Source of the DNA: an uncultured Vicinamibacterales bacterium
GTDB taxonomy: Bacteria > Acidobacteriota > Vicinamibacteria > Vicinamibacterales > UBA8438
DNA: 64,000 nt
Direction: 5' to 3'
NCBI GenBank assembly: GCA_958295905.1
Contig: OY282382.1
Span: forward strand, 1,326,001-1,390,000
Each line of letters opens with the position of its first letter. The stretch's first letter is position 1. Made by a program: the position numbers and the translations under genes. The notes beneath the pieces were generated by a model. The model did not search any database. It had not been told where the DNA came from and was given only the letters and a program-made list of their open reading frames with translations. This document shows positions 1-64,000 of the stretch, one piece after another.

Positions 1-1
1 C

Positions 2-754
2 GAGATCGGCGCGTTGTGCCGCAAGGTGGCGCGCCGCCACGCCGAGGGGGACGAGCAGCCGGTCGCGATCGTCCCCGACACCGTGACCGGGATGCTGGGG
101 GCCCCCCGCTTCGAGGACGAAGAGGTGGCCGAGCGGACCCGCAACCCCGGCGTGGCCCTGGGGCTGGCGTGGACGCCGGCGGGCGGCGAGGTCCTGTTCG
201 TCGAGGCGACCCGGATGCCCGGCAAGGGGACGCTGACCCTGACCGGGCACCTCGGGGACGTCATGAAGGAGTCGGCCCGCGCCGCCCTCTCCTGGTTCCG
301 CGGCCAGACCGCCGCCTACGGCGTCGACCCCGGCTTCTACCAGGATGCCGAGATCCATCTTCACGTGCCGTCCGGCGCGATTCCCAAGGACGGGCCCTCG
401 GCGGGGGTGACGATGGCGGCGGCGATGGCGTCGGAGCTCACCGGCCGGCCCGTGCGCGGTGACGTCGCGATGACCGGCGAGATCACCCTGTCGGGCCGCG
501 TGCTGCCGGTCGGCGGCATCAAGGAGAAGGTGCTGGCGGCCCGCCGTCACGGAGTGACCGAGGTGCTCCTGCCGAAGCGGAACGAGAAGAACGTCAACGA
601 GGACCTCAGCGAGGACCTCCGCCGCGACATGACCATCCGGCTCGTCTCCACCATCCAGGAGGTACTGGAGCTGGCTCTGCAGCCCCCGGCGGCCCGGCCC
701 GCGGTGGCCGGGGCCGGCGACGAGGCGCCCGGCGTGCACGGCACCGTTCAGTAG
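2..754 (+). CDS. lon: Lon protease, C-terminal part (5' end outside window)
   Basis: This is the end of an ATP-dependent Lon (S16) protease, which degrades misfolded and regulatory proteins in the cytoplasm. The reading frame is open from base 2, so the AAA+ ATPase part lies upstream of the window. What is visible is the end of the ATPase/sensor region followed by the proteolytic domain. The catalytic serine sits in PKDGPSAG and the catalytic lysine in [10 protein letters not shown], the Ser-Lys dyad that defines Lon. A short Ala/Pro-rich tail follows the domain. No partner gene adjoins it; the next genes run on the opposite strand and converge on it. Confidence 0.95.
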
Positions 755-936
755 GGGACGCTCACGAATCAGCTTGCCGTGGGGTCCGGCGCGCCGAGCT
801 GCAGAAAGGCTGCGCCGCGATGCTGTTGGCGACCTCGTAGAGATCGCGGTCCCGACGGTGGGAGCTGCCGCTCCCGTGGGAGCCGGGGTACGGTCCCGCG
901 GCATTTGCGGGAGGCCGCCGCACGCCGCTCGAACCT

Positions 937-1989
937 TCAGCCGTCGCGGCCGCGGGAGTTTCCGCCCCCGTGCGGACGCCGCCCCCGCCCTTCCGGGAGC
1001 CCCGCCCCCGCTCCTCCGGGGGGGCCGCCCTGGCGCCCGCCCCCCCGGGCGCGCATCTGCCCCCGCAGATCGTCGAGCACCCCCTGCAGGTCTCCCGGCA
1101 GCGGCGTCTCGAACTCCACCCTGCGGCCGTCGCGCGGGTGGCCGAACGCGAGGCGCCAGGCGTGAAGAAACGGCCGCTCGAGCGAGGCGAGCACCCGGTG
1201 GTCGGCCGCGAGGTGGCGGCGCACCCCGCCGTAGAGGGCGTCGCCCGCGATGGGGTGGCCGATGCTGGCGAGATGCGCGCGAATCTGGTGGGTGCGGCCG
1301 GTGGCGATGGCGACGGTGGCCAGCGTCAGGCCGCGCAGCCGCTCGGCGCCGGTGATTCGGGTGACGGCGGAGCGGGCGCGGCGGGCCCGCGTCGAGATCC
1401 TCTGCCGGTGGACGGGGTCGCGGCCGAGCGGGGCGTCGATGCGCCGGCCGGCGTTCAGGAGGCCCCACGCCAGGCCGAAGTACTCCTTGTCGACCTCGCG
1501 GCCCGCGAACTGGCGCGACAGCTCGGTGTGGGCGGCGTCGTGCTTGGCGACGACCATCACCCCCGAGGTGCCGCGGTCGAGACGGTGCACGATGCCGGGG
1601 CGCTGCTCGCCGCCGATGCCGCTGAGCCCGGTGACATGGTGCAGCAGGGCGTTCACCAAGGTTCCGCGGTCGTGGCCGGCCGCGGGGTGGACGACCATGC
1701 CGGCCGGCTTGTCGACCACCACGAGATCCGGGTCGTCGTGCAGGATGGCCAGCGGCAGCGCCTCCGGCGCGGGCGCCGCCGGCGCCGCGGCGGGAACCCG
1801 CAGGTCGACCACGTCGCCGGTGCGCACGGCATGACTCGCCCGGACCGTCTTCGCGTTCAGGAGCACATGGCCCTCCCGAATCAGGCGCTGAATCTGCGCC
1901 CGCGATCGCTCGGGCACGACGGCGGTGACGAAGTGGTCGAGGCGCGCGCCGTGGTGCGCGTCCGTCACCGCCAGGCGCTCGGGGTCCAC
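937..1989 (-). CDS. RluD-type 23S rRNA pseudouridine synthase
   Basis: A pseudouridine synthase of the RluA/RluD family, which isomerises uridines in 23S rRNA. An N-terminal S4-like RNA-binding segment (ARLDHFVTAVVPERSRAQIQ) is followed by the catalytic domain with the HRLDRGTSGVMVVAK motif, where the Asp is the nucleophile. I place the start at a GTG at 1989 because it overlaps the lgt stop by one base (TAGTG), which suggests translational coupling; the frame stays open further upstream, but there it only shadows lgt. The last ~35 residues are a Gly/Arg-rich tail not typical of the family. It is the last gene of the ileS-lspA-lgt cluster. Exact target (RluD versus RluC-like) is not decidable here. 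Confidence 0.88.
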   Translation of the reverse strand: MDPERLAVTDAHHGARLDHFVTAVVPERSRAQIQRLIREGHVLLNAKTVRASHAVRTGDVVDLRVPAAAPAAPAPEALPLAILHDDPDLVVVDKPAGMVVHPAAGHDRGTLVNALLHHVTGLSGIGGEQRPGIVHRLDRGTSGVMVVAKHDAAHTELSRQFAGREVDKEYFGLAWGLLNAGRRIDAPLGRDPVHRQRISTRARRARSAVTRITGAERLRGLTLATVAIATGRTHQIRAHLASIGHPIAGDALYGGVRRHLAADHRVLASLERPFLHAWRLAFGHPRDGRRVEFETPLPGDLQGVLDDLRGQMRARGGGRQGGPPGGAGAGLPEGRGRRPHGGGNSRGRDG

Positions 1990-2807
1990 TACTTCCGTCT
2001 CGCCGGCGGCGCCGGCACGCCTCGGGCGCCCGCGGCCGCGCTGCGCCGCCCGAGGCGGACGAGCATGACGATGCTCGCGGGGACGATCAGGGCGGACACG
2101 AACTGCGAGGTCGGGAGAGCGTCGAAGACCGTGCCCCGCGGGTCGCCGCGGAAGAGCTCGAGGACGATCCGGGCCACGCCGTACAGCAGCAGATAGGTCC
2201 AGAAGGTCCGGCCGGGAAACGCCCGCCACCGGCGCTCCCCCGCGAGCAGGACGCCCAGGATCAGGAGGACTGCGGCGGCCTCGTAGACCTGGGTCGGATG
2301 CAGCGCGATCCCCAGCGGGGTGCCCACGTTGGCGGCGGCTAGGGTGCTGGTGAAGGTGATGCCCCAGGGCGCCTCCGTCGGCTGTCCATAGCAGCATCCG
2401 GCGAGCAGGCACCCCATCCGGCCCACGCCCTGGGCGAGGGCGATGCCCGGCGCGAACAGGTCGCAGGTGGTCCACAGGGGCAGCCCGGTCCGTCGGATGT
2501 ACCACCAGCACACCGGCACCGCGAGCAGCAGCCCGCCGTAGAAGACGCCGCCCGACGACACCAGCGCCATCAGTTGCGACGGGTCGCCGGCGAACCGGTC
2601 GAAGTCCACCGCCACCAGCATCAGCTTGGCGCCGACGACGGCGCCGACGATGCCGAGGATGCCCAGATCCACGATCCGCTGGCCGTCCAGGCCGGCGCCG
2701 CGGGCGCGATGGAGGGCGAAACGCAGCGCCAGGACGTAGGCCGCGGCCAGGATCACGCCGTAGCTGTAGACGTTGACGAAACCGAGGTCAAGCAGAAGTG
2801 GATACAT
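1989..2807 (-). CDS. lgt: Prolipoprotein diacylglyceryl transferase
   Basis: Integral inner-membrane enzyme that transfers diacylglycerol from phosphatidylglycerol to the lipobox cysteine of prolipoproteins, the first step of lipoprotein maturation. 272 residues with about seven hydrophobic segments, close to the usual length. The family signature appears as GVGRMGCLLAGCCYG, in the Cys-Cys form rather than the GRxGNFxN form of enterobacteria; the HPTQVYE motif lies further on. It overlaps lspA by 20 bp and abuts the pseudouridine synthase. Having the first two lipoprotein enzymes side by side (lspA then lgt) strongly suggests co-expression. Confidence 0.95.
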   Translation of the reverse strand: MYPLLLDLGFVNVYSYGVILAAAYVLALRFALHRARGAGLDGQRIVDLGILGIVGAVVGAKLMLVAVDFDRFAGDPSQLMALVSSGGVFYGGLLLAVPVCWWYIRRTGLPLWTTCDLFAPGIALAQGVGRMGCLLAGCCYGQPTEAPWGITFTSTLAAANVGTPLGIALHPTQVYEAAAVLLILGVLLAGERRWRAFPGRTFWTYLLLYGVARIVLELFRGDPRGTVFDALPTSQFVSALIVPASIVMLVRLGRRSAAAGARGVPAPPARRK

Positions 2808-3339
2808 GGTCGGAGCTCCGGAGCAGGTCCAGAATCAGCAGGCCCGCCCCCACCGTGATCGCCGAGTCGGCCACGTTGAACGCCCAGAAATGAACGCTCC
2901 CCCAGTAGACGTCGACGAAGTCGACCACGTATCCGACCGTCGCCCGGTCGATCAGGTTGCCGACGGCGCCGCCGACGATCAGGGCGAGGCCGGCGCGCGC
3001 GAGCACCGCCCGCGGGGGGACCTGCGACGAGTACCAGCCGACCGCGCCCAGGGCGAGCAGGGCCATGCCCGTCATCAGCACCTGCTTGTAGGCGAGGTCG
3101 GTGAGGTTCAGGAAGCCGAAGGCGGCCCCCGTGTTGCGCACGTGCACCAGGTTCAGCACGCCCGGTATCACCTCGATCGAATCATGAAGGGCCACCCCCG
3201 CCCGCACCAGTTGCTTGGTGATCTGATCGAGCACGACGATCACCGCGCTCGCCAGCGCCAGAACGTTCCGGGTCGGGAACCCGGGGGCGGCCTCGAGTCC
3301 GGTGGCCGTCCCCCCGGCCGCCGGCCTGCCGGTGGTCAT
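2788..3339 (-). CDS. lspA: Lipoprotein signal peptidase II
   Basis: Aspartyl membrane protease that removes signal peptides from lipidated prolipoproteins. 183 residues with four hydrophobic segments. The two conserved aspartate blocks are visible: GGAVGNLIDR with VVDFVDVYWG, and FWAFNVADSAI. The N-terminal ~25 residues before the first helix are longer than usual, so the real start could be slightly downstream. Its first codons overlap the stop of the upstream unknown gene in an ATGA arrangement, and its end overlaps lgt, so it sits inside a translationally coupled run below ileS. Confidence 0.95.
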   Translation of the reverse strand: MTTGRPAAGGTATGLEAAPGFPTRNVLALASAVIVVLDQITKQLVRAGVALHDSIEVIPGVLNLVHVRNTGAAFGFLNLTDLAYKQVLMTGMALLALGAVGWYSSQVPPRAVLARAGLALIVGGAVGNLIDRATVGYVVDFVDVYWGSVHFWAFNVADSAITVGAGLLILDLLRSSDHVSTSA

Positions 3340-3764
3340 CGCGCAACCTCCGGGGTTCGCAGTTTCGCGACCGCATCATCAAGAAACGACCGCAGGTCGT
3401 GCGAGGTCGATTGCAGCAACTGAGCGCCAAACCGAGGATACTCGTCGGCGTGCGCCGCCGCCGTCACCAGTTGGCACGCGCCGCGCACGGTCACCATCAG
3501 GCAGAACGCCCACTGCACGCGCGCGTCCATCCGATTCCAGTTCGACGGGCGGTTCAGCACGGTCATCAGCGATGCGTCATCCCTGTCGACGTCGACGTCT
3601 TCGATTTGCAATCCGCCGGCCAATGCCTTGGCCGTGCCCTGCACCGCGTCGGGCGCCTTGCTGTTCGCGTGCGCCCACAGCAGGTCGACCAGCGTGGATC
3701 TTCCATGCGCCGTGCTCGGCCGGTAGGTGGTCGGGTTGCTGACCGCTTTCAAATGGATCTTCAT
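3336..3764 (-). CDS. Hypothetical protein between ileS and lspA
   Basis: A 142-residue soluble protein that I do not recognise. It has no signal peptide or membrane segment. The middle holds an acidic stretch (IEDVDVDRDD) and an NRMDARVQWAFCLMVTVRG segment that looks helical. It lies in the tightly packed cluster between ileS and lspA, overlaps lspA by 4 bp and follows a 47-codon gene by 25 bp, which supports real translation. Its position suggests co-expression with lipoprotein maturation genes, but nothing shows a functional tie. Confidence 0.6.
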   Translation of the reverse strand: MKIHLKAVSNPTTYRPSTAHGRSTLVDLLWAHANSKAPDAVQGTAKALAGGLQIEDVDVDRDDASLMTVLNRPSNWNRMDARVQWAFCLMVTVRGACQLVTAAAHADEYPRFGAQLLQSTSHDLRSFLDDAVAKLRTPEVAR

Positions 3765-3789
3765 GCGTCCCAGCGCGTGGTCGATTCTC

Positions 3790-3933
3790 TCATTGTCCCC
3801 GCAAATCCGGTCCCAGAGCTTCGGCGGGACCCATCTGCTCCATGAGCTCGGTCAGGCGTTGCTCCGGCCAGTCCCGTTCTGCGCCGTCCAGGCGGGATTG
3901 GATCTCCGTCAGGCTCGCTTCGATGGTGGGCAT
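3790..3933 (-). CDS. Small 47-residue protein below ileS
   Basis: A short open frame starting MPTIEASLTEIQSRLDG and ending in GPDLRGQ, 16 bp after the ileS stop and 25 bp before the next unknown gene. It is strongly charged and mostly predicted helical, with no membrane segment. It is supported only by its snug fit in the cluster and by filling what would otherwise be an unusual ~180 bp gap. It may form a small two-gene unit with the 142-residue protein downstream. Confidence 0.45.
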   Translation of the reverse strand: MPTIEASLTEIQSRLDGAERDWPEQRLTELMEQMGPAEALGPDLRGQ

Positions 3934-3949
3934 CGTCTGGCCCCCGGCG

Positions 3950-6817
3950 CTACGCGACGGTCGCGGCCATGTCCGCCAGCGCGTTCGTGCAGCGGTCGCA
4001 GACCGCCGCCTCGGCCGGGTCCGGGCCGGCGCCCCGGGGCATCACCCAGCGCCAGCACCGCGGGCACTTGGCGCCGTCGGCCCGGCCGACCTCGATGCGG
4101 GCGCACCCGTCCGCATCCCGATGCAGCGCGCCGCTCTCCCCGCCGCCGGCCGCGGGGCCGGTGCGCAGCGATACCGCCGAGGTGATGAACAGCGTCGCGA
4201 GGTCGTCGCGGTGCGCCTCGAGCAGGCCGGCCAGCCCGCCGTCCGCGGTCAGGGTCACCGCGGCCTCGAGCGACGTCCCCACCACCTTGTCCTGCCGGAG
4301 CTTCTCGAGCTCGCCGTTGACCGCGTCGCGCAGGCCCAGCAGGCGGGTCCACCGGGCGATGAGGTCGGGGTCGACGAGCGACTCGGGCTCGGCGGGGAAA
4401 TCGGCGAGGTGCACGCTGTCGGCGTCCACCCCCGGGAGGTGGCGCCACAACTCGTCGCAGGTCACCGGCAGAATCGGCGCCAGCAGCCGCGTGATTCCCC
4501 CTGCGATCGCGTGCAGCGCGGTCTGCGCCGACCGGCGGCGGTGGGCCCGCGGTCCCAGCGTGTAGAGCCGGTCCTTCAAGACGTCCACGTAGAACGCGCT
4601 GATGTCCACGGTCAGGTAGTTGTTCACCGTGCGCACCACCGTCTGGAGCTCGTAGCGCTCGTAGGCGCGCAGCACCCGGGCCGCGACCTCGCCGTAGCGC
4701 GCCAGCGCATACCGGTCGACCTCGAGAAGCTCGTCCCGGGGCACGGCGTGCGCGGCGGGGTCGAAGTCGTACAGGTTGGCGGCGAGAATCCGCAGCGTGT
4801 TGCGAATCTTGCGGTACGCCTCGACGATGCGGTCGAGAATGTGGGGGCCTATCCGGACCTCCTCGCGGTAGTCGACCATCGCCACCCACAGCCGCAGAAT
4901 CTCGGCCCCGCTCTGCCGGATGATCGTCTGGGGCTCGACGGTGTTGCCGATCGACTTCGACATCTTGCGGCCCGACTCGTCCACGACGAAGCCGTGCGTG
5001 ATCACCTGACGGTAGGGGGCGGCGTTGCGGGTGCCGAGGGCCACCAGCAGCGAGCTGTGGAACCAGCCCCGGTACTGGTCGCTGCCTTCCAGATAGACGT
5101 TGTAGGGCCAATCGAGCTCCGGATGGTCGCCGAGCACCCCTTCGTGGCTCGATCCCGAGTCGAACCACACGTCGAGAATGTCGCGCTCGCGCTCGAACTC
5201 GGCCCCCCCGCACGCGGGGCACCGCAGGTCCGGGGGGACGAATTCGCCGACGTCGCGTTCGTACCACGCGTCGGCGCCGTGCTCGGCGAAGACCGCGGCG
5301 GCCCGGTCGGTCAGCGCCGTCGTCAGCACCGCCTCGCGGCACGCGGCGCAGTAGACGGCGGGAATCGGGACCCCCCAAGACCGCTGGCGCGAGATGCACC
5401 AGTCGGGCCGGTTCGCCAGCATGTTGCGGATGCGCTCTTCGCCCCATTCCGGGAACCACTCCACACCCCGGATGGCGGAGAGGGCCCGCCCGCGCAGCCC
5501 GCCGGTGTCCAGCCCGATGAACCACTGCCAAGTGGCGAGGAAGATCACCGGGTGGTGGCAGCGCCAGCAGTGGGGGTAGGTGTGGTCCACCGTGTCGCGG
5601 TGCCAGAGCCGTCCCGCGTCGGCCAGCGCCGCCTCCACCGTGGGGTTGGCGTCGAACACCTTCTGGCCGCCGACGATCTCGACGTCGTCGTCGAACCGGC
5701 CCGACGGTCCGATCGGCGCATGGACGTCCAGCCCGTAGCGGACCCCGGTGGCGTAGTCGTCCGCGCCGTGTCCCGGCGCCGTGTGCACCGCGCCGGTGCC
5801 CTGCTCCAGGGTGACGTAGTCGGCGAGCACCCCGACCGAGTCGCGGTCGTAGAGGGGGTGGCCGAAGGTCGCGCCTTCGAGGTCGCGGCCCTTCAGGGTG
5901 GCCAGCGGCGGGCCGAAGTCGCGCCCGAGGGCGGCCGCGGTGGCGTCCCGCCGCTTCTCGGCGATGATCACGGCGCCGCCGCGTTCATCGCCGGCGTGGG
6001 CCTCGGCGACGCCGTCGGCCGCGTAGACGCCGTAGTCGACGCCGGGGTGGAACGCCACCGCCAGGTTCGACGGGATGGTCCAGGGGGTGGTGGTCCAGAT
6101 CAGCACCGAGACCGGTCGCCCCGCCACTGCCGGGGCCTTCTCCGCGAGCGCCGCCGCCGACGCTTCCCGCATCGGGAACTCGACGTAGATGGACGGCGAC
6201 GTATGGTCCTCGTACTCCACCTCCGCCTCCGCCAGCGCGGTGCGGCAGTGCAGGCACCAGTGGACCGGCTTCTTCCCTTTGTACACCACCCGCTGCTCGA
6301 CGAACCGGCCGAGGGCGCGCACGATGGCCGCCTGGTAGTCCGGGGTCATCGTCCGGTACGGCCGGTCCCAGTCTCCCAGCACCCCGAGGCGCTGGAAGTC
6401 GGCCGACTGCCGGTCGACGAACTTCTGGGCGTAGCGGCGGCACGCGCGGCGGAAGTCGGCCACGCTCATGTGACGCTTCTTCCCCCCGAGCTCCTGGTCC
6501 ACCTTGAGCTCGATGGGCAGCCCGTGGCAGTCCCACCCCGGCACGTAGGGCGCGTCGAACCCGGCCATGGTCCGCGACCGCACGATGACGTCCTTCAGAA
6601 CCTTGTTGAGCACGTGCCCGATGTGGATTTTCCCGTTGGCGTAGGGGGGGCCGTCGTGCAGCACGAACTGCGGCGCCCCCGCGCGGCGTTCGCGGATGCG
6701 CGCGTACAGCCCCATCTCGTTCCACCGCGCGATCACCGCCGGCTCCGTCGTCTGGAGGTTGGCGCGCATCGGGAACCCCGTCCGGGGCAGGTTGAGGGTG
6801 TGCTTCCAGTCAGCCAT
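3950..6817 (-). CDS. ileS: Isoleucyl-tRNA synthetase
   Basis: Class I aminoacyl-tRNA synthetase that charges tRNA-Ile and edits valine. The HIGH motif is in [12 protein letters not shown] near residues 65-68, WDCHGLPIE follows, the editing domain is in the middle, and the KMSKS loop ([10 protein letters not shown]) lies near residue 600. The C-terminus carries a zinc finger (CPRCWRW and CDRCTNA), giving ~955 residues, normal for a bacterial IleS. I chose the ATG at 6817 (MADWKHTL) over one at 6832 because a TACAAT -10 box at 6831-6836 overlaps the upstream ATG. It heads the cluster that runs to lspA and lgt, an order common in bacteria. Confidence 0.96.
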
Positions 6818-6830
6818 CGGTAATCCCGCC

Positions 6831-6836
6831 ATTGTA
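6831..6836 (-). promoter_or_regulatory. -10 box TACAAT for ileS
   Basis: On the minus strand TACAAT lies 13 bases before the ATG at 6817. A start about 7 bases downstream would leave a leader of only ~7 nt, in line with other very short leaders in this window. No clear -35 box is seen. Inferred from sequence only. Confidence 0.5.
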
Positions 6837-6976
6837 GTGCATGCGGTCGGGGCCCCCGCCGGCGCGTTCCGGAGCGTCCGGCGCGTTTCGGAGCGTCACG
6901 GGATCCGGAATGGGTCAGCCGGCCGCCGAGCCGTCTTGGCTGGCATCGTCGGTCGGGTGTGACCCAGAATGGGTGG

Positions 6977-7219
6977 ATGCCCGGCACCGACGCGAAGTGG
7001 ATCGTCGGCGCCTTGGGGGGCCTCCTGTTGATGATCGGGGGCCTGCTCATCAGCCGGAACGCCGGTCTTCGCGCCGACCCCGCCGAGCTTCGCGCAGATG
7101 TTCGCCGCCTCGACGACCGTGTGCGCGCGGTCTAAATATCCTTCGGCAAAGTCGCTCAACGGCTGCTGACGCTCGAACGCGTCGTGCTTCCAGCCGCCGG
7201 CCGGGAGTCTGCGCCGTAG
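6977..7219 (+). pseudogene. Small membrane/coiled-coil protein gene with in-frame stop
   Basis: An 81-codon frame interrupted by TAA at codon 53 (7133-7135). Before the stop it encodes MPGTDAKWIVGALGG, a hydrophobic helix and RRLDDRVRAV. After it the same frame continues ISFGKVAQRLLTLERVVLP to a TAG. The intact relative at 61581-61928 reads RLRAVEIAFGKVDQRLETLE here, so a single GAA-to-TAA change explains the break. The first 52 codons could still make a short membrane peptide. It is a lone relative of the five-copy array near 36 kb. A CAGAAT sequence sits six bases before the ATG, matching the spacing seen in relatives. Confidence 0.7.
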
Positions 7220-7486
7220 AAGTTTGCGCCCGCGGGACTTCCAACGCGGCCGCAGGTCGCGCCGCATCACTCGACAACCCGGGCCGGAAGTCGCCGGGGC
7301 GTCGGTATAACCTCTGGTCGGAGGGCCACGGCTTTCACGCCGACGCGACGTCGATTCTCCGTCGAGGGTGGCCGAACAGGAGCGGAAGGACCCGCGCCCG
7401 CGGGCGGGTGGTAGGCGAGGGGGGGGGCGACGTCTCGGCCGGATGGCGTGGCGGCGGTCTATCGGACGTGGCGGCGGTCTATCGGA

Positions 7487-9442
7487 TCAGCGGTGCCGGC
7501 GGTCATGGATGGGTGACACCGTGGCGGCCGGTGGGGTTGACGGCAGGCCGACGGCGGTCAGCGCCTGCGTGACGGCCCGTTGCGCCTCGCCGCCGGGGGC
7601 GAGATCGGCCGCTGCCTGGCGAATGGCGCTGGCCGTGAGCGGCAGCGAGGTCGCCGCCGGCATCAGGTTCGTCATGCCCCGGAAGAAGATCCGCTCGACC
7701 GCGGCGCGGCCGGCGTCGCCGACGCCCTGGACGCTCAGGCCCGTGGTGCGGTTCGTGCCGCCCTCGATGGCGAGATAGAACGCATGGCTCAGGATCGTCG
7801 AGTTCCAGTGGTCGCCGCCGTAGTCGCCGGCCGAGAGAGAGAAGGCGAACCGCCCGTTGACGAAGACAACGTGGGAGTAGGTCCAGCCTTCCGGGATCTC
7901 CGGGAGGTCAAGGGCCTTGAGCAACGGGTCGGGGTTGGTGACGCCCGTCGAGGCTGACCGGGCGAGGACGAACTCGTAGCGGTTCTGGTAGGCGTCGGGA
8001 TAGGGAAAGTCGGCGAAGTCCCCGAGGATGCTGATGGATCCGGGGTCCGCGAGCGAACGGAGCGGGCCGAAAGTCTGGTCCTTGCCCACGAGGTAGTCGG
8101 CCGTGGCGCCGGCATCCTCGTGGAAGAACCCGACGGATTCGGCGACGATGTCGGAGTAGGCCTCGTTCACAGCGCCACCCTGCGCCGAGGCCAGCAGGAA
8201 GCGGCCGTCGATGCACCACCAGAAGTCATTGTCGCACGCGAAGGTCACGCCTTCCTCTACCGTGAAGGTCTCCGGTCCGAGCCGCGTGCTCGACGGGAGG
8301 TCGGTTTGGAGACCGAGCGGGTCGCCGGTGCGCTTGCTCACCGCGAAGTGCGTCACGCCGTGCATCAGTTCGTGCGCGACAATGTCGAGGGACGAGAACG
8401 GTTCTTCGCCCGCTGCGCTCGCCGCCCGGCCGTACACGAAGACGCCGGAGCCCTCCGGGCCGAACGGCGGCGGGATCGCGAAGGCGTTGGGGAGGTCCGG
8501 CTCGAGGTTGACGATGCTGAAGATGCGCCCGTCGGCGCCGTCGAGTCCCTGCCAGCCGTGTTGCGCGTCGAGGTAGTCGTACGTCCAGCCGGTGTGGGCA
8601 TGGGTTTCGACGACGGCCGGGTCGTCCCACTCGTTGTCGGCGTCGGCCGCCACGTCGTTCGCGTTCCAGACCGGCACGCCGGGCGCCAGTTCCTTTTCGA
8701 AGTGCTCGCTGATCAGACGGCCAATCCGCCAGCGGTTGAACTTCGCGTCGAGGGTGACGATCTCCGCGGGCCGCAGGTGGTCGTGGGCCAGGAACCGGAT
8801 CCCGTCCCGCGTCGTGCTGAGCTTCTTCCGGCGGCCTCGGGAGCTGCTGCCGCTGCCGACCGCCGCCTGCGACCTGATCGCATCGGCGGCGTGCAGGATA
8901 CGGCCGTCGCTGGCGTCGGCGAAGTAGAAGCGCCCGTCGCTCATGGGGATGCGGTACGACAGGGCGTACGAGCCGTCCGGCAACGGCAGCACGACGAGCG
9001 CGGGTCGCGGACCCGCGACGATTCGTCCGCCCCGCGCCCGCTCCAGGCCGGCGGCGGCGTCGGCCGCCGACAGCGCCGGTGCGCTGCCGATGTCGATGTT
9101 CCGGTGCAGCGTTCCGAGCAGGGACACCGTGACGCCGGCCGCGTCGAGCTGGCGGGAGACGCCGCCGCCCAACACCGGCACGCCGTCGACGGCCTGGGCG
9201 AGATACTCGTGGGTGCGTCCCGGCCGCGCGCGGTCGCCGCGGCGCGACGTGAGGACGAGGCCCCCGGTGCGGGTCAGCCGGTCGACGGTCTCGTCCCACC
9301 GCCTGAGCGCATCAACGCCGGTGCCGTACCCGGCGTTCACGGAAACCGCGCCGGGCTGCTGAGTGGCGACGTCCTGGACAGCGGCGAGGATCGCGATGGC
9401 GGCGATCGTCCAGGCGGGGGCGACGCGGTGTAAGGATTTCAT
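7487..9442 (-). CDS. Secreted thermolysin-type (M4) metalloprotease
   Basis: A secreted zinc endopeptidase of the M4 family. The 651-residue precursor has a signal peptide (residues 1-28), an FTP/PepSY-like propeptide to about residue 190, and the catalytic domain. The zinc motif HELMHG is at residues 357-362, the third-ligand segment GAVNEAYSDI about 65 residues on, and the substrate-side histidine in GGDHWNSTILSHAF. The tail is short with no clear C-terminal sorting domain. M4 enzymes are normally exported and self-activated by propeptide cleavage. The gene stands alone; its start codon overlaps the end of an integrase remnant. Confidence 0.92.
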   Translation of the reverse strand: MKSLHRVAPAWTIAAIAILAAVQDVATQQPGAVSVNAGYGTGVDALRRWDETVDRLTRTGGLVLTSRRGDRARPGRTHEYLAQAVDGVPVLGGGVSRQLDAAGVTVSLLGTLHRNIDIGSAPALSAADAAAGLERARGGRIVAGPRPALVVLPLPDGSYALSYRIPMSDGRFYFADASDGRILHAADAIRSQAAVGSGSSSRGRRKKLSTTRDGIRFLAHDHLRPAEIVTLDAKFNRWRIGRLISEHFEKELAPGVPVWNANDVAADADNEWDDPAVVETHAHTGWTYDYLDAQHGWQGLDGADGRIFSIVNLEPDLPNAFAIPPPFGPEGSGVFVYGRAASAAGEEPFSSLDIVAHELMHGVTHFAVSKRTGDPLGLQTDLPSSTRLGPETFTVEEGVTFACDNDFWWCIDGRFLLASAQGGAVNEAYSDIVAESVGFFHEDAGATADYLVGKDQTFGPLRSLADPGSISILGDFADFPYPDAYQNRYEFVLARSASTGVTNPDPLLKALDLPEIPEGWTYSHVVFVNGRFAFSLSAGDYGGDHWNSTILSHAFYLAIEGGTNRTTGLSVQGVGDAGRAAVERIFFRGMTNLMPAATSLPLTASAIRQAAADLAPGGEAQRAVTQALTAVGLPSTPPAATVSPIHDRRHR

Positions 9443-9612
9443 CTCGGGTGGCTACTTGTGGACAGTGGCAAGCCTCGGTACGAGTATCTGCTAGACGGCT
9501 GGCTCACTGCAACCCGCCGTGCGCCCGGCATCTCGTCGACGGTCACCGTGTCCGCTGTCCGGTCGTAGAGCGTCGTCGTCGTCGGCGACGCATGCCCCGC
9601 GATCTCTGGCTG
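9440..9612 (-). pseudogene. Tyrosine recombinase (integrase) C-terminal remnant
   Basis: On the minus strand the frame reads EIAGHASPTTTTLYDRTAD then TVTVDEMPGARRV and ends at a TGA overlapping the ATG of the M4 protease. The GHAS...LYDRT...VTVDE pattern matches the end of phage-type tyrosine recombinases, including the catalytic His and the Tyr nucleophile. The rest of the integrase is absent: upstream lies the promoter of the divergent M16 genes. It is a scar of a past mobile element. Confidence 0.65.
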
Positions 9613-9635
9613 CCGGACAGTCGCCGGGGCGTCTG

Positions 9636-9641
9636 TATAAT
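9636..9641 (+). promoter_or_regulatory. Consensus -10 box TATAAT, leaderless M16 operon
   Basis: TATAAT is followed by exactly six bases and then the GTG of the M16 protease (9648). Transcription would start at or one base from the start codon, and no ribosome site precedes it, so the transcript is probably leaderless. A near-identical stretch with TATAAC occurs at 7287-7310. Confidence 0.7.
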
Positions 9642-9647
9642 TGCGCA

Positions 9648-10976
9648 GTGCCGATTCCGCCGCCGGCTGCCGGCAACCCGCTGGTTTCCGCCTGGGCGCC
9701 CCCCGACCCGATCGAGGCGGTGCTCGACAACGGTCTGAAGGTCCTCGCTCACGAGGTGCGCACGGCCCCCCTGGTGTCGGTGTGGTGCTGGTACCGGGTC
9801 GGGTCCAAGGACGAGCCGCCGGGCTTCACCGGCGCCTCCCACTGGGTCGAGCACATGAACTTCAAGGGCACTGCGGGCATTCCCGCGGGCGAGTTCAAGG
9901 AGCGGATCGACCGCTTCGGCGGCTTCTGGAACGGCTATACCTGGATCGACCAGACCACCTACGTGGAGACCGCGACCCGCGACGCCCTCGACGCGATGCT
10001 GTTCCTGGAGGCGGAGCGGATGGACCGGTGCCTCTACGACGCCGAGGCCTGCGAGGCCGAGCGCACGGTCATCATCTCCGAGCTGCAGGGGGGCGAGAAC
10101 GACCCCGAGCAGCTCCTCGACGTCGAGGTCACCGCGACCGCGTTCAAGGCCCATCCCTACCGTCACCCCACCATCGGGTGGCTGGGCGACCTGCACGCGA
10201 TGACCCGCGACGACCTCTACGGCCATTATCGCCGCCACTACACGCCGGGCAACGCCACGCTCGTCATCGTCGGCGACGTCGACGCGGCCGAGGCGTGCCG
10301 GGCGGCCGAGCGGCGCTTCGGCCCGATCGCCGCGGGGACGCCGCCCCCCCCGGTGCGGGCGACCGAACCGGAGCAGACGGGGGCGCGCGAGCTCGAGATC
10401 GTGCGCGAGGGCGCCACCGCCTATCTGAAGGTCGCCTGTCACGCCCCCGGCGTCACCGACCCCGACTTCGCCGCCATGCTCGTGCTCGACGCGGCGCTGA
10501 CCGGGGCGAAGGGGCTGAACCTCTGGTCGAGCTTTCGCGGTCCGGCCCCCCAGCGGCGGGCGCGGCTCTATCGGGCCCTCGTCGACGGCGGGCACGCCGC
10601 CGCCGTGAGCGGCGCGTTCGTTCCCACCGCCCACCCGTTCCTGTTCATGATCTCGCTGACCGCGAGCGCGGGCACGCCGGTCGGCGACCTGCGCGAGAGG
10701 GTGCTGGCCGAGCTCGACGACGTGCGGGCGAACGGGCTGTCCCCCGAAGACACCGAGCGCGCGAAGCGGCAGCTCCGGACCCGGCTCGTCCTCGAGAACG
10801 ACAGCATCACCAACGTCGCCCACCAGATCGGCTTCTTCGAGACCGTCGCCGGTCCCGGGGTCCTCGCCGGGCTGCCGGGACGCATCGCCGCCGTCAACCC
10901 CGACGACGTCGCCCGGGTCGCGTCCCTCCGCCTCGCGCCGGCCAACCGGACCGTCGGCGTTTTCCGGCCCGCATGA
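9648..10976 (+). CDS. M16 family zinc peptidase, catalytic subunit
   Basis: A pitrilysin/processing-peptidase-like zinc protease of 442 residues. The inverted zinc motif HWVEH lies at residues 65-69 (SHWVEHMNFKGT), and a glutamate in AERTVIISEL provides the usual third ligand about 76 residues later. No clear signal peptide is visible from the chosen GTG, which I prefer because the TATAAT box sits six bases before it. The gene overlaps the next M16 gene by 4 bp (ATGA). Such pairs form heterodimers in which one subunit is catalytic, like the mitochondrial processing peptidase. Confidence 0.9.
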   Translation: MPIPPPAAGNPLVSAWAPPDPIEAVLDNGLKVLAHEVRTAPLVSVWCWYRVGSKDEPPGFTGASHWVEHMNFKGTAGIPAGEFKERIDRFGGFWNGYTWIDQTTYVETATRDALDAMLFLEAERMDRCLYDAEACEAERTVIISELQGGENDPEQLLDVEVTATAFKAHPYRHPTIGWLGDLHAMTRDDLYGHYRRHYTPGNATLVIVGDVDAAEACRAAERRFGPIAAGTPPPPVRATEPEQTGARELEIVREGATAYLKVACHAPGVTDPDFAAMLVLDAALTGAKGLNLWSSFRGPAPQRRARLYRALVDGGHAAAVSGAFVPTAHPFLFMISLTASAGTPVGDLRERVLAELDDVRANGLSPEDTERAKRQLRTRLVLENDSITNVAHQIGFFETVAGPGVLAGLPGRIAAVNPDDVARVASLRLAPANRTVGVFRPA

Positions 10977-12244
10977 CCGGCAGGGGAGCCGGTCCCGCTC
11001 CGGTGCGCGTCGAGTTCGACAACGGCCTCACCCTGCTCGTGCAGGAGAACCGGACGCAGCCCGCGGTCTCCATCAGCGTCGCGGTGTCCGCGGGCGCCGC
11101 CGCCGACCCGCCGGGCGGCGAGGGCGCCGCCTGGTTGCTGTCCCGCCTCCTCGACCGGGGCGCGGGCGGCCGGTCCGCCGGCGAGGTCGCCGACCTGCTG
11201 GACCTCTGCGGGGTGTCGCCGGCCGTCGGGGTCACCCGCCACACCACCACCGTGGCCTGCGACTGCCTGGCCGAGGACGTCGACGCCGTTCTCGGGCTCG
11301 TCTGCGACATGGTGCGCGCGCCCGCCTGTTCCGACGGCGAGGTGCGGTTGCGCCGCGGCCAGCTCGTCACCCGGCTCCGGCAGGACGAGGACCGCCCCGC
11401 GACCCGCGCCGTCGAGGCCGCCATGGCCCTGCTCTACGGCGACGCCCATCCCTACGGCCGGCGTCCCCGGGGGTCGGTCGACACGGTGGCGGCGATCGAC
11501 GCGGGCCGGCTCCGCGACTTCCACGCCGCGCACTTCGCGCCGGCGCGGACCACCGTCGTGCTCGTCGGCGCCATCGCGGCGCCGGCGGCCGAGGCGGCGG
11601 TCGCCCGGGCCACCGACGAATGGCGGGGCGGCGGGCGGGCGGCCGAGCCCCGCCCCGCCCCCCCGCCGCCCGCCGCGCGGCGCCGGCGGATGATCCCGAT
11701 GCCCGCCAAGGCCCAGGTGGACATCGCCTACGGCTTCACCGCCGTCCCCCGGTCCGACCCCGCGTTCCACGCCTGCCGCATCATGAACTTGGTGCTGGGC
11801 GAGTACGGCATCGGCGGCCGGCTCGGCCGGAGCATCCGCGAGCGGCAGGGCATGGCCTACTACGCCGGCAGCGCATTCGAGGCCAGCCCCATCGCCGGCC
11901 CCCTGCTCGTGCGGGCGGGGGTGGCCGCCGGCAACGTCGACCGGGCCATCGCGTCGATCGACCACGAGGTGGACCGCTTCGCGCGCGACGGCGTCACCGC
12001 CGGGGAGCTCGCCGACGCCAAGCGGTACCTCGTCGGCTCGCTGCCCCGGTCGCTCGAGACCAACGCGGGCATCGCGCGCTTCCTGCAGAACTGCGAGCAG
12101 TTCGATCTGGGCCTCGATTACGACCGCCGCGTCCCGGAGCTGGTGCGGTCGGTGACCGCCGGGCAGGTGGCCGAGGCGGCCCGCCGCACCCTCGCTTCGG
12201 ACCGCGCCGCGATCGCCGTCGCCGGTCCCTGCGAGGCGGAGTAG
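10973..12244 (+). CDS. M16 family peptidase-like, non-catalytic partner
   Basis: A second M16-fold protein of 423 residues starting MTGRGAGPAPVRVEFDNGL. The place of the HxxEH motif is taken by GEGAAWLLSRLLDRG, so the zinc site is missing, while the C-terminal M16 domain keeps RERQGMAYYAGSAFEA, similar to the glycine/arginine substrate-side segment of the family. It is translationally coupled to the catalytic gene. By analogy with known pairs it likely supplies the substrate-binding half of a heterodimer. Whether the pair acts in the cytoplasm or periplasm cannot be told from sequence. Confidence 0.88.
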   Translation: MTGRGAGPAPVRVEFDNGLTLLVQENRTQPAVSISVAVSAGAAADPPGGEGAAWLLSRLLDRGAGGRSAGEVADLLDLCGVSPAVGVTRHTTTVACDCLAEDVDAVLGLVCDMVRAPACSDGEVRLRRGQLVTRLRQDEDRPATRAVEAAMALLYGDAHPYGRRPRGSVDTVAAIDAGRLRDFHAAHFAPARTTVVLVGAIAAPAAEAAVARATDEWRGGGRAAEPRPAPPPPAARRRRMIPMPAKAQVDIAYGFTAVPRSDPAFHACRIMNLVLGEYGIGGRLGRSIRERQGMAYYAGSAFEASPIAGPLLVRAGVAAGNVDRAIASIDHEVDRFARDGVTAGELADAKRYLVGSLPRSLETNAGIARFLQNCEQFDLGLDYDRRVPELVRSVTAGQVAEAARRTLASDRAAIAVAGPCEAE

Positions 12245-12258
12245 AGCGGCGTCGGGCC

Positions 12259-12376
12259 GGACCATCCCACGCTCCGCCACCGCCGTGCGCAGGCAGAATC
12301 GTGGCGGGTCCTGGGGCTCCGGACGGGCGGAATCGTGGGTCTCACGCGGCGTCGGCCGGTCGGCAAGACGGCGCCG
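12259..12376 (+). repeat. ~185 bp interspersed element, truncated copy 1
   Basis: Matches the left two-thirds of the element seen at 17301-17664, beginning GGACCATCCCACGCTCCGCC. The right inverted end is missing, replaced by sequence running into the HIT gene end. Confidence 0.7.
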
Positions 12377-12393
12377 TTCTACGGCGCAGACGG

Positions 12394-12741
12394 CTATCCC
12401 GGCGGCCAGTTCAGGTTGCGTCCGGCGAGCAGGTGCAGGTGAATGTGGAACACCGTCTGGCCGGCCCCGCGGTTGCAGTTGAACACCGTGCGGTAGCCGT
12501 CCGCGGCGTGGCCGCGCTCGGCCGCGATCCGCGCCGCGCGCAGGACGAGGCGGCCGAGCAGGGCGTCGTCGCCGGCCTCCGCGTCGTTCAGGGTCGGGAT
12601 GTGCCGGTACGGGACGATCAGCACGTGGCACGGCGCCTGGGGGTTGATGTCCTCGAACGCCACCACCTCGTCGTCCCGGTAGACGATCTTCGCGGGAATC
12701 TCCCCGCCCGCGATCTTGCAGAACAGACAGTCGTCGGCCAT
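12394..12741 (-). CDS. HIT family nucleotide-binding protein
   Basis: A 115-residue histidine-triad protein of the HINT type, which hydrolyses purine nucleoside phosphoramidates. It starts MADDCLFCKIAGGEIPAKIV and ends with the triad FHIHLHLLAG, where the central His is the nucleophile. Length matches the family. The frame is open upstream to about 12981, but HINT proteins begin at the MADDC segment, so I use the ATG at 12741. It lies alone between the M16 pair and prmC. Confidence 0.93.
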   Translation of the reverse strand: MADDCLFCKIAGGEIPAKIVYRDDEVVAFEDINPQAPCHVLIVPYRHIPTLNDAEAGDDALLGRLVLRAARIAAERGHAADGYRTVFNCNRGAGQTVFHIHLHLLAGRNLNWPPG

Positions 12742-12836
12742 GTCGTCGGCTCCCGGATGCCGGTCGAGTCTATCATCCGGCGGGCCGCCGCCCGGTTCCC
12801 GCGGTGACGGGCCGCCCGTTGGAGGAGGGCTCCGGT

Positions 12837-13000
12837 GCGCCCCGGGCTCTACCCGTCGTCGCTGTCCGGGTATCGCTACTACGGCAGGTCCAAGCGCCCC
12901 GCCGCACCGGGCCTCCCGGTACGCCCCGGTTTCTACCGTCCGTCTTCCCGTTCGACGCGCCGCCGGACGAGACGGTCGCACAGTACGCCCCGGGTTCTAC
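12837..13000. repeat. Three short direct repeats in the HIT-prmC gap
   Basis: A ~16 bp motif of the form GCCCCGGGTTCTAC occurs at 12837-12852, 12920-12936 and 12984-13000 with small changes. The spacers (84 and 64 bp) are unrelated. No gene is evident in the gap 12742-12996. Confidence 0.4.
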
Positions 13001-13866
13001 CTGGGGCCGCCGGGCCGCATGACCACGGCGCGGGGAATGCCTTGCAGGTCGCGATGCGCCGCGACGACCCGCATTCCGACCCGGCCCCCGATGTCGGCGG
13101 CGTCCCGGGCCTGACCCGCCCCGATCTCCATCACCAGCCATCCCCCCGCCCGCAGCCGGCCCGCCGCCGCGGCCACCAGCCGCCGCACCGTGTCGAGGCC
13201 GTCCGGGCCGCCCCGCAGCGCCGCCGCCGGCTCGTGGCGGGAGACCTCCGGGGCCAGGGCGCCGACGACCGCATCGGGCACGTAGGGCGGGTTCGATACG
13301 ATCAGATCGAACCGGCCCGGCAGGCCGTCGAGCAGGTCCGTGCGGTGGAACGAGACCCGGTCCGCCGCGCGGTGCCGCGCCGCGTTGCGCCGCGCCACCG
13401 CGAGCGCCTCCGGGCAGATATCGGTCGCGGCCACCCGGGCGCGCGGCAGCTCGCGGGCCAGCGCGACGGCGAGGCATCCCGAACCCGTCCCCACATCGGC
13501 GACCGCCCACCGCGCGGTCCGGTCCCCGAGCCGCGCCAGGGCCGTTTCGACCAGCAGCTCCGACTCGGGCCGGGGGACGAGCACGGCCGGGGTCACCTCG
13601 ATGTCGAGCCCCCAGAACTCGCGCGACCCGGTTATCCGCGCCACCGGCTCGCGGCGGCGCCGCCGCGCGATCAGCCGGTCGAACCGGTCCCCGAAGACGG
13701 CGGGCGCCGGCTCGCGCCACCGCGCCAGGTACGTCGCGCGGTCCCAGTCCAGCGCGTGGCGGGCCAGCACCTCGGCGTCGAACGCCGCGTCGCGCGCGTC
13801 GATGCCCGCCGCCGCCAACCGCCGGCCCGCCTGCGATACGCGTTCCGCGAGGGTTGCCAGGGTCAT
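12997..13866 (-). CDS. prmC: Release factor glutamine methyltransferase
   Basis: SAM-dependent methyltransferase that modifies the GGQ glutamine of peptide release factors RF1 and RF2. The 289 residues show an N-terminal helical domain, the PRPESELLVE segment, the SAM-binding loop ADVGTGSGCLAVALA and the diagnostic NPPY motif (IVSNPPYVP). Length fits PrmC. prfA is often its neighbour but is not in this window. The start region is duplicated just upstream: the 30 bases around the ATG recur at 13935-13964. Confidence 0.93.
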   Translation of the reverse strand: MTLATLAERVSQAGRRLAAAGIDARDAAFDAEVLARHALDWDRATYLARWREPAPAVFGDRFDRLIARRRRREPVARITGSREFWGLDIEVTPAVLVPRPESELLVETALARLGDRTARWAVADVGTGSGCLAVALARELPRARVAATDICPEALAVARRNAARHRAADRVSFHRTDLLDGLPGRFDLIVSNPPYVPDAVVGALAPEVSRHEPAAALRGGPDGLDTVRRLVAAAAGRLRAGGWLVMEIGAGQARDAADIGGRVGMRVVAAHRDLQGIPRAVVMRPGGPR

Positions 13867-13964
13867 GGGCGGTCCCGCCGCGCGACCGGGGGAACATGGA
13901 CCTGGTTGACGGCGATGCCGAGGTCGTCCTTGGGGTCATGGGCGGTCCCGCCGCGCGACCGGGG
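13862..13964. repeat. 73 bp-period duplication of the prmC start region
   Basis: A ~30 bp stretch containing the prmC ATG and the preceding CGGCGGGACCGCCC recurs once with a 73 bp period. The upstream copy opens only a different short frame. Confidence 0.7.
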
Positions 13965-13988
13965 AAACCGCCGATACGCGTTTCTGTC

Positions 13989-14041
13989 AGCAGCCCGTGG
14001 GTGAAACCCCGCGTCGCACCGAGGGCGGCACCCGCGGGCTG
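13989..14041. other. Inverted repeat between prmC and GmrSD remnant
   Basis: CAGCCCGTGGGTG and CACCCGCGGGCTG form 13-base arms with one mismatch around a ~27-base loop. It could act as a transcription end for the leftward GmrSD remnant; no T-run follows. Confidence 0.35.
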
Positions 14042-14092
14042 AAGAGCGCCCGTGCCTGACCAAGAGTGAGGAGGGCACCGCAAAACGCGCCA

Positions 14093-15119
14093 TCAGGCGC
14101 GCAGTGATCCGGGAACGCAGTCGCCCGCATGCGGCCACACCTCGACGGCGCGCGCGTGGAGCCATTTCGCGCGGGCCTCGATCGCCTGCTCATCCCACGT
14201 CTCCGGTCCATCGTTGACGAGACGCTTGTTCAAGAACATAACGCTGTGCTCGGCCAATGCCCTTCGCTTTTTGTTCGATGGCGCGTTGGACAACGACGGG
14301 TTCAGGCGCCCATTCACCAGTGTCAGGTTCCCGATCGTGTGGACCGCGCGGTCGCGCTTCGCGATGGCGTCGACGCCATCCGTGCCCGTTGGCAGAGGCC
14401 AATGCTCGTGCCATGCCTGCGGCATGATGTGCTCGATGTGCAGGTCCTTCGGAGCCTCCTGACTCTCCGCCTTGGGCGTTCGCAGATGCTCTTCGATCCC
14501 GGTCAGCACCATTCTGAGTCGTCGCCGCGTGAGGATCCGGTAGAGGGGCGCGGTGACGAACCTCTCCCGGAGTTCCCGGTCATCGGGCCACCGACCCGCT
14601 TGCGTCGTTTGCCCGGCGAGGTGCGAAATGACCAACGCGTGCGCCGTCTCGACCGGAGACATAGCCAGCTTCGCGATCAGCCCGACGAAGAGTTGGCCGT
14701 AGCTCCTGGCGCTGTAGCCGCACACGACCCTTCGGACGAGGAAGCTCTCAACCGCCCGTACGCAGTTCGAAAGAGCCGCTTGCGGCACGTTGGAGGACAG
14801 CAGCCAGAGCAGGAGCGGCGTGACTGCGCCGACGTTCATGGCGTTGCGTCTCTCCAAGAACGAGGCGATGTTTTCTCGCCTCAATTCCTCGACTTCGCGG
14901 TAGATCCGTCCCAGATCGCCGATGTCCTTCGCGATGTCGAGTACAGTCTCCCTTTATTTTGACCGCACGTCCGCGTAGTCACCGAAGATCCGCTACGTCG
15001 TCCCACAGGGGCTCCCACTGTTCATCCTGCTTCCACACGTAGCGACGCTGAAAGTCCGGGACTTCGTACCGAATAGGATGGGCGAACAGTTGCTGCGGGC
15101 GTTGGAGGTTGGTCTGCAT
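14093..15119 (-). pseudogene. GmrSD-type (DUF262/DUF1524) endonuclease, centre deleted
   Basis: Type IV modification-dependent restriction enzymes of this kind carry a DUF262 NTPase domain and a DUF1524 HNH-like nuclease. Here the first ~47 codons (from 15119) encode the DUF262 start, with VPDFQRRYVWKQDEQWEPLW, and stop at 14979. A separate frame from ~14953 to 14093 encodes the end, with the nuclease motif LHIEHIMPQ and HTIGNLTLVNGRLN. An intact protein is about 550-650 residues, so the middle (most of DUF262) is gone. The C-terminal frame could still be translated from a TTG at 14884, but without the NTPase domain it is probably inactive. Confidence 0.8.
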
Positions 15120-15456
15120 GTTCGGCGTCCGGGTGGCGGCGCCGGCCCGACGCCGCAGATCCGCGTCGACACCGAACCCTGAGCGGCCCGGTCTGCGGGA
15201 TGCGCGGGAACAGGACAGCCCCAAACGTCACAGGGCTGTAGATGCCTGAAATTCACGGCCGCACGGTGATCCCGCTACGCGACCGCGTGGTACAAGGCGA
15301 AGCCGCCGGTAAGCAATGGAGTTCCGGGACACGACCTCCAAGAGCGCGGTGTCGGTCAGTCCGAATCCCGTGAACCCGGCGGTGCGGGACGCAGCTTCAC
15401 CTTCGGTCGATCTACTCTAATTGGAGAGTTTTACTACAGGCTGTTCAGCTAACTAA
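15120..15456. other. Intergenic region, no gene seen
   Basis: 337 bp between the GmrSD remnant and the PQQ dehydrogenase end. I see no supported coding frame, RNA gene or clear hairpin. GC drops near 15400-15460. Confidence 0.5.
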
Positions 15457-17181
15457 CTAAGGCAGCGCGAACACCCACATCACGCCGCTGCCCTGCGGCA
15501 GGGTCGTGCCGGTGAACCGCGCGTACGAGGTCGTCTGGCCGATGCGGCCGCCCGCGCCGACCGCGAGGTACTGGCGCCCGTCGATGGTGAAGGTGACCGG
15601 GGCGCCCGAGATGTCGCCGTTCAGCCGCGTCTCCCACAGCGGCTCGCCGCTCTCGGCGTCGAGGGCGAAGAACCGGCGGTCGGCGGTGCCGCCGAAGACG
15701 ATGCCGCCGGCGGTGGCGAGGGCCGAGGCGGTCATCGCCGCCCCGCTTTCGGGGCGGTATTCCCAGGCCCGCTCGCCGGTCACCGGGTCGAACGCCACGA
15801 ACTCGCCGATGTAGTCGTAGCCGGGCACCATTTTGGCGCGGCTGCCGATGCCCCGGAAGATGCGGCCCGGCCGGTACTCCTCGGAGACGAACGTCACGTC
15901 CATGCAACTGTTGTTGATGCCGGTGTAGTAGAGCCCGGTCTCGGGGCTGAAGCTCGGCGAGTTCAGGTTACGGGTGCCGTGGAAGTGGGGGCAGACCTCG
16001 AAGATCTTGTCCGAGTCGACGTCGTCCAGGGTGGGGATCTGCGCCGGGTTGAAGATGGGGCTGCCGCTGTCCGTCCACCCCTCGATGATGTTGTCGTAGC
16101 CGGTGCGGAACGCGTTGAGGAACCGGCCGGTCTCCCGGTCGAGCACCACGCCCCAGCCGATCTTGCTCGTCTCGATCAACGCCTTGCGCTCGACCCCGCC
16201 GATCACCAAGTCGACGAGCATGCTCTCGTGGGTGGCGTCGAGGTCCCAGTTGTCGGACGGCACCACCTGGAAGTACCACTCGATCTCGCCGGTGTCGAGG
16301 TCGAGGGCGAGGATGCTGTTGGTGTAGAGGGCATCGCCGGGGCCCCGCAGGGTCGAGGCCCACGGTGTCGGCTGCCCCGTGCCGAGGTAGATCAGGCCCA
16401 GTTCGGGGTCGTAGCTGATGGTGTTCCAGGTCAGGCCGCCCAGCGGCGGGATCTCGCGCTCGGTCCATGTCTCGTAGCCCGGCTCGCCCGGCGCCGGCAC
16501 CGTGTAGGTGGTCCACAGGTGCCCGCCGGTCTCGGCGTCGTGCGCCACCACCGTGCCGCGCCCGCTCCGGTCGCCCCCCGCGAACCCCAGCACCACCTTC
16601 CCGTCCGCAATCAGGGCGGGGTGGCTGTGCCCGATGCCGGTGCTGTAATCGCCGGTGCTCACCTCCCAGCGCTGCTCCCCGGTCTGCGCGTCGAGGGCGA
16701 CGAGCGCGGCGTCGGCCGTCCCCCAATAGACGACGTCGCCGTAGACCGAGACCCCGCGGTGCCGCCCCAGGGCCTGCGACTGCTCGATGTCCTCGGGGTA
16801 GTCGCGGGTGTGGACCCAGGCGACGTCGCCCGACACCACGTCGAAGGCGGTCACCCGGCCGCTGCCCTCCGAGACGTACATCAGCCCGTTCGCCACCACC
16901 GGCGTCGGCACCCAGCGGCTGTTGTCGCGCATCGACCACGCCCACACGAGGCGCAGGTCGGCGACGTTGTCCCGGTTGATCTGGTCGAGGGGGCTGAACC
17001 CGGTCACGTCGTAGGTCCGCCGGTAGCTCAGCCAGTCGCCGTCCTCGGGGTTCAGCAGCCGCTCCTCGGTGATCGGCTCCCACGCGGACTCGGCCGGCTG
17101 CCCCGGCGCGGGGCCGGCCAAGCCCAGGCACACACCGATCACGCACGCCGGCGCCCATCGCCCGCTGTCACACGTTCGCAT
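15457..17181 (-). CDS. PQQ-dependent (quinoprotein) dehydrogenase
   Basis: A periplasmic eight-bladed propeller dehydrogenase of the PQQ alcohol/glucose dehydrogenase family, which oxidises alcohols or sugars and passes electrons to a cytochrome or quinone. 574 residues with an N-terminal signal peptide ending near GPAPGQPAES. Repeated blade motifs are visible (GDVVYWGTADAALVALD, GGIVFGGTADRRFFALD). There is no haem motif, so it is a type I-like enzyme needing a separate cytochrome. The ATG at 17181 is preceded by GGAGACAAG, a good ribosome site. The substrate cannot be assigned. Confidence 0.9.
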   Translation of the reverse strand: MRTCDSGRWAPACVIGVCLGLAGPAPGQPAESAWEPITEERLLNPEDGDWLSYRRTYDVTGFSPLDQINRDNVADLRLVWAWSMRDNSRWVPTPVVANGLMYVSEGSGRVTAFDVVSGDVAWVHTRDYPEDIEQSQALGRHRGVSVYGDVVYWGTADAALVALDAQTGEQRWEVSTGDYSTGIGHSHPALIADGKVVLGFAGGDRSGRGTVVAHDAETGGHLWTTYTVPAPGEPGYETWTEREIPPLGGLTWNTISYDPELGLIYLGTGQPTPWASTLRGPGDALYTNSILALDLDTGEIEWYFQVVPSDNWDLDATHESMLVDLVIGGVERKALIETSKIGWGVVLDRETGRFLNAFRTGYDNIIEGWTDSGSPIFNPAQIPTLDDVDSDKIFEVCPHFHGTRNLNSPSFSPETGLYYTGINNSCMDVTFVSEEYRPGRIFRGIGSRAKMVPGYDYIGEFVAFDPVTGERAWEYRPESGAAMTASALATAGGIVFGGTADRRFFALDAESGEPLWETRLNGDISGAPVTFTIDGRQYLAVGAGGRIGQTTSYARFTGTTLPQGSGVMWVFALP

Positions 17182-17300
17182 CGACTTGTCTCCTTCATTC
17201 CGCGACGGCCGCCACCGCGTTCGGGCGGCCGTCGCGGGCCCGTCGGCATGCTGCGGATCATCGCCCATGCCCGCCGCCGGCGCAACCGGTGAACGCCGGG

Positions 17301-17484
17301 CGGGCAGGACCATCCCCACGCTCCGCCACCGCCGTGCGCACGCGGCATCGCGGCGGGTCCTGGGCTCCGGCCGTGCGGCATCGTGGGTCTCACGCGGCGC
17401 CGGCGCCGGTCGGGAAGACGGCGGCGTCCCCTCGAATCGGGGGCGGGCCGTCACGCGCCGTCAGCGTGGGATGCCCCTGCCGGG
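17301..17484 (+). repeat. ~185 bp interspersed element, copy 2
   Basis: Full copy bounded by inverted ends: GGGCAGGACCATCCC on the left and GCGTGGGATGCCCCTGCC on the right. Inside are the conserved GTGGGTCTCACGCGGCG and TCGAATCGGGGGCGGG segments. It encodes no convincing protein and sits upstream of the PQQ dehydrogenase. Confidence 0.8.
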
Positions 17485-17664
17485 CGGGCAGGACCATCCC
17501 CACGCTCCGCCACCGCCGTGCGCACGCGGCATCGTGGCGGGTCCTGGGCTCCGGCCGTGCGGCATCGTGGGTCTCACGCGGCGCCGGCCGGTCGGCGAGA
17601 CGGCGGCACCCCTCGAATCGGGGGCGGGCCGTCACGCGCCGTTAGCGTGGGATGCTCCTGCCGG
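17485..17664 (+). repeat. ~185 bp interspersed element, copy 3 (tandem)
   Basis: Directly follows copy 2 in the same orientation with a 184 bp period and very few differences, so the two look recently duplicated. The right end is GCGTGGGATGCTCCTGCC. Confidence 0.8.
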
Positions 17665-17665
17665 G

Positions 17666-17898
17666 GTCAGATTGTGAAATGAGGGCGGGGCCAAGCTGGT
17701 AAGGCTGGTCGAGCTGAACGCGGGCTCGCGGGGGTGCACGTCAAGACAGTGAGGCGCCCGCCGCTGCTGGAACCGGCACCGCGAGGGCTCCCGGCCAATG
17801 CCCCAAGAAAAGTCCGTTCGGGGAGGGCCTCGATGCCGAGAACGGCATGGAAATCGCCCACCCTGGCTGCGCCAGGGGCGGTCATTTCACAATCTGAC
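17666..17898. repeat. 233 bp element with 17 bp perfect inverted ends
   Basis: GTCAGATTGTGAAATGA at 17666-17682 is repeated exactly inverted at 17882-17898. The inside (from about 17731) matches 32051-32170 and has no convincing gene. The form is that of a small non-autonomous (MITE-like) element; no transposase is nearby. Confidence 0.75.
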
Positions 17899-17915
17899 GT
17901 GCATCCGGCTCGCGG

Positions 17916-19112
17916 TCACCCCTTGACGCACACGACCTGCTTCAGGGTGTGGACGACGTCCACGAGGTCGGACGAGTTGGCGATGACGGTGTCGATGTCC
18001 TTGTAGGCGCCGGGTATCTCGTCGATGACCCCGGCGTCCTTCCGGCACTCGACGCCGGCCGTCTGGCGCTCGAGGTCGGCCAGGGTGTACGCGCTCTTCG
18101 CCTGCGACCGGCTCATCCGCCGGCCCGCGCCGTGCGCGCACGAGTCCAGCGCATCCCGCGACCCGCGCCCCCGCACGATGTACGAGCGCGCCCCCATGCT
18201 GCCGGGGATGATGCCCAGGTCGCCGCGCCCCGCCCGGATCGCGCCCTTGCGGGTCACGTAGACCGCCTCGCCGAAGTGCTCCTCCTCCGCCACGTAGTTG
18301 TGGTGGCACTCGACTGCGGCGCCGTCCACCCGGAAGGGCGGCAGGCGGGTCGCGAGGGCGGCGAGGATGCGCGCCATCATCAGGCGCCGGTTCTCCAGCG
18401 CGTAGCGTTGCGCCCAGGTCACCGCGTCCGCGTAGTCGGCGAAGTGGGCCGACCCCTCTTCGAGGTAGGCGAGGTCCTTCGCGGGCAGGCGGGCGAGGTG
18501 CCGCTCCATGTCGCGCTTCGCGAGCTGGATGAAGTAGCGGCCCAGCGCGTTGCCCACGCCGCGGCTGCCCGAGTGCAGCATCACCCACACCCGGTCCGTC
18601 TCGTCCAGGCACATCTCGATGAAGTGGTTGCCGCCGCCGAGGGTCCCGAGCTGCCGCGGCCACTTCGCGCGCACGTCCCGGACCAACGAGCCGATCCGCG
18701 GGTGGCGCTCCACGATCCGGTCGAGGCCCGGGCGCAGCGCGTCCAGCGCGGCGCGGTCCGCGACCGGCTCGTCGTGGGCGGCGAAGCCGACCGGCACCGC
18801 GTCCTCGATCGCTTCGCGCACGCCGCGCAGCGAGTCGGGCAGCCGCGCCGCGTCGAGGGTCAGCCGGGCCGCGGCCATCCCGCAGCCGATGTCGACCCCC
18901 ACCGCGGCGGGAATCAGCGCGCGCCGGGTCGGGATGACCGACCCGATGGTGGCCCCGATGCCCAGGTGCACATCCGGCATCGCCGCCACATGCCCCACCA
19001 CGATGGGCAGCCGCGACACCGCCGCAAGCTGCTCGATCGACGGCTTGTCGACGTCGTCGGTGAAGATCCTGACCGGAACGCCGCCCCGGTCGATCACCTG
19101 CCGCACCGGCAT
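17916..19112 (-). CDS. rtcB: RtcB-type RNA ligase
   Basis: GTP- and manganese-dependent 3'-5' RNA ligase that joins 2',3'-cyclic phosphate or 3'-phosphate ends to 5'-OH ends in RNA repair. 398 residues, in the usual bacterial range. Metal and guanylylation motifs are clear: MPDVHLG, GVDIGCGM, LGGGNHFIE, SGSRGVGN, ECHHNY, IIPGSMG and CAHGAGRRMSR (the His accepting GMP). No archease or RtcA/RtcR neighbour is present, so it stands alone. Start chosen at MPVRQVIDRGG. Confidence 0.95.
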   Translation of the reverse strand: MPVRQVIDRGGVPVRIFTDDVDKPSIEQLAAVSRLPIVVGHVAAMPDVHLGIGATIGSVIPTRRALIPAAVGVDIGCGMAAARLTLDAARLPDSLRGVREAIEDAVPVGFAAHDEPVADRAALDALRPGLDRIVERHPRIGSLVRDVRAKWPRQLGTLGGGNHFIEMCLDETDRVWVMLHSGSRGVGNALGRYFIQLAKRDMERHLARLPAKDLAYLEEGSAHFADYADAVTWAQRYALENRRLMMARILAALATRLPPFRVDGAAVECHHNYVAEEEHFGEAVYVTRKGAIRAGRGDLGIIPGSMGARSYIVRGRGSRDALDSCAHGAGRRMSRSQAKSAYTLADLERQTAGVECRKDAGVIDEIPGAYKDIDTVIANSSDLVDVVHTLKQVVCVKG

Positions 19113-19516
19113 GTTCTGGCCGTCCTCCGTCGCGAAGGGAACTCCGAAGTCACCATGCCGTCATGGTTCGGACGGAGATCCGATTGATCAAAGCGCGGTC
19201 CGCGCCGCGCCGTCCCGCCGTGGATCGTCACCAGCTCGTCCGCCGCGCGCCGGCTCCGGCCGGCCGGTACCGATCCGGATGCCGCAATTCGGCCGAGGAC
19301 CACGACGAGCACCTCGACGGGGCCCTTTACCGGCTGCGTTCTCGCCGGCACGTCCGCCGGGCCGGGATGATCCACCGCACCGGACCGCCGCGTGCGCAAA
19401 CGACCAAGGGCCGGCCCCATGAACAGGGTAGCCCGTAAGACCACATGAAGACCACCGTGGACCTGCCGGACGCCGGCCGCTTCCGCATACGGCGCCGGCG
19501 GGCGCCGTTCCGCCCC
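19113..19516. other. Intergenic region, no supported gene
   Basis: About 400 bp between rtcB and the first TonB-dependent receptor. Short frames exist on both strands but none resembles a known family. A plus-strand ATG at 19445 opens MKTTVDLPD, the usual start of small ribbon-helix-helix antitoxins, but runs at once into antisense of the receptor gene. Confidence 0.4.
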
Positions 19517-22279
19517 TCACCCCCCCGACGACCAACCGTAGTTCAGGCGCAGGTAGTAGAACCCGCCGTTGCTGCCGAACGGGGTGTGCGCGCTGTAGCG
19601 GTTGCCCTTGGCGCGGGCGATGGGGTTCTCCTCGGGGTAGCGGTTGAACACGTTCCGGCCCCCGATGGTGAGGGTCGTCGAGCCGCCGACCGGATACGCG
19701 GCCTCGAGGTCGACGACCGCGTCGCCGCGGTACACGTAGAGGTCGCGCGCGTCGAACCACTCGTCGTACCAGCCCAGGCGGGCCAGCAGGCTCCAGCCCC
19801 CGAGGGCCTGCCGGACGGTGGCGTTCCACCGCGTGCCCGGAATCGCCTCCTGCAACTGGCGGATGCGCGTCTCGTCGAGCACCGAAGGGTCGAAGCGGAT
19901 GACCGCGGTGGCGGTGCGGTTGAAGAGCAGGCCGAAAGTGGTCCTCCCGCCGAGGCGCGGCGGCGCATAGGTGGCGACGAGGTCGAGGCCCTGCGTGACG
20001 GTCTCGAAGTGGTTGGTGAAGAACCGGAAGTTCTGCAGGTTGCCCGCGCTCGTCACCCCCTCCGCGAGCAGGCCGTCGACCTCGGCCCGGCTCAGCGCGA
20101 AGAGCTGGGTCAGGGCCAGCCGATCCGAGAGGCGGATGCGGAAGTAGTCGGCGGTCAGGCTGAACGGCCCGGTGTCGATGACCGCCCCGGCCGTGAAGTT
20201 GACCGAACGCTCGGGCTCGAGCGGCTCGCCGCCGCGCAGCCGGGCGACGCGCGAGGTCGACGGAATGGTGCCGTTGTTCACCAGGTCCATCAGCACGTGG
20301 TCGTACTGGGTGGTGACGTTGAACGCGTTCTGCTGGCCGGGGGTCGGCGCCCGGAACCCGGTGCTCGCGCTCGCCCGCACCGCGGCGGCGGGGGCCACCC
20401 GGAAGCGTCCCGACAGCTTGCCGTTGACGGCGGCGCCGAAGTCTTCGAAGCGCTCCAGCCGGAGGGCGCTCCCGAAGGTCCACGCGTCGTCCCCGCCCCG
20501 CACCTCCAGGTCTCCGTACACCGCGGTGTTGGCGCGGCTCCAGGTCCCCGCCGCGATCGGGCTGAACCCGGGAAACCCGTTCGACCCCGCGCTGAAGCCC
20601 TGCGCCGCGTACGGGCCGATCCGCCACGACGCCTCGTCGCCGAGGCCGATCTCGAACCGCTCGTTCCGCCACTCGGCCCCGCCCGCGAGGTTGACGCGGT
20701 CGTTGAAGGGATAGCTGAGGTCGACGTTCAGGCCGACGTCGTCCTGCCGGTAGGCGCCGGGGTCGAACGCGGTGGGGCTCTCCGGCCCCAGCGAGGCGTT
20801 GACGGTGTCGTAGATGGAGAAGTCGGCGGTGCTCGAGCCGACGTTGGCGCTCGCGTCCCAGAGCACCCCGCCCGCGAGTTGGCCGCGCGCGCCCGCGACG
20901 GCCGACGCGTCGAGGACGTCGCCCCCGAACCGGGGGGTGAAGCCGCCGGGAAAGCGTTCCTGGAACGAGAAGCAGTTCGGGTCGGCGAACACCCGGGCGA
21001 GGGCCGCGGGGTCGGGCCGGGCCGCCGTCACCGGCACCGCGGGGCAGCCGGCCGAGCCGTCGGCCGCCCCGTCGCCGGCGTCGAGCACGTCGCCGACGAG
21101 CAGGCTCCGCCCCCCGTCGGCGCTGAACACCGCCGACCGGGTGTTGGGGTTCCGGAAGAAGAAGCCGCTCTCCACCGTCCGGCGGGTGTAGTTGGCGTAG
21201 CCGTAGGCCTGCGCGCCGTTCGCGAACAGGTGGCCGAAGTTGCCCCACAGCTTGAGGTTGTCGTCGACGCTCGGCGACCCCCAGATCTGGGCGGGGTCGG
21301 CGACCGCGTCGTTGCCGGCCGCGATGAGGGCCGCGGCGTCGTCCCGCTGCACGCTGCGGTCGGTGGCGCCGCTGTTGCCGTACTCGAGGCTGAGGTTGGC
21401 GAAGCCGGTCCCGCCGAGGGGCAGTCCGGCGTTGCCGGCCACCGTCCACGTGCCGCCGTCCCCCGCCGCGTGGCCGCCGGTGCGCAGCTCGAGGCTGCCC
21501 CCCGACCGGTCGTCCTTCAGCAGGAAGTTCATCACCCCGGCGATCGCGTCCGAGCCGTACTGCGCCGCCGCGCCGTCCCGCAGCACCTCGACCTGCCGCA
21601 GCGCGATCGACGGAATGCTCGAGATGTCGGGGCCCTGCGCCCCGTCCGCGACGCCGTTGCCGATCCAGGTGATGACCGCGCCGCGGTGGCGGCGCTTCCC
21701 GTTCACCAGCACCAGCGTATGGTCGGGGGCGAGGCCGCGCAGGGTCGCGGGACGGATCAGCCGCGCCCCGTCGCCGACCGGCTGGGGGTTGACGTTGTAG
21801 GACGGCACCAAGTTCCGCAGTTGGTCGCCGACGTCGGTGTCGCCCTGGCCGGCGAAGTCCTCGTAGGGGATGGCGTCGATGGGCACCGCCGACGCGGTCA
21901 CCGACCGCGGCCGGGCGCGGCTGCCGATCACCACCACCCGGTCCTCGAGCTGCACCCGCATCTCGACCGCGAGCGCCGCGGCCCCGGCCGCCACCCCCGC
22001 GCGAACGACGGTGCGGAAGCCGGGCAGGCTGAACGTCAGGTCGTAGCGGCCCGGCGGCAGCCCGGGCATGGCGAACCGCCCGTCCGTCCCGGTGACCGCG
22101 GTCCGGACCCCGCCGCCCCCCGCCGGCCGCGTCTCCACCGCCACCCCGGGCAGCGCGAGCCCGGTGGCGTCGGTCACCGCGCCCTCGATGGCCGCGGTCT
22201 GGGCCCCCGCCGCGCCGAGGGCATGGGTCCACGCGGTGGCGAGAACGGCCGCCGCAATAAAGACGCGCGCACCCGTCAT
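19517..22279 (-). CDS. TonB-dependent outer-membrane receptor, paralog 1
   Basis: A 920-residue outer-membrane beta-barrel importer. In order: signal peptide (to about residue 27), a carboxypeptidase-regulatory-like domain (IEGAVTDATGLALPGVAVET), a TonB-box-like VVVIGSRARPRSV, a plug domain (LVLVNGKRRHRGAVI, RQVEVLRDGAAAQYGSDAIA), and a barrel ending LNYGWSSGG. The plug and barrel are very similar to the two receptors that follow on the plus strand. Such receptors bring in siderophores, cobalamin, sugars or peptides; the substrate is unknown. A TAACAT -10 box lies nine bases before the ATG, predicting an almost leaderless transcript. Confidence 0.93.
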   Translation of the reverse strand: MTGARVFIAAAVLATAWTHALGAAGAQTAAIEGAVTDATGLALPGVAVETRPAGGGGVRTAVTGTDGRFAMPGLPPGRYDLTFSLPGFRTVVRAGVAAGAAALAVEMRVQLEDRVVVIGSRARPRSVTASAVPIDAIPYEDFAGQGDTDVGDQLRNLVPSYNVNPQPVGDGARLIRPATLRGLAPDHTLVLVNGKRRHRGAVITWIGNGVADGAQGPDISSIPSIALRQVEVLRDGAAAQYGSDAIAGVMNFLLKDDRSGGSLELRTGGHAAGDGGTWTVAGNAGLPLGGTGFANLSLEYGNSGATDRSVQRDDAAALIAAGNDAVADPAQIWGSPSVDDNLKLWGNFGHLFANGAQAYGYANYTRRTVESGFFFRNPNTRSAVFSADGGRSLLVGDVLDAGDGAADGSAGCPAVPVTAARPDPAALARVFADPNCFSFQERFPGGFTPRFGGDVLDASAVAGARGQLAGGVLWDASANVGSSTADFSIYDTVNASLGPESPTAFDPGAYRQDDVGLNVDLSYPFNDRVNLAGGAEWRNERFEIGLGDEASWRIGPYAAQGFSAGSNGFPGFSPIAAGTWSRANTAVYGDLEVRGGDDAWTFGSALRLERFEDFGAAVNGKLSGRFRVAPAAAVRASASTGFRAPTPGQQNAFNVTTQYDHVLMDLVNNGTIPSTSRVARLRGGEPLEPERSVNFTAGAVIDTGPFSLTADYFRIRLSDRLALTQLFALSRAEVDGLLAEGVTSAGNLQNFRFFTNHFETVTQGLDLVATYAPPRLGGRTTFGLLFNRTATAVIRFDPSVLDETRIRQLQEAIPGTRWNATVRQALGGWSLLARLGWYDEWFDARDLYVYRGDAVVDLEAAYPVGGSTTLTIGGRNVFNRYPEENPIARAKGNRYSAHTPFGSNGGFYYLRLNYGWSSGG

Positions 22280-22288
22280 GATCGACGT

Positions 22289-22294
22289 ATGTTA
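22289..22294 (-). promoter_or_regulatory. -10 box TAACAT for TonB receptor 1
   Basis: TGCTAACAT (extended -10 form) on the minus strand ends nine bases before the ATG at 22279, giving a predicted leader of about 3 nt. Confidence 0.5.
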
Positions 22295-22537
22295 GCAGCC
22301 CGTGGGCCATACTCCCGCCATACTCCGCGGCGCGCCGGCACTGGCCGGCGGCAGCGGGGACTTTCGCTTATTTTCGCAACGGGTTGTTGATGGTGTGACA
22401 TACTTGATGGTTGGGCGGCACGGCGGCGAGTCGCCTTCGAACGTGGATCCCCGGGGGCGGTGGCGGCGTGCGCGGCAGGGGCGGGGCGCCGCAAACGGCG
22501 CCGGCGGGACGAGAGCGGCTAGAGACTGAACAGGCCC

Positions 22538-25231
22538 ATGAGAACGAACAGGCACGTGAAGACGATGACCGGAGGAAGCCGGGGTCCCGCGGCGCGCGCG
22601 GCCGCGCTGGTGGCGGTGCTCGCCCTGGTCTGGCTGCCCGTCGCGGCCGAGGCCGCCGGTGCCGGCCAGGACACCGACCGGCAGCAGGTCGACGAGCTCG
22701 CCCGGGTGCTCGGGATGACCACGGACGAGATCGAGGCGCTGGGCCTGTCGTCCGACGAGATGCAGGTCCTGCTGGAGGGCTACACCGAAGAGACGGTCGT
22801 CGTCGGCACCCGCGCCCGGCCGCGGACGGTCGCCGAGTCGCCGGTGCCCGTCGACGTCCTCTCCGCCTCGGACATCGTCAGCCAGGGCGCGGTCAACCTG
22901 CAGGACCAGCTTCGGACGATCGTCCCGTCGTTCAGCGTCAACACCCAGCCCATCAGCGACGCGTCGACGGTGGTCCGCCCCGCGATGCTGCGCAACCTCG
23001 CCCCCGACCACACCCTCGTCCTCGTCAACGGCAAGCGCCGCCACCGCTCGTCCATCATCGACTGGCACGGCGGCAACGGCGTCGCCTTCGGGTCGCAGGG
23101 TCCCGACATCTCGGCCATCCCCTCGATCGCGCTGCGCCAAGTCGAGGTGCTGCGCGACGGCGCGGCCGCGCAGTACGGGTCGGACGCCATCGCCGGCGTG
23201 ATGAACTTCCAGCTCAAGGACGCCCCCTCGGGCGGCGCCATCGAGCTGAACACGGGCACGTTCGGCGCCGGCGACGGTGAGGCCTACAACGTCGCCGCCA
23301 ACGCCGGGCTGCCCCTCGGGGCCACCGGCTTCGCCAACCTCAGCCTCGAGTACGGCGGCTCGAACCCGACCAACCGCAGCGCCCCCCGCAGCGACGCCAT
23401 CGCGCTGCTCGCGGCGGGCAACACCGACGTCGCCTCCGACACCCCCCAGGTGTGGGGCTCGCCGCGGGTCGACGACGACCTGAAGCTGTTCGGAAACTTC
23501 GGCTACACCGCCGCCAACGGCGTGCAGCTCTACGGCCACACGAACTACGCCAGCAAGACGGTGACCGGCGGCTTCTTCTTCCGCAATCCGAACACGCGGG
23601 GCGGCGTCTACAGCCTCGACGGCGGCGGCACGCTGCTCGTCGGCGACGCGCTCGCCGCCGCGGGCACGGGGTCGGCGGGTTGCCCCACGGTCGCCGTCAC
23701 CGGCAACGTCGCCGACCCCGCCGCCCTGCGGCAGGTGTTCGACGACCCGAACTGCTTCTCGTTCCGCGAACTGTTCCCGGGCGGCTTCACCCCCAACTTC
23801 GGCGGCGAGGCGCGCGACGTGTCGCTCGTCGGCGGCGTCCGCGGCCTCACCGGGGGCGGCCTCGCCTGGGACGCGAGCGGCACGATCGGGGCCCACGAGA
23901 CCGACCTGTTCATCACCGACACCGTCAACGCCTCGCTCGGCCCCGAGTCGCCGACCGCGTTCGACCTCGGCGGCAACCGGCAGCAGGAGGTCGGCGTCAA
24001 CTTCGACGTCTCCTACGCGGCCACCGAGATGGTCAACATCGCGGCCGGCGCCGAGTGGCGCGACGAGCAGTACCAGACCACCGAGGGGCACCCGACGTCG
24101 TGGACGGTCGGTCCCTACGGCCGCGGGCAGGGCTTCTCGGCCGGCTCGAACGGCTTCTTCGGCTACGGGCCCCTCGCCGCCGGCACCTGGAACCGCAGCA
24201 ACGTCGCCGTCTACGGCGATCTGGAGGTGAACGACCCCGACGGCGGGTGGACCGTCGGTTCCGCCGTCCGCATCGAGAACTTCGAGGACTTCGGCACGAC
24301 GACCAACGGGAAGGTCTCCGCCCGCGTCGGCTTCGTGCGGGCCGGCGTCAGCACCGGGTTCCGGGCCCCGACCCCTGGCCAGCAGAACGGGTTCAACATC
24401 TCCACCATCTTCGACCCCGCCCTCGGCGACCTCGTGAACAACGGCACCATCCCGTCGAACTCCCCGGTGGCGGCCCTGCGCGGCGGCGTGCCCCTCCGGC
24501 CGGAGACGTCGGTCAACTACACCGCCGGGGTCGTCTTCGACACCGGGCCCTTCAACTTCACCGCCGACTACTTCCGCATCGACGTCTCCGACCGCATCGG
24601 CATCACCAGCAACTTCACCCTTGATGACCCCGAGATTGACGCGCTGCTCGCGCAGGGGGTCGACGCCGCCCGCGACCTCAGGCGGTTCCGGTTCTTCACC
24701 AACGCGTTCGCGACCCGCTCGCAGGGCATCGACCTCGTGTCGACCTTCACGCCCATCGCTCTGCGCGGCAACACCGTCATCAGCGCCGTCTTCAACTACA
24801 CCGACACCGAGGTCACCGACAACGGCCGGGGGCTGCTGAACGACCGGCGGCTCGCCGAGTTCGCCTACGCGCTGCCGCGCACCCGCTGGAACGTCGCCCT
24901 CACCCAGCGCCTCGGGCGCGCGAGCCTCCTCGGCCGGGTCAACTACTTCGGCGGCTGGTACGACTACGACAGCGGGTTCGCGCGCATCTTCGACCCGACC
25001 GGGGGCATCGACAACGGCTTCTTCGCGGGCCGGCCCGTCGTCGACCTCGAGCTGACCGTCGACGCCGGCGGCGGCGCCACGGTCGCGGTCGGGGCCCAGA
25101 ACGCGTTCGACACCTATCCGGACGAAAGCGCGCGCGCGATGTCGGTCGGCGAGAAGTACAGCGAGTACACGCCGTGGGGCTTCAACGGCGCCTACTACTA
25201 CGTCCGCCTCGGCTACGGCTGGGGCGGCTAG
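22538..25231 (+). CDS. TonB-dependent outer-membrane receptor, paralog 2
   Basis: An 897-residue receptor divergent from paralog 1. After the signal peptide (ending near AAEAAGA) it lacks the carboxypeptidase-regulatory domain of the other two. In its place is a ~40-residue acidic helical stretch (RQQVDELARVLGMTTDEIEA) running to a TonB-box-like EETVVVGTRARPRTV. Plug (LVLVNGKRRHRSSII, RQVEVLRDGAAAQYGSDAIA) and barrel match the paralogs closely, ending RLGYGWGG. The altered N-terminus may change its TonB interaction or signalling, but not transport itself. An alternative start is the ATG at 22565. Confidence 0.92.
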   Translation: MRTNRHVKTMTGGSRGPAARAAALVAVLALVWLPVAAEAAGAGQDTDRQQVDELARVLGMTTDEIEALGLSSDEMQVLLEGYTEETVVVGTRARPRTVAESPVPVDVLSASDIVSQGAVNLQDQLRTIVPSFSVNTQPISDASTVVRPAMLRNLAPDHTLVLVNGKRRHRSSIIDWHGGNGVAFGSQGPDISAIPSIALRQVEVLRDGAAAQYGSDAIAGVMNFQLKDAPSGGAIELNTGTFGAGDGEAYNVAANAGLPLGATGFANLSLEYGGSNPTNRSAPRSDAIALLAAGNTDVASDTPQVWGSPRVDDDLKLFGNFGYTAANGVQLYGHTNYASKTVTGGFFFRNPNTRGGVYSLDGGGTLLVGDALAAAGTGSAGCPTVAVTGNVADPAALRQVFDDPNCFSFRELFPGGFTPNFGGEARDVSLVGGVRGLTGGGLAWDASGTIGAHETDLFITDTVNASLGPESPTAFDLGGNRQQEVGVNFDVSYAATEMVNIAAGAEWRDEQYQTTEGHPTSWTVGPYGRGQGFSAGSNGFFGYGPLAAGTWNRSNVAVYGDLEVNDPDGGWTVGSAVRIENFEDFGTTTNGKVSARVGFVRAGVSTGFRAPTPGQQNGFNISTIFDPALGDLVNNGTIPSNSPVAALRGGVPLRPETSVNYTAGVVFDTGPFNFTADYFRIDVSDRIGITSNFTLDDPEIDALLAQGVDAARDLRRFRFFTNAFATRSQGIDLVSTFTPIALRGNTVISAVFNYTDTEVTDNGRGLLNDRRLAEFAYALPRTRWNVALTQRLGRASLLGRVNYFGGWYDYDSGFARIFDPTGGIDNGFFAGRPVVDLELTVDAGGGATVAVGAQNAFDTYPDESARAMSVGEKYSEYTPWGFNGAYYYVRLGYGWGG

Positions 25232-25769
25232 CGGTCCGTCACGCCATAATATTTGGATAGACGGACTTGAGTCGATGACGTAATTCTCCTGCATGGGGAC
25301 TCTTCTTGGTTCAAGGTGAGTTCCCCCGATGATCCTAATGTTTAATCGTGTTGAGGCGCTGAAAGTCTGCCCGCGGAGCGATTTTGGGCACGATTAGACC
25401 TGTATGTCGAGCATATCGAGCGGCCGGGATCTTCACCGTGGAGTCAAGTTTGATCGTGTTGTGTTTGCCATGCTGAACGGATCACGGTGTCGGCGATTAC
25501 ACAGACCTGCCTGTCTCGTCGTCCGAGGCGGGCCTCGTTAGTTAAGTTAGTGCCTTGTCTTGAATAGACATTGGGCCTGCCGGGGAACTCACCGCCGACC
25601 GAGGAGCGTTCCCCCCAGGCGGAAGAAGCGCGGGCGCCGGGCCGCAGCGGTCGCGGTTCATCGGGGCCGGCGCGTGTTGTAGTATTGGAATGCAAGCAAT
25701 GCAAGCGACGAACGCTGGGATGGAAGGTTCACGCCGTCAGCGCTTCGAGAGTCCGGCGTGACCACCAGG
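25232..25769. other. AT-richer intergenic region upstream of TonB receptor 3
   Basis: About 530 bp with visibly lower GC than its surroundings and no supported gene. TAATCGTG at 25343-25350 and CACGATTA at 25389-25396 form an inverted pair, and TTTGATCGTGTTG recurs near 25448. These could be regulator sites for the downstream receptor, but nothing identifies the regulator. Confidence 0.4.
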
Positions 25770-28670
25770 ATGGAATCGAGAAGGATGATCAACAGGATGC
25801 AATCGACCCGATACTCTACTTTGGCCTTGGCGCTGGTTCTCGCCGCCGCCGCGTTCGCGCCCCGCGCCGCGAGCGGTCAGGACGCCTCGATTACCGGCGT
25901 CGTCACCGACTCGACGGGCCTCGTGCTTCCCGGCGTCGCCGTCGAGGCGCGGAACGCGGCGGGGGTCGGCGGCGTCACGGTCACCGACGGGAGCGGCCGG
26001 TACACGTTCGTCGGGCTCGCGCCGGGCGCCTACGAAGTGACGTTCACGTTGCAGGGGTTCAACATCCCGCCGCAGATGGTCGAGGTGGCGGCCGGCGCCC
26101 CGGTCATGCTCGACGTCGAGATGGCCATCGGGCTCGAGGAACTGGTCGTCGTCGTCGGCAGCCGCGCGCGGCCGCGCTCGGTCACCGAGTCGACGGTGCC
26201 CGTCGACGTGATATCCACCCGCGAGTTCGCGGCGCTGGGCGACGCCGACATCACCAACCAGCTGCGGGCCATCGTGCCGTCGTTCAACGTCGCCACCCAG
26301 CCGATCAGCGACGCGGCGACCATCGTCCGGCCCGTCAGCCTGCGCAACCTCGCCCCCGACCACACGCTCATCCTGGTCAACGGCAAGCGCCGGCACCGCG
26401 CCGCGGTCATCACGTGGCTCGGCAACGGCGTCGCCGACGGTTCGCAGGGGCCGGACATCTCGGTCATCCCGACGATCGCGCTGCGGCAGGTCGAGGTGCT
26501 GCGCGACGGCGCGTCGGCGCAATACGGCTCGGACGCGATCGCCGGGGTCATGAACTTCCAGCTGAAGGACGCCCGCTCCGGCGGCGCCCTGGAGTTCCGC
26601 ACCGGCGGCTACCGCGACACCAACCCCGGCGCCGCGGCGACCGACGCCGGCAACAGCTTCTTCCAAAGCGTGGCCGGCGGACGCGGCCGGGCGTACACCT
26701 TCGCCGGCAACGTCGGCCTGCCCCTCGGCGGAAACGGCTTCGCGAACCTGAGCTTGGAGTACGGCGAAGCGCAGCCGACCAATCGCTCCGTGCAGCGCAA
26801 CGACGCGCAGGCGATCATCGGCGCCGGCAACACGATGGTGCGCAATCCGGCCCAGGTGTGGGGATCGCCGGCGATCGACGACGACCTCAAGCTGTTCGGC
26901 AACTTCGGGCACCGGTTCGACAACGGACTGCAGTGGTACGGGCACACCAACTACGCCAGCAAGAAGGTGACCGGCGGCTTCTATTTCCGCAACCCCCACA
27001 CCCGCGGCGCCGTCTTCAGCGGCGACCGCGGCGAGAGCCTGCTGGTCGGCGACCGTCTGTGGGCCCGGACGCTGAACGATCCCGGCGGCCCGATGATGGC
27101 GAACTGCCCGGCGATCCCGATCGTCGACGACGTCCCCGACGCGGCCGCGCTGGCCGCGGTCGAGGCCCATCCGGACTGCTTCACTCTCTACTCGCGGTTC
27201 CCCGGCGGCTTCACGCCCAACTTCGGCGGCACGCTGACCGACAATTCGCTGGTGACCGGCCTGAAGGGGCTGGCCGACAACGGCTTCTCCTGGGACGCCA
27301 GCGTCAACATCGGCTCCAACGAGGTCGATCAGTTCATCAACAACACGGTCAATGCCTCGCTGGGCTACGACACGCCTACCGAGTTCAACCCCGGGGCCTA
27401 CCGCCAGCAGGACGTCAACCTCAACTTCGACGTCGCCTACCCGGTCAGCGACATGGTGACCCTCGCGGGCGGTGCGGAGTGGCGCGACGAGCAGTTCACG
27501 ATCCGGGCCGGCGACCGGGCGTCGTGGGAGATCGGCCCCTATGCCGCGCAGGGCTTCAGTTCCGGGTCGAACGGCTTCAACGGGTACCGGGAGGACGTGA
27601 CCGCCGGCACTTGGAACCGTCGCAACGTGGCGGTCTACGGCGACCTTGAAGTGCACGATCCCGGCGGCCGGTGGACTCTCGGCAGCGCGGCCCGAGTCGA
27701 GCGCTTCGACACGTTCGGCACGACGATGAACAGCAAGCTGTCGGCCCGCATGGCCGCGAACGATGTCTTCGCGCTGCGCGCCGCGGTCAGCAGCGGGTTC
27801 CGCGCGCCGACGCCCGGCCAGCAGAACGCGTTCAACGTTTCGACCGTCTTCGACTACGATCTCGGTGATCTGGTCAACGACGGTACTGTACCGTCGAACT
27901 ATCCTGCCGCGGTGCTGAGGGGCGGCGAGATCCTGCAACCGGAGACTTCGATCAACTACTCGGTCGGGTCGGTGGTCGACACCGGGCCGTTCACGTTCAC
28001 GGCCGACTACTTCCGGATCGATGTGGCCGACCGCATCGCCTTGACGCAGCGATTCAAGCTGCAGGAGGACGAGATCGTCTCGCTCGAACAGTCCGGATTC
28101 GTCGAAGCGCGGAACCTGGCCCAGTTCCGGTTCTTCGCCAACGACTTCTCGACGCGGACGCACGGGATAGACGTGGTCTCCACCTGGACGCCGATCGCGC
28201 TCGGCGGTGCCGGCACTTTCAGCTTCGTCTACAACTTCACCGACACCGAGGTGACCACGCCGGAATCGCCGACGATCAACGAGCGGCGGATCCAGGCCAT
28301 CCGGTTCGGGTTGCCGAGGAACCGCTGGAACGTGGCGTACCACCACACGGGAAACCGCCTGAACTTCCTGGCGCGGCTCAGTTACTACGGCTCGTACTGG
28401 GACGACGAGGACGCGGCCAACAACCTCGGCTCCGCCATGGCCATAGCCTACCCGTTCTACGGCGGCAAGCCGCTGCTCGACCTCGAGGCCGGCTTCCCGT
28501 TCGGCCAGGGGGTCACGCTGTCGGTCGGCGGCCAGAACGTGCTCAACCAGTACCCGGACGAACATGAGGGGGCGGCGGCCACCGTCGGCAACCGCTACGG
28601 CCAGTTCTCGCCGTTCGGCTTCAACGGCGCGTACTACTACGCCCGCGTCAACTACGGCTGGGGTTCGTAG
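25770..28670 (+). CDS. TonB-dependent outer-membrane receptor, paralog 3
   Basis: About 966 residues: signal peptide (LALALVLAAAAFAPRAASGQ), carboxypeptidase-regulatory-like domain (ITGVVTDSTGLVLPGVAVEA), TonB-box-like LVVVVGSRARPRSV, plug (LILVNGKRRHRAAVI, RQVEVLRDGASAQYGSDAIA) and a barrel ending RVNYGWGS. It is longer than its two paralogs through insertions in the barrel (for example after SGGALEFRTGGY). Start is uncertain: ATGs at 25770, 25785 and 25797 all precede the signal peptide, and AGAAGG at 25779-25784 favours 25797. Three close paralogs in 9 kb suggest local duplication with specialisation. Confidence 0.92.
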   Translation: MESRRMINRMQSTRYSTLALALVLAAAAFAPRAASGQDASITGVVTDSTGLVLPGVAVEARNAAGVGGVTVTDGSGRYTFVGLAPGAYEVTFTLQGFNIPPQMVEVAAGAPVMLDVEMAIGLEELVVVVGSRARPRSVTESTVPVDVISTREFAALGDADITNQLRAIVPSFNVATQPISDAATIVRPVSLRNLAPDHTLILVNGKRRHRAAVITWLGNGVADGSQGPDISVIPTIALRQVEVLRDGASAQYGSDAIAGVMNFQLKDARSGGALEFRTGGYRDTNPGAAATDAGNSFFQSVAGGRGRAYTFAGNVGLPLGGNGFANLSLEYGEAQPTNRSVQRNDAQAIIGAGNTMVRNPAQVWGSPAIDDDLKLFGNFGHRFDNGLQWYGHTNYASKKVTGGFYFRNPHTRGAVFSGDRGESLLVGDRLWARTLNDPGGPMMANCPAIPIVDDVPDAAALAAVEAHPDCFTLYSRFPGGFTPNFGGTLTDNSLVTGLKGLADNGFSWDASVNIGSNEVDQFINNTVNASLGYDTPTEFNPGAYRQQDVNLNFDVAYPVSDMVTLAGGAEWRDEQFTIRAGDRASWEIGPYAAQGFSSGSNGFNGYREDVTAGTWNRRNVAVYGDLEVHDPGGRWTLGSAARVERFDTFGTTMNSKLSARMAANDVFALRAAVSSGFRAPTPGQQNAFNVSTVFDYDLGDLVNDGTVPSNYPAAVLRGGEILQPETSINYSVGSVVDTGPFTFTADYFRIDVADRIALTQRFKLQEDEIVSLEQSGFVEARNLAQFRFFANDFSTRTHGIDVVSTWTPIALGGAGTFSFVYNFTDTEVTTPESPTINERRIQAIRFGLPRNRWNVAYHHTGNRLNFLARLSYYGSYWDDEDAANNLGSAMAIAYPFYGGKPLLDLEAGFPFGQGVTLSVGGQNVLNQYPDEHEGAAATVGNRYGQFSPFGFNGAYYYARVNYGWGS

Positions 28671-28678
28671 GAAGGTCG

Positions 28679-28709
28679 GCCGCCCCGGGCCGCAACGGCC
28701 TGGGGCGGC
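28679..28709 (+). terminator. Hairpin after TonB receptor 3
   Basis: GCCGCCCCGGGCC and GGCCTGGGGCGGC pair around GCAAC just after the stop. The stem is strong but no T-run follows, so it may stabilise the mRNA end rather than terminate alone. Confidence 0.5.
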
Positions 28710-28815
28710 GCCTGCTTCCGGTTCTTCATCGACGAACTTCAGGGCCGCACCCCGGGCGTCGAAGTCGTGGCCACCTGCCCTGCCCCTCGGCGCCCCGCCG
28801 AATCCTGGCCGCCGC

Positions 28816-28893
28816 GACCTTTCGGTCGCCATCGACCGCATCATCCTCGCCGGCGAGATGGTGGGCCGCGGCCTTCTTGACCTGCGCGCCTGA
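28816..28893 (+). pseudogene. 3' fragment of an AcuI/YhdH reductase gene
   Basis: The last ~25 codons read DLSVAIDRIILAGEMVGRGL then LDLRA and a TGA. They match the end of the intact gene at 32578-33570 almost exactly, with one codon (ATC) inserted. Nothing upstream matches that gene, so only its tail was copied here. Confidence 0.75.
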
Positions 28894-29083
28894 CGGCGTG
28901 TCCGCTTCCGCTGCCTGCCCGCAACTTGCGGGGCCGCGGCGCCCGTCCCGGCCCCGATCGGCGCCGGGGAGAAGGACGACGATGCGGAACCGTTTGCCGT
29001 GGGGGAAGCGCTGAGGTAGATTCTGCCGGTGTGAAGACTTTCGCCGGGCTGGCGACATCGTCCTCGGCCGGGGCAGGTTGTTC

Positions 29084-29169
29084 GTGATCACGCGCATCGA
29101 AATCGACGGTCTCAAGACGTTCGACCGGTTCGAGCTCGATCGGCCGGATTTCGGCGATTTCGACCGCTG
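29084..29169 (+). pseudogene. 5' fragment of the AAA ATPase gene
   Basis: From a GTG this reads VITRIEIDGLKTFDRFELD and then diverges. It matches the start of the intact ATPase at 45400 (VITRIEIDGFKTFDRFALD). About 55 bp upstream of the GTG is also shared with 45343-45399, so the fragment includes the upstream region. The Walker A motif is already missing. Confidence 0.7.
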
Positions 29170-29223
29170 TACGACACGTTCTTGGGCCGAGTACGGCCCC
29201 AGCCGGATGCAGCACAACTTCTA

Positions 29224-29390
29224 CCACGGACTGATAAGGCCAGCCGCTCTGGTGGCGGACGTTGGCGGACACGCCGACGCCGGCCGGCGCCGTCCAGCGC
29301 GCCAGCAGCCGGCCCGCCCAGTTGGTGGACCGCTGCCGGAAGTCCACGTCGAGGCCGTGGTTCTGCCAGATGCGCCCGCGGTCGCTCTCG
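29224..29390 (-). pseudogene. Probable TonB-receptor barrel fragment
   Basis: The minus strand reads NHGLDVDFRQRSTNWAGRLL and VSANVRHQSGWPY, a pattern found in late barrel strands of Oar-like TonB receptors. No start, stop or further homology is seen. It overlaps the beginning of the membrane-protein gene on the other strand. Confidence 0.4.
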
Positions 29391-30935
29391 CCTGAGGCCG
29401 GTTTCGCGCTCGTGGCCGGCTTCGTGCTCGGGCTCGCGGCGTGCGTCCCCGCCGGCGCCGGCCGCCACCCCGTCCTCGCCGGGTCGTTCCTCGGCGCTGC
29501 GGCCGTGCTCGCGGCGTGGAGCGCGGGGCTCTACCTGCAGGCGCGGCGCCGCGGCCGGCGGTTGCCGCTCGAGATCGCCTTGCGGCCCCAGCACTACGTG
29601 CAGGCCTGCGCGCAGGCGTCGGTCCTGCTGTACTGGGGCTGGCACTGGCCCCCCGTCGGCGACGCGGCCGTCCTCATCGCCGGCCAGGTGCTCTTCGCCT
29701 GCGCCCTCGAGCTGCTCGTCGGCTGGTCGCGGGGAGAGGCCGGCCGGATCGGCTTCGGCCCCGTCCCCGTCGTCTTCAGCATCAACCTGTTCCTCTGGTT
29801 CGCCGACGACTGGTTCCACCTCCAGTTCCTGCTCGTGGCGCTCGGCTTCGCCGCCAAGGCCCTCATCCGGTGGGAGCGGGACGGGCGCCGGGTCCACGTC
29901 TTCAACCCCGCGTCGTTCCCCCTCGCCGTCTTCGCGCTGGCCCTGATCCTCACCGGCATGAGCGGCGCCACACGGGCACAGGACATCGCCATCACCCAGT
30001 TCTACCCGCCCAACATGCACCTGTGGATCTTTCTCGTCGCCCTGCCCGGCCAGTACCTCTTCGGGGTGGCTCCCATGACCCTCGCCGCGGTGGTCACCAC
30101 GTGGCTGCTCGGCCTCGCCTATTTCGCGGCGACCGGCGTGTACTTCTTCTACGACGCCTACATCCCCGCCGCCGTCTTCCTCGGCATGCATCTGCTGTTC
30201 ACCGATCCCTCCACCGCCCCCCGCACCGAGCTCGGGCGCCTGCTGTTCGGCGTTTTCTACGGCGCGGCGGTCGTCGTCCTCTACGGGCTGCTCGCCCGCG
30301 CCGGGGCCCCGACGTTCTACGACAAGCTGCTGCCGGTGCCCCTCCTGAACCTGTCGGTCATCTTCATCGACCGGCTGGCGCGGTCGCGGGTCCTCCGCCG
30401 GCTCGACCCCGCGAACCTCGGGCGCGTCCTTGCGCCGCGCCGGCGGCATCTCGCGCACATGGCGGCGTGGACCGTCGTCTTCGCCGTCCTGCACGCCACC
30501 GGCGGCGTCGGCGACCGCCACGCCGGCCAGTGGCTGCCGTTCTGGCGGGAGGCCTGCGCCGAGGCCCGCCCCGGCGCGTGCCGCTACCTCGCGGCCCGGC
30601 AGTCGGGCCACTGCGCCGGCGGGTCGGGCTGGGCGTGCAACGAGACCGGCATTCTTCTCGAGACGGTTCCCGGGGTGGGGGAGACCGGAGCCCCGCCGGC
30701 CCCGGACGGGGCCGCGGCCTGGTTCGAGCGGGGCTGCGCGCTCGGGTTCGAGCCCGCCTGCCGGAACCTCCGCCGGCCCGCCGCCGCCCCCTTCGAGCGC
30801 GCGCCCCCGGCCGTCGCCGACTACCCGATCGTCCTCCGCGGCAGCAAGGGGCCGGTCGCCGACCGCACCCCCGCCGCCCTCTACGCCCGGGCCTGCCGCC
30901 AAGGCTGGCCGGACACCTGCGGGCCCGCGGAGTGA
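29370..30935 (+). CDS. RnfD/NqrB-like membrane protein with Cys-rich Sel1-like tail
   Basis: About 521 residues. Residues ~10-340 hold about ten hydrophobic segments resembling the RnfD/NqrB fold (LRPQHYVQACAQASVLLYWG, FNPASFPLAVFALAL, FLGMHLLFTDPSTAPRTELG). The last ~150 residues are soluble with paired cysteines in a Sel1/Hcp-like spacing (WFERGCALGFEPACRNL, LYARACRQGWPDTCGPAE). RnfD-type proteins bind a covalent flavin and couple electron flow to ion pumping, but no other Rnf subunits are near, so this one probably works otherwise. The start (ATG 29370) is uncertain and lies right after gene fragments, so the original 5' end may be rearranged. Confidence 0.7.
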   Translation: MRPRSLSPEAGFALVAGFVLGLAACVPAGAGRHPVLAGSFLGAAAVLAAWSAGLYLQARRRGRRLPLEIALRPQHYVQACAQASVLLYWGWHWPPVGDAAVLIAGQVLFACALELLVGWSRGEAGRIGFGPVPVVFSINLFLWFADDWFHLQFLLVALGFAAKALIRWERDGRRVHVFNPASFPLAVFALALILTGMSGATRAQDIAITQFYPPNMHLWIFLVALPGQYLFGVAPMTLAAVVTTWLLGLAYFAATGVYFFYDAYIPAAVFLGMHLLFTDPSTAPRTELGRLLFGVFYGAAVVVLYGLLARAGAPTFYDKLLPVPLLNLSVIFIDRLARSRVLRRLDPANLGRVLAPRRRHLAHMAAWTVVFAVLHATGGVGDRHAGQWLPFWREACAEARPGACRYLAARQSGHCAGGSGWACNETGILLETVPGVGETGAPPAPDGAAAWFERGCALGFEPACRNLRRPAAAPFERAPPAVADYPIVLRGSKGPVADRTPAALYARACRQGWPDTCGPAE

Positions 30936-31126
30936 ACACCGGGAAGCGGGTCGGAAGCCGCCGTCAGGCGTCGCCGACTACCCGATCGTCCTCCGCGGCA
31001 GCAAGGGGCCGGTCGCCGACCGCACCCCCGCCGCCCTCTGCGCCCGGGCCTGCCGCCAAGGCTGGCCGGACACGTGCGGGCCCTTGGAGTGAACGCCGGG
31101 AAGCGGGTCGGAAGCCGCCGTCAGGC
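30813..31126. repeat. 157 bp tandem duplication at the end of the RnfD-like gene
   Basis: 30813-30969 and 30970-31126 are nearly identical. The first copy encodes the last ~41 codons plus stop of the RnfD-like gene; the second repeats them after the stop and reaches the end of the Yip1 gene. Confidence 0.9.
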
Positions 31127-31927
31127 GAGGCCGCCGGCCATGGATCCCACGAAGGCGAGGCCGCCGAAGAGGAACACCAGGAACATCAGGAAGACGAGCG
31201 GTATCAGCCACGCGACCACCCACGTCAGGATGGCCAAGCCGACCGGCAGCCGGGCGACGCGGTGAATGGCGGCGATGCCCGTGGCGATCCAGTACAGCAC
31301 GCCGACGAACGAGCCGACGATCGGAATGAGTCCCAGCGCCAACGGCGCCTCGGCGTAGCCCATCGCGCGGAACCAGGGGGCAGGGCCGGGCGACTCCTGG
31401 TTGAACAGCTTCGCGGCGATGCTGACGAGGCCGGCGGAGATCGCGGTCTGCACCAGCGACAGCGGCACGACGATGAAGAACAGGGCGATGCTCGTGAAGC
31501 TGCCGAAGAGCAGGCTCGACACGGCGACGACCACGATCGCCTCGAAGGTGGCCTGTCCGTCGGCCGCGACCTCGGGGTAGACGTCGGTCTCGAAGTTGAA
31601 GACGCGCTTCACGCGGTCGATGAAGGCCGAGGACGGGCGCGGCGGCGCGCGGTCCGGCGCGGCGGCCGGAACCGGGAGCGCGCTCGGCGCGGAAGGAGCC
31701 GTTGCGGGTGTGGCGCGGTCCGGCGCGGCGGCGGGTGCCGCGTCCCCAGTAGCCGCAGCCGGAGGCGGTGCGGGCGGCGCCGGCGCGGCGCCGGCCGGCT
31801 CGGCGTTCCGAGCCGCGCTCTCGGCTTGCGGAGCCGGAGGCGGGCTGGGCGCGGGGCTCTCGGCCGGCGCGGGGTTCTCGGCAGACGTGGAGGAAGCGGG
31901 TTCGGGACGTTCGGGCGTGTCGTTCAT
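31121..31927 (-). CDS. Yip1-domain membrane protein with Pro/Ala-rich N-terminus
   Basis: 268 residues. The first ~95 are low-complexity Pro/Ala/Ser/Glu and probably unstructured in the cytoplasm. The rest (SSAFIDRVKRVFNFETDVYP onward) has five hydrophobic segments and fits the Yip1 family of bacterial membrane proteins, whose role is not settled. Its last codons fall in the second unit of the 157 bp duplication. It converges with the RnfD-like gene; no operon partner is seen. Confidence 0.75.
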   Translation of the reverse strand: MNDTPERPEPASSTSAENPAPAESPAPSPPPAPQAESAARNAEPAGAAPAPPAPPPAAATGDAAPAAAPDRATPATAPSAPSALPVPAAAPDRAPPRPSSAFIDRVKRVFNFETDVYPEVAADGQATFEAIVVVAVSSLLFGSFTSIALFFIVVPLSLVQTAISAGLVSIAAKLFNQESPGPAPWFRAMGYAEAPLALGLIPIVGSFVGVLYWIATGIAAIHRVARLPVGLAILTWVVAWLIPLVFLMFLVFLFGGLAFVGSMAGGLA

Positions 31928-32050
31928 GCGGGTATCTCCTACGGCGTGACGGCCGCCCGGGCTGGACTCGGTCTGATGGAGTGCGCGGGAACGATGTCCC
32001 CAACCCTATCACACCCCTCGCTCACCAAGGGGGCCGGGGGACGGCAACGG

Positions 32051-32170
32051 GTGCACGTCAAGAAAGTGAGGCGCCGCCGCTGGAACTGGCCCCATGCGCC
32101 AAGGCCCCAAGAAAAAGCCCGTTCGGGAGGGCCTCGATGCCGAGAACGGCACCGAAATCGCCAACCTGAC
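32051..32170 (+). repeat. Partial copy of the 233 bp inverted-end element
   Basis: Matches the inside of the element at about 17731-17860, starting GTGCACGTCAAGAAAGTGAG and including TCGATGCCGAGAACGGCA. Neither 17 bp inverted end is present. Confidence 0.65.
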
Positions 32171-32185
32171 GCAGGATGGCAGCGC

Positions 32186-32457
32186 AGCATCCCCGTCGAC
32201 GGCAGCCCGCATCTGCCCGGCCACGTTCAACAGCGGTTCGGCGATTCCCGTGGCCGCCGGGAGGGTGATACGCTGGTGGTGTACGTTGCGAAACTTCTCC
32301 CCGAATCGCGACTTGCCGGGGCTCCCGCGAGAACCTGCGTCCGGAGCGGCTCGGGGGCGACTGGTCCGCGTCGGGATTCGTGTCGTCAAATGTCTCTCGA
32401 GCGCCGGTCGTGGCTCGATGCCACCACCTTGGAGTACATCGTGACCATCAAGGATCG
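32186..32457 (+). pseudogene. Decayed acidobacterial hypothetical-protein gene
   Basis: One frame reads SIPVDGSPHLPGHVQQRFGD then SRGRREGDTLVV, and a later stretch reads SWLDATTLEYIVTIKDRTF. These match the conserved parts (DGRPH..., GDSRGRWEGDTLVV, TIxYxVTIxDP) of a hypothetical secreted family that I know from acidobacterial proteomes. The middle no longer matches and no start is found, so it is a remnant. Confidence 0.5.
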
Positions 32458-32577
32458 CACGTTTGTCCGCGGCATCCGCGATCGGCGCCGCGGCCGCCGG
32501 GGACGAGGCCGTCACCCCGCCGGCGCCGGAGCAGCCGGCGGCGGGATGATCGCCGGCGGGGCGGCGGGGGGCTGGCG

Positions 32578-33570
32578 ATGACCGCGTTTCGCGCGTTCCG
32601 GGTCGAGAAGCGCGGCCGGAAGTTCGAGCGGCACGTCGTCAAGCGCGCCACCGCCGAACTGCCGCCCGGCGACGTCCTGATCGACGTGGAGTACTCCTCG
32701 CTCAACTACAAGGACGCGCTGTCGGCGATCGGCAACCCCGGCGTCACCCGCACCTATCCGCACACCCCGGGCATCGACGCCGCGGGCACCGTGGTCGAGT
32801 CGTCGTCGAACCTCTTCGCGCCCGGGGCCGCCGCGATCGTGTGCGGGTACGACCTCGGCATGAACACGCCGGGCGGCTTCGGCCAGCGCATCCGGGTCCC
32901 CGTCGGCTGGGTGCTGCCCATGCCCGAGGGCCTCGACGCGCGGTCGGCGATGATTCTCGGCACCGCGGGGTTCACCGCGGCGCTGGCCGTCGACCGGTTG
33001 GAGGCGGCCGGCATGCAGCCCGACGACGGCCCGGTGCTGGTGACGGGGGCCACCGGCGGGGTGGGCTCGGTGGCCGTCGCCCTCCTCGCCCGCCTCGGCT
33101 ACAAGGTGCACGCCGCCACCGGCAAGGTGTCGTCGTATCAGTTCCTGATCGACCTCGGCGCCGCCAACGTGATCTGGCGCGACGAGCTGCTGCAGAGCCC
33201 CGATCGGCCCCTGCTCAAGGCGGAGTGGGGGGGCGCCATCGACACCGTCGGGGGCCCCATCCTCTTCAACGCGGTCAAAGCGCTCCGCTACGGGGCCAGC
33301 CTCGCCGCCTGCGGCCTCGTCGCCTCGCCCAAGTTCTCCGCCACCGTCTTCCCGTTCATTCTGCGCGGCGTCAACCTGCTGGGCATCGACTCGGTCGAGC
33401 TGCCCCTGGTGCGCAAGGCCGACATCTGGCGCAAGCTGGCCGGCCCGTGGAAGCTGGACGGGCTCGACACCCTCGCCTTCCCCCTGACCCTCGACAACCT
33501 CTCGGTCGCCATCGACCGCATCCTCGCCGGCGAGGTGGTCGGCCGCGGCCTCGTCGACCTGCGCGCCTGA
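32578..33570 (+). CDS. acuI: AcuI/YhdH-type NADPH-dependent quinone/acrylyl-CoA reductase
   Basis: A 330-residue zinc-independent medium-chain reductase of the YhdH/AcuI group, which in studied members reduces acrylyl-CoA to propionyl-CoA with NADPH. Visible are EYSSLNYKDALSAIGN, the substrate-side PHTPGIDAAGTV and the nucleotide-binding TGATGGVGSVAVALLA. Length and ending (VGRGLVDLRA) match the family. It stands alone. Its last 25 codons have a detached copy at 28816-28893. The symbol rests on family resemblance; the physiological substrate is not shown. Confidence 0.85.
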   Translation: MTAFRAFRVEKRGRKFERHVVKRATAELPPGDVLIDVEYSSLNYKDALSAIGNPGVTRTYPHTPGIDAAGTVVESSSNLFAPGAAAIVCGYDLGMNTPGGFGQRIRVPVGWVLPMPEGLDARSAMILGTAGFTAALAVDRLEAAGMQPDDGPVLVTGATGGVGSVAVALLARLGYKVHAATGKVSSYQFLIDLGAANVIWRDELLQSPDRPLLKAEWGGAIDTVGGPILFNAVKALRYGASLAACGLVASPKFSATVFPFILRGVNLLGIDSVELPLVRKADIWRKLAGPWKLDGLDTLAFPLTLDNLSVAIDRILAGEVVGRGLVDLRA

Positions 33571-33806
33571 CCGCGGCCCGCTGGCGCGCCGCCCGTGCCA
33601 AGGCCACCGTGAACGCGCGCATCAACACGCCCGGCCTCCGGATCGGCGTCCTCCGGGATTCGGTCGACGACGAACGCCGGTGCGGACCGCCCGGCGACCG
33701 GTGTCCTTGCGCAACAGGTCGATGACGGCGCGGCCGAAGTCCGACCGATTCGACGTCGGTGCCACGTCCTGCGACTCTCCCGGGTTCTCCTGGGTTCGAG
33801 GTGGAG

Positions 33807-35240
33807 TCACCTCCCGGCGTGGAACGGACGGTACCCCGCGAGTTCCCGCTTCACCACCGGGGCCATGAAGTACAGCCCGAGGAGGTTGGGGATCGCGACG
33901 ACGAACACGAGGGCGTCCGACAGGTCGACGAGGGCGCCGAGGTCCAGGCTGGCCCCGGCCACCGCGAACAGGCAGAAGAACAGCTTGAACCCGAGGTCCT
34001 GGGGCCGCCCGTCCCCCGCGAGGTAGGTGAACGCCTTCAGGCCGTAGTAGGCCCAGGCGATCATCGTCGAGTACGCGAACAGCATCGCGGCGACCGCGAG
34101 GGGGACCGGCGACCACGGCAGCACCGAAGCGAATGCGCGGGTCGTCAGCTCGATGCCGTTGACGCCGGCCGCGGCGAGGGCGGGGTCGTAAACGGTGGTG
34201 ATGATCACGAGGGCGGTCATCGTGCAGATGACCACCGTATCGATGAACGGCTCGAGCAGCCCCACGAACCCTTCGCTGATCGGCCGCGCGGTGCGGGCGG
34301 TGGCGTGGGCGATGGCCGCGCTGCCGAGCCCCGCCTCGTTCGAGAAGGCGGCGCGGCGGAACCCGATGACGAGGGCTCCCAGCATGCCCCCGGCGATCCC
34401 CTCGGGCGCGAACGCTCCCCGCCAGATGGCCGCGGCCGCCGCCGGCAGCCGGTCCGCCTGCAGGACGAGGACGAGGAGGGCGAGCGCGACGTAGAGCAGC
34501 GCCATCCCCGGCACCAGCCGCACCGTGGTGTTGGCGATCGAGCGGATGCCTCCGATGATGACCACCGCCACCAGCCCCGCCAGCCCCAGGCCGACCAGCC
34601 AGGTCCGGTCCGCGAAGGGGCTCGCGGCGCCGCCGGTCAGGTCGACGAACATCGCCGTCGCCTGGTTCGACTGGAACATGTTGCCGATGCCGAGGCAGCC
34701 GATGACCATGGTCGCGGCGTAGAAGAGGCCGAGGGCGCGGCCCAGCCGCGGCAGGCCCCGCTCGCCGAGGCCCCGCTCCAGGTAGTGCATGGGGCCGCCC
34801 GACACCGAGCCGTCCGGCGCGGTCCGCCGGAACAGCACCCCGAGCGTGCACTCCGCGAACTTCGTGGACATGCCGAGCAGGCCGGCCGCGATCAGCCAGA
34901 AGGTGGCGCCGGGGCCCCCCGTCGAGATGGCCACCGCCACCCCCGCGATGTTGCCGATGCCCACGGTGCCCGACACCGCCGTGGTCAGGGCCTGGAACTG
35001 CGAGATCTCGCCGGGGTCGTGGGGGTCGGCGAGGCGTCCCGAAATCACCCGCACCGCGTGTCCGAACCCCCGGACGTTGATGAACCCCAGGTACACCGTG
35101 AAGAAGAGCCCTCCGCCCACCAGCCACGCCACCACCAGCGGCATGTCCGCGCCGAGCACCGGCACCGGGAAGAAGATGAACCCGGCCACCGCCGCGGCCA
35201 GCGGCTGCAGCGCCTCGTTGATGATCTCGTCGATGCCCAC
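33807..35240 (-). CDS. Alanine/glycine:cation symporter (AGCS family)
   Basis: A 477-residue inner-membrane transporter that takes up alanine or glycine with sodium or protons. About eleven hydrophobic segments; the family signature is clear in SGTVGIGNIAGVAVAISTGG and GAFWL-like following residues, with SNEAGLGSAAIAHA later, another AGCS hallmark. It begins with GTG at 35240 (VGIDEIINEALQP). It is a single gene flanked by intergenic DNA and a small remnant. Confidence 0.94.
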   Translation of the reverse strand: MGIDEIINEALQPLAAAVAGFIFFPVPVLGADMPLVVAWLVGGGLFFTVYLGFINVRGFGHAVRVISGRLADPHDPGEISQFQALTTAVSGTVGIGNIAGVAVAISTGGPGATFWLIAAGLLGMSTKFAECTLGVLFRRTAPDGSVSGGPMHYLERGLGERGLPRLGRALGLFYAATMVIGCLGIGNMFQSNQATAMFVDLTGGAASPFADRTWLVGLGLAGLVAVVIIGGIRSIANTTVRLVPGMALLYVALALLVLVLQADRLPAAAAAIWRGAFAPEGIAGGMLGALVIGFRRAAFSNEAGLGSAAIAHATARTARPISEGFVGLLEPFIDTVVICTMTALVIITTVYDPALAAAGVNGIELTTRAFASVLPWSPVPLAVAAMLFAYSTMIAWAYYGLKAFTYLAGDGRPQDLGFKLFFCLFAVAGASLDLGALVDLSDALVFVVAIPNLLGLYFMAPVVKRELAGYRPFHAGR

Positions 35241-35258
35241 GGTCTGATGCTTCCGCCT

Positions 35259-35543
35259 TTAGCCCGCGTTTACCCGCAATCGGGGAATCCCCATCGCGGT
35301 TCGGGCCCGCAGTTTACCGCGACGATCACCCCTTCGCGCACCAGTCCGGAACCCGGGAATCGCGAACGCGGGGTCGTAGGCGCCGCGCCCGAGGGCCCGG
35401 AAGCGGTACGATCCGTCGACCAGGGTCAACGCGGCCGCGTCATTCTCTCTCGTCTCCGGTCTTTTTCCCATCGTGTTGCCGGTCTGCGTGGCAGGAACCC
35501 TGTCAAGAACGAGGCCCGCCTCGCGCCCTGGTTCTCCCTGCAA
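35259..35543 (-). pseudogene. Possible fragment of a carboxypeptidase-regulatory-like domain
   Basis: The frame contains DGSYRFRALGRGAYDPAFAI followed by PGFRTGARRG, resembling DGSGRYTFVGLAPGAYEVTF in the N-domain of TonB receptor 3. The rest does not match and has no signal peptide. I read it as a decayed receptor start, with low confidence. Confidence 0.35.
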
Positions 35544-35649
35544 GGCCTTCTCAGCCCGCCGGGGTCGGCCTCGGCTCGGTGGCGTCGACCGGAAGCGCCG
35601 GCAGCGGCCCTGTCGCCTCCTGTCGCCCCCTGTCGCCCCGGAGCCGTGC

Positions 35650-35655
35650 TATTAT
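35650..35655 (+). promoter_or_regulatory. -10 box TATTAT before array gene B1 (leaderless)
   Basis: TGCTATTAT (extended -10) is followed by six bases and the ATG at 35662. No ribosome-binding purine run lies between, so transcription should start at the ATG. Confidence 0.65.
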
Positions 35656-35661
35656 TGACAC

Positions 35662-35934
35662 ATGGCTGCCGATTCGAAGACGCTCGCGGGGTGGCTGCCC
35701 GGCCCCGATGCGAGGTGGGTCATCGCGACCGTCCTGGTGGTGGCCGGTCTGCTCTGGATGAAGTCGGATGGCTTGAGCAGCCGTATCGACGATCTGCGCA
35801 GCGAGGTCACCAGCCAGATAAACATGCTCGCCAGCCAGATAACCAAGCTTCGCACCGATCTGCGCCGTATCGACGATCGGCTGCGAGCCGTCGAGATCGC
35901 CGTCAAGCCGGCCGTGCCGATACCCGGCGACTGA
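35662..35934 (+). CDS. Small membrane-anchored coiled-coil protein B1
   Basis: First of five tandem paralogs of unknown function. 90 residues: MAADSKTLAGWLPGPDARW, one hydrophobic helix (VIATVLVVAGLLWMK, residues ~20-34), a coiled coil and the constant tail RRIDDRLRAVEIAVKPAVP then IPGD. It has a single heptad of the LSSRIDD form, followed by its own segment LRSEVTSQINMLASQITKL, so it is the most divergent member. The short N-terminus before the helix and lack of a signal peptide suggest a single-pass inner-membrane protein; orientation is not certain. Function cannot be named. Confidence 0.75.
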   Translation: MAADSKTLAGWLPGPDARWVIATVLVVAGLLWMKSDGLSSRIDDLRSEVTSQINMLASQITKLRTDLRRIDDRLRAVEIAVKPAVPIPGD

Positions 35935-36082
35935 GCAATCTGCGCCGTAGGACGGTGCAGACTGCCAGCAGGGTTGATTGGGTGGCAATCGGAGCCGCAG
36001 GCGGCTGGTTCCGGGCCAGGCCACTCCACGTCTCCACCCGGCGGATGCGTCGGGTTCAGTGTTCGGGCTGTGCGCCGTGTGC

Positions 36083-36088
36083 TATGAT
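36083..36088 (+). promoter_or_regulatory. -10 box TATGAT before array gene B2; same at B3-B5
   Basis: TGCTATGATTGACGCATG: the box ends six bases before the ATG. The identical arrangement recurs at 36578-36583, 37055-37060 and 37492-37497 for the next three genes, so each gene appears to have its own leaderless promoter. Confidence 0.65.
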
Positions 36089-36094
36089 TGACGC

Positions 36095-36430
36095 ATGGCT
36101 GCCGATTCGAAGACGCTCGCGGGATGGCTGCCCGGCCACGATGCGAGGTGGGTCATCGCGACCGTCCTGATGGTGGCCGGCCTGCTTTGGATGAAGTCGG
36201 ACGGCCTGAACGGCCGCATGGACGATCTGAACGGCCGCATGGATGATCTGAACGGCCGTATGGATGATCTGAACGGCCGTATGGATGATCTGAGCAGCCG
36301 CATGGATGATCTGCGTCGAGACGTCACCAACCAGATCGCCGAGCTTCGCATCGACCTGCGCCGTATCGACGATCGGCTGCGAGCCGTCGAGATCGCCGTC
36401 AAGCCGGCCGTGCCGATACCCGGCGACTGA
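36095..36430 (+). CDS. Small membrane-anchored coiled-coil protein B2
   Basis: The longest of the five paralogs at 111 residues. N-terminus and helix are as in B1 with H for P at residue 15. The coiled coil holds four LNGRMDD heptads and one LSSRMDD heptad, then LRRDVTNQIAELRIDLRRID and the constant tail. At DNA level these are near-perfect 21 bp tandem repeats, a substrate for slippage or unequal crossover. About 160 bp of upstream DNA is shared with the other copies. Function unknown. Confidence 0.78.
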   Translation: MAADSKTLAGWLPGHDARWVIATVLMVAGLLWMKSDGLNGRMDDLNGRMDDLNGRMDDLNGRMDDLSSRMDDLRRDVTNQIAELRIDLRRIDDRLRAVEIAVKPAVPIPGD

Positions 36431-36589
36431 GCAATCTGCGCCGTAGGACGGTGCAGACTGCCAGCAGGGTTGATTGGGTGGCAATCGGAGCCGCAGGCGG
36501 CTGGTTCCGGGCCAGGCCGCTCCACGTCTCCACCCGGCGGATGCGTCGGGTTAGTGTTCGGGCTGTGCGCCGTGTGCTATGATTGACGC

Positions 36590-36904
36590 ATGGCTGCCGA
36601 TTCGAAGACGCTCGCGGGATGGCTGCCCGGCCACGATGCGAGGTGGGTCATCGCGACCGTCCTGATGGTGGCCGGCCTGCTTTGGATGAAGTCGGACGGC
36701 CTGAACGGCCGCATGGACGATCTGAACGGCCGTATGGATGATCTGAGCAGTCGCATGGATGATCTGAGCAGTCGCATGGATGATCTGCGTCGAGACGTCA
36801 CCAACCAGATCGCCGAGCTTCGCATCGACCTGCGCCGTATCGACGATCGGCTGCGAGCCGTCGAGATCGCCGTCAAGCCGGCCGTGCCGATACCCGGCGA
36901 CTGA
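36590..36904 (+). CDS. Small membrane-anchored coiled-coil protein B3
   Basis: 104 residues, identical to B2 except in heptad count: two LNGRMDD and two LSSRMDD units. The seven-residue difference from B2 is exactly one heptad. The helix, LRRDVTNQIAEL segment and tail are unchanged. It has its own TATGAT box. Confidence 0.78.
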   Translation: MAADSKTLAGWLPGHDARWVIATVLMVAGLLWMKSDGLNGRMDDLNGRMDDLSSRMDDLSSRMDDLRRDVTNQIAELRIDLRRIDDRLRAVEIAVKPAVPIPGD

Positions 36905-37066
36905 GCAGTCTGCGCCGTAGAACGGTGCAGACTGCCAGCAGAGTTGTTGATTGGCGGTAATTGGAGCCGCAGGCGGCTGGGTTCCGGGCCAGGCCGCTCC
37001 ACGTCTCCACCCGGCGGATGCGTCGGGTTCGTGTTCGGGCTGCGCGCCGTGTGCTATGATTGACGC

Positions 37067-37339
37067 ATGGCTGCCGATTCGAAGACGCTCGCGGGGTGGC
37101 TGCCCGGCCACGATGCGAGGTGGGTCATCGCGACCGTCCTGGTGGTGGCCGGCCTGCTCTGGATGAAGTCGGACGGCCTGAACGGCCGCATGGACGATCT
37201 GAACGGCCGCATGGAAGCTTTGCGTCGAGACGTCACCAACCAGATCGCCGAGCTTCGCATCGACCTGCGCCGTATCGACGATCGGCTGCGAGCCGTCGAG
37301 ATCGCCGTCAAGCCGGCCGTGCCGATACCCGGCGACTGA
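37067..37339 (+). CDS. Small membrane-anchored coiled-coil protein B4
   Basis: 90 residues with only two heptads, LNGRMDD and a variant LNGRMEA, and no LSSRMDD unit. It is 21 residues (three heptads) shorter than B2. The helix reads VIATVLVVAGLLWMK as in B1, while the tail is the common one. The HindIII-like AAGCTT at the variant heptad also occurs in B1 near the end of its coiled coil. Confidence 0.76.
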   Translation: MAADSKTLAGWLPGHDARWVIATVLVVAGLLWMKSDGLNGRMDDLNGRMEALRRDVTNQIAELRIDLRRIDDRLRAVEIAVKPAVPIPGD

Positions 37340-37503
37340 GCAATCTGCGCCGTAGGTAGTAATGGTGCAGACTGCCAGCAGGGTTGATTGGGTGGCAATC
37401 GGAGCCGCAGGCGGCTGGTTCCGGGCCAGGCCACTCTACGTCTCCACCCGGCGGATGCGTCGGGTTCGTGTTCGGGCTGCGCGCCGTGTGCTATGATTGA
37501 CGC

Positions 37504-37797
37504 ATGGCTGCCGATTCGAAGACGCTCGCGGGATGGCTGCCCGGCCACGATGCGAAGTGGGTCATCGCGACCGTCCTGGTGGTGGCCGGCCTGCTCTGGA
37601 TGAAGTCGGACGGCCTGAACGGCCGCATGGACGATCTGAACGGCCGTATGGATGATCTGAGCAGCCGCATGGATGATCTGCGTCGAGACGTCACCAACCA
37701 GATCGCCGAGCTTCGCATCGACCTGCGCCGTATCGACGATCGGCTGCGAGCCGTCGAGATCGCCGTCAAGCCGGCCGTGCCGATACCCGGCGACTGA
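37504..37797 (+). CDS. Small membrane-anchored coiled-coil protein B5
   Basis: 97 residues with two LNGRMDD and one LSSRMDD heptad, which fills the missing step of the ladder 90-97-104-111. The residue before the helix is K instead of R (DAKWVIAT). The array ends just after its stop: the 3' hairpin is cut after GCAGTCTGCG and joins a duplicated piece of the GMC gene end. Confidence 0.77.
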   Translation: MAADSKTLAGWLPGHDAKWVIATVLVVAGLLWMKSDGLNGRMDDLNGRMDDLSSRMDDLRRDVTNQIAELRIDLRRIDDRLRAVEIAVKPAVPIPGD

Positions 37798-37803
37798 GCA
37801 GTC

Positions 37804-37949
37804 TGCGTCAAACCATCAGAGTTCCCCTCGCCCGAGCCGCGCCAGGATGTCGTCGACCGTGCGGCAGGTTTCGCGGCATCCGTGATTGCGTCAAACCATC
37901 AGAGTTCTCCTCGCCCGAGCCGCGCCAGGATGTCGTCGACCGTGCGGCA
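37804..37949. repeat. Duplicated end of the GMC oxidoreductase gene
   Basis: About 62 bp covering the last codons and stop of the GMC gene occurs twice (from 37804 and from 37887, 83 bp period). The outer copy lies at the edge of the five-gene array and marks a recombination junction. Confidence 0.8.
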
Positions 37950-39740
37950 CGAGACGGCGAGCATGGTGAGGGTCGGGTTCTGGGTGCCGACGCTGGGCAT
38001 CGACCCGCAGCCGGCGAGGTACAGGTTGGGGTGGTCCCAGGTCCGCTGCCACCCGTTCACCACCGAAGTGCCGCGCGCCGACCCCATGACGTGGGTGCCG
38101 CACAGGTGCCCCGCGCCCTGGTAGTTGTAGGTCTGTCCGTCGTAACGGAACGCGTTGGGGGCGGCGTCGCGGGTCACCGTGTGCTCCGCCGCGCCCAACC
38201 GCGCCCACACGCGGGCCGTCGCCTCCCGCGCCGACGCGAAGCCCGCCCGCACGTAGTCCGACATCCCGTAGGCGATGCGCGGCCGCGGAATGCCCAGGTT
38301 GTCGGTCCACGTGTCCGACAGCTCGACCCGGTTCGACGGGTCCGCCTCCTGCTCGACGAGGAACGCGATGCGGATCTGGCGCGTCAGCACGTCGTTGACG
38401 GCCTCGGCGTAGCGCCGTCCCGCGAGCACCCGGCGCCCGGGGTTGGCCCCGCTGTCGTCGGCGCCGTACACGAAGTCGGCCCCCGTCACGTAGGGGTCGC
38501 CGATGGGCCAGTTCCAGCCGGTGTTGCCCACCTCCAGGCGCCACGCGGCCCGGCGGCGCCGGAACGGGCCGTCCCGCAGGGTCTCGACCCCCGACGTCGA
38601 CAGGGGCCCCCGGTAGGGGTAGACCGGCATGCCCGCCGGCATCAGGCCCCAGGCGAGGTACACCGGATGGTCCATCAGGTGCCGCCCGACCAGCCCCGAC
38701 GAGTTGGCGGCCGCCCGGCCCGTCGCCTGCTCGGTGTTCAGCAGGATGCGGGCGTTCTCGACGGCGTGGGCCGCGAGCACGTACACGGCGGCGGTGGCCA
38801 CCCCCTCGCCGGTCCGCCCGGTCGCCGCGGGCACGCCGTCGTCCTCGTAACGCAGGTAGTGGAGGCCGGTCACCGTCCCGCCCTCGTCGATGCGCACGTG
38901 GTCGACGACGCTGCGGGCCAGCAACTCGACCCGGCCCGTGGCCATCGCCTCGGCGAGGGCCGCCCGCGGGTCGTACTTCGCCCGCACCGGGCAGATGGGC
39001 ACGCAGCTCGTGCTGCCGCGGCACGGGCCCCGGTTCTGGTACGGCGCCGAGTTGCGGCCGGCCGGCGTCGACGTCAGGCGGACGGCGGCGGGGGCGTCGT
39101 CGGCGAGGGCCGCCCCGTCGAGCCGCGCCCGCATCACCCCGTCGCTGTAGGATGGCGGAATCGGCCCCATCGGGTAGGCGTAGCCCGCTCCGTAGGGGAT
39201 GCCGTTCACCGCCTCCTGCTCGTTCCGGTCGCCGGCCACGCCGATCAGGTGTTCGGCCTGCCCGTAGTACGGCTCGAGGTCGTCGTAGCCCAGCGGCCAG
39301 TCGAGGCCGCGGCCGTAGGCCGACCGCAGCCGGAAGTCGGCCCCGTCCATCCGGACGGCGGTGCCCATCCAGTGGTTCCCGGTGCCCCCGGCCAGCCGCT
39401 CGTAGGTGCTCGCGAACGGCAGCGACCCCGGCGCGTGTTCGAAGTACGACCGGGCGGGGTCGTCCCACGCGGCCAGCAGCGCCTCTATCGTCGGCCGCGG
39501 CGCGTTGGTGCGGCTCGGGTCCAGCGCCCCCGCGTCGGGCGGATACGGCGCCGACGGCGACTTGAACGGGCTCAGCACGTAGCGCTCGACGTGGTCGCCG
39601 TGCAGGGCGTCGAGCCCCGGCCCCGCCTCGATCACCAGCACCCGCCGGCCGGCCCGGGCCAGCAGCAGGGCCATGTTCGCGCCCGCGAACCCCGAGCCCA
39701 CGATGGCCACGTCGTAGCGCGGCGTCGGTGTCTCCTGCAT
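37899..39740 (-). CDS. GMC-family FAD oxidoreductase
   Basis: A 613-residue glucose-methanol-choline family oxidoreductase resembling the large subunits of membrane-linked sugar or polyol dehydrogenases. The FAD-binding motif is near the start (DVAIVGSGFAGANMALLLAR), LAGGTGNHWMGTAVRM follows, and the C-terminal part has GAGHLCGTHVMG and GCGSMPSVGTQNPTLTM, typical of the catalytic His/Asn region. A GSTSCVPICPVRAKYDP segment with two cysteines lies mid-protein. A Tat-signal small subunit is encoded upstream on the same strand, consistent with a periplasmic two-subunit dehydrogenase feeding a cytochrome. Start chosen at MQETPTPRYDVA. Confidence 0.9.
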   Translation of the reverse strand: MQETPTPRYDVAIVGSGFAGANMALLLARAGRRVLVIEAGPGLDALHGDHVERYVLSPFKSPSAPYPPDAGALDPSRTNAPRPTIEALLAAWDDPARSYFEHAPGSLPFASTYERLAGGTGNHWMGTAVRMDGADFRLRSAYGRGLDWPLGYDDLEPYYGQAEHLIGVAGDRNEQEAVNGIPYGAGYAYPMGPIPPSYSDGVMRARLDGAALADDAPAAVRLTSTPAGRNSAPYQNRGPCRGSTSCVPICPVRAKYDPRAALAEAMATGRVELLARSVVDHVRIDEGGTVTGLHYLRYEDDGVPAATGRTGEGVATAAVYVLAAHAVENARILLNTEQATGRAAANSSGLVGRHLMDHPVYLAWGLMPAGMPVYPYRGPLSTSGVETLRDGPFRRRRAAWRLEVGNTGWNWPIGDPYVTGADFVYGADDSGANPGRRVLAGRRYAEAVNDVLTRQIRIAFLVEQEADPSNRVELSDTWTDNLGIPRPRIAYGMSDYVRAGFASAREATARVWARLGAAEHTVTRDAAPNAFRYDGQTYNYQGAGHLCGTHVMGSARGTSVVNGWQRTWDHPNLYLAGCGSMPSVGTQNPTLTMLAVSCRTVDDILARLGRGEL

Positions 39741-39834
39741 GGGAAGTCGTGCGCCTCGATCGGTTGCCCTCGGCGTCGCAGCGGGGCGCCTCGGCTCGCC
39801 TGGTCCGCCGCGGCCCGCCTGTGAAGTCGTGCGC

Positions 39835-40024
39835 CCCGGGGTCCCAGGAGCATCCCAGGCTGACTGCGCGTGACGGCTCGCCCCCGATTCGAGGGGTCGC
39901 CACCGTCTTGCCGCCCGGCCGGTGCCGCGTGAGACTCGCGATTCCGCTCGTCCGGAGCCCCCGGACCCGCCACGATTCCGCCTGCGCACGGCGGCGGCGG
40001 AGCGTGGGATGGTCCTGCCCGGGG
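39835..40024 (-). repeat. ~185 bp interspersed element, copy 4
   Basis: Reverse-oriented copy with both inverted ends (AGGAGCATCCCAGGCTGA and AGCGTGGGATGGTCCTGCCC). It lies between the GMC gene and its small-subunit gene, so it may have inserted into that operon. Confidence 0.75.
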
Positions 40025-40034
40025 TCCGCCGGCC

Positions 40035-40676
40035 TCAGGCGCCCTCGATGAACTCGGCGAGGCCCGGCGGCACCTCGGCCCACGCCCCCGGCGCCCCCGC
40101 CACCCCCATCGGCCGCGCCTGGGCGATCCGCCAGATCCAGCCGTTGCGGTAGGCGCGCACCGAGACCACGAGGTCGGTGCGGTGGTCCGGGTCGATGGCC
40201 TCGCCCGAGGCCGGCATCCGGGCCGTCTCGGTCCCGCCGTACCACACGCCGTAGAGCCACATCAGCATCGTCAGCCGGGCCAGCGCGCCGACCCCGTCCG
40301 CCCGGGGCCGCGCGCCGTCGGCGAGCAGGCGCCCGGCCGCCGCCGGATCCGCCGCGCCGCGCGCCGCGGCCCCGGCCGTCACGCCGCGTGGCGCCGCCTC
40401 GCGCCAAGCCGCCAGCAGCGCCGCGGTGGCGGCGGGGGCGGCCTCGCGGCAGAGCCCGTGGAACGTGTCCGCGAGCGGGGTCCCGCCCCCGCGGGCCTCC
40501 GGCTCGAGCCGCGCCGCCTCGACGCCGAGGAGGGCCGACGACAGCCGCAGGTAGTCGGCCGGCGCGGGCTCGTCCGGCGGCTGCCCGCCCCGCGCCCACA
40601 GCGGCAGGCCCCCGGCGAGCAGCAGCGAGCCCGTCGTGCCCGCGCCGCGGATGATCGATCGTCGGGTGAGGGTCAT
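40035..40676 (-). CDS. Small subunit of GMC dehydrogenase (gluconate 2-dehydrogenase subunit 3-like)
   Basis: 213 residues with a twin-arginine signal (LTRRSIIRGAGTTGS) that would export it folded. The body is alpha-helical and fits the sorbitol/gluconate 2-dehydrogenase small-subunit type: YLRLSSALLGVEAARL early and a late WLYGVWYGGTETARMP. These subunits carry the cofactor-free GMC catalytic subunit to the periplasm on their Tat signal. It begins two bases after the stop of the upstream coiled-coil gene. The ~295 bp gap to the GMC gene holds a repeat element. Confidence 0.72.
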   Translation of the reverse strand: MTLTRRSIIRGAGTTGSLLLAGGLPLWARGGQPPDEPAPADYLRLSSALLGVEAARLEPEARGGGTPLADTFHGLCREAAPAATAALLAAWREAAPRGVTAGAAARGAADPAAAGRLLADGARPRADGVGALARLTMLMWLYGVWYGGTETARMPASGEAIDPDHRTDLVVSVRAYRNGWIWRIAQARPMGVAGAPGAWAEVPPGLAEFIEGA

Positions 40677-40678
40677 GT

Positions 40679-41128
40679 TCAGGGCATGAGCCGGACCAGC
40701 GTCGCGAAGGCGCCGAGGGCCAGCACGATGCGCCAAGTCAAGGTGGCCTTCAACTCGGATATCTCGGCGCGGACGTCGGCCTTGGTGGCCAGGGGTTCGA
40801 GTTCGGCCTTGGTGGCGAGCTGTTGGAGCTCGGCTCGGACACCGGCGATCTGCTGCTGGAACTCCGCTTTGGTGGCGAATCGTTCCAGCTCGACCTTGGT
40901 GGCCAGGGGTTCGAGTTCGGCCTTGGTGGCGAGCTGTTGGAGCTCGGCTCGGACACCGGCGATCTGCTGCTGGAGCTCCGCTTTGGTGGCGAGGGGCTCA
41001 AGGTCTGCCTTTGTGATCGGCTCGCCGACCGCTTCGCTCAGGGCGGCGACGATGGCCTTGGCGTGGGTCGCGTCGATGCCCGCGTCGGTGAGGGTTTCCG
41101 CCGCGTGCAAGGTGTCGAAACCGATCAT
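40679..41128 (-). CDS. Coiled-coil protein with C-terminal membrane helix and 38-residue repeats
   Basis: 149 residues. The first ~35 (LHAAETLTDAGIDATHAKAI) form a small helical domain, then come repeats of the form LATKAELEPLATK and QQQIAGVRAELQQLATKAEL, and a C-terminal hydrophobic helix (WRIVLALGAFATLVRL). The pattern resembles DUF1640/CCDC90-like proteins. A 114 bp DNA stretch is tandemly repeated (from 40780 and 40894), giving 38-residue units. A GGAGGTGA ribosome site lies before the ATG. Its stop is two bases from the dehydrogenase small-subunit start, so it probably shares that transcript. Its topology is the reverse of the two array families (helix at the end). Confidence 0.8.
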   Translation of the reverse strand: MIGFDTLHAAETLTDAGIDATHAKAIVAALSEAVGEPITKADLEPLATKAELQQQIAGVRAELQQLATKAELEPLATKVELERFATKAEFQQQIAGVRAELQQLATKAELEPLATKADVRAEISELKATLTWRIVLALGAFATLVRLMP

Positions 41129-41152
41129 GCCGCCTCACCTCCCGCCGCCGTC

Positions 41153-41330
41153 CGGAGCGTCCCACGCTGACTGCGCGTGACTGCCCGCCCCCGATTCGAG
41201 GGGCCGCCACCGTCTTGCCGACCGGCCGGCGCCGCGTGAGACCCACGATTCCGCACGTCCGGAGCCCCAGCCAGGACCCGCCGCAATTCTGCCCTGCGCA
41301 CGGCGGTGGCGGAGCGTGGGATGGTCCTGG
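41153..41330 (-). repeat. ~185 bp interspersed element, copy 5
   Basis: Reverse-oriented copy bounded by GCGTCCCACGCTGACTGCG and GGAGCGTGGGATGGTCCTGG, between the coiled-coil gene and the DUF1592 gene, which diverge from it. Confidence 0.75.
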
Positions 41331-41443
41331 GTCCGACTCCGTTGACACCTGACTGATCGCATATTAGCATGCGTCGTCTGAGGGGTGGAGTGCGTCTCAG
41401 TGCGCCCGCCGGTCCGGCGGACGGCTTCCGCCCCCTGCGCATC

Positions 41444-43870
41444 ATGCCGAAGACCTTTGTCGCGCGGTTCGCCACTGGAGTAGTGCTCGCCCTCGGTTTC
41501 ACGTCCGCGGGGCCGACCCAGGCCGAAGCCGGGGTGCCGGTCGGCGTCGCCGCCCACCGGGCGCTGCTCGACCGCTACTGCGTTACCTGCCACAACGAGA
41601 GCGTGGTGAACGGGGAAGGGCGGCCCGCGTCGCCCCTCGTCGGGCAGCTCCGCGCCGTCGGGCTGACCCTCGACACCCTCGACCTCGCCGATGTCGGCGC
41701 CCGCGCCGGCGAGTGGGAGCGGGTCGTCCGCAAGGTGCGGGGCGGGGTCATGCCCCCGGCCGGGCGCCCCCGGCCCGAGGCCGCCGTCCTCGACGGGTTC
41801 CTCGACTGGCTCGAGGGCGAGCTCGACGGCGCCTGGGCCGCGACCCGCGACCCCGGCCGGTCCGCCACCTTCCACCGCCTGAACCGCACCGAGTACCGCA
41901 ACGCCGTCCGCGACCTCCTCGCGGTCGAGATCGACGCCGCCGACTTCCTGCCCGCCGACGACTCGAGCTTCGGCTTCGACAACATCGGCGGCGTCCTGAA
42001 GATGTCGCAGGCGCTGATGGAGCGCTACCTCGCGGCCGCCCGCACCATCAGTCGGCTCGCGGTGGGCAGCCCGCCGCCCGCCGTGTCCGCCGACACCTAC
42101 GAGGCGGCCCAGGACCTGCCGCAGCACGGCCGGGTCGAGCAGTTGCCCTTCGGCACCCGCGGCGGCCTCCACATCGAGCACCTGTTCCCGCAGGACGCCG
42201 GCTACGACGTCCGCATCGAGCTGACCGGCGCCCGCCGGCTCCGCGAGACCCACGACCTCGAGGTGACCGTCGACGGCGAACCCGTCAAGCTGTTCACCCT
42301 CGGCCCGCCGCCGGCGGACGGGGCCTCCGGCAACCCCTACGCGCAGGCGTCGACCATCGGCTTCCGCCTGCCCGTCGCGGCCGGGCCCCGCGAGGTCGGG
42401 GTGACCTTCCACAAACAGCCGTCGTCCCTCGTCGAGCAGGTCCGCGAGCCGTTCCCGAACCCCCGGGTGGCCGGCAACACCGGCGGCCCCGCGGGGGCGC
42501 AGCCGTTCGTGCGCAGCGTCACCATCACCGGCCCCTACGACGCGGCCGGCGCCCCCGACACCCCGTCCCGCGCCCGCATCTTCACGTGCCGCGCGGCCGA
42601 GGCGGCGGCCGAGCCCGCGTGCGCCCGCGGGATCGTGTCCGCCCTCGCCCGCCGCGCCTACCGCCGCCCCCCGTCGGGGGGTGAGCTCGCGGTGCTGCTC
42701 GACTTCTACGAGCAGGGCCGGCAGGACGGCGGCAGCTTCGACGACGGCGTAGAGCTGGCCCTGCGGCGCCTCCTCGTCAGCCCCGAGTTCCTCTACCGCA
42801 TCGAGGCCGATCCCGACGGGGCCGCCCCCGGCGCGCCGTACCCGGTCTCCGACCTCGATCTGGCGTCGCGGCTCTCGTTCTTCCTCTGGAGCAGCATCCC
42901 CGACGACGCGCTCCTCGCGGCGGCCGAGGCCGGCCGCCTGCGCGGCCCCGGCGAGCTCGGGCGGCAGGTGCGCCGCATGCTGGCCGACCCCCGCTCCGAG
43001 ACCCTGACCACCAACTTCGCGGCCCAGTGGCTGCAGCTCCGCAACCTCGAGACGACGGTGCGCCCCGGCGACCCCTTCTCGGTCGCCTTCGACGAGTCGC
43101 TGCGCCAGAGCATGCTGCGCGAGACGCGGCTGTTCGTCGACAGCATCGTCCGCGAAGACCGCAGCGTCGTCGAGCTGCTCACCGCCGGCTACACGTTCCT
43201 GAACGAGCGGCTCGCCGAGCACTACGGCGTGCCCGGGGTCACCGGCAGCCATTTCCGCCGCGTCGACCTGCCGGCCGACAGCCCCCGGCGCGGCATCCTC
43301 GGGCAGGGCAGTGTGCTCACCCTGACCTCGCACGCCATCCGCACCTCGCCGGTGCTGCGCGGCAAGTGGATTCTCGACAACCTGCTGGGCACGCCGCCGC
43401 CCGATCCGCCGCCCAACATCCCGGCCCTGAACGACCAGCGGACGCAGGCGAAGCGGCCGACGGTGCGGGCGCGGCTCGAGGCCCACCGCAACAACCCCGC
43501 GTGCTCGGCCTGCCACGCCATGATCGATCCCACGGGGTTCGCCCTCGAGAACTTCGACGCCATCGGCCGGTGGCGCGTCGTCGACGAGTCGTTCAACCCC
43601 ATCGACCCGTCCGGGGTGCTGCCCGACGGCCGCGCCTTCGACGGCGTCGCCGAGATGCGCGACACCCTCGCCGGCGACCCCCGGCAGTTCGTCACCACCG
43701 TGACCGAGAAGCTGATGACCTATGCCCTCGGCCGCGGCCTCGAGCACCACGACATGCCGACCCTGCGCCGCATCGTGCGCGAGGCGGCGGTCGACGGCTA
43801 CCGGTTCCAGACCGTGGTCCTCGGCATCGTCACCAGTGATCCGTTCCTGATGAGGAGATCGCAGTCATGA
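41444..43870 (+). CDS. Secreted haem-binding DUF1592/DUF1588-type protein
   Basis: About 808 residues with a signal peptide (FVARFATGVVLALGF...). It has the domain chain common in Planctomycetes and Acidobacteriota: an N-terminal cytochrome-like CVTCHN motif, DUF1587 (FHRLNRTEYRNAVRDLLAVE), a carbohydrate-binding-like middle, DUF1592/DUF1588 (LASRLSFFLWSSIPDD; HAIRTSPVLRGKWILDN), a second CSACHAMIDPTGFALENFDA and DUF1585 at the end. Two CxxCH motifs suggest a di-haem protein. The role is unknown; such genes nearly always precede a DUF1552 gene, as here, with a 4 bp overlap. An upstream ATG at 41369 is possible but would bury the signal peptide. Confidence 0.88.
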   Translation: MPKTFVARFATGVVLALGFTSAGPTQAEAGVPVGVAAHRALLDRYCVTCHNESVVNGEGRPASPLVGQLRAVGLTLDTLDLADVGARAGEWERVVRKVRGGVMPPAGRPRPEAAVLDGFLDWLEGELDGAWAATRDPGRSATFHRLNRTEYRNAVRDLLAVEIDAADFLPADDSSFGFDNIGGVLKMSQALMERYLAAARTISRLAVGSPPPAVSADTYEAAQDLPQHGRVEQLPFGTRGGLHIEHLFPQDAGYDVRIELTGARRLRETHDLEVTVDGEPVKLFTLGPPPADGASGNPYAQASTIGFRLPVAAGPREVGVTFHKQPSSLVEQVREPFPNPRVAGNTGGPAGAQPFVRSVTITGPYDAAGAPDTPSRARIFTCRAAEAAAEPACARGIVSALARRAYRRPPSGGELAVLLDFYEQGRQDGGSFDDGVELALRRLLVSPEFLYRIEADPDGAAPGAPYPVSDLDLASRLSFFLWSSIPDDALLAAAEAGRLRGPGELGRQVRRMLADPRSETLTTNFAAQWLQLRNLETTVRPGDPFSVAFDESLRQSMLRETRLFVDSIVREDRSVVELLTAGYTFLNERLAEHYGVPGVTGSHFRRVDLPADSPRRGILGQGSVLTLTSHAIRTSPVLRGKWILDNLLGTPPPDPPPNIPALNDQRTQAKRPTVRARLEAHRNNPACSACHAMIDPTGFALENFDAIGRWRVVDESFNPIDPSGVLPDGRAFDGVAEMRDTLAGDPRQFVTTVTEKLMTYALGRGLEHHDMPTLRRIVREAAVDGYRFQTVVLGIVTSDPFLMRRSQS

Positions 43871-45210
43871 TCGTCACCCAGAAGTCGCTGTCCCGCCGAA
43901 CCGTGCTGCGCGGCCTCGGGGCCACCGTCGCCCTGCCCCTGCTCGACGCCATGGTGCCGGCGCTCTCGGCCGCGGCCCGCTCGGTGACCGCGCCGGCGCC
44001 GAGGCTGGCGTTCTTCTACGTGCCGAACGGCATTCTCCCCAGGAACTTCCACCCCGCCGGCGCCGGCGGGTCCGACTTCGACCTCACCCCGGTGCTCCAG
44101 CCCCTCGCCGGCCACCGCGACCGGATGACGGTGGTCACCGGGCTCAGCAACTCGGGCGTCGTCAGCCCCAACGAGGGGGGCGGCGTGCACACCCGCGCCC
44201 ACGGCGGCTGGCTGAACGGCATCCTCCCCAAGCGCACCGAGGGGGCCGACATCCGCGCCGGCAAGACCATCGACCAGTACGCCGCCGACAAGCTCGGGGC
44301 CGACACCGCTCTGCGCTCGCTCGAGCTGACGACCGAGTCGAACTACCAGGTCGGCAACTGCGAGAACGGCTACAGTTGCGCGTACCGCAACTCCACGTCG
44401 TGGCTCACCGAGACCACCCCGCTGCCCCACGAGCGCGACCCCCGGGTCGTCTTCCAGCGCCTGTTCGGCGACGGCGGCAGCGTCGAGGCGCGGCTGGCCC
44501 AGATGAGCACCGACCGCAGCATCCTCGACTCGGTCACCGACAGCATCCACCAGCTCGAGAAGCGGGTCGGCGCCGCCGACCGCGCCACCGTCGGCGAGTA
44601 CCTTCAGTCCATCCGCGGGATCGAGCGGCGCATCCAGCGCACCGAGGCCAACCAGGCCTCGACCCCGCTGCCCGCCGTCGACCAGCCCGCCGGGGTCCCC
44701 GACGACTACGAGGAGCACGTCGGTCTGCTGCAGGACATGCTCGTGCTCGCGTTCCAGGCCGACGTCACCCGCGTGAGCTGCATGCAGATGGCCCGCGAGA
44801 CCAGCGGCCGGACGTATCCCCGCATCGGCGTTCCCGAGGCGCACCACACCGTCTCGCACCACCAGCAGGACCCGCACAACATCACGCAGTACACCAAAAT
44901 CAGCCAGTACCAGATGCAGCTCTTCGCCCGGCTCGTCGAGAAGATGCGCAACGCCCCCGACGGCGACGGCACCCTGCTCGACCACGCCATCCTGCTGCAC
45001 GGCGCAGGCATGGGCGACGGCGACCAGCACACCCCCTACAACCTGCCCATCACCCTCATGGGCGGCGGCTGCGGCCAGCTCGCCGGCAACCGCCACCTCG
45101 TCTACGACCTGCACACCCCGTTCATGAACCTCGGGCTCACCCTGCTCGAGAAGGTCGGGGTGAAGGTGGACCGGATCTCGGACAGCACCGGACCGTTGAC
45201 GGGCGTGTAG
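43867..45210 (+). CDS. DUF1552 protein with Tat signal
   Basis: 447 residues with a twin-arginine leader (LSRRTVLRGLGATVALPLLD). The rest is the DUF1552 domain: LAFFYVPNGILPRNFHPAG, a helical middle and AHHTVSHHQQDPHNITQYTK followed by the LLHGAGMGDGDQHTPYNLP segment rich in His and Asp. The fold is related to sulfatase/alkaline-phosphatase-like proteins, but the activity is not established. It is coupled to the DUF1592 gene by an ATGA overlap, so the two proteins very likely act together in the periplasm. Confidence 0.9.
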   Translation: MIVTQKSLSRRTVLRGLGATVALPLLDAMVPALSAAARSVTAPAPRLAFFYVPNGILPRNFHPAGAGGSDFDLTPVLQPLAGHRDRMTVVTGLSNSGVVSPNEGGGVHTRAHGGWLNGILPKRTEGADIRAGKTIDQYAADKLGADTALRSLELTTESNYQVGNCENGYSCAYRNSTSWLTETTPLPHERDPRVVFQRLFGDGGSVEARLAQMSTDRSILDSVTDSIHQLEKRVGAADRATVGEYLQSIRGIERRIQRTEANQASTPLPAVDQPAGVPDDYEEHVGLLQDMLVLAFQADVTRVSCMQMARETSGRTYPRIGVPEAHHTVSHHQQDPHNITQYTKISQYQMQLFARLVEKMRNAPDGDGTLLDHAILLHGAGMGDGDQHTPYNLPITLMGGGCGQLAGNRHLVYDLHTPFMNLGLTLLEKVGVKVDRISDSTGPLTGV

Positions 45211-45399
45211 CGGGCGGGCGCCACCGGCCCGGCCACGGTCCCGGGTCGTGCTGGCGTCACCGCCCGAACGGGCGGCCCGGCCACGGTCCCGGGTCGTGCG
45301 CCCCCTGTATGGGGGGGCGCCGTTCCCGATGCGCGCCCCCAGTTTGATGAAGAGCTTTGTCGGGCTCGCGATGCCGTTCTCGGCCGGGGCAGGCTGCTC

Positions 45400-46749
45400 G
45401 TGATCACGCGGATCGAGATCGACGGTTTCAAGACGTTCGACCGATTTGCGCTCGACCTGCGTCCATTCACCGCGGTAGTGGGGCCGAACGCGTCCGGCAA
45501 GTCGAATCTGTTCGACGCCATCAAGTTCGTGTCACGTCTGGCGCAGACCGATATCCGCGAGGCGATGCAAGAGTTGCGCGGACGCCCGGAGGAGTTGTTC
45601 CGCCGCACGTCGACCGGAAGTTCCGGCCGCATGGCATTCGCCGTTGAAGTCCTCCTCGAACCCCACGGCGTGGACGCGTTCGGAAAGCCCTTCGAGCTAC
45701 GGACCCAACGCCTTCGTTATGAACTGGAGATCGCCGTGCGGACGGGCGCCGACCGGCGCCTCGAAGGCGTGTACGTTCAACGGGAGCACTGCTCGCCGAT
45801 AAGGTCGAAAGAGCCGAAAGAAGAACGTGCCTCGACGGCGTGGAAGGCCGGATCCGTCAAGTATGGTCGACAATCGAAGCCCTTCATCGCGACACGTTCC
45901 GGGTCCGGCAACGAGTCGAACGTCATCGAGATCCGTCAGGACGGTCCCGGTAAGAGAGGGCGTCCGCTGGCCCTGTCTGCCACGGAGGCGTCCCGTACAG
46001 GCCTGTCCACGGTGACGACGGCCGAGTTTCCGCACCTTTATGCGCTCCGCACCCTGTTGTCGTCTGTCCAGTTCCTGCAGATCGATCCGCAGGCTTCGAG
46101 GCGTGCGACCGATCGGCTTGCCCCGCGGCGGCTGCTCCCCGACGCCTCGAATCTCGCCACCGTGCTCGCCAAGCTCATGGAGGAGACGAGGACCGACGAA
46201 CGCCCGAAGGGGCTTCTGTCGGATGTCGCCGCAGACTTGTCGTCGCTGATTCCGTCGGTCGCCGATCTCGAAGTTCGCGACGATCCTGGGGACGCGGAGT
46301 ACTCGTTCGCCCTCAAGCTTGGCGATGCGTTGTCCTTCAGTTCCCGCGTGATCTCGGACGGCACGCTTCGTCTTCTGGCCCTGGTGACCATGCTGAACGA
46401 TCCCGGGCATGGAGGCGTTCTCTGTTGGGAAGAGCCGGAGAACGGCGTCCACGAGGCGCGAATACCCGCGCTGATCAAGCTGGTCCGGAGCGCGGCGGGT
46501 TGCGCCGACTCTCCGCAGCCACAGCATGCCTGCTTTCAGATCTTGGTGAACACGCATTCTCCAGTCGTGATGTCTGCGCTGGCGGACGACGAAGTCGTCG
46601 CTTCGGACGTCATCTCCACGCTGATGCCGGAGACCCAATCGCGAACGTCCCGAACGCGGATGAGAAGCGGGGTGTTCTCAGACCCGGAGGACGGGCTCAC
46701 CCGTTCCGAGGTCGAGGAGCTACTGCGCCGACACGTGGAGACCGCGTGA
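45400..46749 (+). CDS. AAA (ABC-type, AAA_21) ATPase, candidate defence component
   Basis: 449 residues starting at a GTG. Walker A is GPNASGKSNLFDAIKF (residues ~28-43), the signature region is SDGTLRLLALVTML and Walker B is GVLCWEEPENGVHEARIPAL, followed by the switch histidine in LVNTHSPVVMSAL. This is the OLD/RloA/PARIS-type SMC-like ATPase layout. It is followed one base later by a DUF4276-like gene. Such pairs act as anti-phage abortive systems in known cases (AbiL, PARIS), which is the inferred role here. A truncated second copy of its beginning is at 29084-29169. Confidence 0.85.
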   Translation: MITRIEIDGFKTFDRFALDLRPFTAVVGPNASGKSNLFDAIKFVSRLAQTDIREAMQELRGRPEELFRRTSTGSSGRMAFAVEVLLEPHGVDAFGKPFELRTQRLRYELEIAVRTGADRRLEGVYVQREHCSPIRSKEPKEERASTAWKAGSVKYGRQSKPFIATRSGSGNESNVIEIRQDGPGKRGRPLALSATEASRTGLSTVTTAEFPHLYALRTLLSSVQFLQIDPQASRRATDRLAPRRLLPDASNLATVLAKLMEETRTDERPKGLLSDVAADLSSLIPSVADLEVRDDPGDAEYSFALKLGDALSFSSRVISDGTLRLLALVTMLNDPGHGGVLCWEEPENGVHEARIPALIKLVRSAAGCADSPQPQHACFQILVNTHSPVVMSALADDEVVASDVISTLMPETQSRTSRTRMRSGVFSDPEDGLTRSEVEELLRRHVETA

Positions 46750-46750
46750 C

Positions 46751-47401
46751 ATGTATCTGGCGTACGCGTTGTTCTGCGAGGGAGCCTCCGACTTCTCGTA
46801 CTTCGAGGTGCTGCTTCCGCGCGTCATCGAGTCGACGGTCATGGAGGTCGGTAAGGTGATCGTGGAGGTCCGAGACACGCCCAGCGTGCGTCTGGGCCGG
46901 AAGGGCCGATCGGTGGAGCAAGTGGCGGCGGAAGCGTGTCGCGGCCGTGAGGCGTTCCACCTCGTGTTCGTACACGCCGACACGGGCGGCCGAGGCCAAC
47001 TCGCAAGGGTGAGCCATCGCAGCACCGCTTATTGCGAGAAAATGCATGAGCGGTGCGAGTTGCGTGCGGAGCGATGCGTGCTTCTGCTGCCCGCCTCCAT
47101 GACCGAATCGTGGGTCCTGGCAGATCCGCAGGCGGTGCTCGACACGCTCGGATATCGGGGCCGCCCATCAGACCTTGGTCTGCCGATTGACGCGGGGAAG
47201 GCGGAGGTGCATCCGAATCCGAAGACGTGCCTCGACTCGGCGCTTCGTGCGGTTCGAGGCCCCCGAAGGTCCCGTGGCGAGACGCTCCTGCCGGCCATTG
47301 CCCAACGCCAGTCCATTGACGCCCTGCGACGATCGAAGTCGTTTTGCGAGTTCGAGCGCAGCCTCCATGCGGGGCTGCGTGATCTGGGAATTGTGAGGTA
47401 G
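46751..47401 (+). CDS. DUF4276-like (TOPRIM-type) partner of the ATPase
   Basis: 216 residues. It starts LAYALFCEGASDFSYFEVLL, where the Glu of CEG is the usual first metal ligand of TOPRIM-like folds. VFVHADTGGRG follows with an Asp, and the TESWVLADPQAV segment matches the EAWLLAD motif of DUF4276. The gene is one base below the ATPase. In related two-gene systems the ATPase senses a phage factor and releases the TOPRIM-type toxin, a nuclease or tRNase. That activity is inferred from family and context, not shown. Confidence 0.75.
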   Translation: MYLAYALFCEGASDFSYFEVLLPRVIESTVMEVGKVIVEVRDTPSVRLGRKGRSVEQVAAEACRGREAFHLVFVHADTGGRGQLARVSHRSTAYCEKMHERCELRAERCVLLLPASMTESWVLADPQAVLDTLGYRGRPSDLGLPIDAGKAEVHPNPKTCLDSALRAVRGPRRSRGETLLPAIAQRQSIDALRRSKSFCEFERSLHAGLRDLGIVR

Positions 47402-47496
47402 GGCGTCGGTTCCGGGGGCGCCCGCCGTCAACTCCCTCCATGTGGGGTTGCGTGATCCGGGAATTGCGGTGAGGCGGGGAGGCGTCCCGTCCGTGC

Positions 47497-47502
47497 TAGT
47501 AT
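47497..47502 (+). promoter_or_regulatory. -10 box TAGTAT for ankyrin gene
   Basis: TGCTAGTAT is an extended -10 form. A start near 47509 gives a ~41 nt leader with AAGGGGG as ribosome site before the ATG at 47550. Confidence 0.5.
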
Positions 47503-47549
47503 CGGACCCCGCGTTGGAGAGAGCCGGGCCGTCGGAACAAGGGGGCGTC

Positions 47550-49184
47550 ATGCAGGTCAGCAGCAGTGGAAAGTCGTACGCGTCGGTGGCCGTCGCCCTG
47601 CTCGTCGCCGGCCTCGTCGCCGCGGCTTCGGCCGAGGCCGGCGCCCGGCGCGCCGCGCCGCTCGTCGAGGCGGTCAAGGCGGTCGACGTCGACCGGGTGC
47701 GGGCGCTCGTGGGCGATCCCGCGGTCGACGTGAACGCGGCGGGGCCCGACGGGGCGACGGCCCTGCACTGGGCGGCGCACAAGGACGATGCGCGCCTGGT
47801 CGCGTTGCTGCTCGAAGCGGGCGCCGACGCGGCCGCGGCCAACCGCTACGGCGTGCGGCCGATATCGCTCGCGGCCGAGAACGGCAACGCCGCCGTCGTC
47901 GAGGCGCTGCTCGAGGCCGGGGCCGACCCCAACGCCACCCTGCGGGGCGGCGAGACGGCCTTGATGACGGCCGCGCGCACCGGCGACGCGGCGACGATTC
48001 GCGCCCTGCTGGTGCGGGGCGCCGACCCCAACGTCCGCGACGGCTTCCGGGGCCAGACCGCCCTGATGTGGGCGGCGGCCCGCAACAACGCGGCCGCGGT
48101 GCACGCGCTGGCCGAGCTCGGGGCCGACGTGCACGCGAAGACCGCGACGGCGGGGCGGGCTCCCCGCGGGAACCGGCTGTTCTACGCGCCGCCGCCGACC
48201 GGCTTCACCGCCCTCATGTTCGCGGCCCGCGGCGGGCATCTCGACGCGCTGCGGGTGCTGCTCGAGGCGGGCGCCGACGTCAACGACACCCTGTCCGACG
48301 GGCAGAGCGCGCTCGTCGTCGCGGTCGCCAACGCCAACTGGGAGCTCGCCGGCCACCTGCTCGACCGCGGCGCCGACCCGAACCTCGCGGGGGCCGGCTG
48401 GAACGCCCTGCACCAGTTGCTGCGGACGCGCCGCATGAACACCGGGTTCGGGTTCCCCGGTCCCATCCCCGCCGGCCGCGTCGACAGCATCGACGTGCTG
48501 AAGAAGATGATCGCGCGGGGCGGCGACGTCGACGCGCGCATGACCACCAACGGCATGAAGGACGGCCAGCGCAACCGGTTGAACCGGCTCGGCGCCACCC
48601 CCTTCTTCCTCGCCGCCAAGGTCACCGACACCGAGGCCATGCGGGTGCTCGTCGACGCGGGGGCCGACGCGGTGACCCCGAACGCCGACGGCACCACCCC
48701 CCTGATGGTCGCGGCGGGGCTCGCCATCTGGAACCCCGGCGAGGACGGCGGCTCGCTGCCGGGACAGGAGGACGAGGTGCTCGAGGCGGTCAGGATGTGC
48801 GTCGAGCTCGGCAACGACGTCCACGCCGTGAACTACCGGGGCGAGACCGCCCTGCACGGGGCCGCGTTCCGGGGCGCCAACAACGTCGTCGAGTATCTGG
48901 TCGAACAGGGCGCCGACATGGACGCGCGCACCGAGCTCGGCTACTCGCCCCTCGCCATCGCCGACGGCTTCAGCTACTCCGACTTCTACAAGGCCCAGAA
49001 GCACACCGCGGCCCTGCTGCGCGACCTCATGAAGGCCCGCGGCATCCCCACCGGCGGCGCGGGGCACGCCATTCCCGGCACCCTCTGCTACGACTGCCTC
49101 CAGACCCGCGGCGACCAAATCGCCGACCGCGTGCGCTGGGAGGCCGAGCTGGAAGCCGAGTTCAACGCGCAGCAGGAGCCGTAA
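47550..49184 (+). CDS. Secreted ankyrin-repeat protein
   Basis: 544 residues with a signal peptide (VAVALLVAGLVAAASAEAGA). About ten ankyrin units follow, for example GATALHWAAHKDDARLVALL, GETALMTAARTGDAATIRAL and GETALHGAAFRGANNVVEYL. A non-repeat insertion near residue 290 contains RTRRMNTGFGFPGPIPAGRV. The C-terminus has a Cys pair (TLCYDCLQTRGDQ) and a charged helix; similar endings occur in acidobacterial ankyrin proteins beside c-type cytochromes. A protein-protein scaffold role in the periplasm is likely; the partner is unknown. Confidence 0.9.
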   Translation: MQVSSSGKSYASVAVALLVAGLVAAASAEAGARRAAPLVEAVKAVDVDRVRALVGDPAVDVNAAGPDGATALHWAAHKDDARLVALLLEAGADAAAANRYGVRPISLAAENGNAAVVEALLEAGADPNATLRGGETALMTAARTGDAATIRALLVRGADPNVRDGFRGQTALMWAAARNNAAAVHALAELGADVHAKTATAGRAPRGNRLFYAPPPTGFTALMFAARGGHLDALRVLLEAGADVNDTLSDGQSALVVAVANANWELAGHLLDRGADPNLAGAGWNALHQLLRTRRMNTGFGFPGPIPAGRVDSIDVLKKMIARGGDVDARMTTNGMKDGQRNRLNRLGATPFFLAAKVTDTEAMRVLVDAGADAVTPNADGTTPLMVAAGLAIWNPGEDGGSLPGQEDEVLEAVRMCVELGNDVHAVNYRGETALHGAAFRGANNVVEYLVEQGADMDARTELGYSPLAIADGFSYSDFYKAQKHTAALLRDLMKARGIPTGGAGHAIPGTLCYDCLQTRGDQIADRVRWEAELEAEFNAQQEP

Positions 49185-49208
49185 GGGGTCAGCGCCGCAG
49201 AGGCCGCG

Positions 49209-50327
49209 CTACTGCACGCGGAGCTCGCGGTCGAGCCTGACCACCGCGCCGCCGAGGCCGCCGGTGGGGCGGCGGGTGTAGCGCATGTCCGCGATCGAGA
49301 CGTGGTACCCGTCGGTGGTCTCCTCGACCGCGTAGGCGGGGAACCGCTTCCAGGCCGCGAAGCCCCGGACGTGGGGGGCGGTCAGCGCCGCCGCGGTGAT
49401 CGGCCCCTCGGGGCCGCGCGGCGCGGGGGCGGCCACTTGGCGCAGGGGAGGGCCGGTCAGCCAGTCGAGCGCGTAGAAGCGGTAGCGCTCGGGGCCGGCG
49501 ACGACGATGTTGCGGCGGAACGGGTTGCCGGGCACGGGAATCGCCAGCACCTCGCCCGGCGCCGCGCCCTCCTGCTGCGCGAGCAGCGCCGACACCTGCG
49601 CCTCGGCCGCCCGCGACGCCGCCGCCATGCCCCCGGCGTAGAGCGCCACCCCGGCCAGGCACGCGGCCGCGATTTGCGGGTGCCGGCCGCGTCCTGCGCC
49701 CGTCGCCCGCGCCCACGCGATGGCTGCGAGGCCCGCCCCCCACAGCCACGCGGTGGCCGGCGGCGTGTCCGCGAACCGGCCGAACCCGATGACCAGCCCC
49801 GTCACCGCGGTCGCCGTCCCCCCCAGCAGCAGCCACGCGGCCGCGCCTGCCCGCGACGCCGAGTGGGCCAGCACCACCGTCAGGCCGCCCAGCAACCACA
49901 CCCACGGGTCGATGATGAACAGCGCGTCGCCGTAGAACCACGTGTCGTCGAACGGCATCAGGAACCGTACGCCGTAGGTGTTCAGCCAGTCGAGGGCGGG
50001 GTGGCTGAGTACCGCCACCGAAGTCAGCCGCAGCAGCGGTCCCGCCCGCGCCGTCGGCGCCCGCCCGCGCCGCCGCGCCACCACCCGGTCGAGCAGCAGC
50101 AGGACCGCCGTCAGCACCAGCGGCAGCACCACCATTGCCAGCACCCCGTGCGTCCACCCGCGCCGGAACCCCAGCGACAGGTCGCGGCTGATGAACATGG
50201 TGACGGCGTCGATGTCGGGGGCGTTGGCCGCGAGCACCCCGGCCGGGGCGGCCAGCGCCGCCGTCCCGTTCCGCAGGCGCGTCTCGGCGAGGGTGGCGCC
50301 GACGAGGGTGTGGGCGAGGGGGTCCAT
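49209..50327 (-). CDS. YdjM/YbcI-type membrane-bound metal-dependent hydrolase (DUF457-like)
   Basis: 372 residues. The start MDPLAHTLVGATLAE and the later ANAPDIDAV, RRGWTHGVLAMV and LSHPALDWLNTYGVRFLMPF are the His/Asp motifs of this integral membrane family, annotated as metal-dependent hydrolases. About six hydrophobic segments come first; the C-terminal ~110 residues are soluble (FRRNIVVAGPERYRFYALDW). Substrate unknown. It lies just downstream of the nine-copy array on the same strand (13 bp after the last copy), so read-through from the array is possible. Confidence 0.85.
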   Translation of the reverse strand: MDPLAHTLVGATLAETRLRNGTAALAAPAGVLAANAPDIDAVTMFISRDLSLGFRRGWTHGVLAMVVLPLVLTAVLLLLDRVVARRRGRAPTARAGPLLRLTSVAVLSHPALDWLNTYGVRFLMPFDDTWFYGDALFIIDPWVWLLGGLTVVLAHSASRAGAAAWLLLGGTATAVTGLVIGFGRFADTPPATAWLWGAGLAAIAWARATGAGRGRHPQIAAACLAGVALYAGGMAAASRAAEAQVSALLAQQEGAAPGEVLAIPVPGNPFRRNIVVAGPERYRFYALDWLTGPPLRQVAAPAPRGPEGPITAAALTAPHVRGFAAWKRFPAYAVEETTDGYHVSIADMRYTRRPTGGLGGAVVRLDRELRVQ

Positions 50328-50339
50328 GGCGCGGGGCGG

Positions 50340-50936
50340 TTACCCGGCGGCGGGGGCGTGGCCGGGCACGTCGGTCTTCGCCCGCTCGCCGAGCAGATGG
50401 CGGTACAGGTCGTCGAACCGGCCGTTGAGGCCGTCGAAGCGCTGGTGGAGGGCCGCCGCGTCGGCGCGGGTCCGCTCGTCGAGCCTTGCGATGCTACCGC
50501 AGATGGCGGCGTGGGCGGCCTCGTTCTGCCTCTCCGCCGTCTCGAACCGTCTGTCCATCGCCTCGAAGCGCTCCGTCCACCGTGCGTCCATCGCCTCCAG
50601 GCGTTCGCGGCTTGCTTTTTCCGCCATGTCGAAGCGTTCGCGGCTTGCTCTTTCCGCCATCTCGAAGCGTTCGCGGCTTGCCTTTTCCGCCATGTCGAAG
50701 CGCTCCGTCCACCGCTTGTCGACCGCCTCGAACTGCTTGTCGACCGCCTCGAACCGCTTGTCGACCGCCTCGAACTGCTTGTCGACCGCTTCGAACCGCT
50801 TGTCGATGTGCCGCTCCATCGTGTCGAACCGGTTTCCCTGCGCCCTCCACAGGGCTGCGAACAGCGCGACCCCCGTTCCGATGGCCGTCAGCCCCGTCCC
50901 GATCACTGCCAGTATCGTCGCATCCATCATCGTCAT
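50340..50936 (-). CDS. Membrane-anchored coiled-coil protein A1 (nine-copy array)
   Basis: Last gene (by transcription) of nine tandem paralogs of unknown function. 198 residues: an N-terminal membrane helix (ILAVIGTGLTAIGTGVALFA), GNRFDTMERHIDKRFEA, heptads of the form VDKQFEA, hendecads of the form MAEKASRERFE, then MDARWTERFEAMDRRFE and the constant end QNEAAHAAICGSIARLDERT ... FDDLYRHLLGERAKT. A1 has four VDK heptads and three hendecads. The start is MTMMDAT rather than MTTMDAT; GAAGGG touches the first ATG, so the second or third Met may be used. Predicted single-pass membrane protein with a long soluble coiled coil. Confidence 0.8.
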   Translation of the reverse strand: MTMMDATILAVIGTGLTAIGTGVALFAALWRAQGNRFDTMERHIDKRFEAVDKQFEAVDKRFEAVDKQFEAVDKRWTERFDMAEKASRERFEMAERASRERFDMAEKASRERLEAMDARWTERFEAMDRRFETAERQNEAAHAAICGSIARLDERTRADAAALHQRFDGLNGRFDDLYRHLLGERAKTDVPGHAPAAG

Positions 50937-51097
50937 CCCTTCAAGCCGGTCCCCGTGCCCGCCGGCGCCGCCCGCCGGCGGGCAACGCGGATGACGCAAC
51001 CCGCGTGCCAACGGGACCCTGCCGGCTGCCCGGCGGCGGGGGCGTGGCCTCGACGGGCGGCGCTGTCGCGCACGGCCGAGAAACGGGACCCCGCCGG

Positions 51098-51640
51098 CTA
51101 CCCGGCGGCGGGGGCGTGGCCGGGCACGCCGGTCTTCGCCCGCTCGCCGAGCAGATGGCGGTACAGGTCGTCGAACCGGCCGTTGAGGCCGTCGAAGCGC
51201 TGGTGCAGGGCCGCCGCGTCGGCGCGGGTCCGCTCGTCGAGCCTTGCGATGCTCCCGCAGATGGCGGCGTGGGCCGCCTCGTTCTGCCTCTCCGCCGTCT
51301 CGAACCGTCTGTCCATCGCCTCGAAGCGGTCCGTCCACCGTGCGTCCATCGCCTCCAAGCGTTCGCGGCTTGCCTTTTCCGCCATCTCGAAGCGTTCGCG
51401 GCTTGCCTTTTCCGCCATCTCGAAGCGCTCCGTCCACCGCTTGTCGACCGCCTCGAACTGCTTGTCGACCGCCTCGAACTGCTTGTCGACCGCCTCGAAC
51501 CGCTTGTCGATGTGCCGCTCCATCGTGTCGAACCGGTTTCCCTGCACCTTCCACAGGGCCGCGAACAGCGCGACCCCCGTTCCCATGGCCGTCAGCCCCG
51601 TCCCGATCACCGTCAGTATCGTCGCATCCATCGTCGTCAT
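51098..51640 (-). CDS. Membrane-anchored coiled-coil protein A2
   Basis: 180 residues with three VDK heptads (QFEA, QFEA, RWTE) and two hendecads. The loss of one heptad and one hendecad relative to A1 accounts exactly for the 18-residue difference. The helix has M for I (GTGLTAMGTG). The ~155 bp gap to A1 contains a second, truncated echo of the gene end (CCGGCTGCCCGGCGGCGGGG). The upstream hairpin is weakened here. Confidence 0.8.
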   Translation of the reverse strand: MTTMDATILTVIGTGLTAMGTGVALFAALWKVQGNRFDTMERHIDKRFEAVDKQFEAVDKQFEAVDKRWTERFEMAEKASRERFEMAEKASRERLEAMDARWTDRFEAMDRRFETAERQNEAAHAAICGSIARLDERTRADAAALHQRFDGLNGRFDDLYRHLLGERAKTGVPGHAPAAG

Positions 51641-51796
51641 CCCTTCGAGCCGGTCCCCCCGTGCCCGCCGGCACCGCTCGCCGGGCAACGCGGATGACGC
51701 AACCCGCGTGCCAACGGGACCCTGCCGGCTGCCCGGCGGCGGCGCGCCTCGACGGGCGGCGCTGTCGCGCACGGCCGAGAAACGGGACCCCGCCGG

Positions 51797-52318
51797 CTAC
51801 CCGGCGGCGGGGGCGTGGCCGGGCACGTCGGTCTTCGCCCGCTCGCCGAGCAGATGGCGGTACAGGTCGTCGAACCGGCCGTTGAGGCCGTCGAAGCGTT
51901 GGTGCAGGGCCGCCGCGTCGGCGCGGGTCCGCTCGTCGAGCCTTGCGATGCTCCCGCAGATGGCGGCGTGGGCCGCCTCGTTCTGCCTCTCCGCCGTCTC
52001 GAACCGTCTGTCCATCGCCTCGAAGCGGTCCGTCCACCGTGCGTCCATCGCCTCCAAGCGTTCGCGGCTTGCCTTTTCTGCCATCTCGAAGCGTTCGCGG
52101 CTTGCCTTTTCCGCCATCTCGAAGCGCTCCGTCCACCGCTTGTCGACCGCCTCGAACTGCTTGTCGACCGCCTCGAACCGCTTGTCGATGTGCCGCTCCA
52201 TCGTGTCGAAGCGGTTTCCCTGCGCTCTCCACAGGGCCGCGAACAGCGCGATCCCCGTTCCGATGGCCGTCAGCCCCGTCCCGATCACCGTCAGTATCGT
52301 CGCATCCATCGTCGTCAT
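51797..52318 (-). CDS. Membrane-anchored coiled-coil protein A3
   Basis: 173 residues, one heptad shorter than A2 (two VDK heptads, two hendecads) and otherwise nearly the same. The juxtamembrane segment is RAQGNRF instead of KVQGNRF. The upstream spacer carries an internal duplication of the GGTCCCCCGTGCCCG stretch. Confidence 0.8.
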   Translation of the reverse strand: MTTMDATILTVIGTGLTAIGTGIALFAALWRAQGNRFDTMERHIDKRFEAVDKQFEAVDKRWTERFEMAEKASRERFEMAEKASRERLEAMDARWTDRFEAMDRRFETAERQNEAAHAAICGSIARLDERTRADAAALHQRFDGLNGRFDDLYRHLLGERAKTDVPGHAPAAG

Positions 52319-52507
52319 CCCTTCGAGCCGGTCCCCCGTGCCCGCCGGCGCCGCCGGTCCCCCGTGCCCCGCCCGGCACCGCCCGCCGGCGGGCAACGCG
52401 GATGAACGCAACCCGCGTGCCAACGGGACCCTGCCGGCTGCCCGGCGGCGGGGCGGCGCCTCGACGGCGGCGCTGTCGCGCACGGCCGAGAAACGGGACC
52501 CCGCCGG

Positions 52508-53125
52508 CTACCCGGCGGCGGGGGCGTGGCCGGGTACGTCGGTCTTCGCCCGCTCGCCGAGCAGATGGCGGTACAGGTCGTCGAACCGGCCGTTGAGGCC
52601 GTCGAAGCGTTGGTGCAGGGCCACCGCGTCGGCGCGGGTCCGCTCGTCGAGTCTTGCGATGCTCCCGCAGATGGCGGCGTGGGCCGCCTCGTTCTGCCTC
52701 TCCGCCGTCTCGAACCGTCTGTCCATCGCCTCGAAGCGCTCCGTCCACCGTGCGTCCATCGCCTCCAGGCGTTCGCGGTTTGCTCTTTCCGCCATGTCGA
52801 AGCGTTCTCGGTTCGCGTTTTCCGCTATTTCGAAGCGTTCGCGGCTTGCCTTTTCCGCCATCTCGAAGCGCTCCGTCCACCGCTTGTCGACCGCCTCGAA
52901 CTGCTTGTCGACCGCTTCGAACCGCTTGTCGACCGCCTCGAACCGCTTGTCGACCGCCTCGAACTGCTTGTCGACCGCCTCGAACCGCTTGTCGATGTGC
53001 CGCTCCATCGTGTCGAAGCGGTTTCCCTGCGCTCTCCACAGGGCCGCGAACAGCGCGATCCCCGTTCCGATGGCCGTCAGCCCCGTCCCGATCACCGTCA
53101 GTATCGTCGCATCCATCGTCGTCAT
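52508..53125 (-). CDS. Membrane-anchored coiled-coil protein A4
   Basis: 205 residues: five VDK heptads and three hendecads. Two hendecads are of a second type (IAENANRERFD, MAERANRERLE), showing that different repeat types are shuffled between copies. Compared with A3 it has 21 residues of extra heptads and 11 of extra hendecad, exactly the length difference. Confidence 0.8.
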   Translation of the reverse strand: MTTMDATILTVIGTGLTAIGTGIALFAALWRAQGNRFDTMERHIDKRFEAVDKQFEAVDKRFEAVDKRFEAVDKQFEAVDKRWTERFEMAEKASRERFEIAENANRERFDMAERANRERLEAMDARWTERFEAMDRRFETAERQNEAAHAAICGSIARLDERTRADAVALHQRFDGLNGRFDDLYRHLLGERAKTDVPGHAPAAG

Positions 53126-53387
53126 CCCTTCGAGCCGGTCCCCCGTGCCCGCCGGCGTCGCCGGTCCCCGTGCCCCCGCCCGGCGCCGCTCGCCGGTGGG
53201 CAACGAGGATGAACGCAACCCGCGTGCCAACGGGACCGTGCCGGCTGCCCGGCGGCGGGGGCGGCGCTTCGACCTCGTCGGTGTGCAGGCCATCCCTGCG
53301 TTCGAGGGGCTGCCGGCTGCCCGGCGGCGGGGGCGCGCCTCGACGGGCGGCGCTGTCGCGCACGGCCGAGAAACGGGACCCCGCCGG

Positions 53388-53976
53388 CTGCCCGGCGGCG
53401 GGGGCGTGGCCGGGCACGCCGGTCTTCGCCCGCTCGCCGAGCAGATGGCGGTACAGGTCGTCGAACCGGCCGTTGAGGCCGTCGAAGCGCTGGTGGAGGG
53501 CCGCCGCGTCGGCGCGGGTCCGCTCGTCGAGCCTTGCGATGCTCCCGCAGATGGCGGCGTGGGCGGCCTCGTTCTGCCTCTCCGCCGTCTCGAAGCGTTC
53601 CTCACACCGTTTCGAAGCGTTCCGCCCACCGCCGGTCCATCGCCTCGAAGCGTCTGTCGATCGTCTCGAACCGCTCGGTCCACCGTGCGTCCATCGCCTC
53701 CAGGCGTTCGCGGTTCGCGTTTTCGGCCATGTCGAAGCGTTCCACCCACCGCCGGTCCATCGTCTCGAAGCGTTCGCGGTTCAGCTTCTCCGCCGTGTCG
53801 AAGCGTTCGCGGTTCAGCTTCTCCGCCATGTCGAAGCGTTCGCGGTTCAGCTTCTCCGCCGTGTCGAAGCGTTTGTCCACCGCGTCGAAGCGGTTTCCCT
53901 GCGCCCTCCACAGCGCTACGAACAGCGCGATCCCCGTCCCGATCACCGTCAGTATCGTCGCATCCATCGTCGTCAT
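53388..53976 (-). pseudogene. Coiled-coil array copy A5, frameshifted and stop lost
   Basis: Starts normally (MTTMDATILTVIGTG) with a shorter helix and a different coiled coil: AVDKRFDTAEKLNRERFD, three LNRERF units and ETMDRRWVERFD. An extra base near 53610 (CCTCACACCG against CCTCCACCG in A9) shifts the frame and ends the protein at 53602, before the constant C-terminal domain. In the original frame the terminal TAG has become CAG at 53388-53390. A truncated 125-residue product is possible. Confidence 0.75.
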
Positions 53977-53991
53977 CCCTTCGAGCCGGTC

Positions 53992-54032
53992 CCCCGTTGC
54001 CCGCCGGCGCCGCTCGCCGGCGGGCAACGGGG
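53992..54032 (-). promoter_or_regulatory. Hairpin upstream of array copy A5
   Basis: CCCCGTTGCCCGCCGGC pairs perfectly with GCCGGCGGGCAACGGGG around a CGCCGCTC loop, just before the ribosome-site region. Compared with A9 both arms carry one extra base (GTTG with CAAC), a matched change that keeps pairing. Confidence 0.65.
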
Positions 54033-54140
54033 ATGAACGCAACCCGCGTGCCAACGGGACCCTGCCGGCTGCCCGGCGGCGGGGGCGCGCCTCGACGGGC
54101 GGCGCTGTCGCGCACGGCCGAGAAACGGGACCCCGCCGGG

Positions 54141-54725
54141 CTACCCGGCGGCGGGGGCTTGGTCGGGCATGCCGGTCTTCGCCCGTTCGCCGAGCAGATG
54201 GCGGTACAAGTCGTCGAACCGGCCGTTGAGGCCGTCGAAGCGCTGGTGGAGGGCCGCCGCGTCGGCGCGGGTCCGCTCGTCGAGCCTTGCGATGCTCCCG
54301 CAGATGGCGGCGTGGGCGGCCTCGTTCTGCCTCTCCGCCGTCTCGAACCGTCTGTCCATCGCCTCGAACCGCTCCGTCCACCGTGCGTCCATCGCCTCCA
54401 GGCGTTCGCGGCTTGCTCTTTCCGCCATGTCGAAGCGTTCGCGGCTTGCCTTTTCCGCCATCTCGAAGCGCTCCGTCCACCGCTTGTCGACCGCCTCGAA
54501 CTGCTTGTCGACCGCCTCGAACTGCTTGTCGACCGCCTCGAACTGCTTGTCGACCGCCTCGAACTGCTTGTCGACCGCCTCGAACCGCTTGTCGATGTGC
54601 CGCTCCATCGTGTCGAAGCGGTTTCCCTGCACCTTCCACAGGGCCGCGAACAGCGCGACCCCCGTTCCGATGGCCGTCAGCCCCGTCCCGATCACTGCCA
54701 GTATCGTCGCATCCATCGTCGTCAT
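54141..54725 (-). CDS. Membrane-anchored coiled-coil protein A6
   Basis: 194 residues. It has the purest heptad run: four identical VDKQFEA units plus VDKRWTE, and two hendecads. Length equals A2 plus two heptads. The end reads GMPDQAPAAG instead of GVPGHAPAAG. The hairpin upstream (54742-54781) is close to perfect, with one unpaired C in the arm. Confidence 0.8.
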   Translation of the reverse strand: MTTMDATILAVIGTGLTAIGTGVALFAALWKVQGNRFDTMERHIDKRFEAVDKQFEAVDKQFEAVDKQFEAVDKQFEAVDKRWTERFEMAEKASRERFDMAERASRERLEAMDARWTERFEAMDRRFETAERQNEAAHAAICGSIARLDERTRADAAALHQRFDGLNGRFDDLYRHLLGERAKTGMPDQAPAAG

Positions 54726-54741
54726 CCCTTCGAGCCGGTCC

Positions 54742-54781
54742 CCCCGTGCCCGCCCGGCGCCGCTCGCCGGCGGGCACGGGG
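54742..54781 (-). promoter_or_regulatory. Hairpin upstream of array copy A6
   Basis: CCCCGTGCCCGCC pairs with GGCGGGCACGGGG. Same position relative to the start codon as in A5 and A9. Confidence 0.6.
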
Positions 54782-54894
54782 ATGAACGCAACCCGCGTGC
54801 CAACGGGACCCTGCCGGCTGCCCGGCGGCGGCGGCGGCGGCGCGCCTCGACGGCGGCGCTGTCGCGCACGGCCGAGAAACGGGACCCCGCCGGG

Positions 54895-55395
54895 CTACCC
54901 GGCGGCGGGGGCGTGGCCGGGCATGCCGGTCTTCGCCCGCTCGCCGAGCAGATGGCGGTACAGGTCGTCGAACCGGCCGTTGAGGCCGTCGAAGCGCTGG
55001 TGGAGGGCCGCCGCGTCGGCGCGGGTCCGCTCGTCGAGCCTTGCGATGCTCCCGCAGATGGCGGCGTGGGCGGCCTCGTTCTGCCTCTCCGCCGTCTCGA
55101 ACCGTCTGTCCATCGCTTCGAAGCGCTCCGTCCACCGTGCGTCCATCGCCTCCAGGCGTTCGCGGCTTGCCTTTTCCGCCATCTCGAAGCGTTCGCGGTT
55201 CGCGTTTTCCGCCATGTCGAAGCGTTCCACCCACCGCCGGTCCATCGCCTCGAAGCGTTCGCGGTTCAGCCTTTCCGCCAGGTCGAACCGGTTTCCCTGC
55301 ACCTTCCACAGGGCCGCGAACAGCGCGATCCCCGTTCCGATGGCCGTCAGCCCCGTCCCGATCACCGTCAGTATCGTCGCATCCATCGTCGTCAT
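54895..55395 (-). CDS. Membrane-anchored coiled-coil protein A7
   Basis: The shortest intact member, 166 residues. It lacks the TMERHIDKRFEA segment and all VDK heptads; after GNRFD comes LAERLNRERFEA, MDRRWVERFDMAENANRERF and one MAEKASRERLE unit before MDARWTERFEA. It is built partly from the repeat types found in A5 and A9. Confidence 0.8.
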   Translation of the reverse strand: MTTMDATILTVIGTGLTAIGTGIALFAALWKVQGNRFDLAERLNRERFEAMDRRWVERFDMAENANRERFEMAEKASRERLEAMDARWTERFEAMDRRFETAERQNEAAHAAICGSIARLDERTRADAAALHQRFDGLNGRFDDLYRHLLGERAKTGMPGHAPAAG

Positions 55396-55582
55396 CCCTT
55401 CGAGCCGGTCCCCCGTGCCCGCCGGCGCCGCCGGTTCCCGTGCCCCGCCCGGCGCCGCTCGCCGGCGGGCAACGGGGATGAACGCAACCCGCGTGCCAAC
55501 GGGACCCTGCCGGCTGCCCGGCGGCGGCGGCGCGCCTCGACGGCGGCGCTGTCGCGCACGGCCGAGAAACGGACCCTGCCGG

Positions 55583-56149
55583 CTACCCGGCGGCGGGGGC
55601 GTGGCCGGGCATGCCGGTCTTCGCCCGCTCGCCGAGCAGATGGCGGTACAGGTCGTCGAACCGGCCGTTGAGGCCGTCGAAGCGCTGGTGGAGGGCCGCC
55701 GCGTCGGCGCGGGTCCGCTCGTCGAGCCTTGCGATGCTCCCGCAGATGGCGGCGTGGGCCGCCTCGTTCTGCCTCTCCGCCGTCTCGAACCGTCTGTCCA
55801 TCGCCTCGAACCGCTCCGTCCACCGTGCGTCCATCGCCTCGAAGCGTTCGCGGCTTGCCTTTTCCGCCATGTCGAAGCGTTCGCGGCTTGCCTTTTCCGC
55901 CATGTCGAAGCGTTCGCGGTTTGCTCTTTCCGCTATCTCGAAGCGTTCGCGGCTTGCCTTTTCCGCCATGTCGAAGCGCTCCGTCCACCGCTTGTCGACC
56001 GCCTCGAACTGCTTGTCGACCGCCTCGAACCGCTTGTCGATGTGCCGCTCCATCGTGTCGAAGCGGTTTCCCTGCACCTTCCACAGCGCTACGAACAGCG
56101 CGACCCCCGTTCCGACCACTGTCAATGCCGTTGCATCCATCGTCGTCAT
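55583..56149 (-). CDS. Membrane-anchored coiled-coil protein A8
   Basis: 188 residues with two VDK heptads and four hendecads (KASRERFE, RANRERFD, KASRERFD, KASRERFE). The membrane helix is seven residues shorter (LTVVGTGVALFVAL; one IGTGLTA unit missing). Relative to A3, plus two hendecads minus that unit gives exactly 188. The spacer upstream is reduced and the hairpin has one mismatch. Confidence 0.8.
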   Translation of the reverse strand: MTTMDATALTVVGTGVALFVALWKVQGNRFDTMERHIDKRFEAVDKQFEAVDKRWTERFDMAEKASRERFEIAERANRERFDMAEKASRERFDMAEKASRERFEAMDARWTERFEAMDRRFETAERQNEAAHAAICGSIARLDERTRADAAALHQRFDGLNGRFDDLYRHLLGERAKTGMPGHAPAAG

Positions 56150-56272
56150 CCCTTCGAGCCGGTCCCCGTTGCCCGCCCGGCGCCGCTCGGCGGCGGACAA
56201 CGCGGATGAACGCAACCCGCGTGCCAACGGGACTCTGCCGGTGCGCACGGCCGAGAAACGGGACCCTGCCGG

Positions 56273-56980
56273 CTACCCGGCGGCGGGGGCGTGGCCGGGC
56301 ACGTCGGTCTTCGCCCGCTCGCCGAGCAGATGGCGGTACAGGTCGTCGAACCGGCCGTTGAGGCCGTCGAAGCGCTGGTGGAGGGCCGCCGCGTCGGCGC
56401 GGGTCCGCTCGTCGAGCCTTGCGATGCTCTTGCAGATGGCCGCGTGGGCCGCCTCGTTCTGCCGTTCCGCCGTCTCGAAGCGTTCCTCCACCGTTTCGAA
56501 GCGTTCCGCCCACCGCCGGTCCACCGCCTCGAACCGCCTGTCGATCGTCTCGAACCGCTCCGTCCACCGTGCGTCCATCGCCTCCAGGCGTTCGCGGTTC
56601 GCTCTTTCCGCCAGGTCGAGGCGTTCTCGGTTCGCGTTTTCCGCCACATCGAAGCGTTCCACCCACCGCCGGTCCATCGCCTCGAAGCGTTCTCGGTTCG
56701 CGTTTTCGGCCATGTCGAAGCGTTCTCGGTTCGCGTTTTCCGCCACATCGAAGCGTTCCACCCACCGTCGGTCCATCGCCTCGAAGCGTTCGCGGTTCAG
56801 CTTTTCCGCCAGGTCGAAGCGTTCGCGGTTCAGCTTCTCCGCCAGGTCGAAGCGTTTGTCCACCGCGTCGAACCGGTTTCCCTGCACCTTCCACAGGGCC
56901 GCGAACAGCGCGACCCCCGTTCCGATGGCCGTCAGCCCCGTCCCGATCACCGTCAGTATCGTCGCATCCATCGTCGTCAT
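56273..56980 (-). CDS. Membrane-anchored coiled-coil protein A9
   Basis: First gene of the array by transcription and its longest, 235 residues. It has no TMERHIDKRFEA segment. The coiled coil mixes DLAEKLNRERF units, AMDRRWVERFDVAENANRER (present twice), LAERANRERLE, then ETIDRRFEAVDRRWAERFET and VEERFETAERQNEAAH. One K replaces G in the constant part (AICKSIARL). The A5 pseudogene shares this repeat vocabulary, so A5, A7 and A9 form one sub-type and A1-A4, A6 and A8 another. Confidence 0.8.
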   Translation of the reverse strand: MTTMDATILTVIGTGLTAIGTGVALFAALWKVQGNRFDAVDKRFDLAEKLNRERFDLAEKLNRERFEAMDRRWVERFDVAENANRERFDMAENANRERFEAMDRRWVERFDVAENANRERLDLAERANRERLEAMDARWTERFETIDRRFEAVDRRWAERFETVEERFETAERQNEAAHAAICKSIARLDERTRADAAALHQRFDGLNGRFDDLYRHLLGERAKTDVPGHAPAAG

Positions 56981-56996
56981 CCCTTCGAGCCGGTCC

Positions 56997-57035
56997 CCCC
57001 GTGCCCGCCGGCGCCGCTCGCCGGCGGGCACGGGG
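56997..57035 (-). promoter_or_regulatory. Hairpin upstream of array copy A9
   Basis: CCCCGTGCCCGCCGGC pairs perfectly with GCCGGCGGGCACGGGG, 16 bp before the A9 start region. No convincing -10 box was found between here and 57220. Confidence 0.65.
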
Positions 57036-57061
57036 ATGAACGCAACCCGCGTGCCAACGGG

Positions 57062-57170
57062 ACCCCTGCCGGCTGCCCGGCGGCGGGGGCGGCGCCTCGA
57101 CGGCGGCGCTGTCGCGCACGGCCGAGAAACGGGACCCGCCGGCTGCCCGGCGGCGGGGGCGTGGCCGGGC
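57062..57170 (-). repeat. Spacer and gene-end debris beyond array copy A9
   Basis: CCGGCTGCCCGGCGGCGGGG and GCGCACGGCCGAGAAACGGG recur here as in every spacer, and 57143-57170 repeats the last codons (GHAPAAG) of an array gene. It looks like the remains of a tenth copy. Confidence 0.6.
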
Positions 57171-57225
57171 GGACCGCGCCTCTCCAAGCATACCCCCGCG
57201 GGGTCGCCGCCCGCCCGGACCCGCC

Positions 57226-57414
57226 CGGCAGGAGCATCCCACGCTGACTGCGCGTGACGATTCGCCCCCGATTCGCGGCGTCGCCCCACCGTCTTGCCGA
57301 CCGGCCGGCGCCGCGTGAGATCCGCGATTCCGCCCGTCCGGAACCCCCAGGACCCGCCCCGATTCAGCCTGCGCACGGCGGTGGCGGAGCGTGGGATGGT
57401 CCTCCCCGCCCGGC
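57226..57414 (-). repeat. ~185 bp interspersed element, copy 6
   Basis: Reverse-oriented copy with ends CGGCAGGAGCATCCCACGCT and GAGCGTGGGATGGTCCTCC, immediately beyond the array. Confidence 0.75.
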
Positions 57415-58006
57415 GCGTCGCCCCCCGGCCGCCCGACCCGTCCGCGGGCCGTCCCGCCGCGGTTTTTCGTCCGCGAGCCCGGCCCCCGGGCAAAATCGGC
57501 GCGCCGCCGCATTTCCGGCTTGCGCCGGTTCGTTCGGGCGTGTTACTCTCTCGCGCCGGCCGAGTTTCGGCGTCCCCGGCCGGTGCCACGCGTCGTCTGG
57601 TCCGGTTCGTCCGGCCGCGGGCGGCTGTTTTTTGGGTTGCGCCGGCTGGTAGCGCATGTTACGATTGCGCGTTTTCCGACGCTTGATTGGCGGGGGGGGC
57701 TAAAGACCTGATGCGGATCGGACGATAGGGTGGTTGACACGGGGGGCCGGGGGCGGACAGATCCGATTCCCCCGTTGCCACGCGAACAGGCGGCGTACCG
57801 TCGCACGCTGTTGACCTAAAAGCCTTTAGGGTGCCCTTAAGGGGGGTTGTGACCCAGTTCGTTGACAATTTGCCCATGGGGCGCAGGGAGGCGCAGGGTA
57901 CATGCGGATCGAGATGAAACGTGGACGTAGGGGGGGCGGACTGAGCCGGCTTTCCCCCGGGTGCATGCGGCACGAGGGACAACACTCACAAGGGGGAGAT
58001 TGCGAC
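57415..58006 (+). other. Long upstream region of the VPALP repeat-protein gene
   Basis: About 590 bp without a supported gene. TTGACA occurs at 57733 and again near 57863, either of which could be a -35 box, though no clear -10 follows at 17 bp. CCTAAAAGCCTTTAGG near 57818 is a near-palindrome. An in-frame ATG at 57902 exists, but the strong ribosome site and signal peptide favour 58007. Confidence 0.4.
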
Positions 58007-61000
58007 ATGAGAATGGGAGCGGTTTTCGCAAGAGGCAGTTGCCGGGCGCTGAAGTGGATGGCGCTGTTCGGCGTGGTGTTCGCGCTGGGGGTCGGTTCGG
58101 CCATGGCGCAGGCGCCGACGGTATCGGTGACGTTGGGAACCACGACGCCTGCGGAGTTGGGCGCATTGGTGCCGGTGACGGTGAGGGTCACTCCGAATCC
58201 CTCGGCCACGACCACGACCCGATACGGCCTCACGGCCACTCTGACCTTGGGCGCGGGTACGGTGGACTCAGCAACGGCTACCGACCCTGACGACACACCC
58301 GGCGAGCTCGCCCAAGCCGACGCCGACGTGGCTTGGGTTAACGCGTCCGGAACGATATTGTCAGCCCGAGGCACCCCGGCCCTTCCTGCTCAAATGTTTT
58401 CCTGGACAGGCAGGACAGCCACCGCTGAAGAGAGCACAAAAGTCTTCTACCTGAGGACGTACGGAGATGACGATGCGGAAAACGAGAAGCTCCAAATTAC
58501 CACTGTCATCTCCGCCGCGGTAGCCTACACTGGCACCGTAACCCCTGTCCCGGTCAAGACTTTCACGGTTCAGGACAACAGAGAGCAGGGCTACAGGCTG
58601 AGGCATGTCATTAGCAACCAGATCAAGGAAGGGGACAGTCCGACCCTTGAGCTCTCAGCGATACCGGGGAAGACTGTTTTCACAGATCTCACAGTGGAGC
58701 TGACGTCGGTCAATGACTCTTCGGATTACTCCATCGCCGACGCCGCCAGCACCGTAACCCAAAGTCGCAGCCAAGTGTTCAGAGTGCCGGTGAAAGATGA
58801 TGACGACGGCCGCTCGGTAGTTGAGGTGTTTTTCAATTCGATCTCGCCCGATCGTGACAGGCAAGATGACACCGTTACCTTGAGCGTAACCAGAACTACG
58901 CCCGCCGCGTTGCGGGGGCGCGAGGTCACGAGCTTGGATCTGGAGGTGGTCGACCAGCATAAGCTTCCCTCGGTGGAGATCGATGGCATCACGATCAAGG
59001 TCGGCAACAAGGACACGACCGTAGCCACCCTGGTGGAAGGCCAAACGGGGACGCTGACGCTCGTGGCGGACCGTGGCACGACGACCGACGATGTGCCCAA
59101 TGACGAGGAAATCAAGGTCACCCTGACGCGCCATGACAGCAGCTCGGCCGTCGCTCAGGACTACAACCTTGACGGCTCGCCGGTGACCATCAAAGCGAGC
59201 GAAACGACCGGCACGTTTACGCTGGAGGTACATGAGGACCAGGACATCGCACAGGACGGCGAGAAGCTGGTGTTGACCGCTTCGGTGGCGGGCGAGAAGA
59301 AGAATGGCGAAGAGACCAGGGAAGTGACGCTTGGTGCCATCACCTTCGTAGACGCCACGATCAAGAAGATCGAGCCGCGGTCGGACGAAGTGGTCGACGC
59401 GGCTGTCGCGGCTGCGAGAACCGCCGGCGACAAGGACAAGAACGGTCTGTGGACCCCGTCCGAGACGCTGACGCTCACGGCAGCGGCCCTGTTTGATTGG
59501 CCGTCTGACACCACGGGGGTCGTTCTCGGGAACATCCAGATCACAGACACGGAGATCGTGAGCGCCACCACCACCAACGACAACTTGGTGGTCGAAGCGA
59601 AGGCAGCCGGCACGGCCAAGGTCACCGTCACCGCGACGGTGACTCGGGAGGCCTCATCCGGCGTCCCGCAGACCGTTTCGAACGTCGCCCAAGTCGCGTT
59701 CGATGTGAAGGTCGACGCGCCGGCGATCGTTGCGAAGCCGGATGCGGAGGTGACGGCGTCGGTAGCCGCAGCCATCAAGAAGGCGGCGGACATGGCCTCG
59801 AGCCGGCAGTGGGAGCCCGGCGGCGCGACCGCCATGGTTCCTCTCAGCGAGCTGTTCGACGTGCCCGAGTCCATCAGAGCGATCTACGATGTGGAGTCCT
59901 CTGACCCGGGCGATGTCACCGCGGTCATCTCCGACGACAAGATGAACGTCAACCTCATGCCGAAATCCACGGGGACAGCGAAGATTACGGTCACCGCGGT
60001 CGACCTCGGCGGAGGCAGCACCAGTGTCAGCTTCGACGCCACCGTCATGGCTCAGGCCGCGGTGGTCGGGAAGTCGCAGGCCGAGGTGGACGCCGTCTTC
60101 ATGACGGCCGGCGCCGACAAGCTGGAGGCTGGCGGGCCCGACGTGATGGTCCCGATGAACGAGCTGTTCACGATCTCCCCGGGCGCGGAGCCCACGTACT
60201 CGGTCGACTCGGACATGCCGGCGGTCGTCAGGGCGAGTGGCAGCGGGACGATGGCGGCTCTCACCCCGCTGGGTACGGGAACCGCGATGATCATGGTGAC
60301 CGCAGTTGACAGCGCCAGTCGCAGCATCGCCAACGTCACCTACAGAGCCATGGTCGATAGGATGGCCCTTACGATCACGGTCGAGACTGACCCTGTGGAC
60401 ATGGTCGAGGAGGGCAGCACGATCAAGGTCACCGCGACCGCCAACCGGGCTGTCCAGGCCGGCGAGGAGGCCGTAGTGATGCTGACCGTCACCGGTCCCG
60501 CCCAGGGCCCCGACACGATCTCGATCTCTGCCGGGGGGACGATGGGCGAGGCCTCGGTGACCGTGGAGAACGACAACGTTGTCGACCCCAAGAACGATGT
60601 CGTGATCACCGCCGGCGGAACGGCCATCGACGGTGGCGCCAAGACGTTCGTTTTCAAAGTGACCGAAGACGACATGGCGAGCACGTTCACGCTCTCCGGC
60701 CCCGAAGACATGAACCTCGTCGAGGGCAGGGAGTACACGCTGACGGTGACTGCCGCGCCTGCGGTGTTGATAGACACCGAGGTGATGATCATGCGGGATC
60801 GCTCTAAGAGCGACGCCGACGAGGATGACTATGAGGTCAGCGGCATCATGCTCACCGCTGGTGAAGCGACGGGCACGACGACGTTGGTGATCAAGGAGGA
60901 CAACACCCCCGACGCTGGGCATGGGATGCCTGAGATGCTGGTGCTTTACGGGATGGTCGACAACGCGCAGACCGAGAACTCGTTGAGCTTCTACACTTGG

Positions 61001-61093
61001 GACATGTCCGTACCGGCCCTGCCGGTCATCGCTCAGCTTCTGCTGGCGGCCTTCCTGGGCGTCGGCGGCTACCGCCGGTATCGGCGGCGGTAG
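58007..61093 (+). CDS. Large secreted repeat protein with VPALP-type C-terminal anchor
   Basis: 1028 residues. AGGGGGAG lies 8 bases before the ATG. The signal peptide ends at SAMAQ. The body is beta-rich with Calx-beta/Ig-like patterns (TVTLSVTRTTPAALRG, EVTLGAITFVDATIKKIEP) and at least two related ~100-residue units carrying MVPLSELFDVPES and MVPMNELFTISPG. The end is a sorting-type signal: VPALPVIAQLLLAAFLGVGG followed by YRRYRRR. That layout (short Pro motif, helix, Arg cluster) recalls PEP-CTERM and IPTL-CTERM anchors. It is visibly less GC-rich than its neighbours. It is probably a surface or adhesion protein; ligand unknown. Confidence 0.82.
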   Translation: MRMGAVFARGSCRALKWMALFGVVFALGVGSAMAQAPTVSVTLGTTTPAELGALVPVTVRVTPNPSATTTTRYGLTATLTLGAGTVDSATATDPDDTPGELAQADADVAWVNASGTILSARGTPALPAQMFSWTGRTATAEESTKVFYLRTYGDDDAENEKLQITTVISAAVAYTGTVTPVPVKTFTVQDNREQGYRLRHVISNQIKEGDSPTLELSAIPGKTVFTDLTVELTSVNDSSDYSIADAASTVTQSRSQVFRVPVKDDDDGRSVVEVFFNSISPDRDRQDDTVTLSVTRTTPAALRGREVTSLDLEVVDQHKLPSVEIDGITIKVGNKDTTVATLVEGQTGTLTLVADRGTTTDDVPNDEEIKVTLTRHDSSSAVAQDYNLDGSPVTIKASETTGTFTLEVHEDQDIAQDGEKLVLTASVAGEKKNGEETREVTLGAITFVDATIKKIEPRSDEVVDAAVAAARTAGDKDKNGLWTPSETLTLTAAALFDWPSDTTGVVLGNIQITDTEIVSATTTNDNLVVEAKAAGTAKVTVTATVTREASSGVPQTVSNVAQVAFDVKVDAPAIVAKPDAEVTASVAAAIKKAADMASSRQWEPGGATAMVPLSELFDVPESIRAIYDVESSDPGDVTAVISDDKMNVNLMPKSTGTAKITVTAVDLGGGSTSVSFDATVMAQAAVVGKSQAEVDAVFMTAGADKLEAGGPDVMVPMNELFTISPGAEPTYSVDSDMPAVVRASGSGTMAALTPLGTGTAMIMVTAVDSASRSIANVTYRAMVDRMALTITVETDPVDMVEEGSTIKVTATANRAVQAGEEAVVMLTVTGPAQGPDTISISAGGTMGEASVTVENDNVVDPKNDVVITAGGTAIDGGAKTFVFKVTEDDMASTFTLSGPEDMNLVEGREYTLTVTAAPAVLIDTEVMIMRDRSKSDADEDDYEVSGIMLTAGEATGTTTLVIKEDNTPDAGHGMPEMLVLYGMVDNAQTENSLSFYTWDMSVPALPVIAQLLLAAFLGVGGYRRYRRR

Positions 61094-61126
61094 CGTTCAC
61101 CGGGCGGCGTTTGTAACTCTCCCTTG

Positions 61127-61170
61127 AAGCCCCCTCTCCCCGACGCCCGGGGGAGGGGGCTTCTCTTTTA
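61127..61170 (+). terminator. Terminator after the VPALP repeat-protein gene
   Basis: AAGCCCCCTCTCCCCG and CGGGGGAGGGGGCTT form a stem followed by TCTCTTTTA, the clearest intrinsic terminator in the window. Confidence 0.8.
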
Positions 61171-61179
61171 TAGGGGGGC

Positions 61180-61580
61180 GGGCTTCGCCTTCGCCGCTGG
61201 CTGGGGTGCGCTGTGATCAAGGATCCGTGTCTATATGGGGCGGGTTGCTTGGGTGAACCGGGCACGGGCGGTCCGCCGGATGCTGGAAGAGCATCGACCC
61301 GGCAATGCGGCGCGGCTGCTCGCGGCGTTCGAGGCGGAGGAGGCGGAAGAAGCCGGTGGAAGGCTACAGCGAACGGGTGACGGAGAAGGTGCAGTCCACG
61401 TTCGGGGGCTTCACGAGGTTCTTGGTGGGGATCGGTGCCACAACGCCCCCGACAATCCGCCGAATCAATCGGGTCTCCGCGCGCTTCGAGACCGGCGTCC
61501 GCTGCCCGGTCCGTCCGGCTCGCCGGCCAAACGCACCGGCTCTGTGACGGCGTCCGCCTGGGATGGCGGGTTCGAGCGTC
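61180..61580. other. Unexplained region with a possible broken gene
   Basis: Two overlapping plus-strand frames look protein-like: MGRVAWVNRARAVRRMLEEH and NAARLLAAFEAEEAEE in one, then SERVTEKVQSTFGGFTRFLV in the next. Together they may be one frameshifted gene, but I recognise no family. The 61560-61645 stretch also has a short direct repeat (GGCGGGTGGTGGCGATGCGG). Confidence 0.3.
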
Positions 61581-61928
61581 TCAATCGGCGGGTGGTGGCG
61601 ATGCGGTCGGCAGGATGGCGCGTTCGAGCGTCTCAAGCCGCTGATCGACCTTGCCGAAGGCGATCTCGACGGCGCGCAGACGTTCGTCGAACCTGTCCAG
61701 ACGGGCCTCGATGCGGTCCATGCGGCGGTGCATCTCGTCGATCACGTCGTCGATCCGGTTGTTCACGTCGTCGATGCGGCCGTACACGTCGTCGATCCGG
61801 TTGTTCACGTCGTCGATGCGGGTGTTCAAGCTGGCGTTGCCGCTGGAGATCTGCGCCGACAGCAGGCCGGCCATCACCACGCCGGTGCCCACGATGGTCC
61901 CGATGATCGCCTTCGTGTCCGTGCTCAT
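61581..61928 (-). CDS. Small membrane-anchored coiled-coil protein, single copy
   Basis: 115 residues: MSTDTKAIIGTIVGTGVVMA with a membrane helix, then heptads of the form VNNRIDD (VNNRIDD VYGRIDD VNNRIDD), MHRRMDRIEARLDRFDERL and the tail RAVEIAFGKVDQRLETLER. It combines the RIDD heptads and RLRAVEIA tail of the five-copy array with an N-terminus like the nine-copy array (IGT.GTGV). It is the intact relative of the broken gene at 6977. A TACGCT box lies six bases before the ATG. Function unknown. Confidence 0.75.
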   Translation of the reverse strand: MSTDTKAIIGTIVGTGVVMAGLLSAQISSGNASLNTRIDDVNNRIDDVYGRIDDVNNRIDDVIDEMHRRMDRIEARLDRFDERLRAVEIAFGKVDQRLETLERAILPTASPPPAD

Positions 61929-61934
61929 GCTGGT

Positions 61935-61940
61935 AGCGTA
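61935..61940 (-). promoter_or_regulatory. -10 box TACGCT, leaderless spacing
   Basis: TGCTACGCT on the minus strand is followed by ACCAGC and the ATG at 61928, the same six-base spacing as in the five-copy array. Confidence 0.55.
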
Positions 61941-62002
61941 GCACGCAAAAGGCGACCGCTCACCGCGTGAAACCGCGTAGACCCGACGCGGCAACCGCAG
62001 AA

Positions 62003-62222
62003 TCACCCGCGGCGCAGGGGGACGACCTGACCACGCACCTCCTCGATGTACGACGACCAGTCGTCCATCAGGTGGCGGCGGCGCTCGAACAGGTCCGACC
62101 GCGCGTAGGCCGCCTCGGTCTGGTTCCTCACGGTGTGCGCCAGCGCCGCCTCGACCACTTCGCGCGGGTGGTTCGTCCGCTCCGACGCCCAATCGCGGAA
62201 CGACGAATGGTGACGGCAGACG
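62003..62222 (-). pseudogene. P4-type integrase C-terminal remnant
   Basis: The minus strand reads SSFRDWASERTNHPREVVEA, ALAHTVRNQTEAAYARSDLF and ERRRHLMDDWSSYIEEV to a stop. This is the well-known end of P4/CP4-57-type tyrosine recombinases, including the catalytic Tyr of AAYARSDL. It is cut upstream at HHSSF, where the VPALP remnant begins on the other strand. The rest of the integrase is gone. Confidence 0.75.
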
Positions 62223-62416
62223 ACCTGCCGGACGGCGGCACCGGCACCAACATGGGCGAGTCCCTGGTGCTCATCGGGACGGTCGACGGCATGGAGATCG
62301 GCACCTTGACGTTCACCATCTGGGACGTTGCGGTTCCGGCCCTGCCGGTCATCGCCCAGCTCCTGCTGGCGGCGTTCCTGGCCCTCGGCGGCTACCGCCG
62401 TTACCTCCGGCGGTAG
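62207..62416 (+). pseudogene. 3' remnant of a second VPALP-anchored protein
   Basis: The last ~69 codons resemble the end of the protein at 58007: ESLVLIGTVDGMEIGTLTFT, then WDVAVPALPVIAQLLLAAFL and ALGGYRRYLRR. It is joined to the integrase fragment and has no signal peptide. An ATG at 62207 could still give a small membrane peptide. Confidence 0.7.
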
Positions 62417-62449
62417 CGCGTTCGGCGGCGGCGGCGTTCGCACTCTCCC

Positions 62450-62493
62450 AATCCCCCTCTCCCCAGACGCCCCGGGGGGAGAGGGGGATTTTC
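62450..62493 (+). terminator. Terminator after the VPALP remnant
   Basis: AATCCCCCTCTCCCC and GGGGAGAGGGGGATT pair perfectly, followed by TTCC. The stem copies the design of the terminator at 61127. Confidence 0.75.
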
Positions 62494-62584
62494 CCCGATG
62501 CAACTCGCTCGCTCCCAGGCCGACAGCCGGCCACGCTCATCGGCTGCGGGTGCCCTTCTCGGGTGACCGCTGACAGGACCGGGC

Positions 62585-62730
62585 GAGACGATGGGCCTGC
62601 CGGCGGCCGTTCCCGGCCCTCGGCGGCTACCGCCGCTACCTGCTGCAGCGGCAAGCGTCCTGCCGGCGGCGTTACGCAACTCTCCCCCAAGTCCCTTTCC
62701 CCCGTAAGAAGTCCGGGGGAGGGGGATTTT
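62585..62730 (+). pseudogene. Third VPALP-anchor end with its terminator, degraded
   Basis: CTCGGCGGCTACCGCCGCTACC encodes LGGYRRY after a frame break in the preceding helix segment, then TCTCCCCCAAGTCCC and a stem of TCCCTTTCCCCCG with CGGGGGAGGGGGA plus TTTT (62689-62730). It is the most decayed of three anchor-plus-terminator units. Confidence 0.5.
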
Positions 62731-62868
62731 CGATGCGCCCGCTCCCCATGCCGACGGCCCCGACCACACCCGTTTTGCTCGGGCGGGTGTAAAGCGTCGC
62801 ATCGACGTCGGCACCGCGAGGTTCTGCCGTTCGATGTGCTGATCCGGTTCGGATCAGGCTCGCCGATG

Positions 62869-62960
62869 GTCGTCTTCCTGACGCAATCCTGACAGACGAC
62901 CGGGCTGTGCCGGGCCTCTGGGTCGTCTTCCTGACGCAGACGACCGGGCTGTGCGCCGGG
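62869..62960. repeat. Short direct repeat GTCGTCTTCCTGACGCA
   Basis: GTCGTCTTCCTGACGCA and GACGACCGGGCTGTG each occur twice in this 90 bp stretch. No gene is supported between 62740 and 63179. Confidence 0.5.
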
Positions 62961-63179
62961 TCTCCGGCCCCGCGGTTCCGCGCCGTAGATCTTGATGAGG
63001 CGGGGTCGCCGCGCTATCGAGCCACCTGCATTTGCAGCAGGACCGGCGCGAGGGGATTGAGGGCGGTGGCCAAGCGGCTCCAGCCATTGGTGATCCGGGA
63101 CCTCGGATCAAGTACGATTGGACGAGATGGCGGGCGTCCCCGCCGGTCCGGAGCGATCTCGGAGGAAAGTGAGGGTACG

Positions 63180-63881
63180 GTGAGCACGGATAGCACGGCA
63201 TTCGCCTGGGCGGTGGCGGCGCTGCTCACGACGACGGCTGCGGCGCAGGAAGCCGTCGAAATCAAGGGCACGGTCGTCGATGCGGATACGGAGGAGGCCC
63301 CGAGGGAGGGCGTTAGGGTCTGGTACGAGGAGTTCGGGGCCGTGTATGAACCCGTTTTCGCGGACACGGAAAACACGGGTGGGTTCACGTTCGATCTCGT
63401 CGGCGGCATGGGCAAGTTCGGCCTGCTCTCCGTGCGCGAACCTGGGTACAACTCGGCGGTGCTGGGTTGGCCGGTACCGGCGGACACGGACATAGTGTTC
63501 CGGTTGTCCAAGCCGATCCGGATTTACGGCAAGCTCGTCAACGCCTCGGGGGTGCCCGTGAGCGGCGCCATGCTGAAGTGGAGCATGCCGCACGATGACC
63601 GTCTGACGTCGGGCACGGGGATCGCGGAACAGGATGGCACCTTCAGTATGCTCGTTCCCGGTAAGTCGGACGCTCTCAGGCTCGCCGCCTGGGCCGACCT
63701 CTACGCCCCGACGAAGATCGCCGCTTTCAGCTACGACAGCGACGAGGCGCCGCCCCCTACCGTGTTGAAGACTCTGGAGAACATGCGAGGAGACGCCAAG
63801 GCGGACGACCAATATCTTCAGGATTGGATCGACGAGATTCTGTCGAGCCAGGAGCCGGCGACGGAGCTCGCGCCAAGGTGA
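63180..63881 (+). CDS. Secreted protein with carboxypeptidase-regulatory-like folds
   Basis: 233 residues from a GTG with GAGGG just upstream. The first ~22 residues (AFAWAVAALLTTTAAAQ) act as an export signal, though without the usual positive start. Two beta-sandwich units follow: VEIKGTVVDADTEEAPREGV with FTFDLVGGMGKFGL, and RIYGKLVNASGVPVSGAMLK with DGTFSMLVPGKSDALRL. The C-terminal ~50 residues are helical and acidic. This regulatory-like fold often binds partners or surfaces. The next gene starts 6 bp downstream, so they are probably co-transcribed. Confidence 0.65.
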   Translation: MSTDSTAFAWAVAALLTTTAAAQEAVEIKGTVVDADTEEAPREGVRVWYEEFGAVYEPVFADTENTGGFTFDLVGGMGKFGLLSVREPGYNSAVLGWPVPADTDIVFRLSKPIRIYGKLVNASGVPVSGAMLKWSMPHDDRLTSGTGIAEQDGTFSMLVPGKSDALRLAAWADLYAPTKIAAFSYDSDEAPPPTVLKTLENMRGDAKADDQYLQDWIDEILSSQEPATELAPR

Positions 63882-63887
63882 CCGACC

Positions 63888-64000
63888 ATGCTCAGGCCGC
63901 GACACCTCTTGGTCATCTCCTCGCTGTTGCTGGTCCCGACGCTGGCGCATGGCCAGCGTTGCGTGGTGGATGTCGTCGTTCTGAATGTGGACCGCAGGGG
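63888..64000 (+). CDS. Secreted protein, 3' end outside window
   Basis: An ATG six bases after the previous stop opens MLRPRHLLVISSLLLVPTLA, a typical signal peptide, then HGQRCVVDVVVLNVDRRG to the window edge. The VxVVVLNVDRRG stretch could be the start of an acidobacterial VWA-related domain, but too little is visible to decide. Confidence 0.55.
   Translation, partial: MLRPRHLLVISSLLLVPTLAHGQRCVVDVVVLNVDRR

Follow-up and report, generated by a model that had tools for sequence, protein, structure and literature searches.

Several described protein families vary by the number of short in-frame repeats. The Bdr proteins of Borrelia are multi-copy paralogues of this kind; the repeat number of bdrT varies between strains (about 9 versus 6), and the function of Bdr is unknown (PMC3303823). 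The chicken BG proteins form a multigene family in which constant parts are joined to a cytoplasmic heptad coiled coil encoded by a variable number of 21-nt exons, and copy number is also variable (PMC5938342). Whole-unit changes are tolerated by coiled coils, whereas other changes are harmful, as in Smc arms and other proteins (PMC5344682). A different kind of likeness is offered by PspB, which consists of a transmembrane anchor followed by a cytoplasmic helix (PMC11237479); the psp operon, which deals with envelope stress, is driven by sigma-54 and PspF (PMC3068692).

Here we describe a tandem array of membrane coiled-coil genes in a 64,000-nucleotide stretch of the genome of an uncultured Vicinamibacterales bacterium (the window). 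Like the Bdr and BG families, the array comprises paralogues with a variable number of in-frame repeats. However, the bdr genes lie on plasmids and prophages, BG is eukaryotic and exon-based, with an extracellular Ig domain and heptads only, and neither family has a tandem arrangement with sigma-54 elements. Bdr and BG are thus partial precedents, and the statement of a first-pass annotation of this DNA that no described system has this form was too strong. We consider that the array probably arose when an RpoN-controlled gene, encoding a coiled-coil rod anchored in the inner membrane, underwent lineage-specific tandem amplification; the product is perhaps a PspB-like envelope scaffold.

Overall organization of the array

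Open reading frame and sequence analysis places nine co-directional gene copies on the minus strand at positions 50340–56980, eight of them intact and one (A5) frameshifted, in agreement with the first-pass annotation (Table 1). Counted from the first ATG, the intact reading frames encode 235 (A9), 188 (A8), 166 (A7), 194 (A6), 205 (A4), 173 (A3), 180 (A2) and 198 (A1) amino acids. The third ATG (MDATIL...) is probably the true start, which would make each protein 3 residues shorter, because the orthologues described below lack the first ATG and the spacing of the Shine–Dalgarno-like AAGGG/GAGGG suits the third; in both orthologues GAGGG is kept ahead of the third ATG. The repeat unit of the array consists of a gene and a spacer of about 130–270 bp. 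The spacers between copies (132, 196, 178, 173, 272, 198, 165 and 170 bp) differ by arbitrary amounts, so the whole-unit rule described below is true of the coil and not of the region at large.

Table 1 Features of the array and its immediate surroundings (positions in the window)
Feature	Position	Strand	Details
Tenth-copy remnant (3' end of a former copy), then spacer	57146..57170	-	25 bp, upstream of A9
Sigma-54 element TGGCACGCGGGTTGC of A9	57042..57056	-	Consensus match
A9 leader with strong hairpin	56972..57041	-	z -4.6
A9, intact membrane coiled-coil gene	56273..56971	-	232 aa from third ATG; first ATG at 56980
Sigma-54 element of A8	56212..56226	-	Consensus match
A8, intact	55583..56140	-	185 aa; membrane helix with 21-bp deletion; four simple hendecads
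Sigma-54 element of A7	55484..55498	-	Consensus match
A7, intact, shortest copy	54895..55386	-	163 aa
Sigma-54 element of A6	54788..54802	-	Consensus match
A6, intact	54141..54716	-	191 aa
Sigma-54 element of A5	54039..54053	-	Consensus match
A5, broken copy	53389..53967	-	Frameshift of one base, with premature stop near 53602; usual stop codon missing as well
Sigma-54 element of A4	53215..53229	-	Consensus match
A4, intact	52508..53116	-	202 aa
Sigma-54 element of A3	52408..52422	-	Consensus match
A3, intact	51797..52309	-	170 aa
Sigma-54 element of A2	51699..51713	-	Consensus match
A2, intact	51098..51631	-	177 aa
Sigma-54 element of A1	50996..51010	-	Consensus match
A1, intact, last copy	50340..50927	-	195 aa; YdjM gene begins 12 bp after
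YdjM-family inner-membrane protein gene	49209..50327	-	Next downstream of array, same direction; its orthologue identifies this locus in a congener

Because the copy number of arrays is hard to assemble, an artefact of long-read assembly has to be considered. However, the array sits within a contig of 6.13 Mb, and its copies differ by many SNPs, by varied spacer indels and in coil composition, which makes a simple artefact very unlikely.

Searches of Pfam, NCBIfam and PDB with the array proteins returned only sub-threshold coiled-coil matches. A phage or plasmid origin was rejected: no phage match was found, and three weak plasmid matches covered the coil only. The best plasmid match by E-value is a Borrelia plasmid protein with FEAVDKQ-type heptads and a C-terminal hydrophobic segment, which may be a Bdr protein. 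Its similarity to the array is limited to the low-complexity coil, and its membrane segment is C-terminal whereas that of the array proteins is N-terminal. A spacer motif was also rejected as a dispersed REP-like repeat, since 18 of its 19 genomic matches are confined to the array.

Architecture and topology of the array proteins

Each array protein is composed of a single N-terminal membrane helix (approximately residues 5–27 after the true start), a coil and a constant C-terminal part of 61 residues. The coil is built from units of 7 or 11 residues only (82 of 82 units in the eight intact copies), the 7+4 blocks being hendecads, and the core position is hydrophobic in every one of these units; the last coil unit of each protein, at the junction, has 8 residues. 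In an AlphaFold2 model of A3, residues 3–153 of 170 form a single continuous helix (pLDDT 85). The first-pass annotation had described the products as coiled-coil membrane proteins that differ in length by whole units, and both this description and the lengths and arithmetic that it gave hold for every pair it quoted.

The membrane helix is followed, but not preceded, by positively charged residues. By the positive-inside rule, applied to charge only, the N terminus is therefore probably outside and the coil probably cytoplasmic. This topology bears on a further proposal of the first-pass annotation, that of an antigenic repertoire. Tandem, recombining, length-variable paralogues with mosaic sites do recall some antigen families, but a coil on the cytoplasmic side, as the charge pattern indicates, would be out of place in one. 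Inspection revealed no evident cleavable signal peptide or lipobox in the array proteins; the copies have constant ends and show no hypervariable residues. Every copy has its own predicted promoter element, ribosome-binding site and start, so that none has the look of a silent cassette. We regard a surface antigenic repertoire or phase-variable family as highly improbable.

Repeat units, exchange and length diversity

At the DNA level the coil units form tandem repeats of 21 and 33 bp that are nearly exact (91–98% matches in many rows). Slippage or unequal exchange in such repeats would yield steps of 7 and 11 residues automatically. The copies are mosaic: by the four-gamete test, 44 of 91 informative site pairs are incompatible, with 22 of 45 incompatible between the two gene ends. 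This pattern suggests that sequence has been exchanged among the copies; some of the incompatibility could also be due to recurrent mutation.

The first-pass annotation suggested that the array is kept as a set of different lengths. In such a set, the rods would act as a molecular ruler or as a partner-choice code in which copies pair with themselves or with set partners. In keeping with this, no two of the eight intact copies have the same length, their ends are constant while the coil varies, the register is kept in every unit, and the C-terminal domain is under purifying selection (see below). However, six copies are comparable in that they share one coil plan, and when their heptad and hendecad numbers were drawn at random from the observed ones, all lengths differed in 15% of trials (P about 0.15). 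The lengths are thus no more diverse than random unit combination would make them, and provide no evidence for a code. Moreover, one copy suffices in the congeners, and the units are nearly identical between copies and so give no sign of separate pairing codes. A maintained set of rod lengths is unlikely. Length stepping belongs to the gene class as a whole and not to this array in particular, since single-copy orthologues and dispersed relatives also vary by whole units; its cause is in-frame minisatellite units.

Sigma-54 elements and leaders

Each of the nine copies is preceded, 82–113 nt before its start, by a perfect −24/−12 sigma-54 element, TGGCACGCGGGTTGC. The pattern TGGCAC-N5-TTGC, with GG and GC at −24/−12, is matched without mismatch in all nine copies and in both orthologues. 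The window holds 9 perfect matches against 0.11 expected. In the whole genome (6.3 Mb) there are 15, of which 9 lie within the array; the six outside it compare with 8 for the reversed control, and the pattern is thus not enriched elsewhere in the genome. Because the nine elements are copies of one ancestral site, the independent evidence comes from the orthologues, both of which have a perfect TGGCACGCAGATTGCT 67–68 nt upstream of the start, within DNA that has otherwise diverged. RpoN is encoded in all three congeneric genomes (G000, G001 and G002), with its PF04552 DNA-binding domain scoring over the cut-off (E about 1e-63). The best reading is that the array copies are controlled by RpoN, their predicted promoters being consensus matches.

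The leader between the sigma-54 element and the ribosome-binding site contains a hairpin that is strong in four of the six copies tested (z −3.0 to −5.4, with −5.4 in A5, −3.6 in A1 and −3.0 in A6; A9 in Table 1) and weak in A8 and A2. In the orthologues the corresponding z values are −2.6 and −2.1. We make no claim of covariation: both arms change in A5 and A8, neither in A6 and A9, and one arm only in the other five.

Orthologues and dispersed relatives

Two congeneric genomes contain one orthologue each (162 and 173 amino acids; 63–65% identical to A1). The first-pass annotation had named a single invariant copy in related genomes as one observation that would count against it. The orthologues are indeed single, but they are not invariant, as the two differ by exactly one hendecad (11 residues). 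They sit at another locus, beside an ankyrin gene and not YdjM; the window's genome has the adjoining MTDVPPP gene at 995 kb, with no array-type gene nearby. The array's slot, which lies between YdjM and a Big-type surface protein, is occupied in one congener by a single, different gene for a membrane coiled-coil protein (L065, 721–1104). At the cut-offs used, no other full-length relative was found among 162 genomes of the order, where one genome, G012, matched weakly in the coil (E 2.8e-13), or in a sample of 396 genomes of the phylum; the single match in GTDB contigs came from a methanogen MAG and was confined to the coil.

The genus also contains many dispersed genes with the plan TPALLVALFAWLR ... 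LRERMARLEGALEGF, that is, an N-terminal anchor (such as TPWLTPALLVALFAWLR), a variable coil of heptads and hendecads, and a constant C-terminus with the near-constant end LRERMARLEGALEGFLAGRRDRDAA. The lengths read in the genus are 65, 69, 76, 90, 93, 115 and 127 amino acids, with 112 in a sister genus. In the three congeneric genomes, a profile built from these genes matched 23, 18 and 13 stretches, and elsewhere in the family the number reached 20; some genes are counted twice in these figures. Whole-unit steps recur at other loci: two tandem genes at L034 encode 101 and 108 amino acids and are one heptad apart, and three sister species have orthologues of another gene that encode 123, 123 and 137, a difference of two heptads. 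The dispersed genes share the plan of the array, whereas their end sequences differ and they are mostly single; none of those checked has a sigma-54 element, except for a one-mismatch site at L033. The first-pass annotation mentioned neither the sigma-54 element of each copy nor this wider class.

Selection on the copies

Among the copies, pN/pS is 0.09 over the opening 47 codons of the C-terminal domain, where 8 of the 11 changes are synonymous (P 0.0009, or 0.008 if one third are synonymous by chance), although gene conversion between copies can distort apparent selection. The N-terminal and membrane part is little constrained (pN/pS 0.78). Purifying selection in the C-terminal domain implies that the copies are functional now or were until recently. 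This weighs against a selfish or neutral repeat array in decay, with which the broken copy, the narrow phylogenetic range and the ready amplification of repeat-rich DNA would agree; eight of the nine frames are intact, and promoter elements are kept in all nine copies and in the orthologues. We hold such decay to be distinctly unlikely.

Dosage amplification with neutral length drift, in which copy number alone matters, is possible, if doubtful. The near-identical ends of the copies, the predicted promoter element of each, the exactness of the DNA repeats and the tolerance of a broken copy are all consistent with it. By contrast, dosage alone leaves the constant ends and varied coils of the dispersed class unexplained, though drift could account for them.

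Discussion

Under the reading that we favour, an RpoN-controlled rod gene belonging to a large class that encodes small bacterial proteins, each with a membrane anchor at its N terminus and a long coiled coil, underwent lineage-specific amplification to nine copies and a remnant. The N terminus of each protein would lie outside and the coil would form a cytoplasmic rod that oligomerizes in register. Expression would begin only once sigma-54 RNA polymerase is activated by an enhancer-binding protein. The coil would behave as a coding minisatellite whose units are 21 and 33 bp long. Both the number of copies and the length of the rod would change through slippage and through unequal exchange among copies, and changes that break the frame or the coiled-coil register would be removed by selection. 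The array would mainly serve dosage and secondarily permit mixed oligomers.

As to role, we tentatively suggest, by analogy and with considerable doubt, an inducible inner-membrane scaffold or spacer that works like the sigma-54-controlled PspB. PspB is likewise a small inner-membrane protein with an N-terminal anchor, a cytoplasmic helix and sigma-54 control, but it has no repeats and is not arrayed, and nothing links the array to PspA. No PspB profile (PF06667) appeared among the Pfam matches of the array or class members, which makes PspB an analogy and not a matter of membership, and neither PspA nor PspC was seen among the window genes scanned with Pfam. It is improbable that the array is a bacterial length code made out of a coding minisatellite, in which RpoN-switched tandem inner-membrane rods, their lengths kept different by selection, would set membrane spacing or sort partners.

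The sigma-54 element, present on every copy and also on the genes of the single-copy relatives, is a new finding of this analysis. In the literature that we located, three features were not found together: a coding minisatellite in which reading frame and coiled-coil register are both kept, tandem amplification with exchange, and a sigma-54 element for each copy that single-copy relatives have conserved. Because it provides one membrane rod in eight natural lengths, the array is useful for asking if coiled-coil length is important in vivo. More broadly, these observations draw attention to membrane coiled-coil genes that form a large and unnamed class in this bacterial family, some of whose genomes have about 20 stretches that match it.

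Coiled-coil genes elsewhere and features adjoining the array

The genome that carries the array also holds a tandem pair of membrane coiled-coil genes elsewhere (locus L034), whose products, of 101 and 108 residues, differ in length by exactly one heptad. At L032, two differing membrane coiled-coil genes overlap by stop and start. The long membrane coiled-coil protein of L033 mixes 7- and 11-residue units, and a sigma-54 element with one mismatch lies 127 nt upstream of its gene. One of the six perfect genome-wide matches to the sigma-54 consensus outside the array lies immediately 5′ of the L106 gene, which encodes another repetitive coiled-coil protein. In G012, a genome of the same order, a relative is built of hendecads only (RFERAEQRSDD repeats); its repetitive coil is interrupted by a run of N, which may be an assembly gap.

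The leader of A9 and matching leaders of other copies can form a strong hairpin that begins close to the predicted sigma-54 transcription start. The large protein next to the array, probably a surface protein, ends C-terminally in PALPVIAQLLLAAFLGVGGYRRYRRR; relatives sharing this end adjoin other membrane coiled-coil genes at L034 and L065 (the array's slot in a congener).

Coordinates of the features described
Feature	Location	Position
Membrane coiled-coil pair	L034, G000:C1 about 1439 kb	1651-1956 and 2203-2529
Overlapping membrane coiled-coil genes	L032, G000:C1 about 5847 kb	1858-2244 and 2244-2591
Long coiled-coil protein	L033, G000:C1 about 1122 kb	1297-1872
Coiled-coil protein with LATKEELRQEVAR repeats	L106	G000:C1:2064300-2067500
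Hendecad-only relative	L039, G012:C201	2918 onwards
Leader hairpin	window	56972-57041
Large protein, probable surface protein	window	57902-61093
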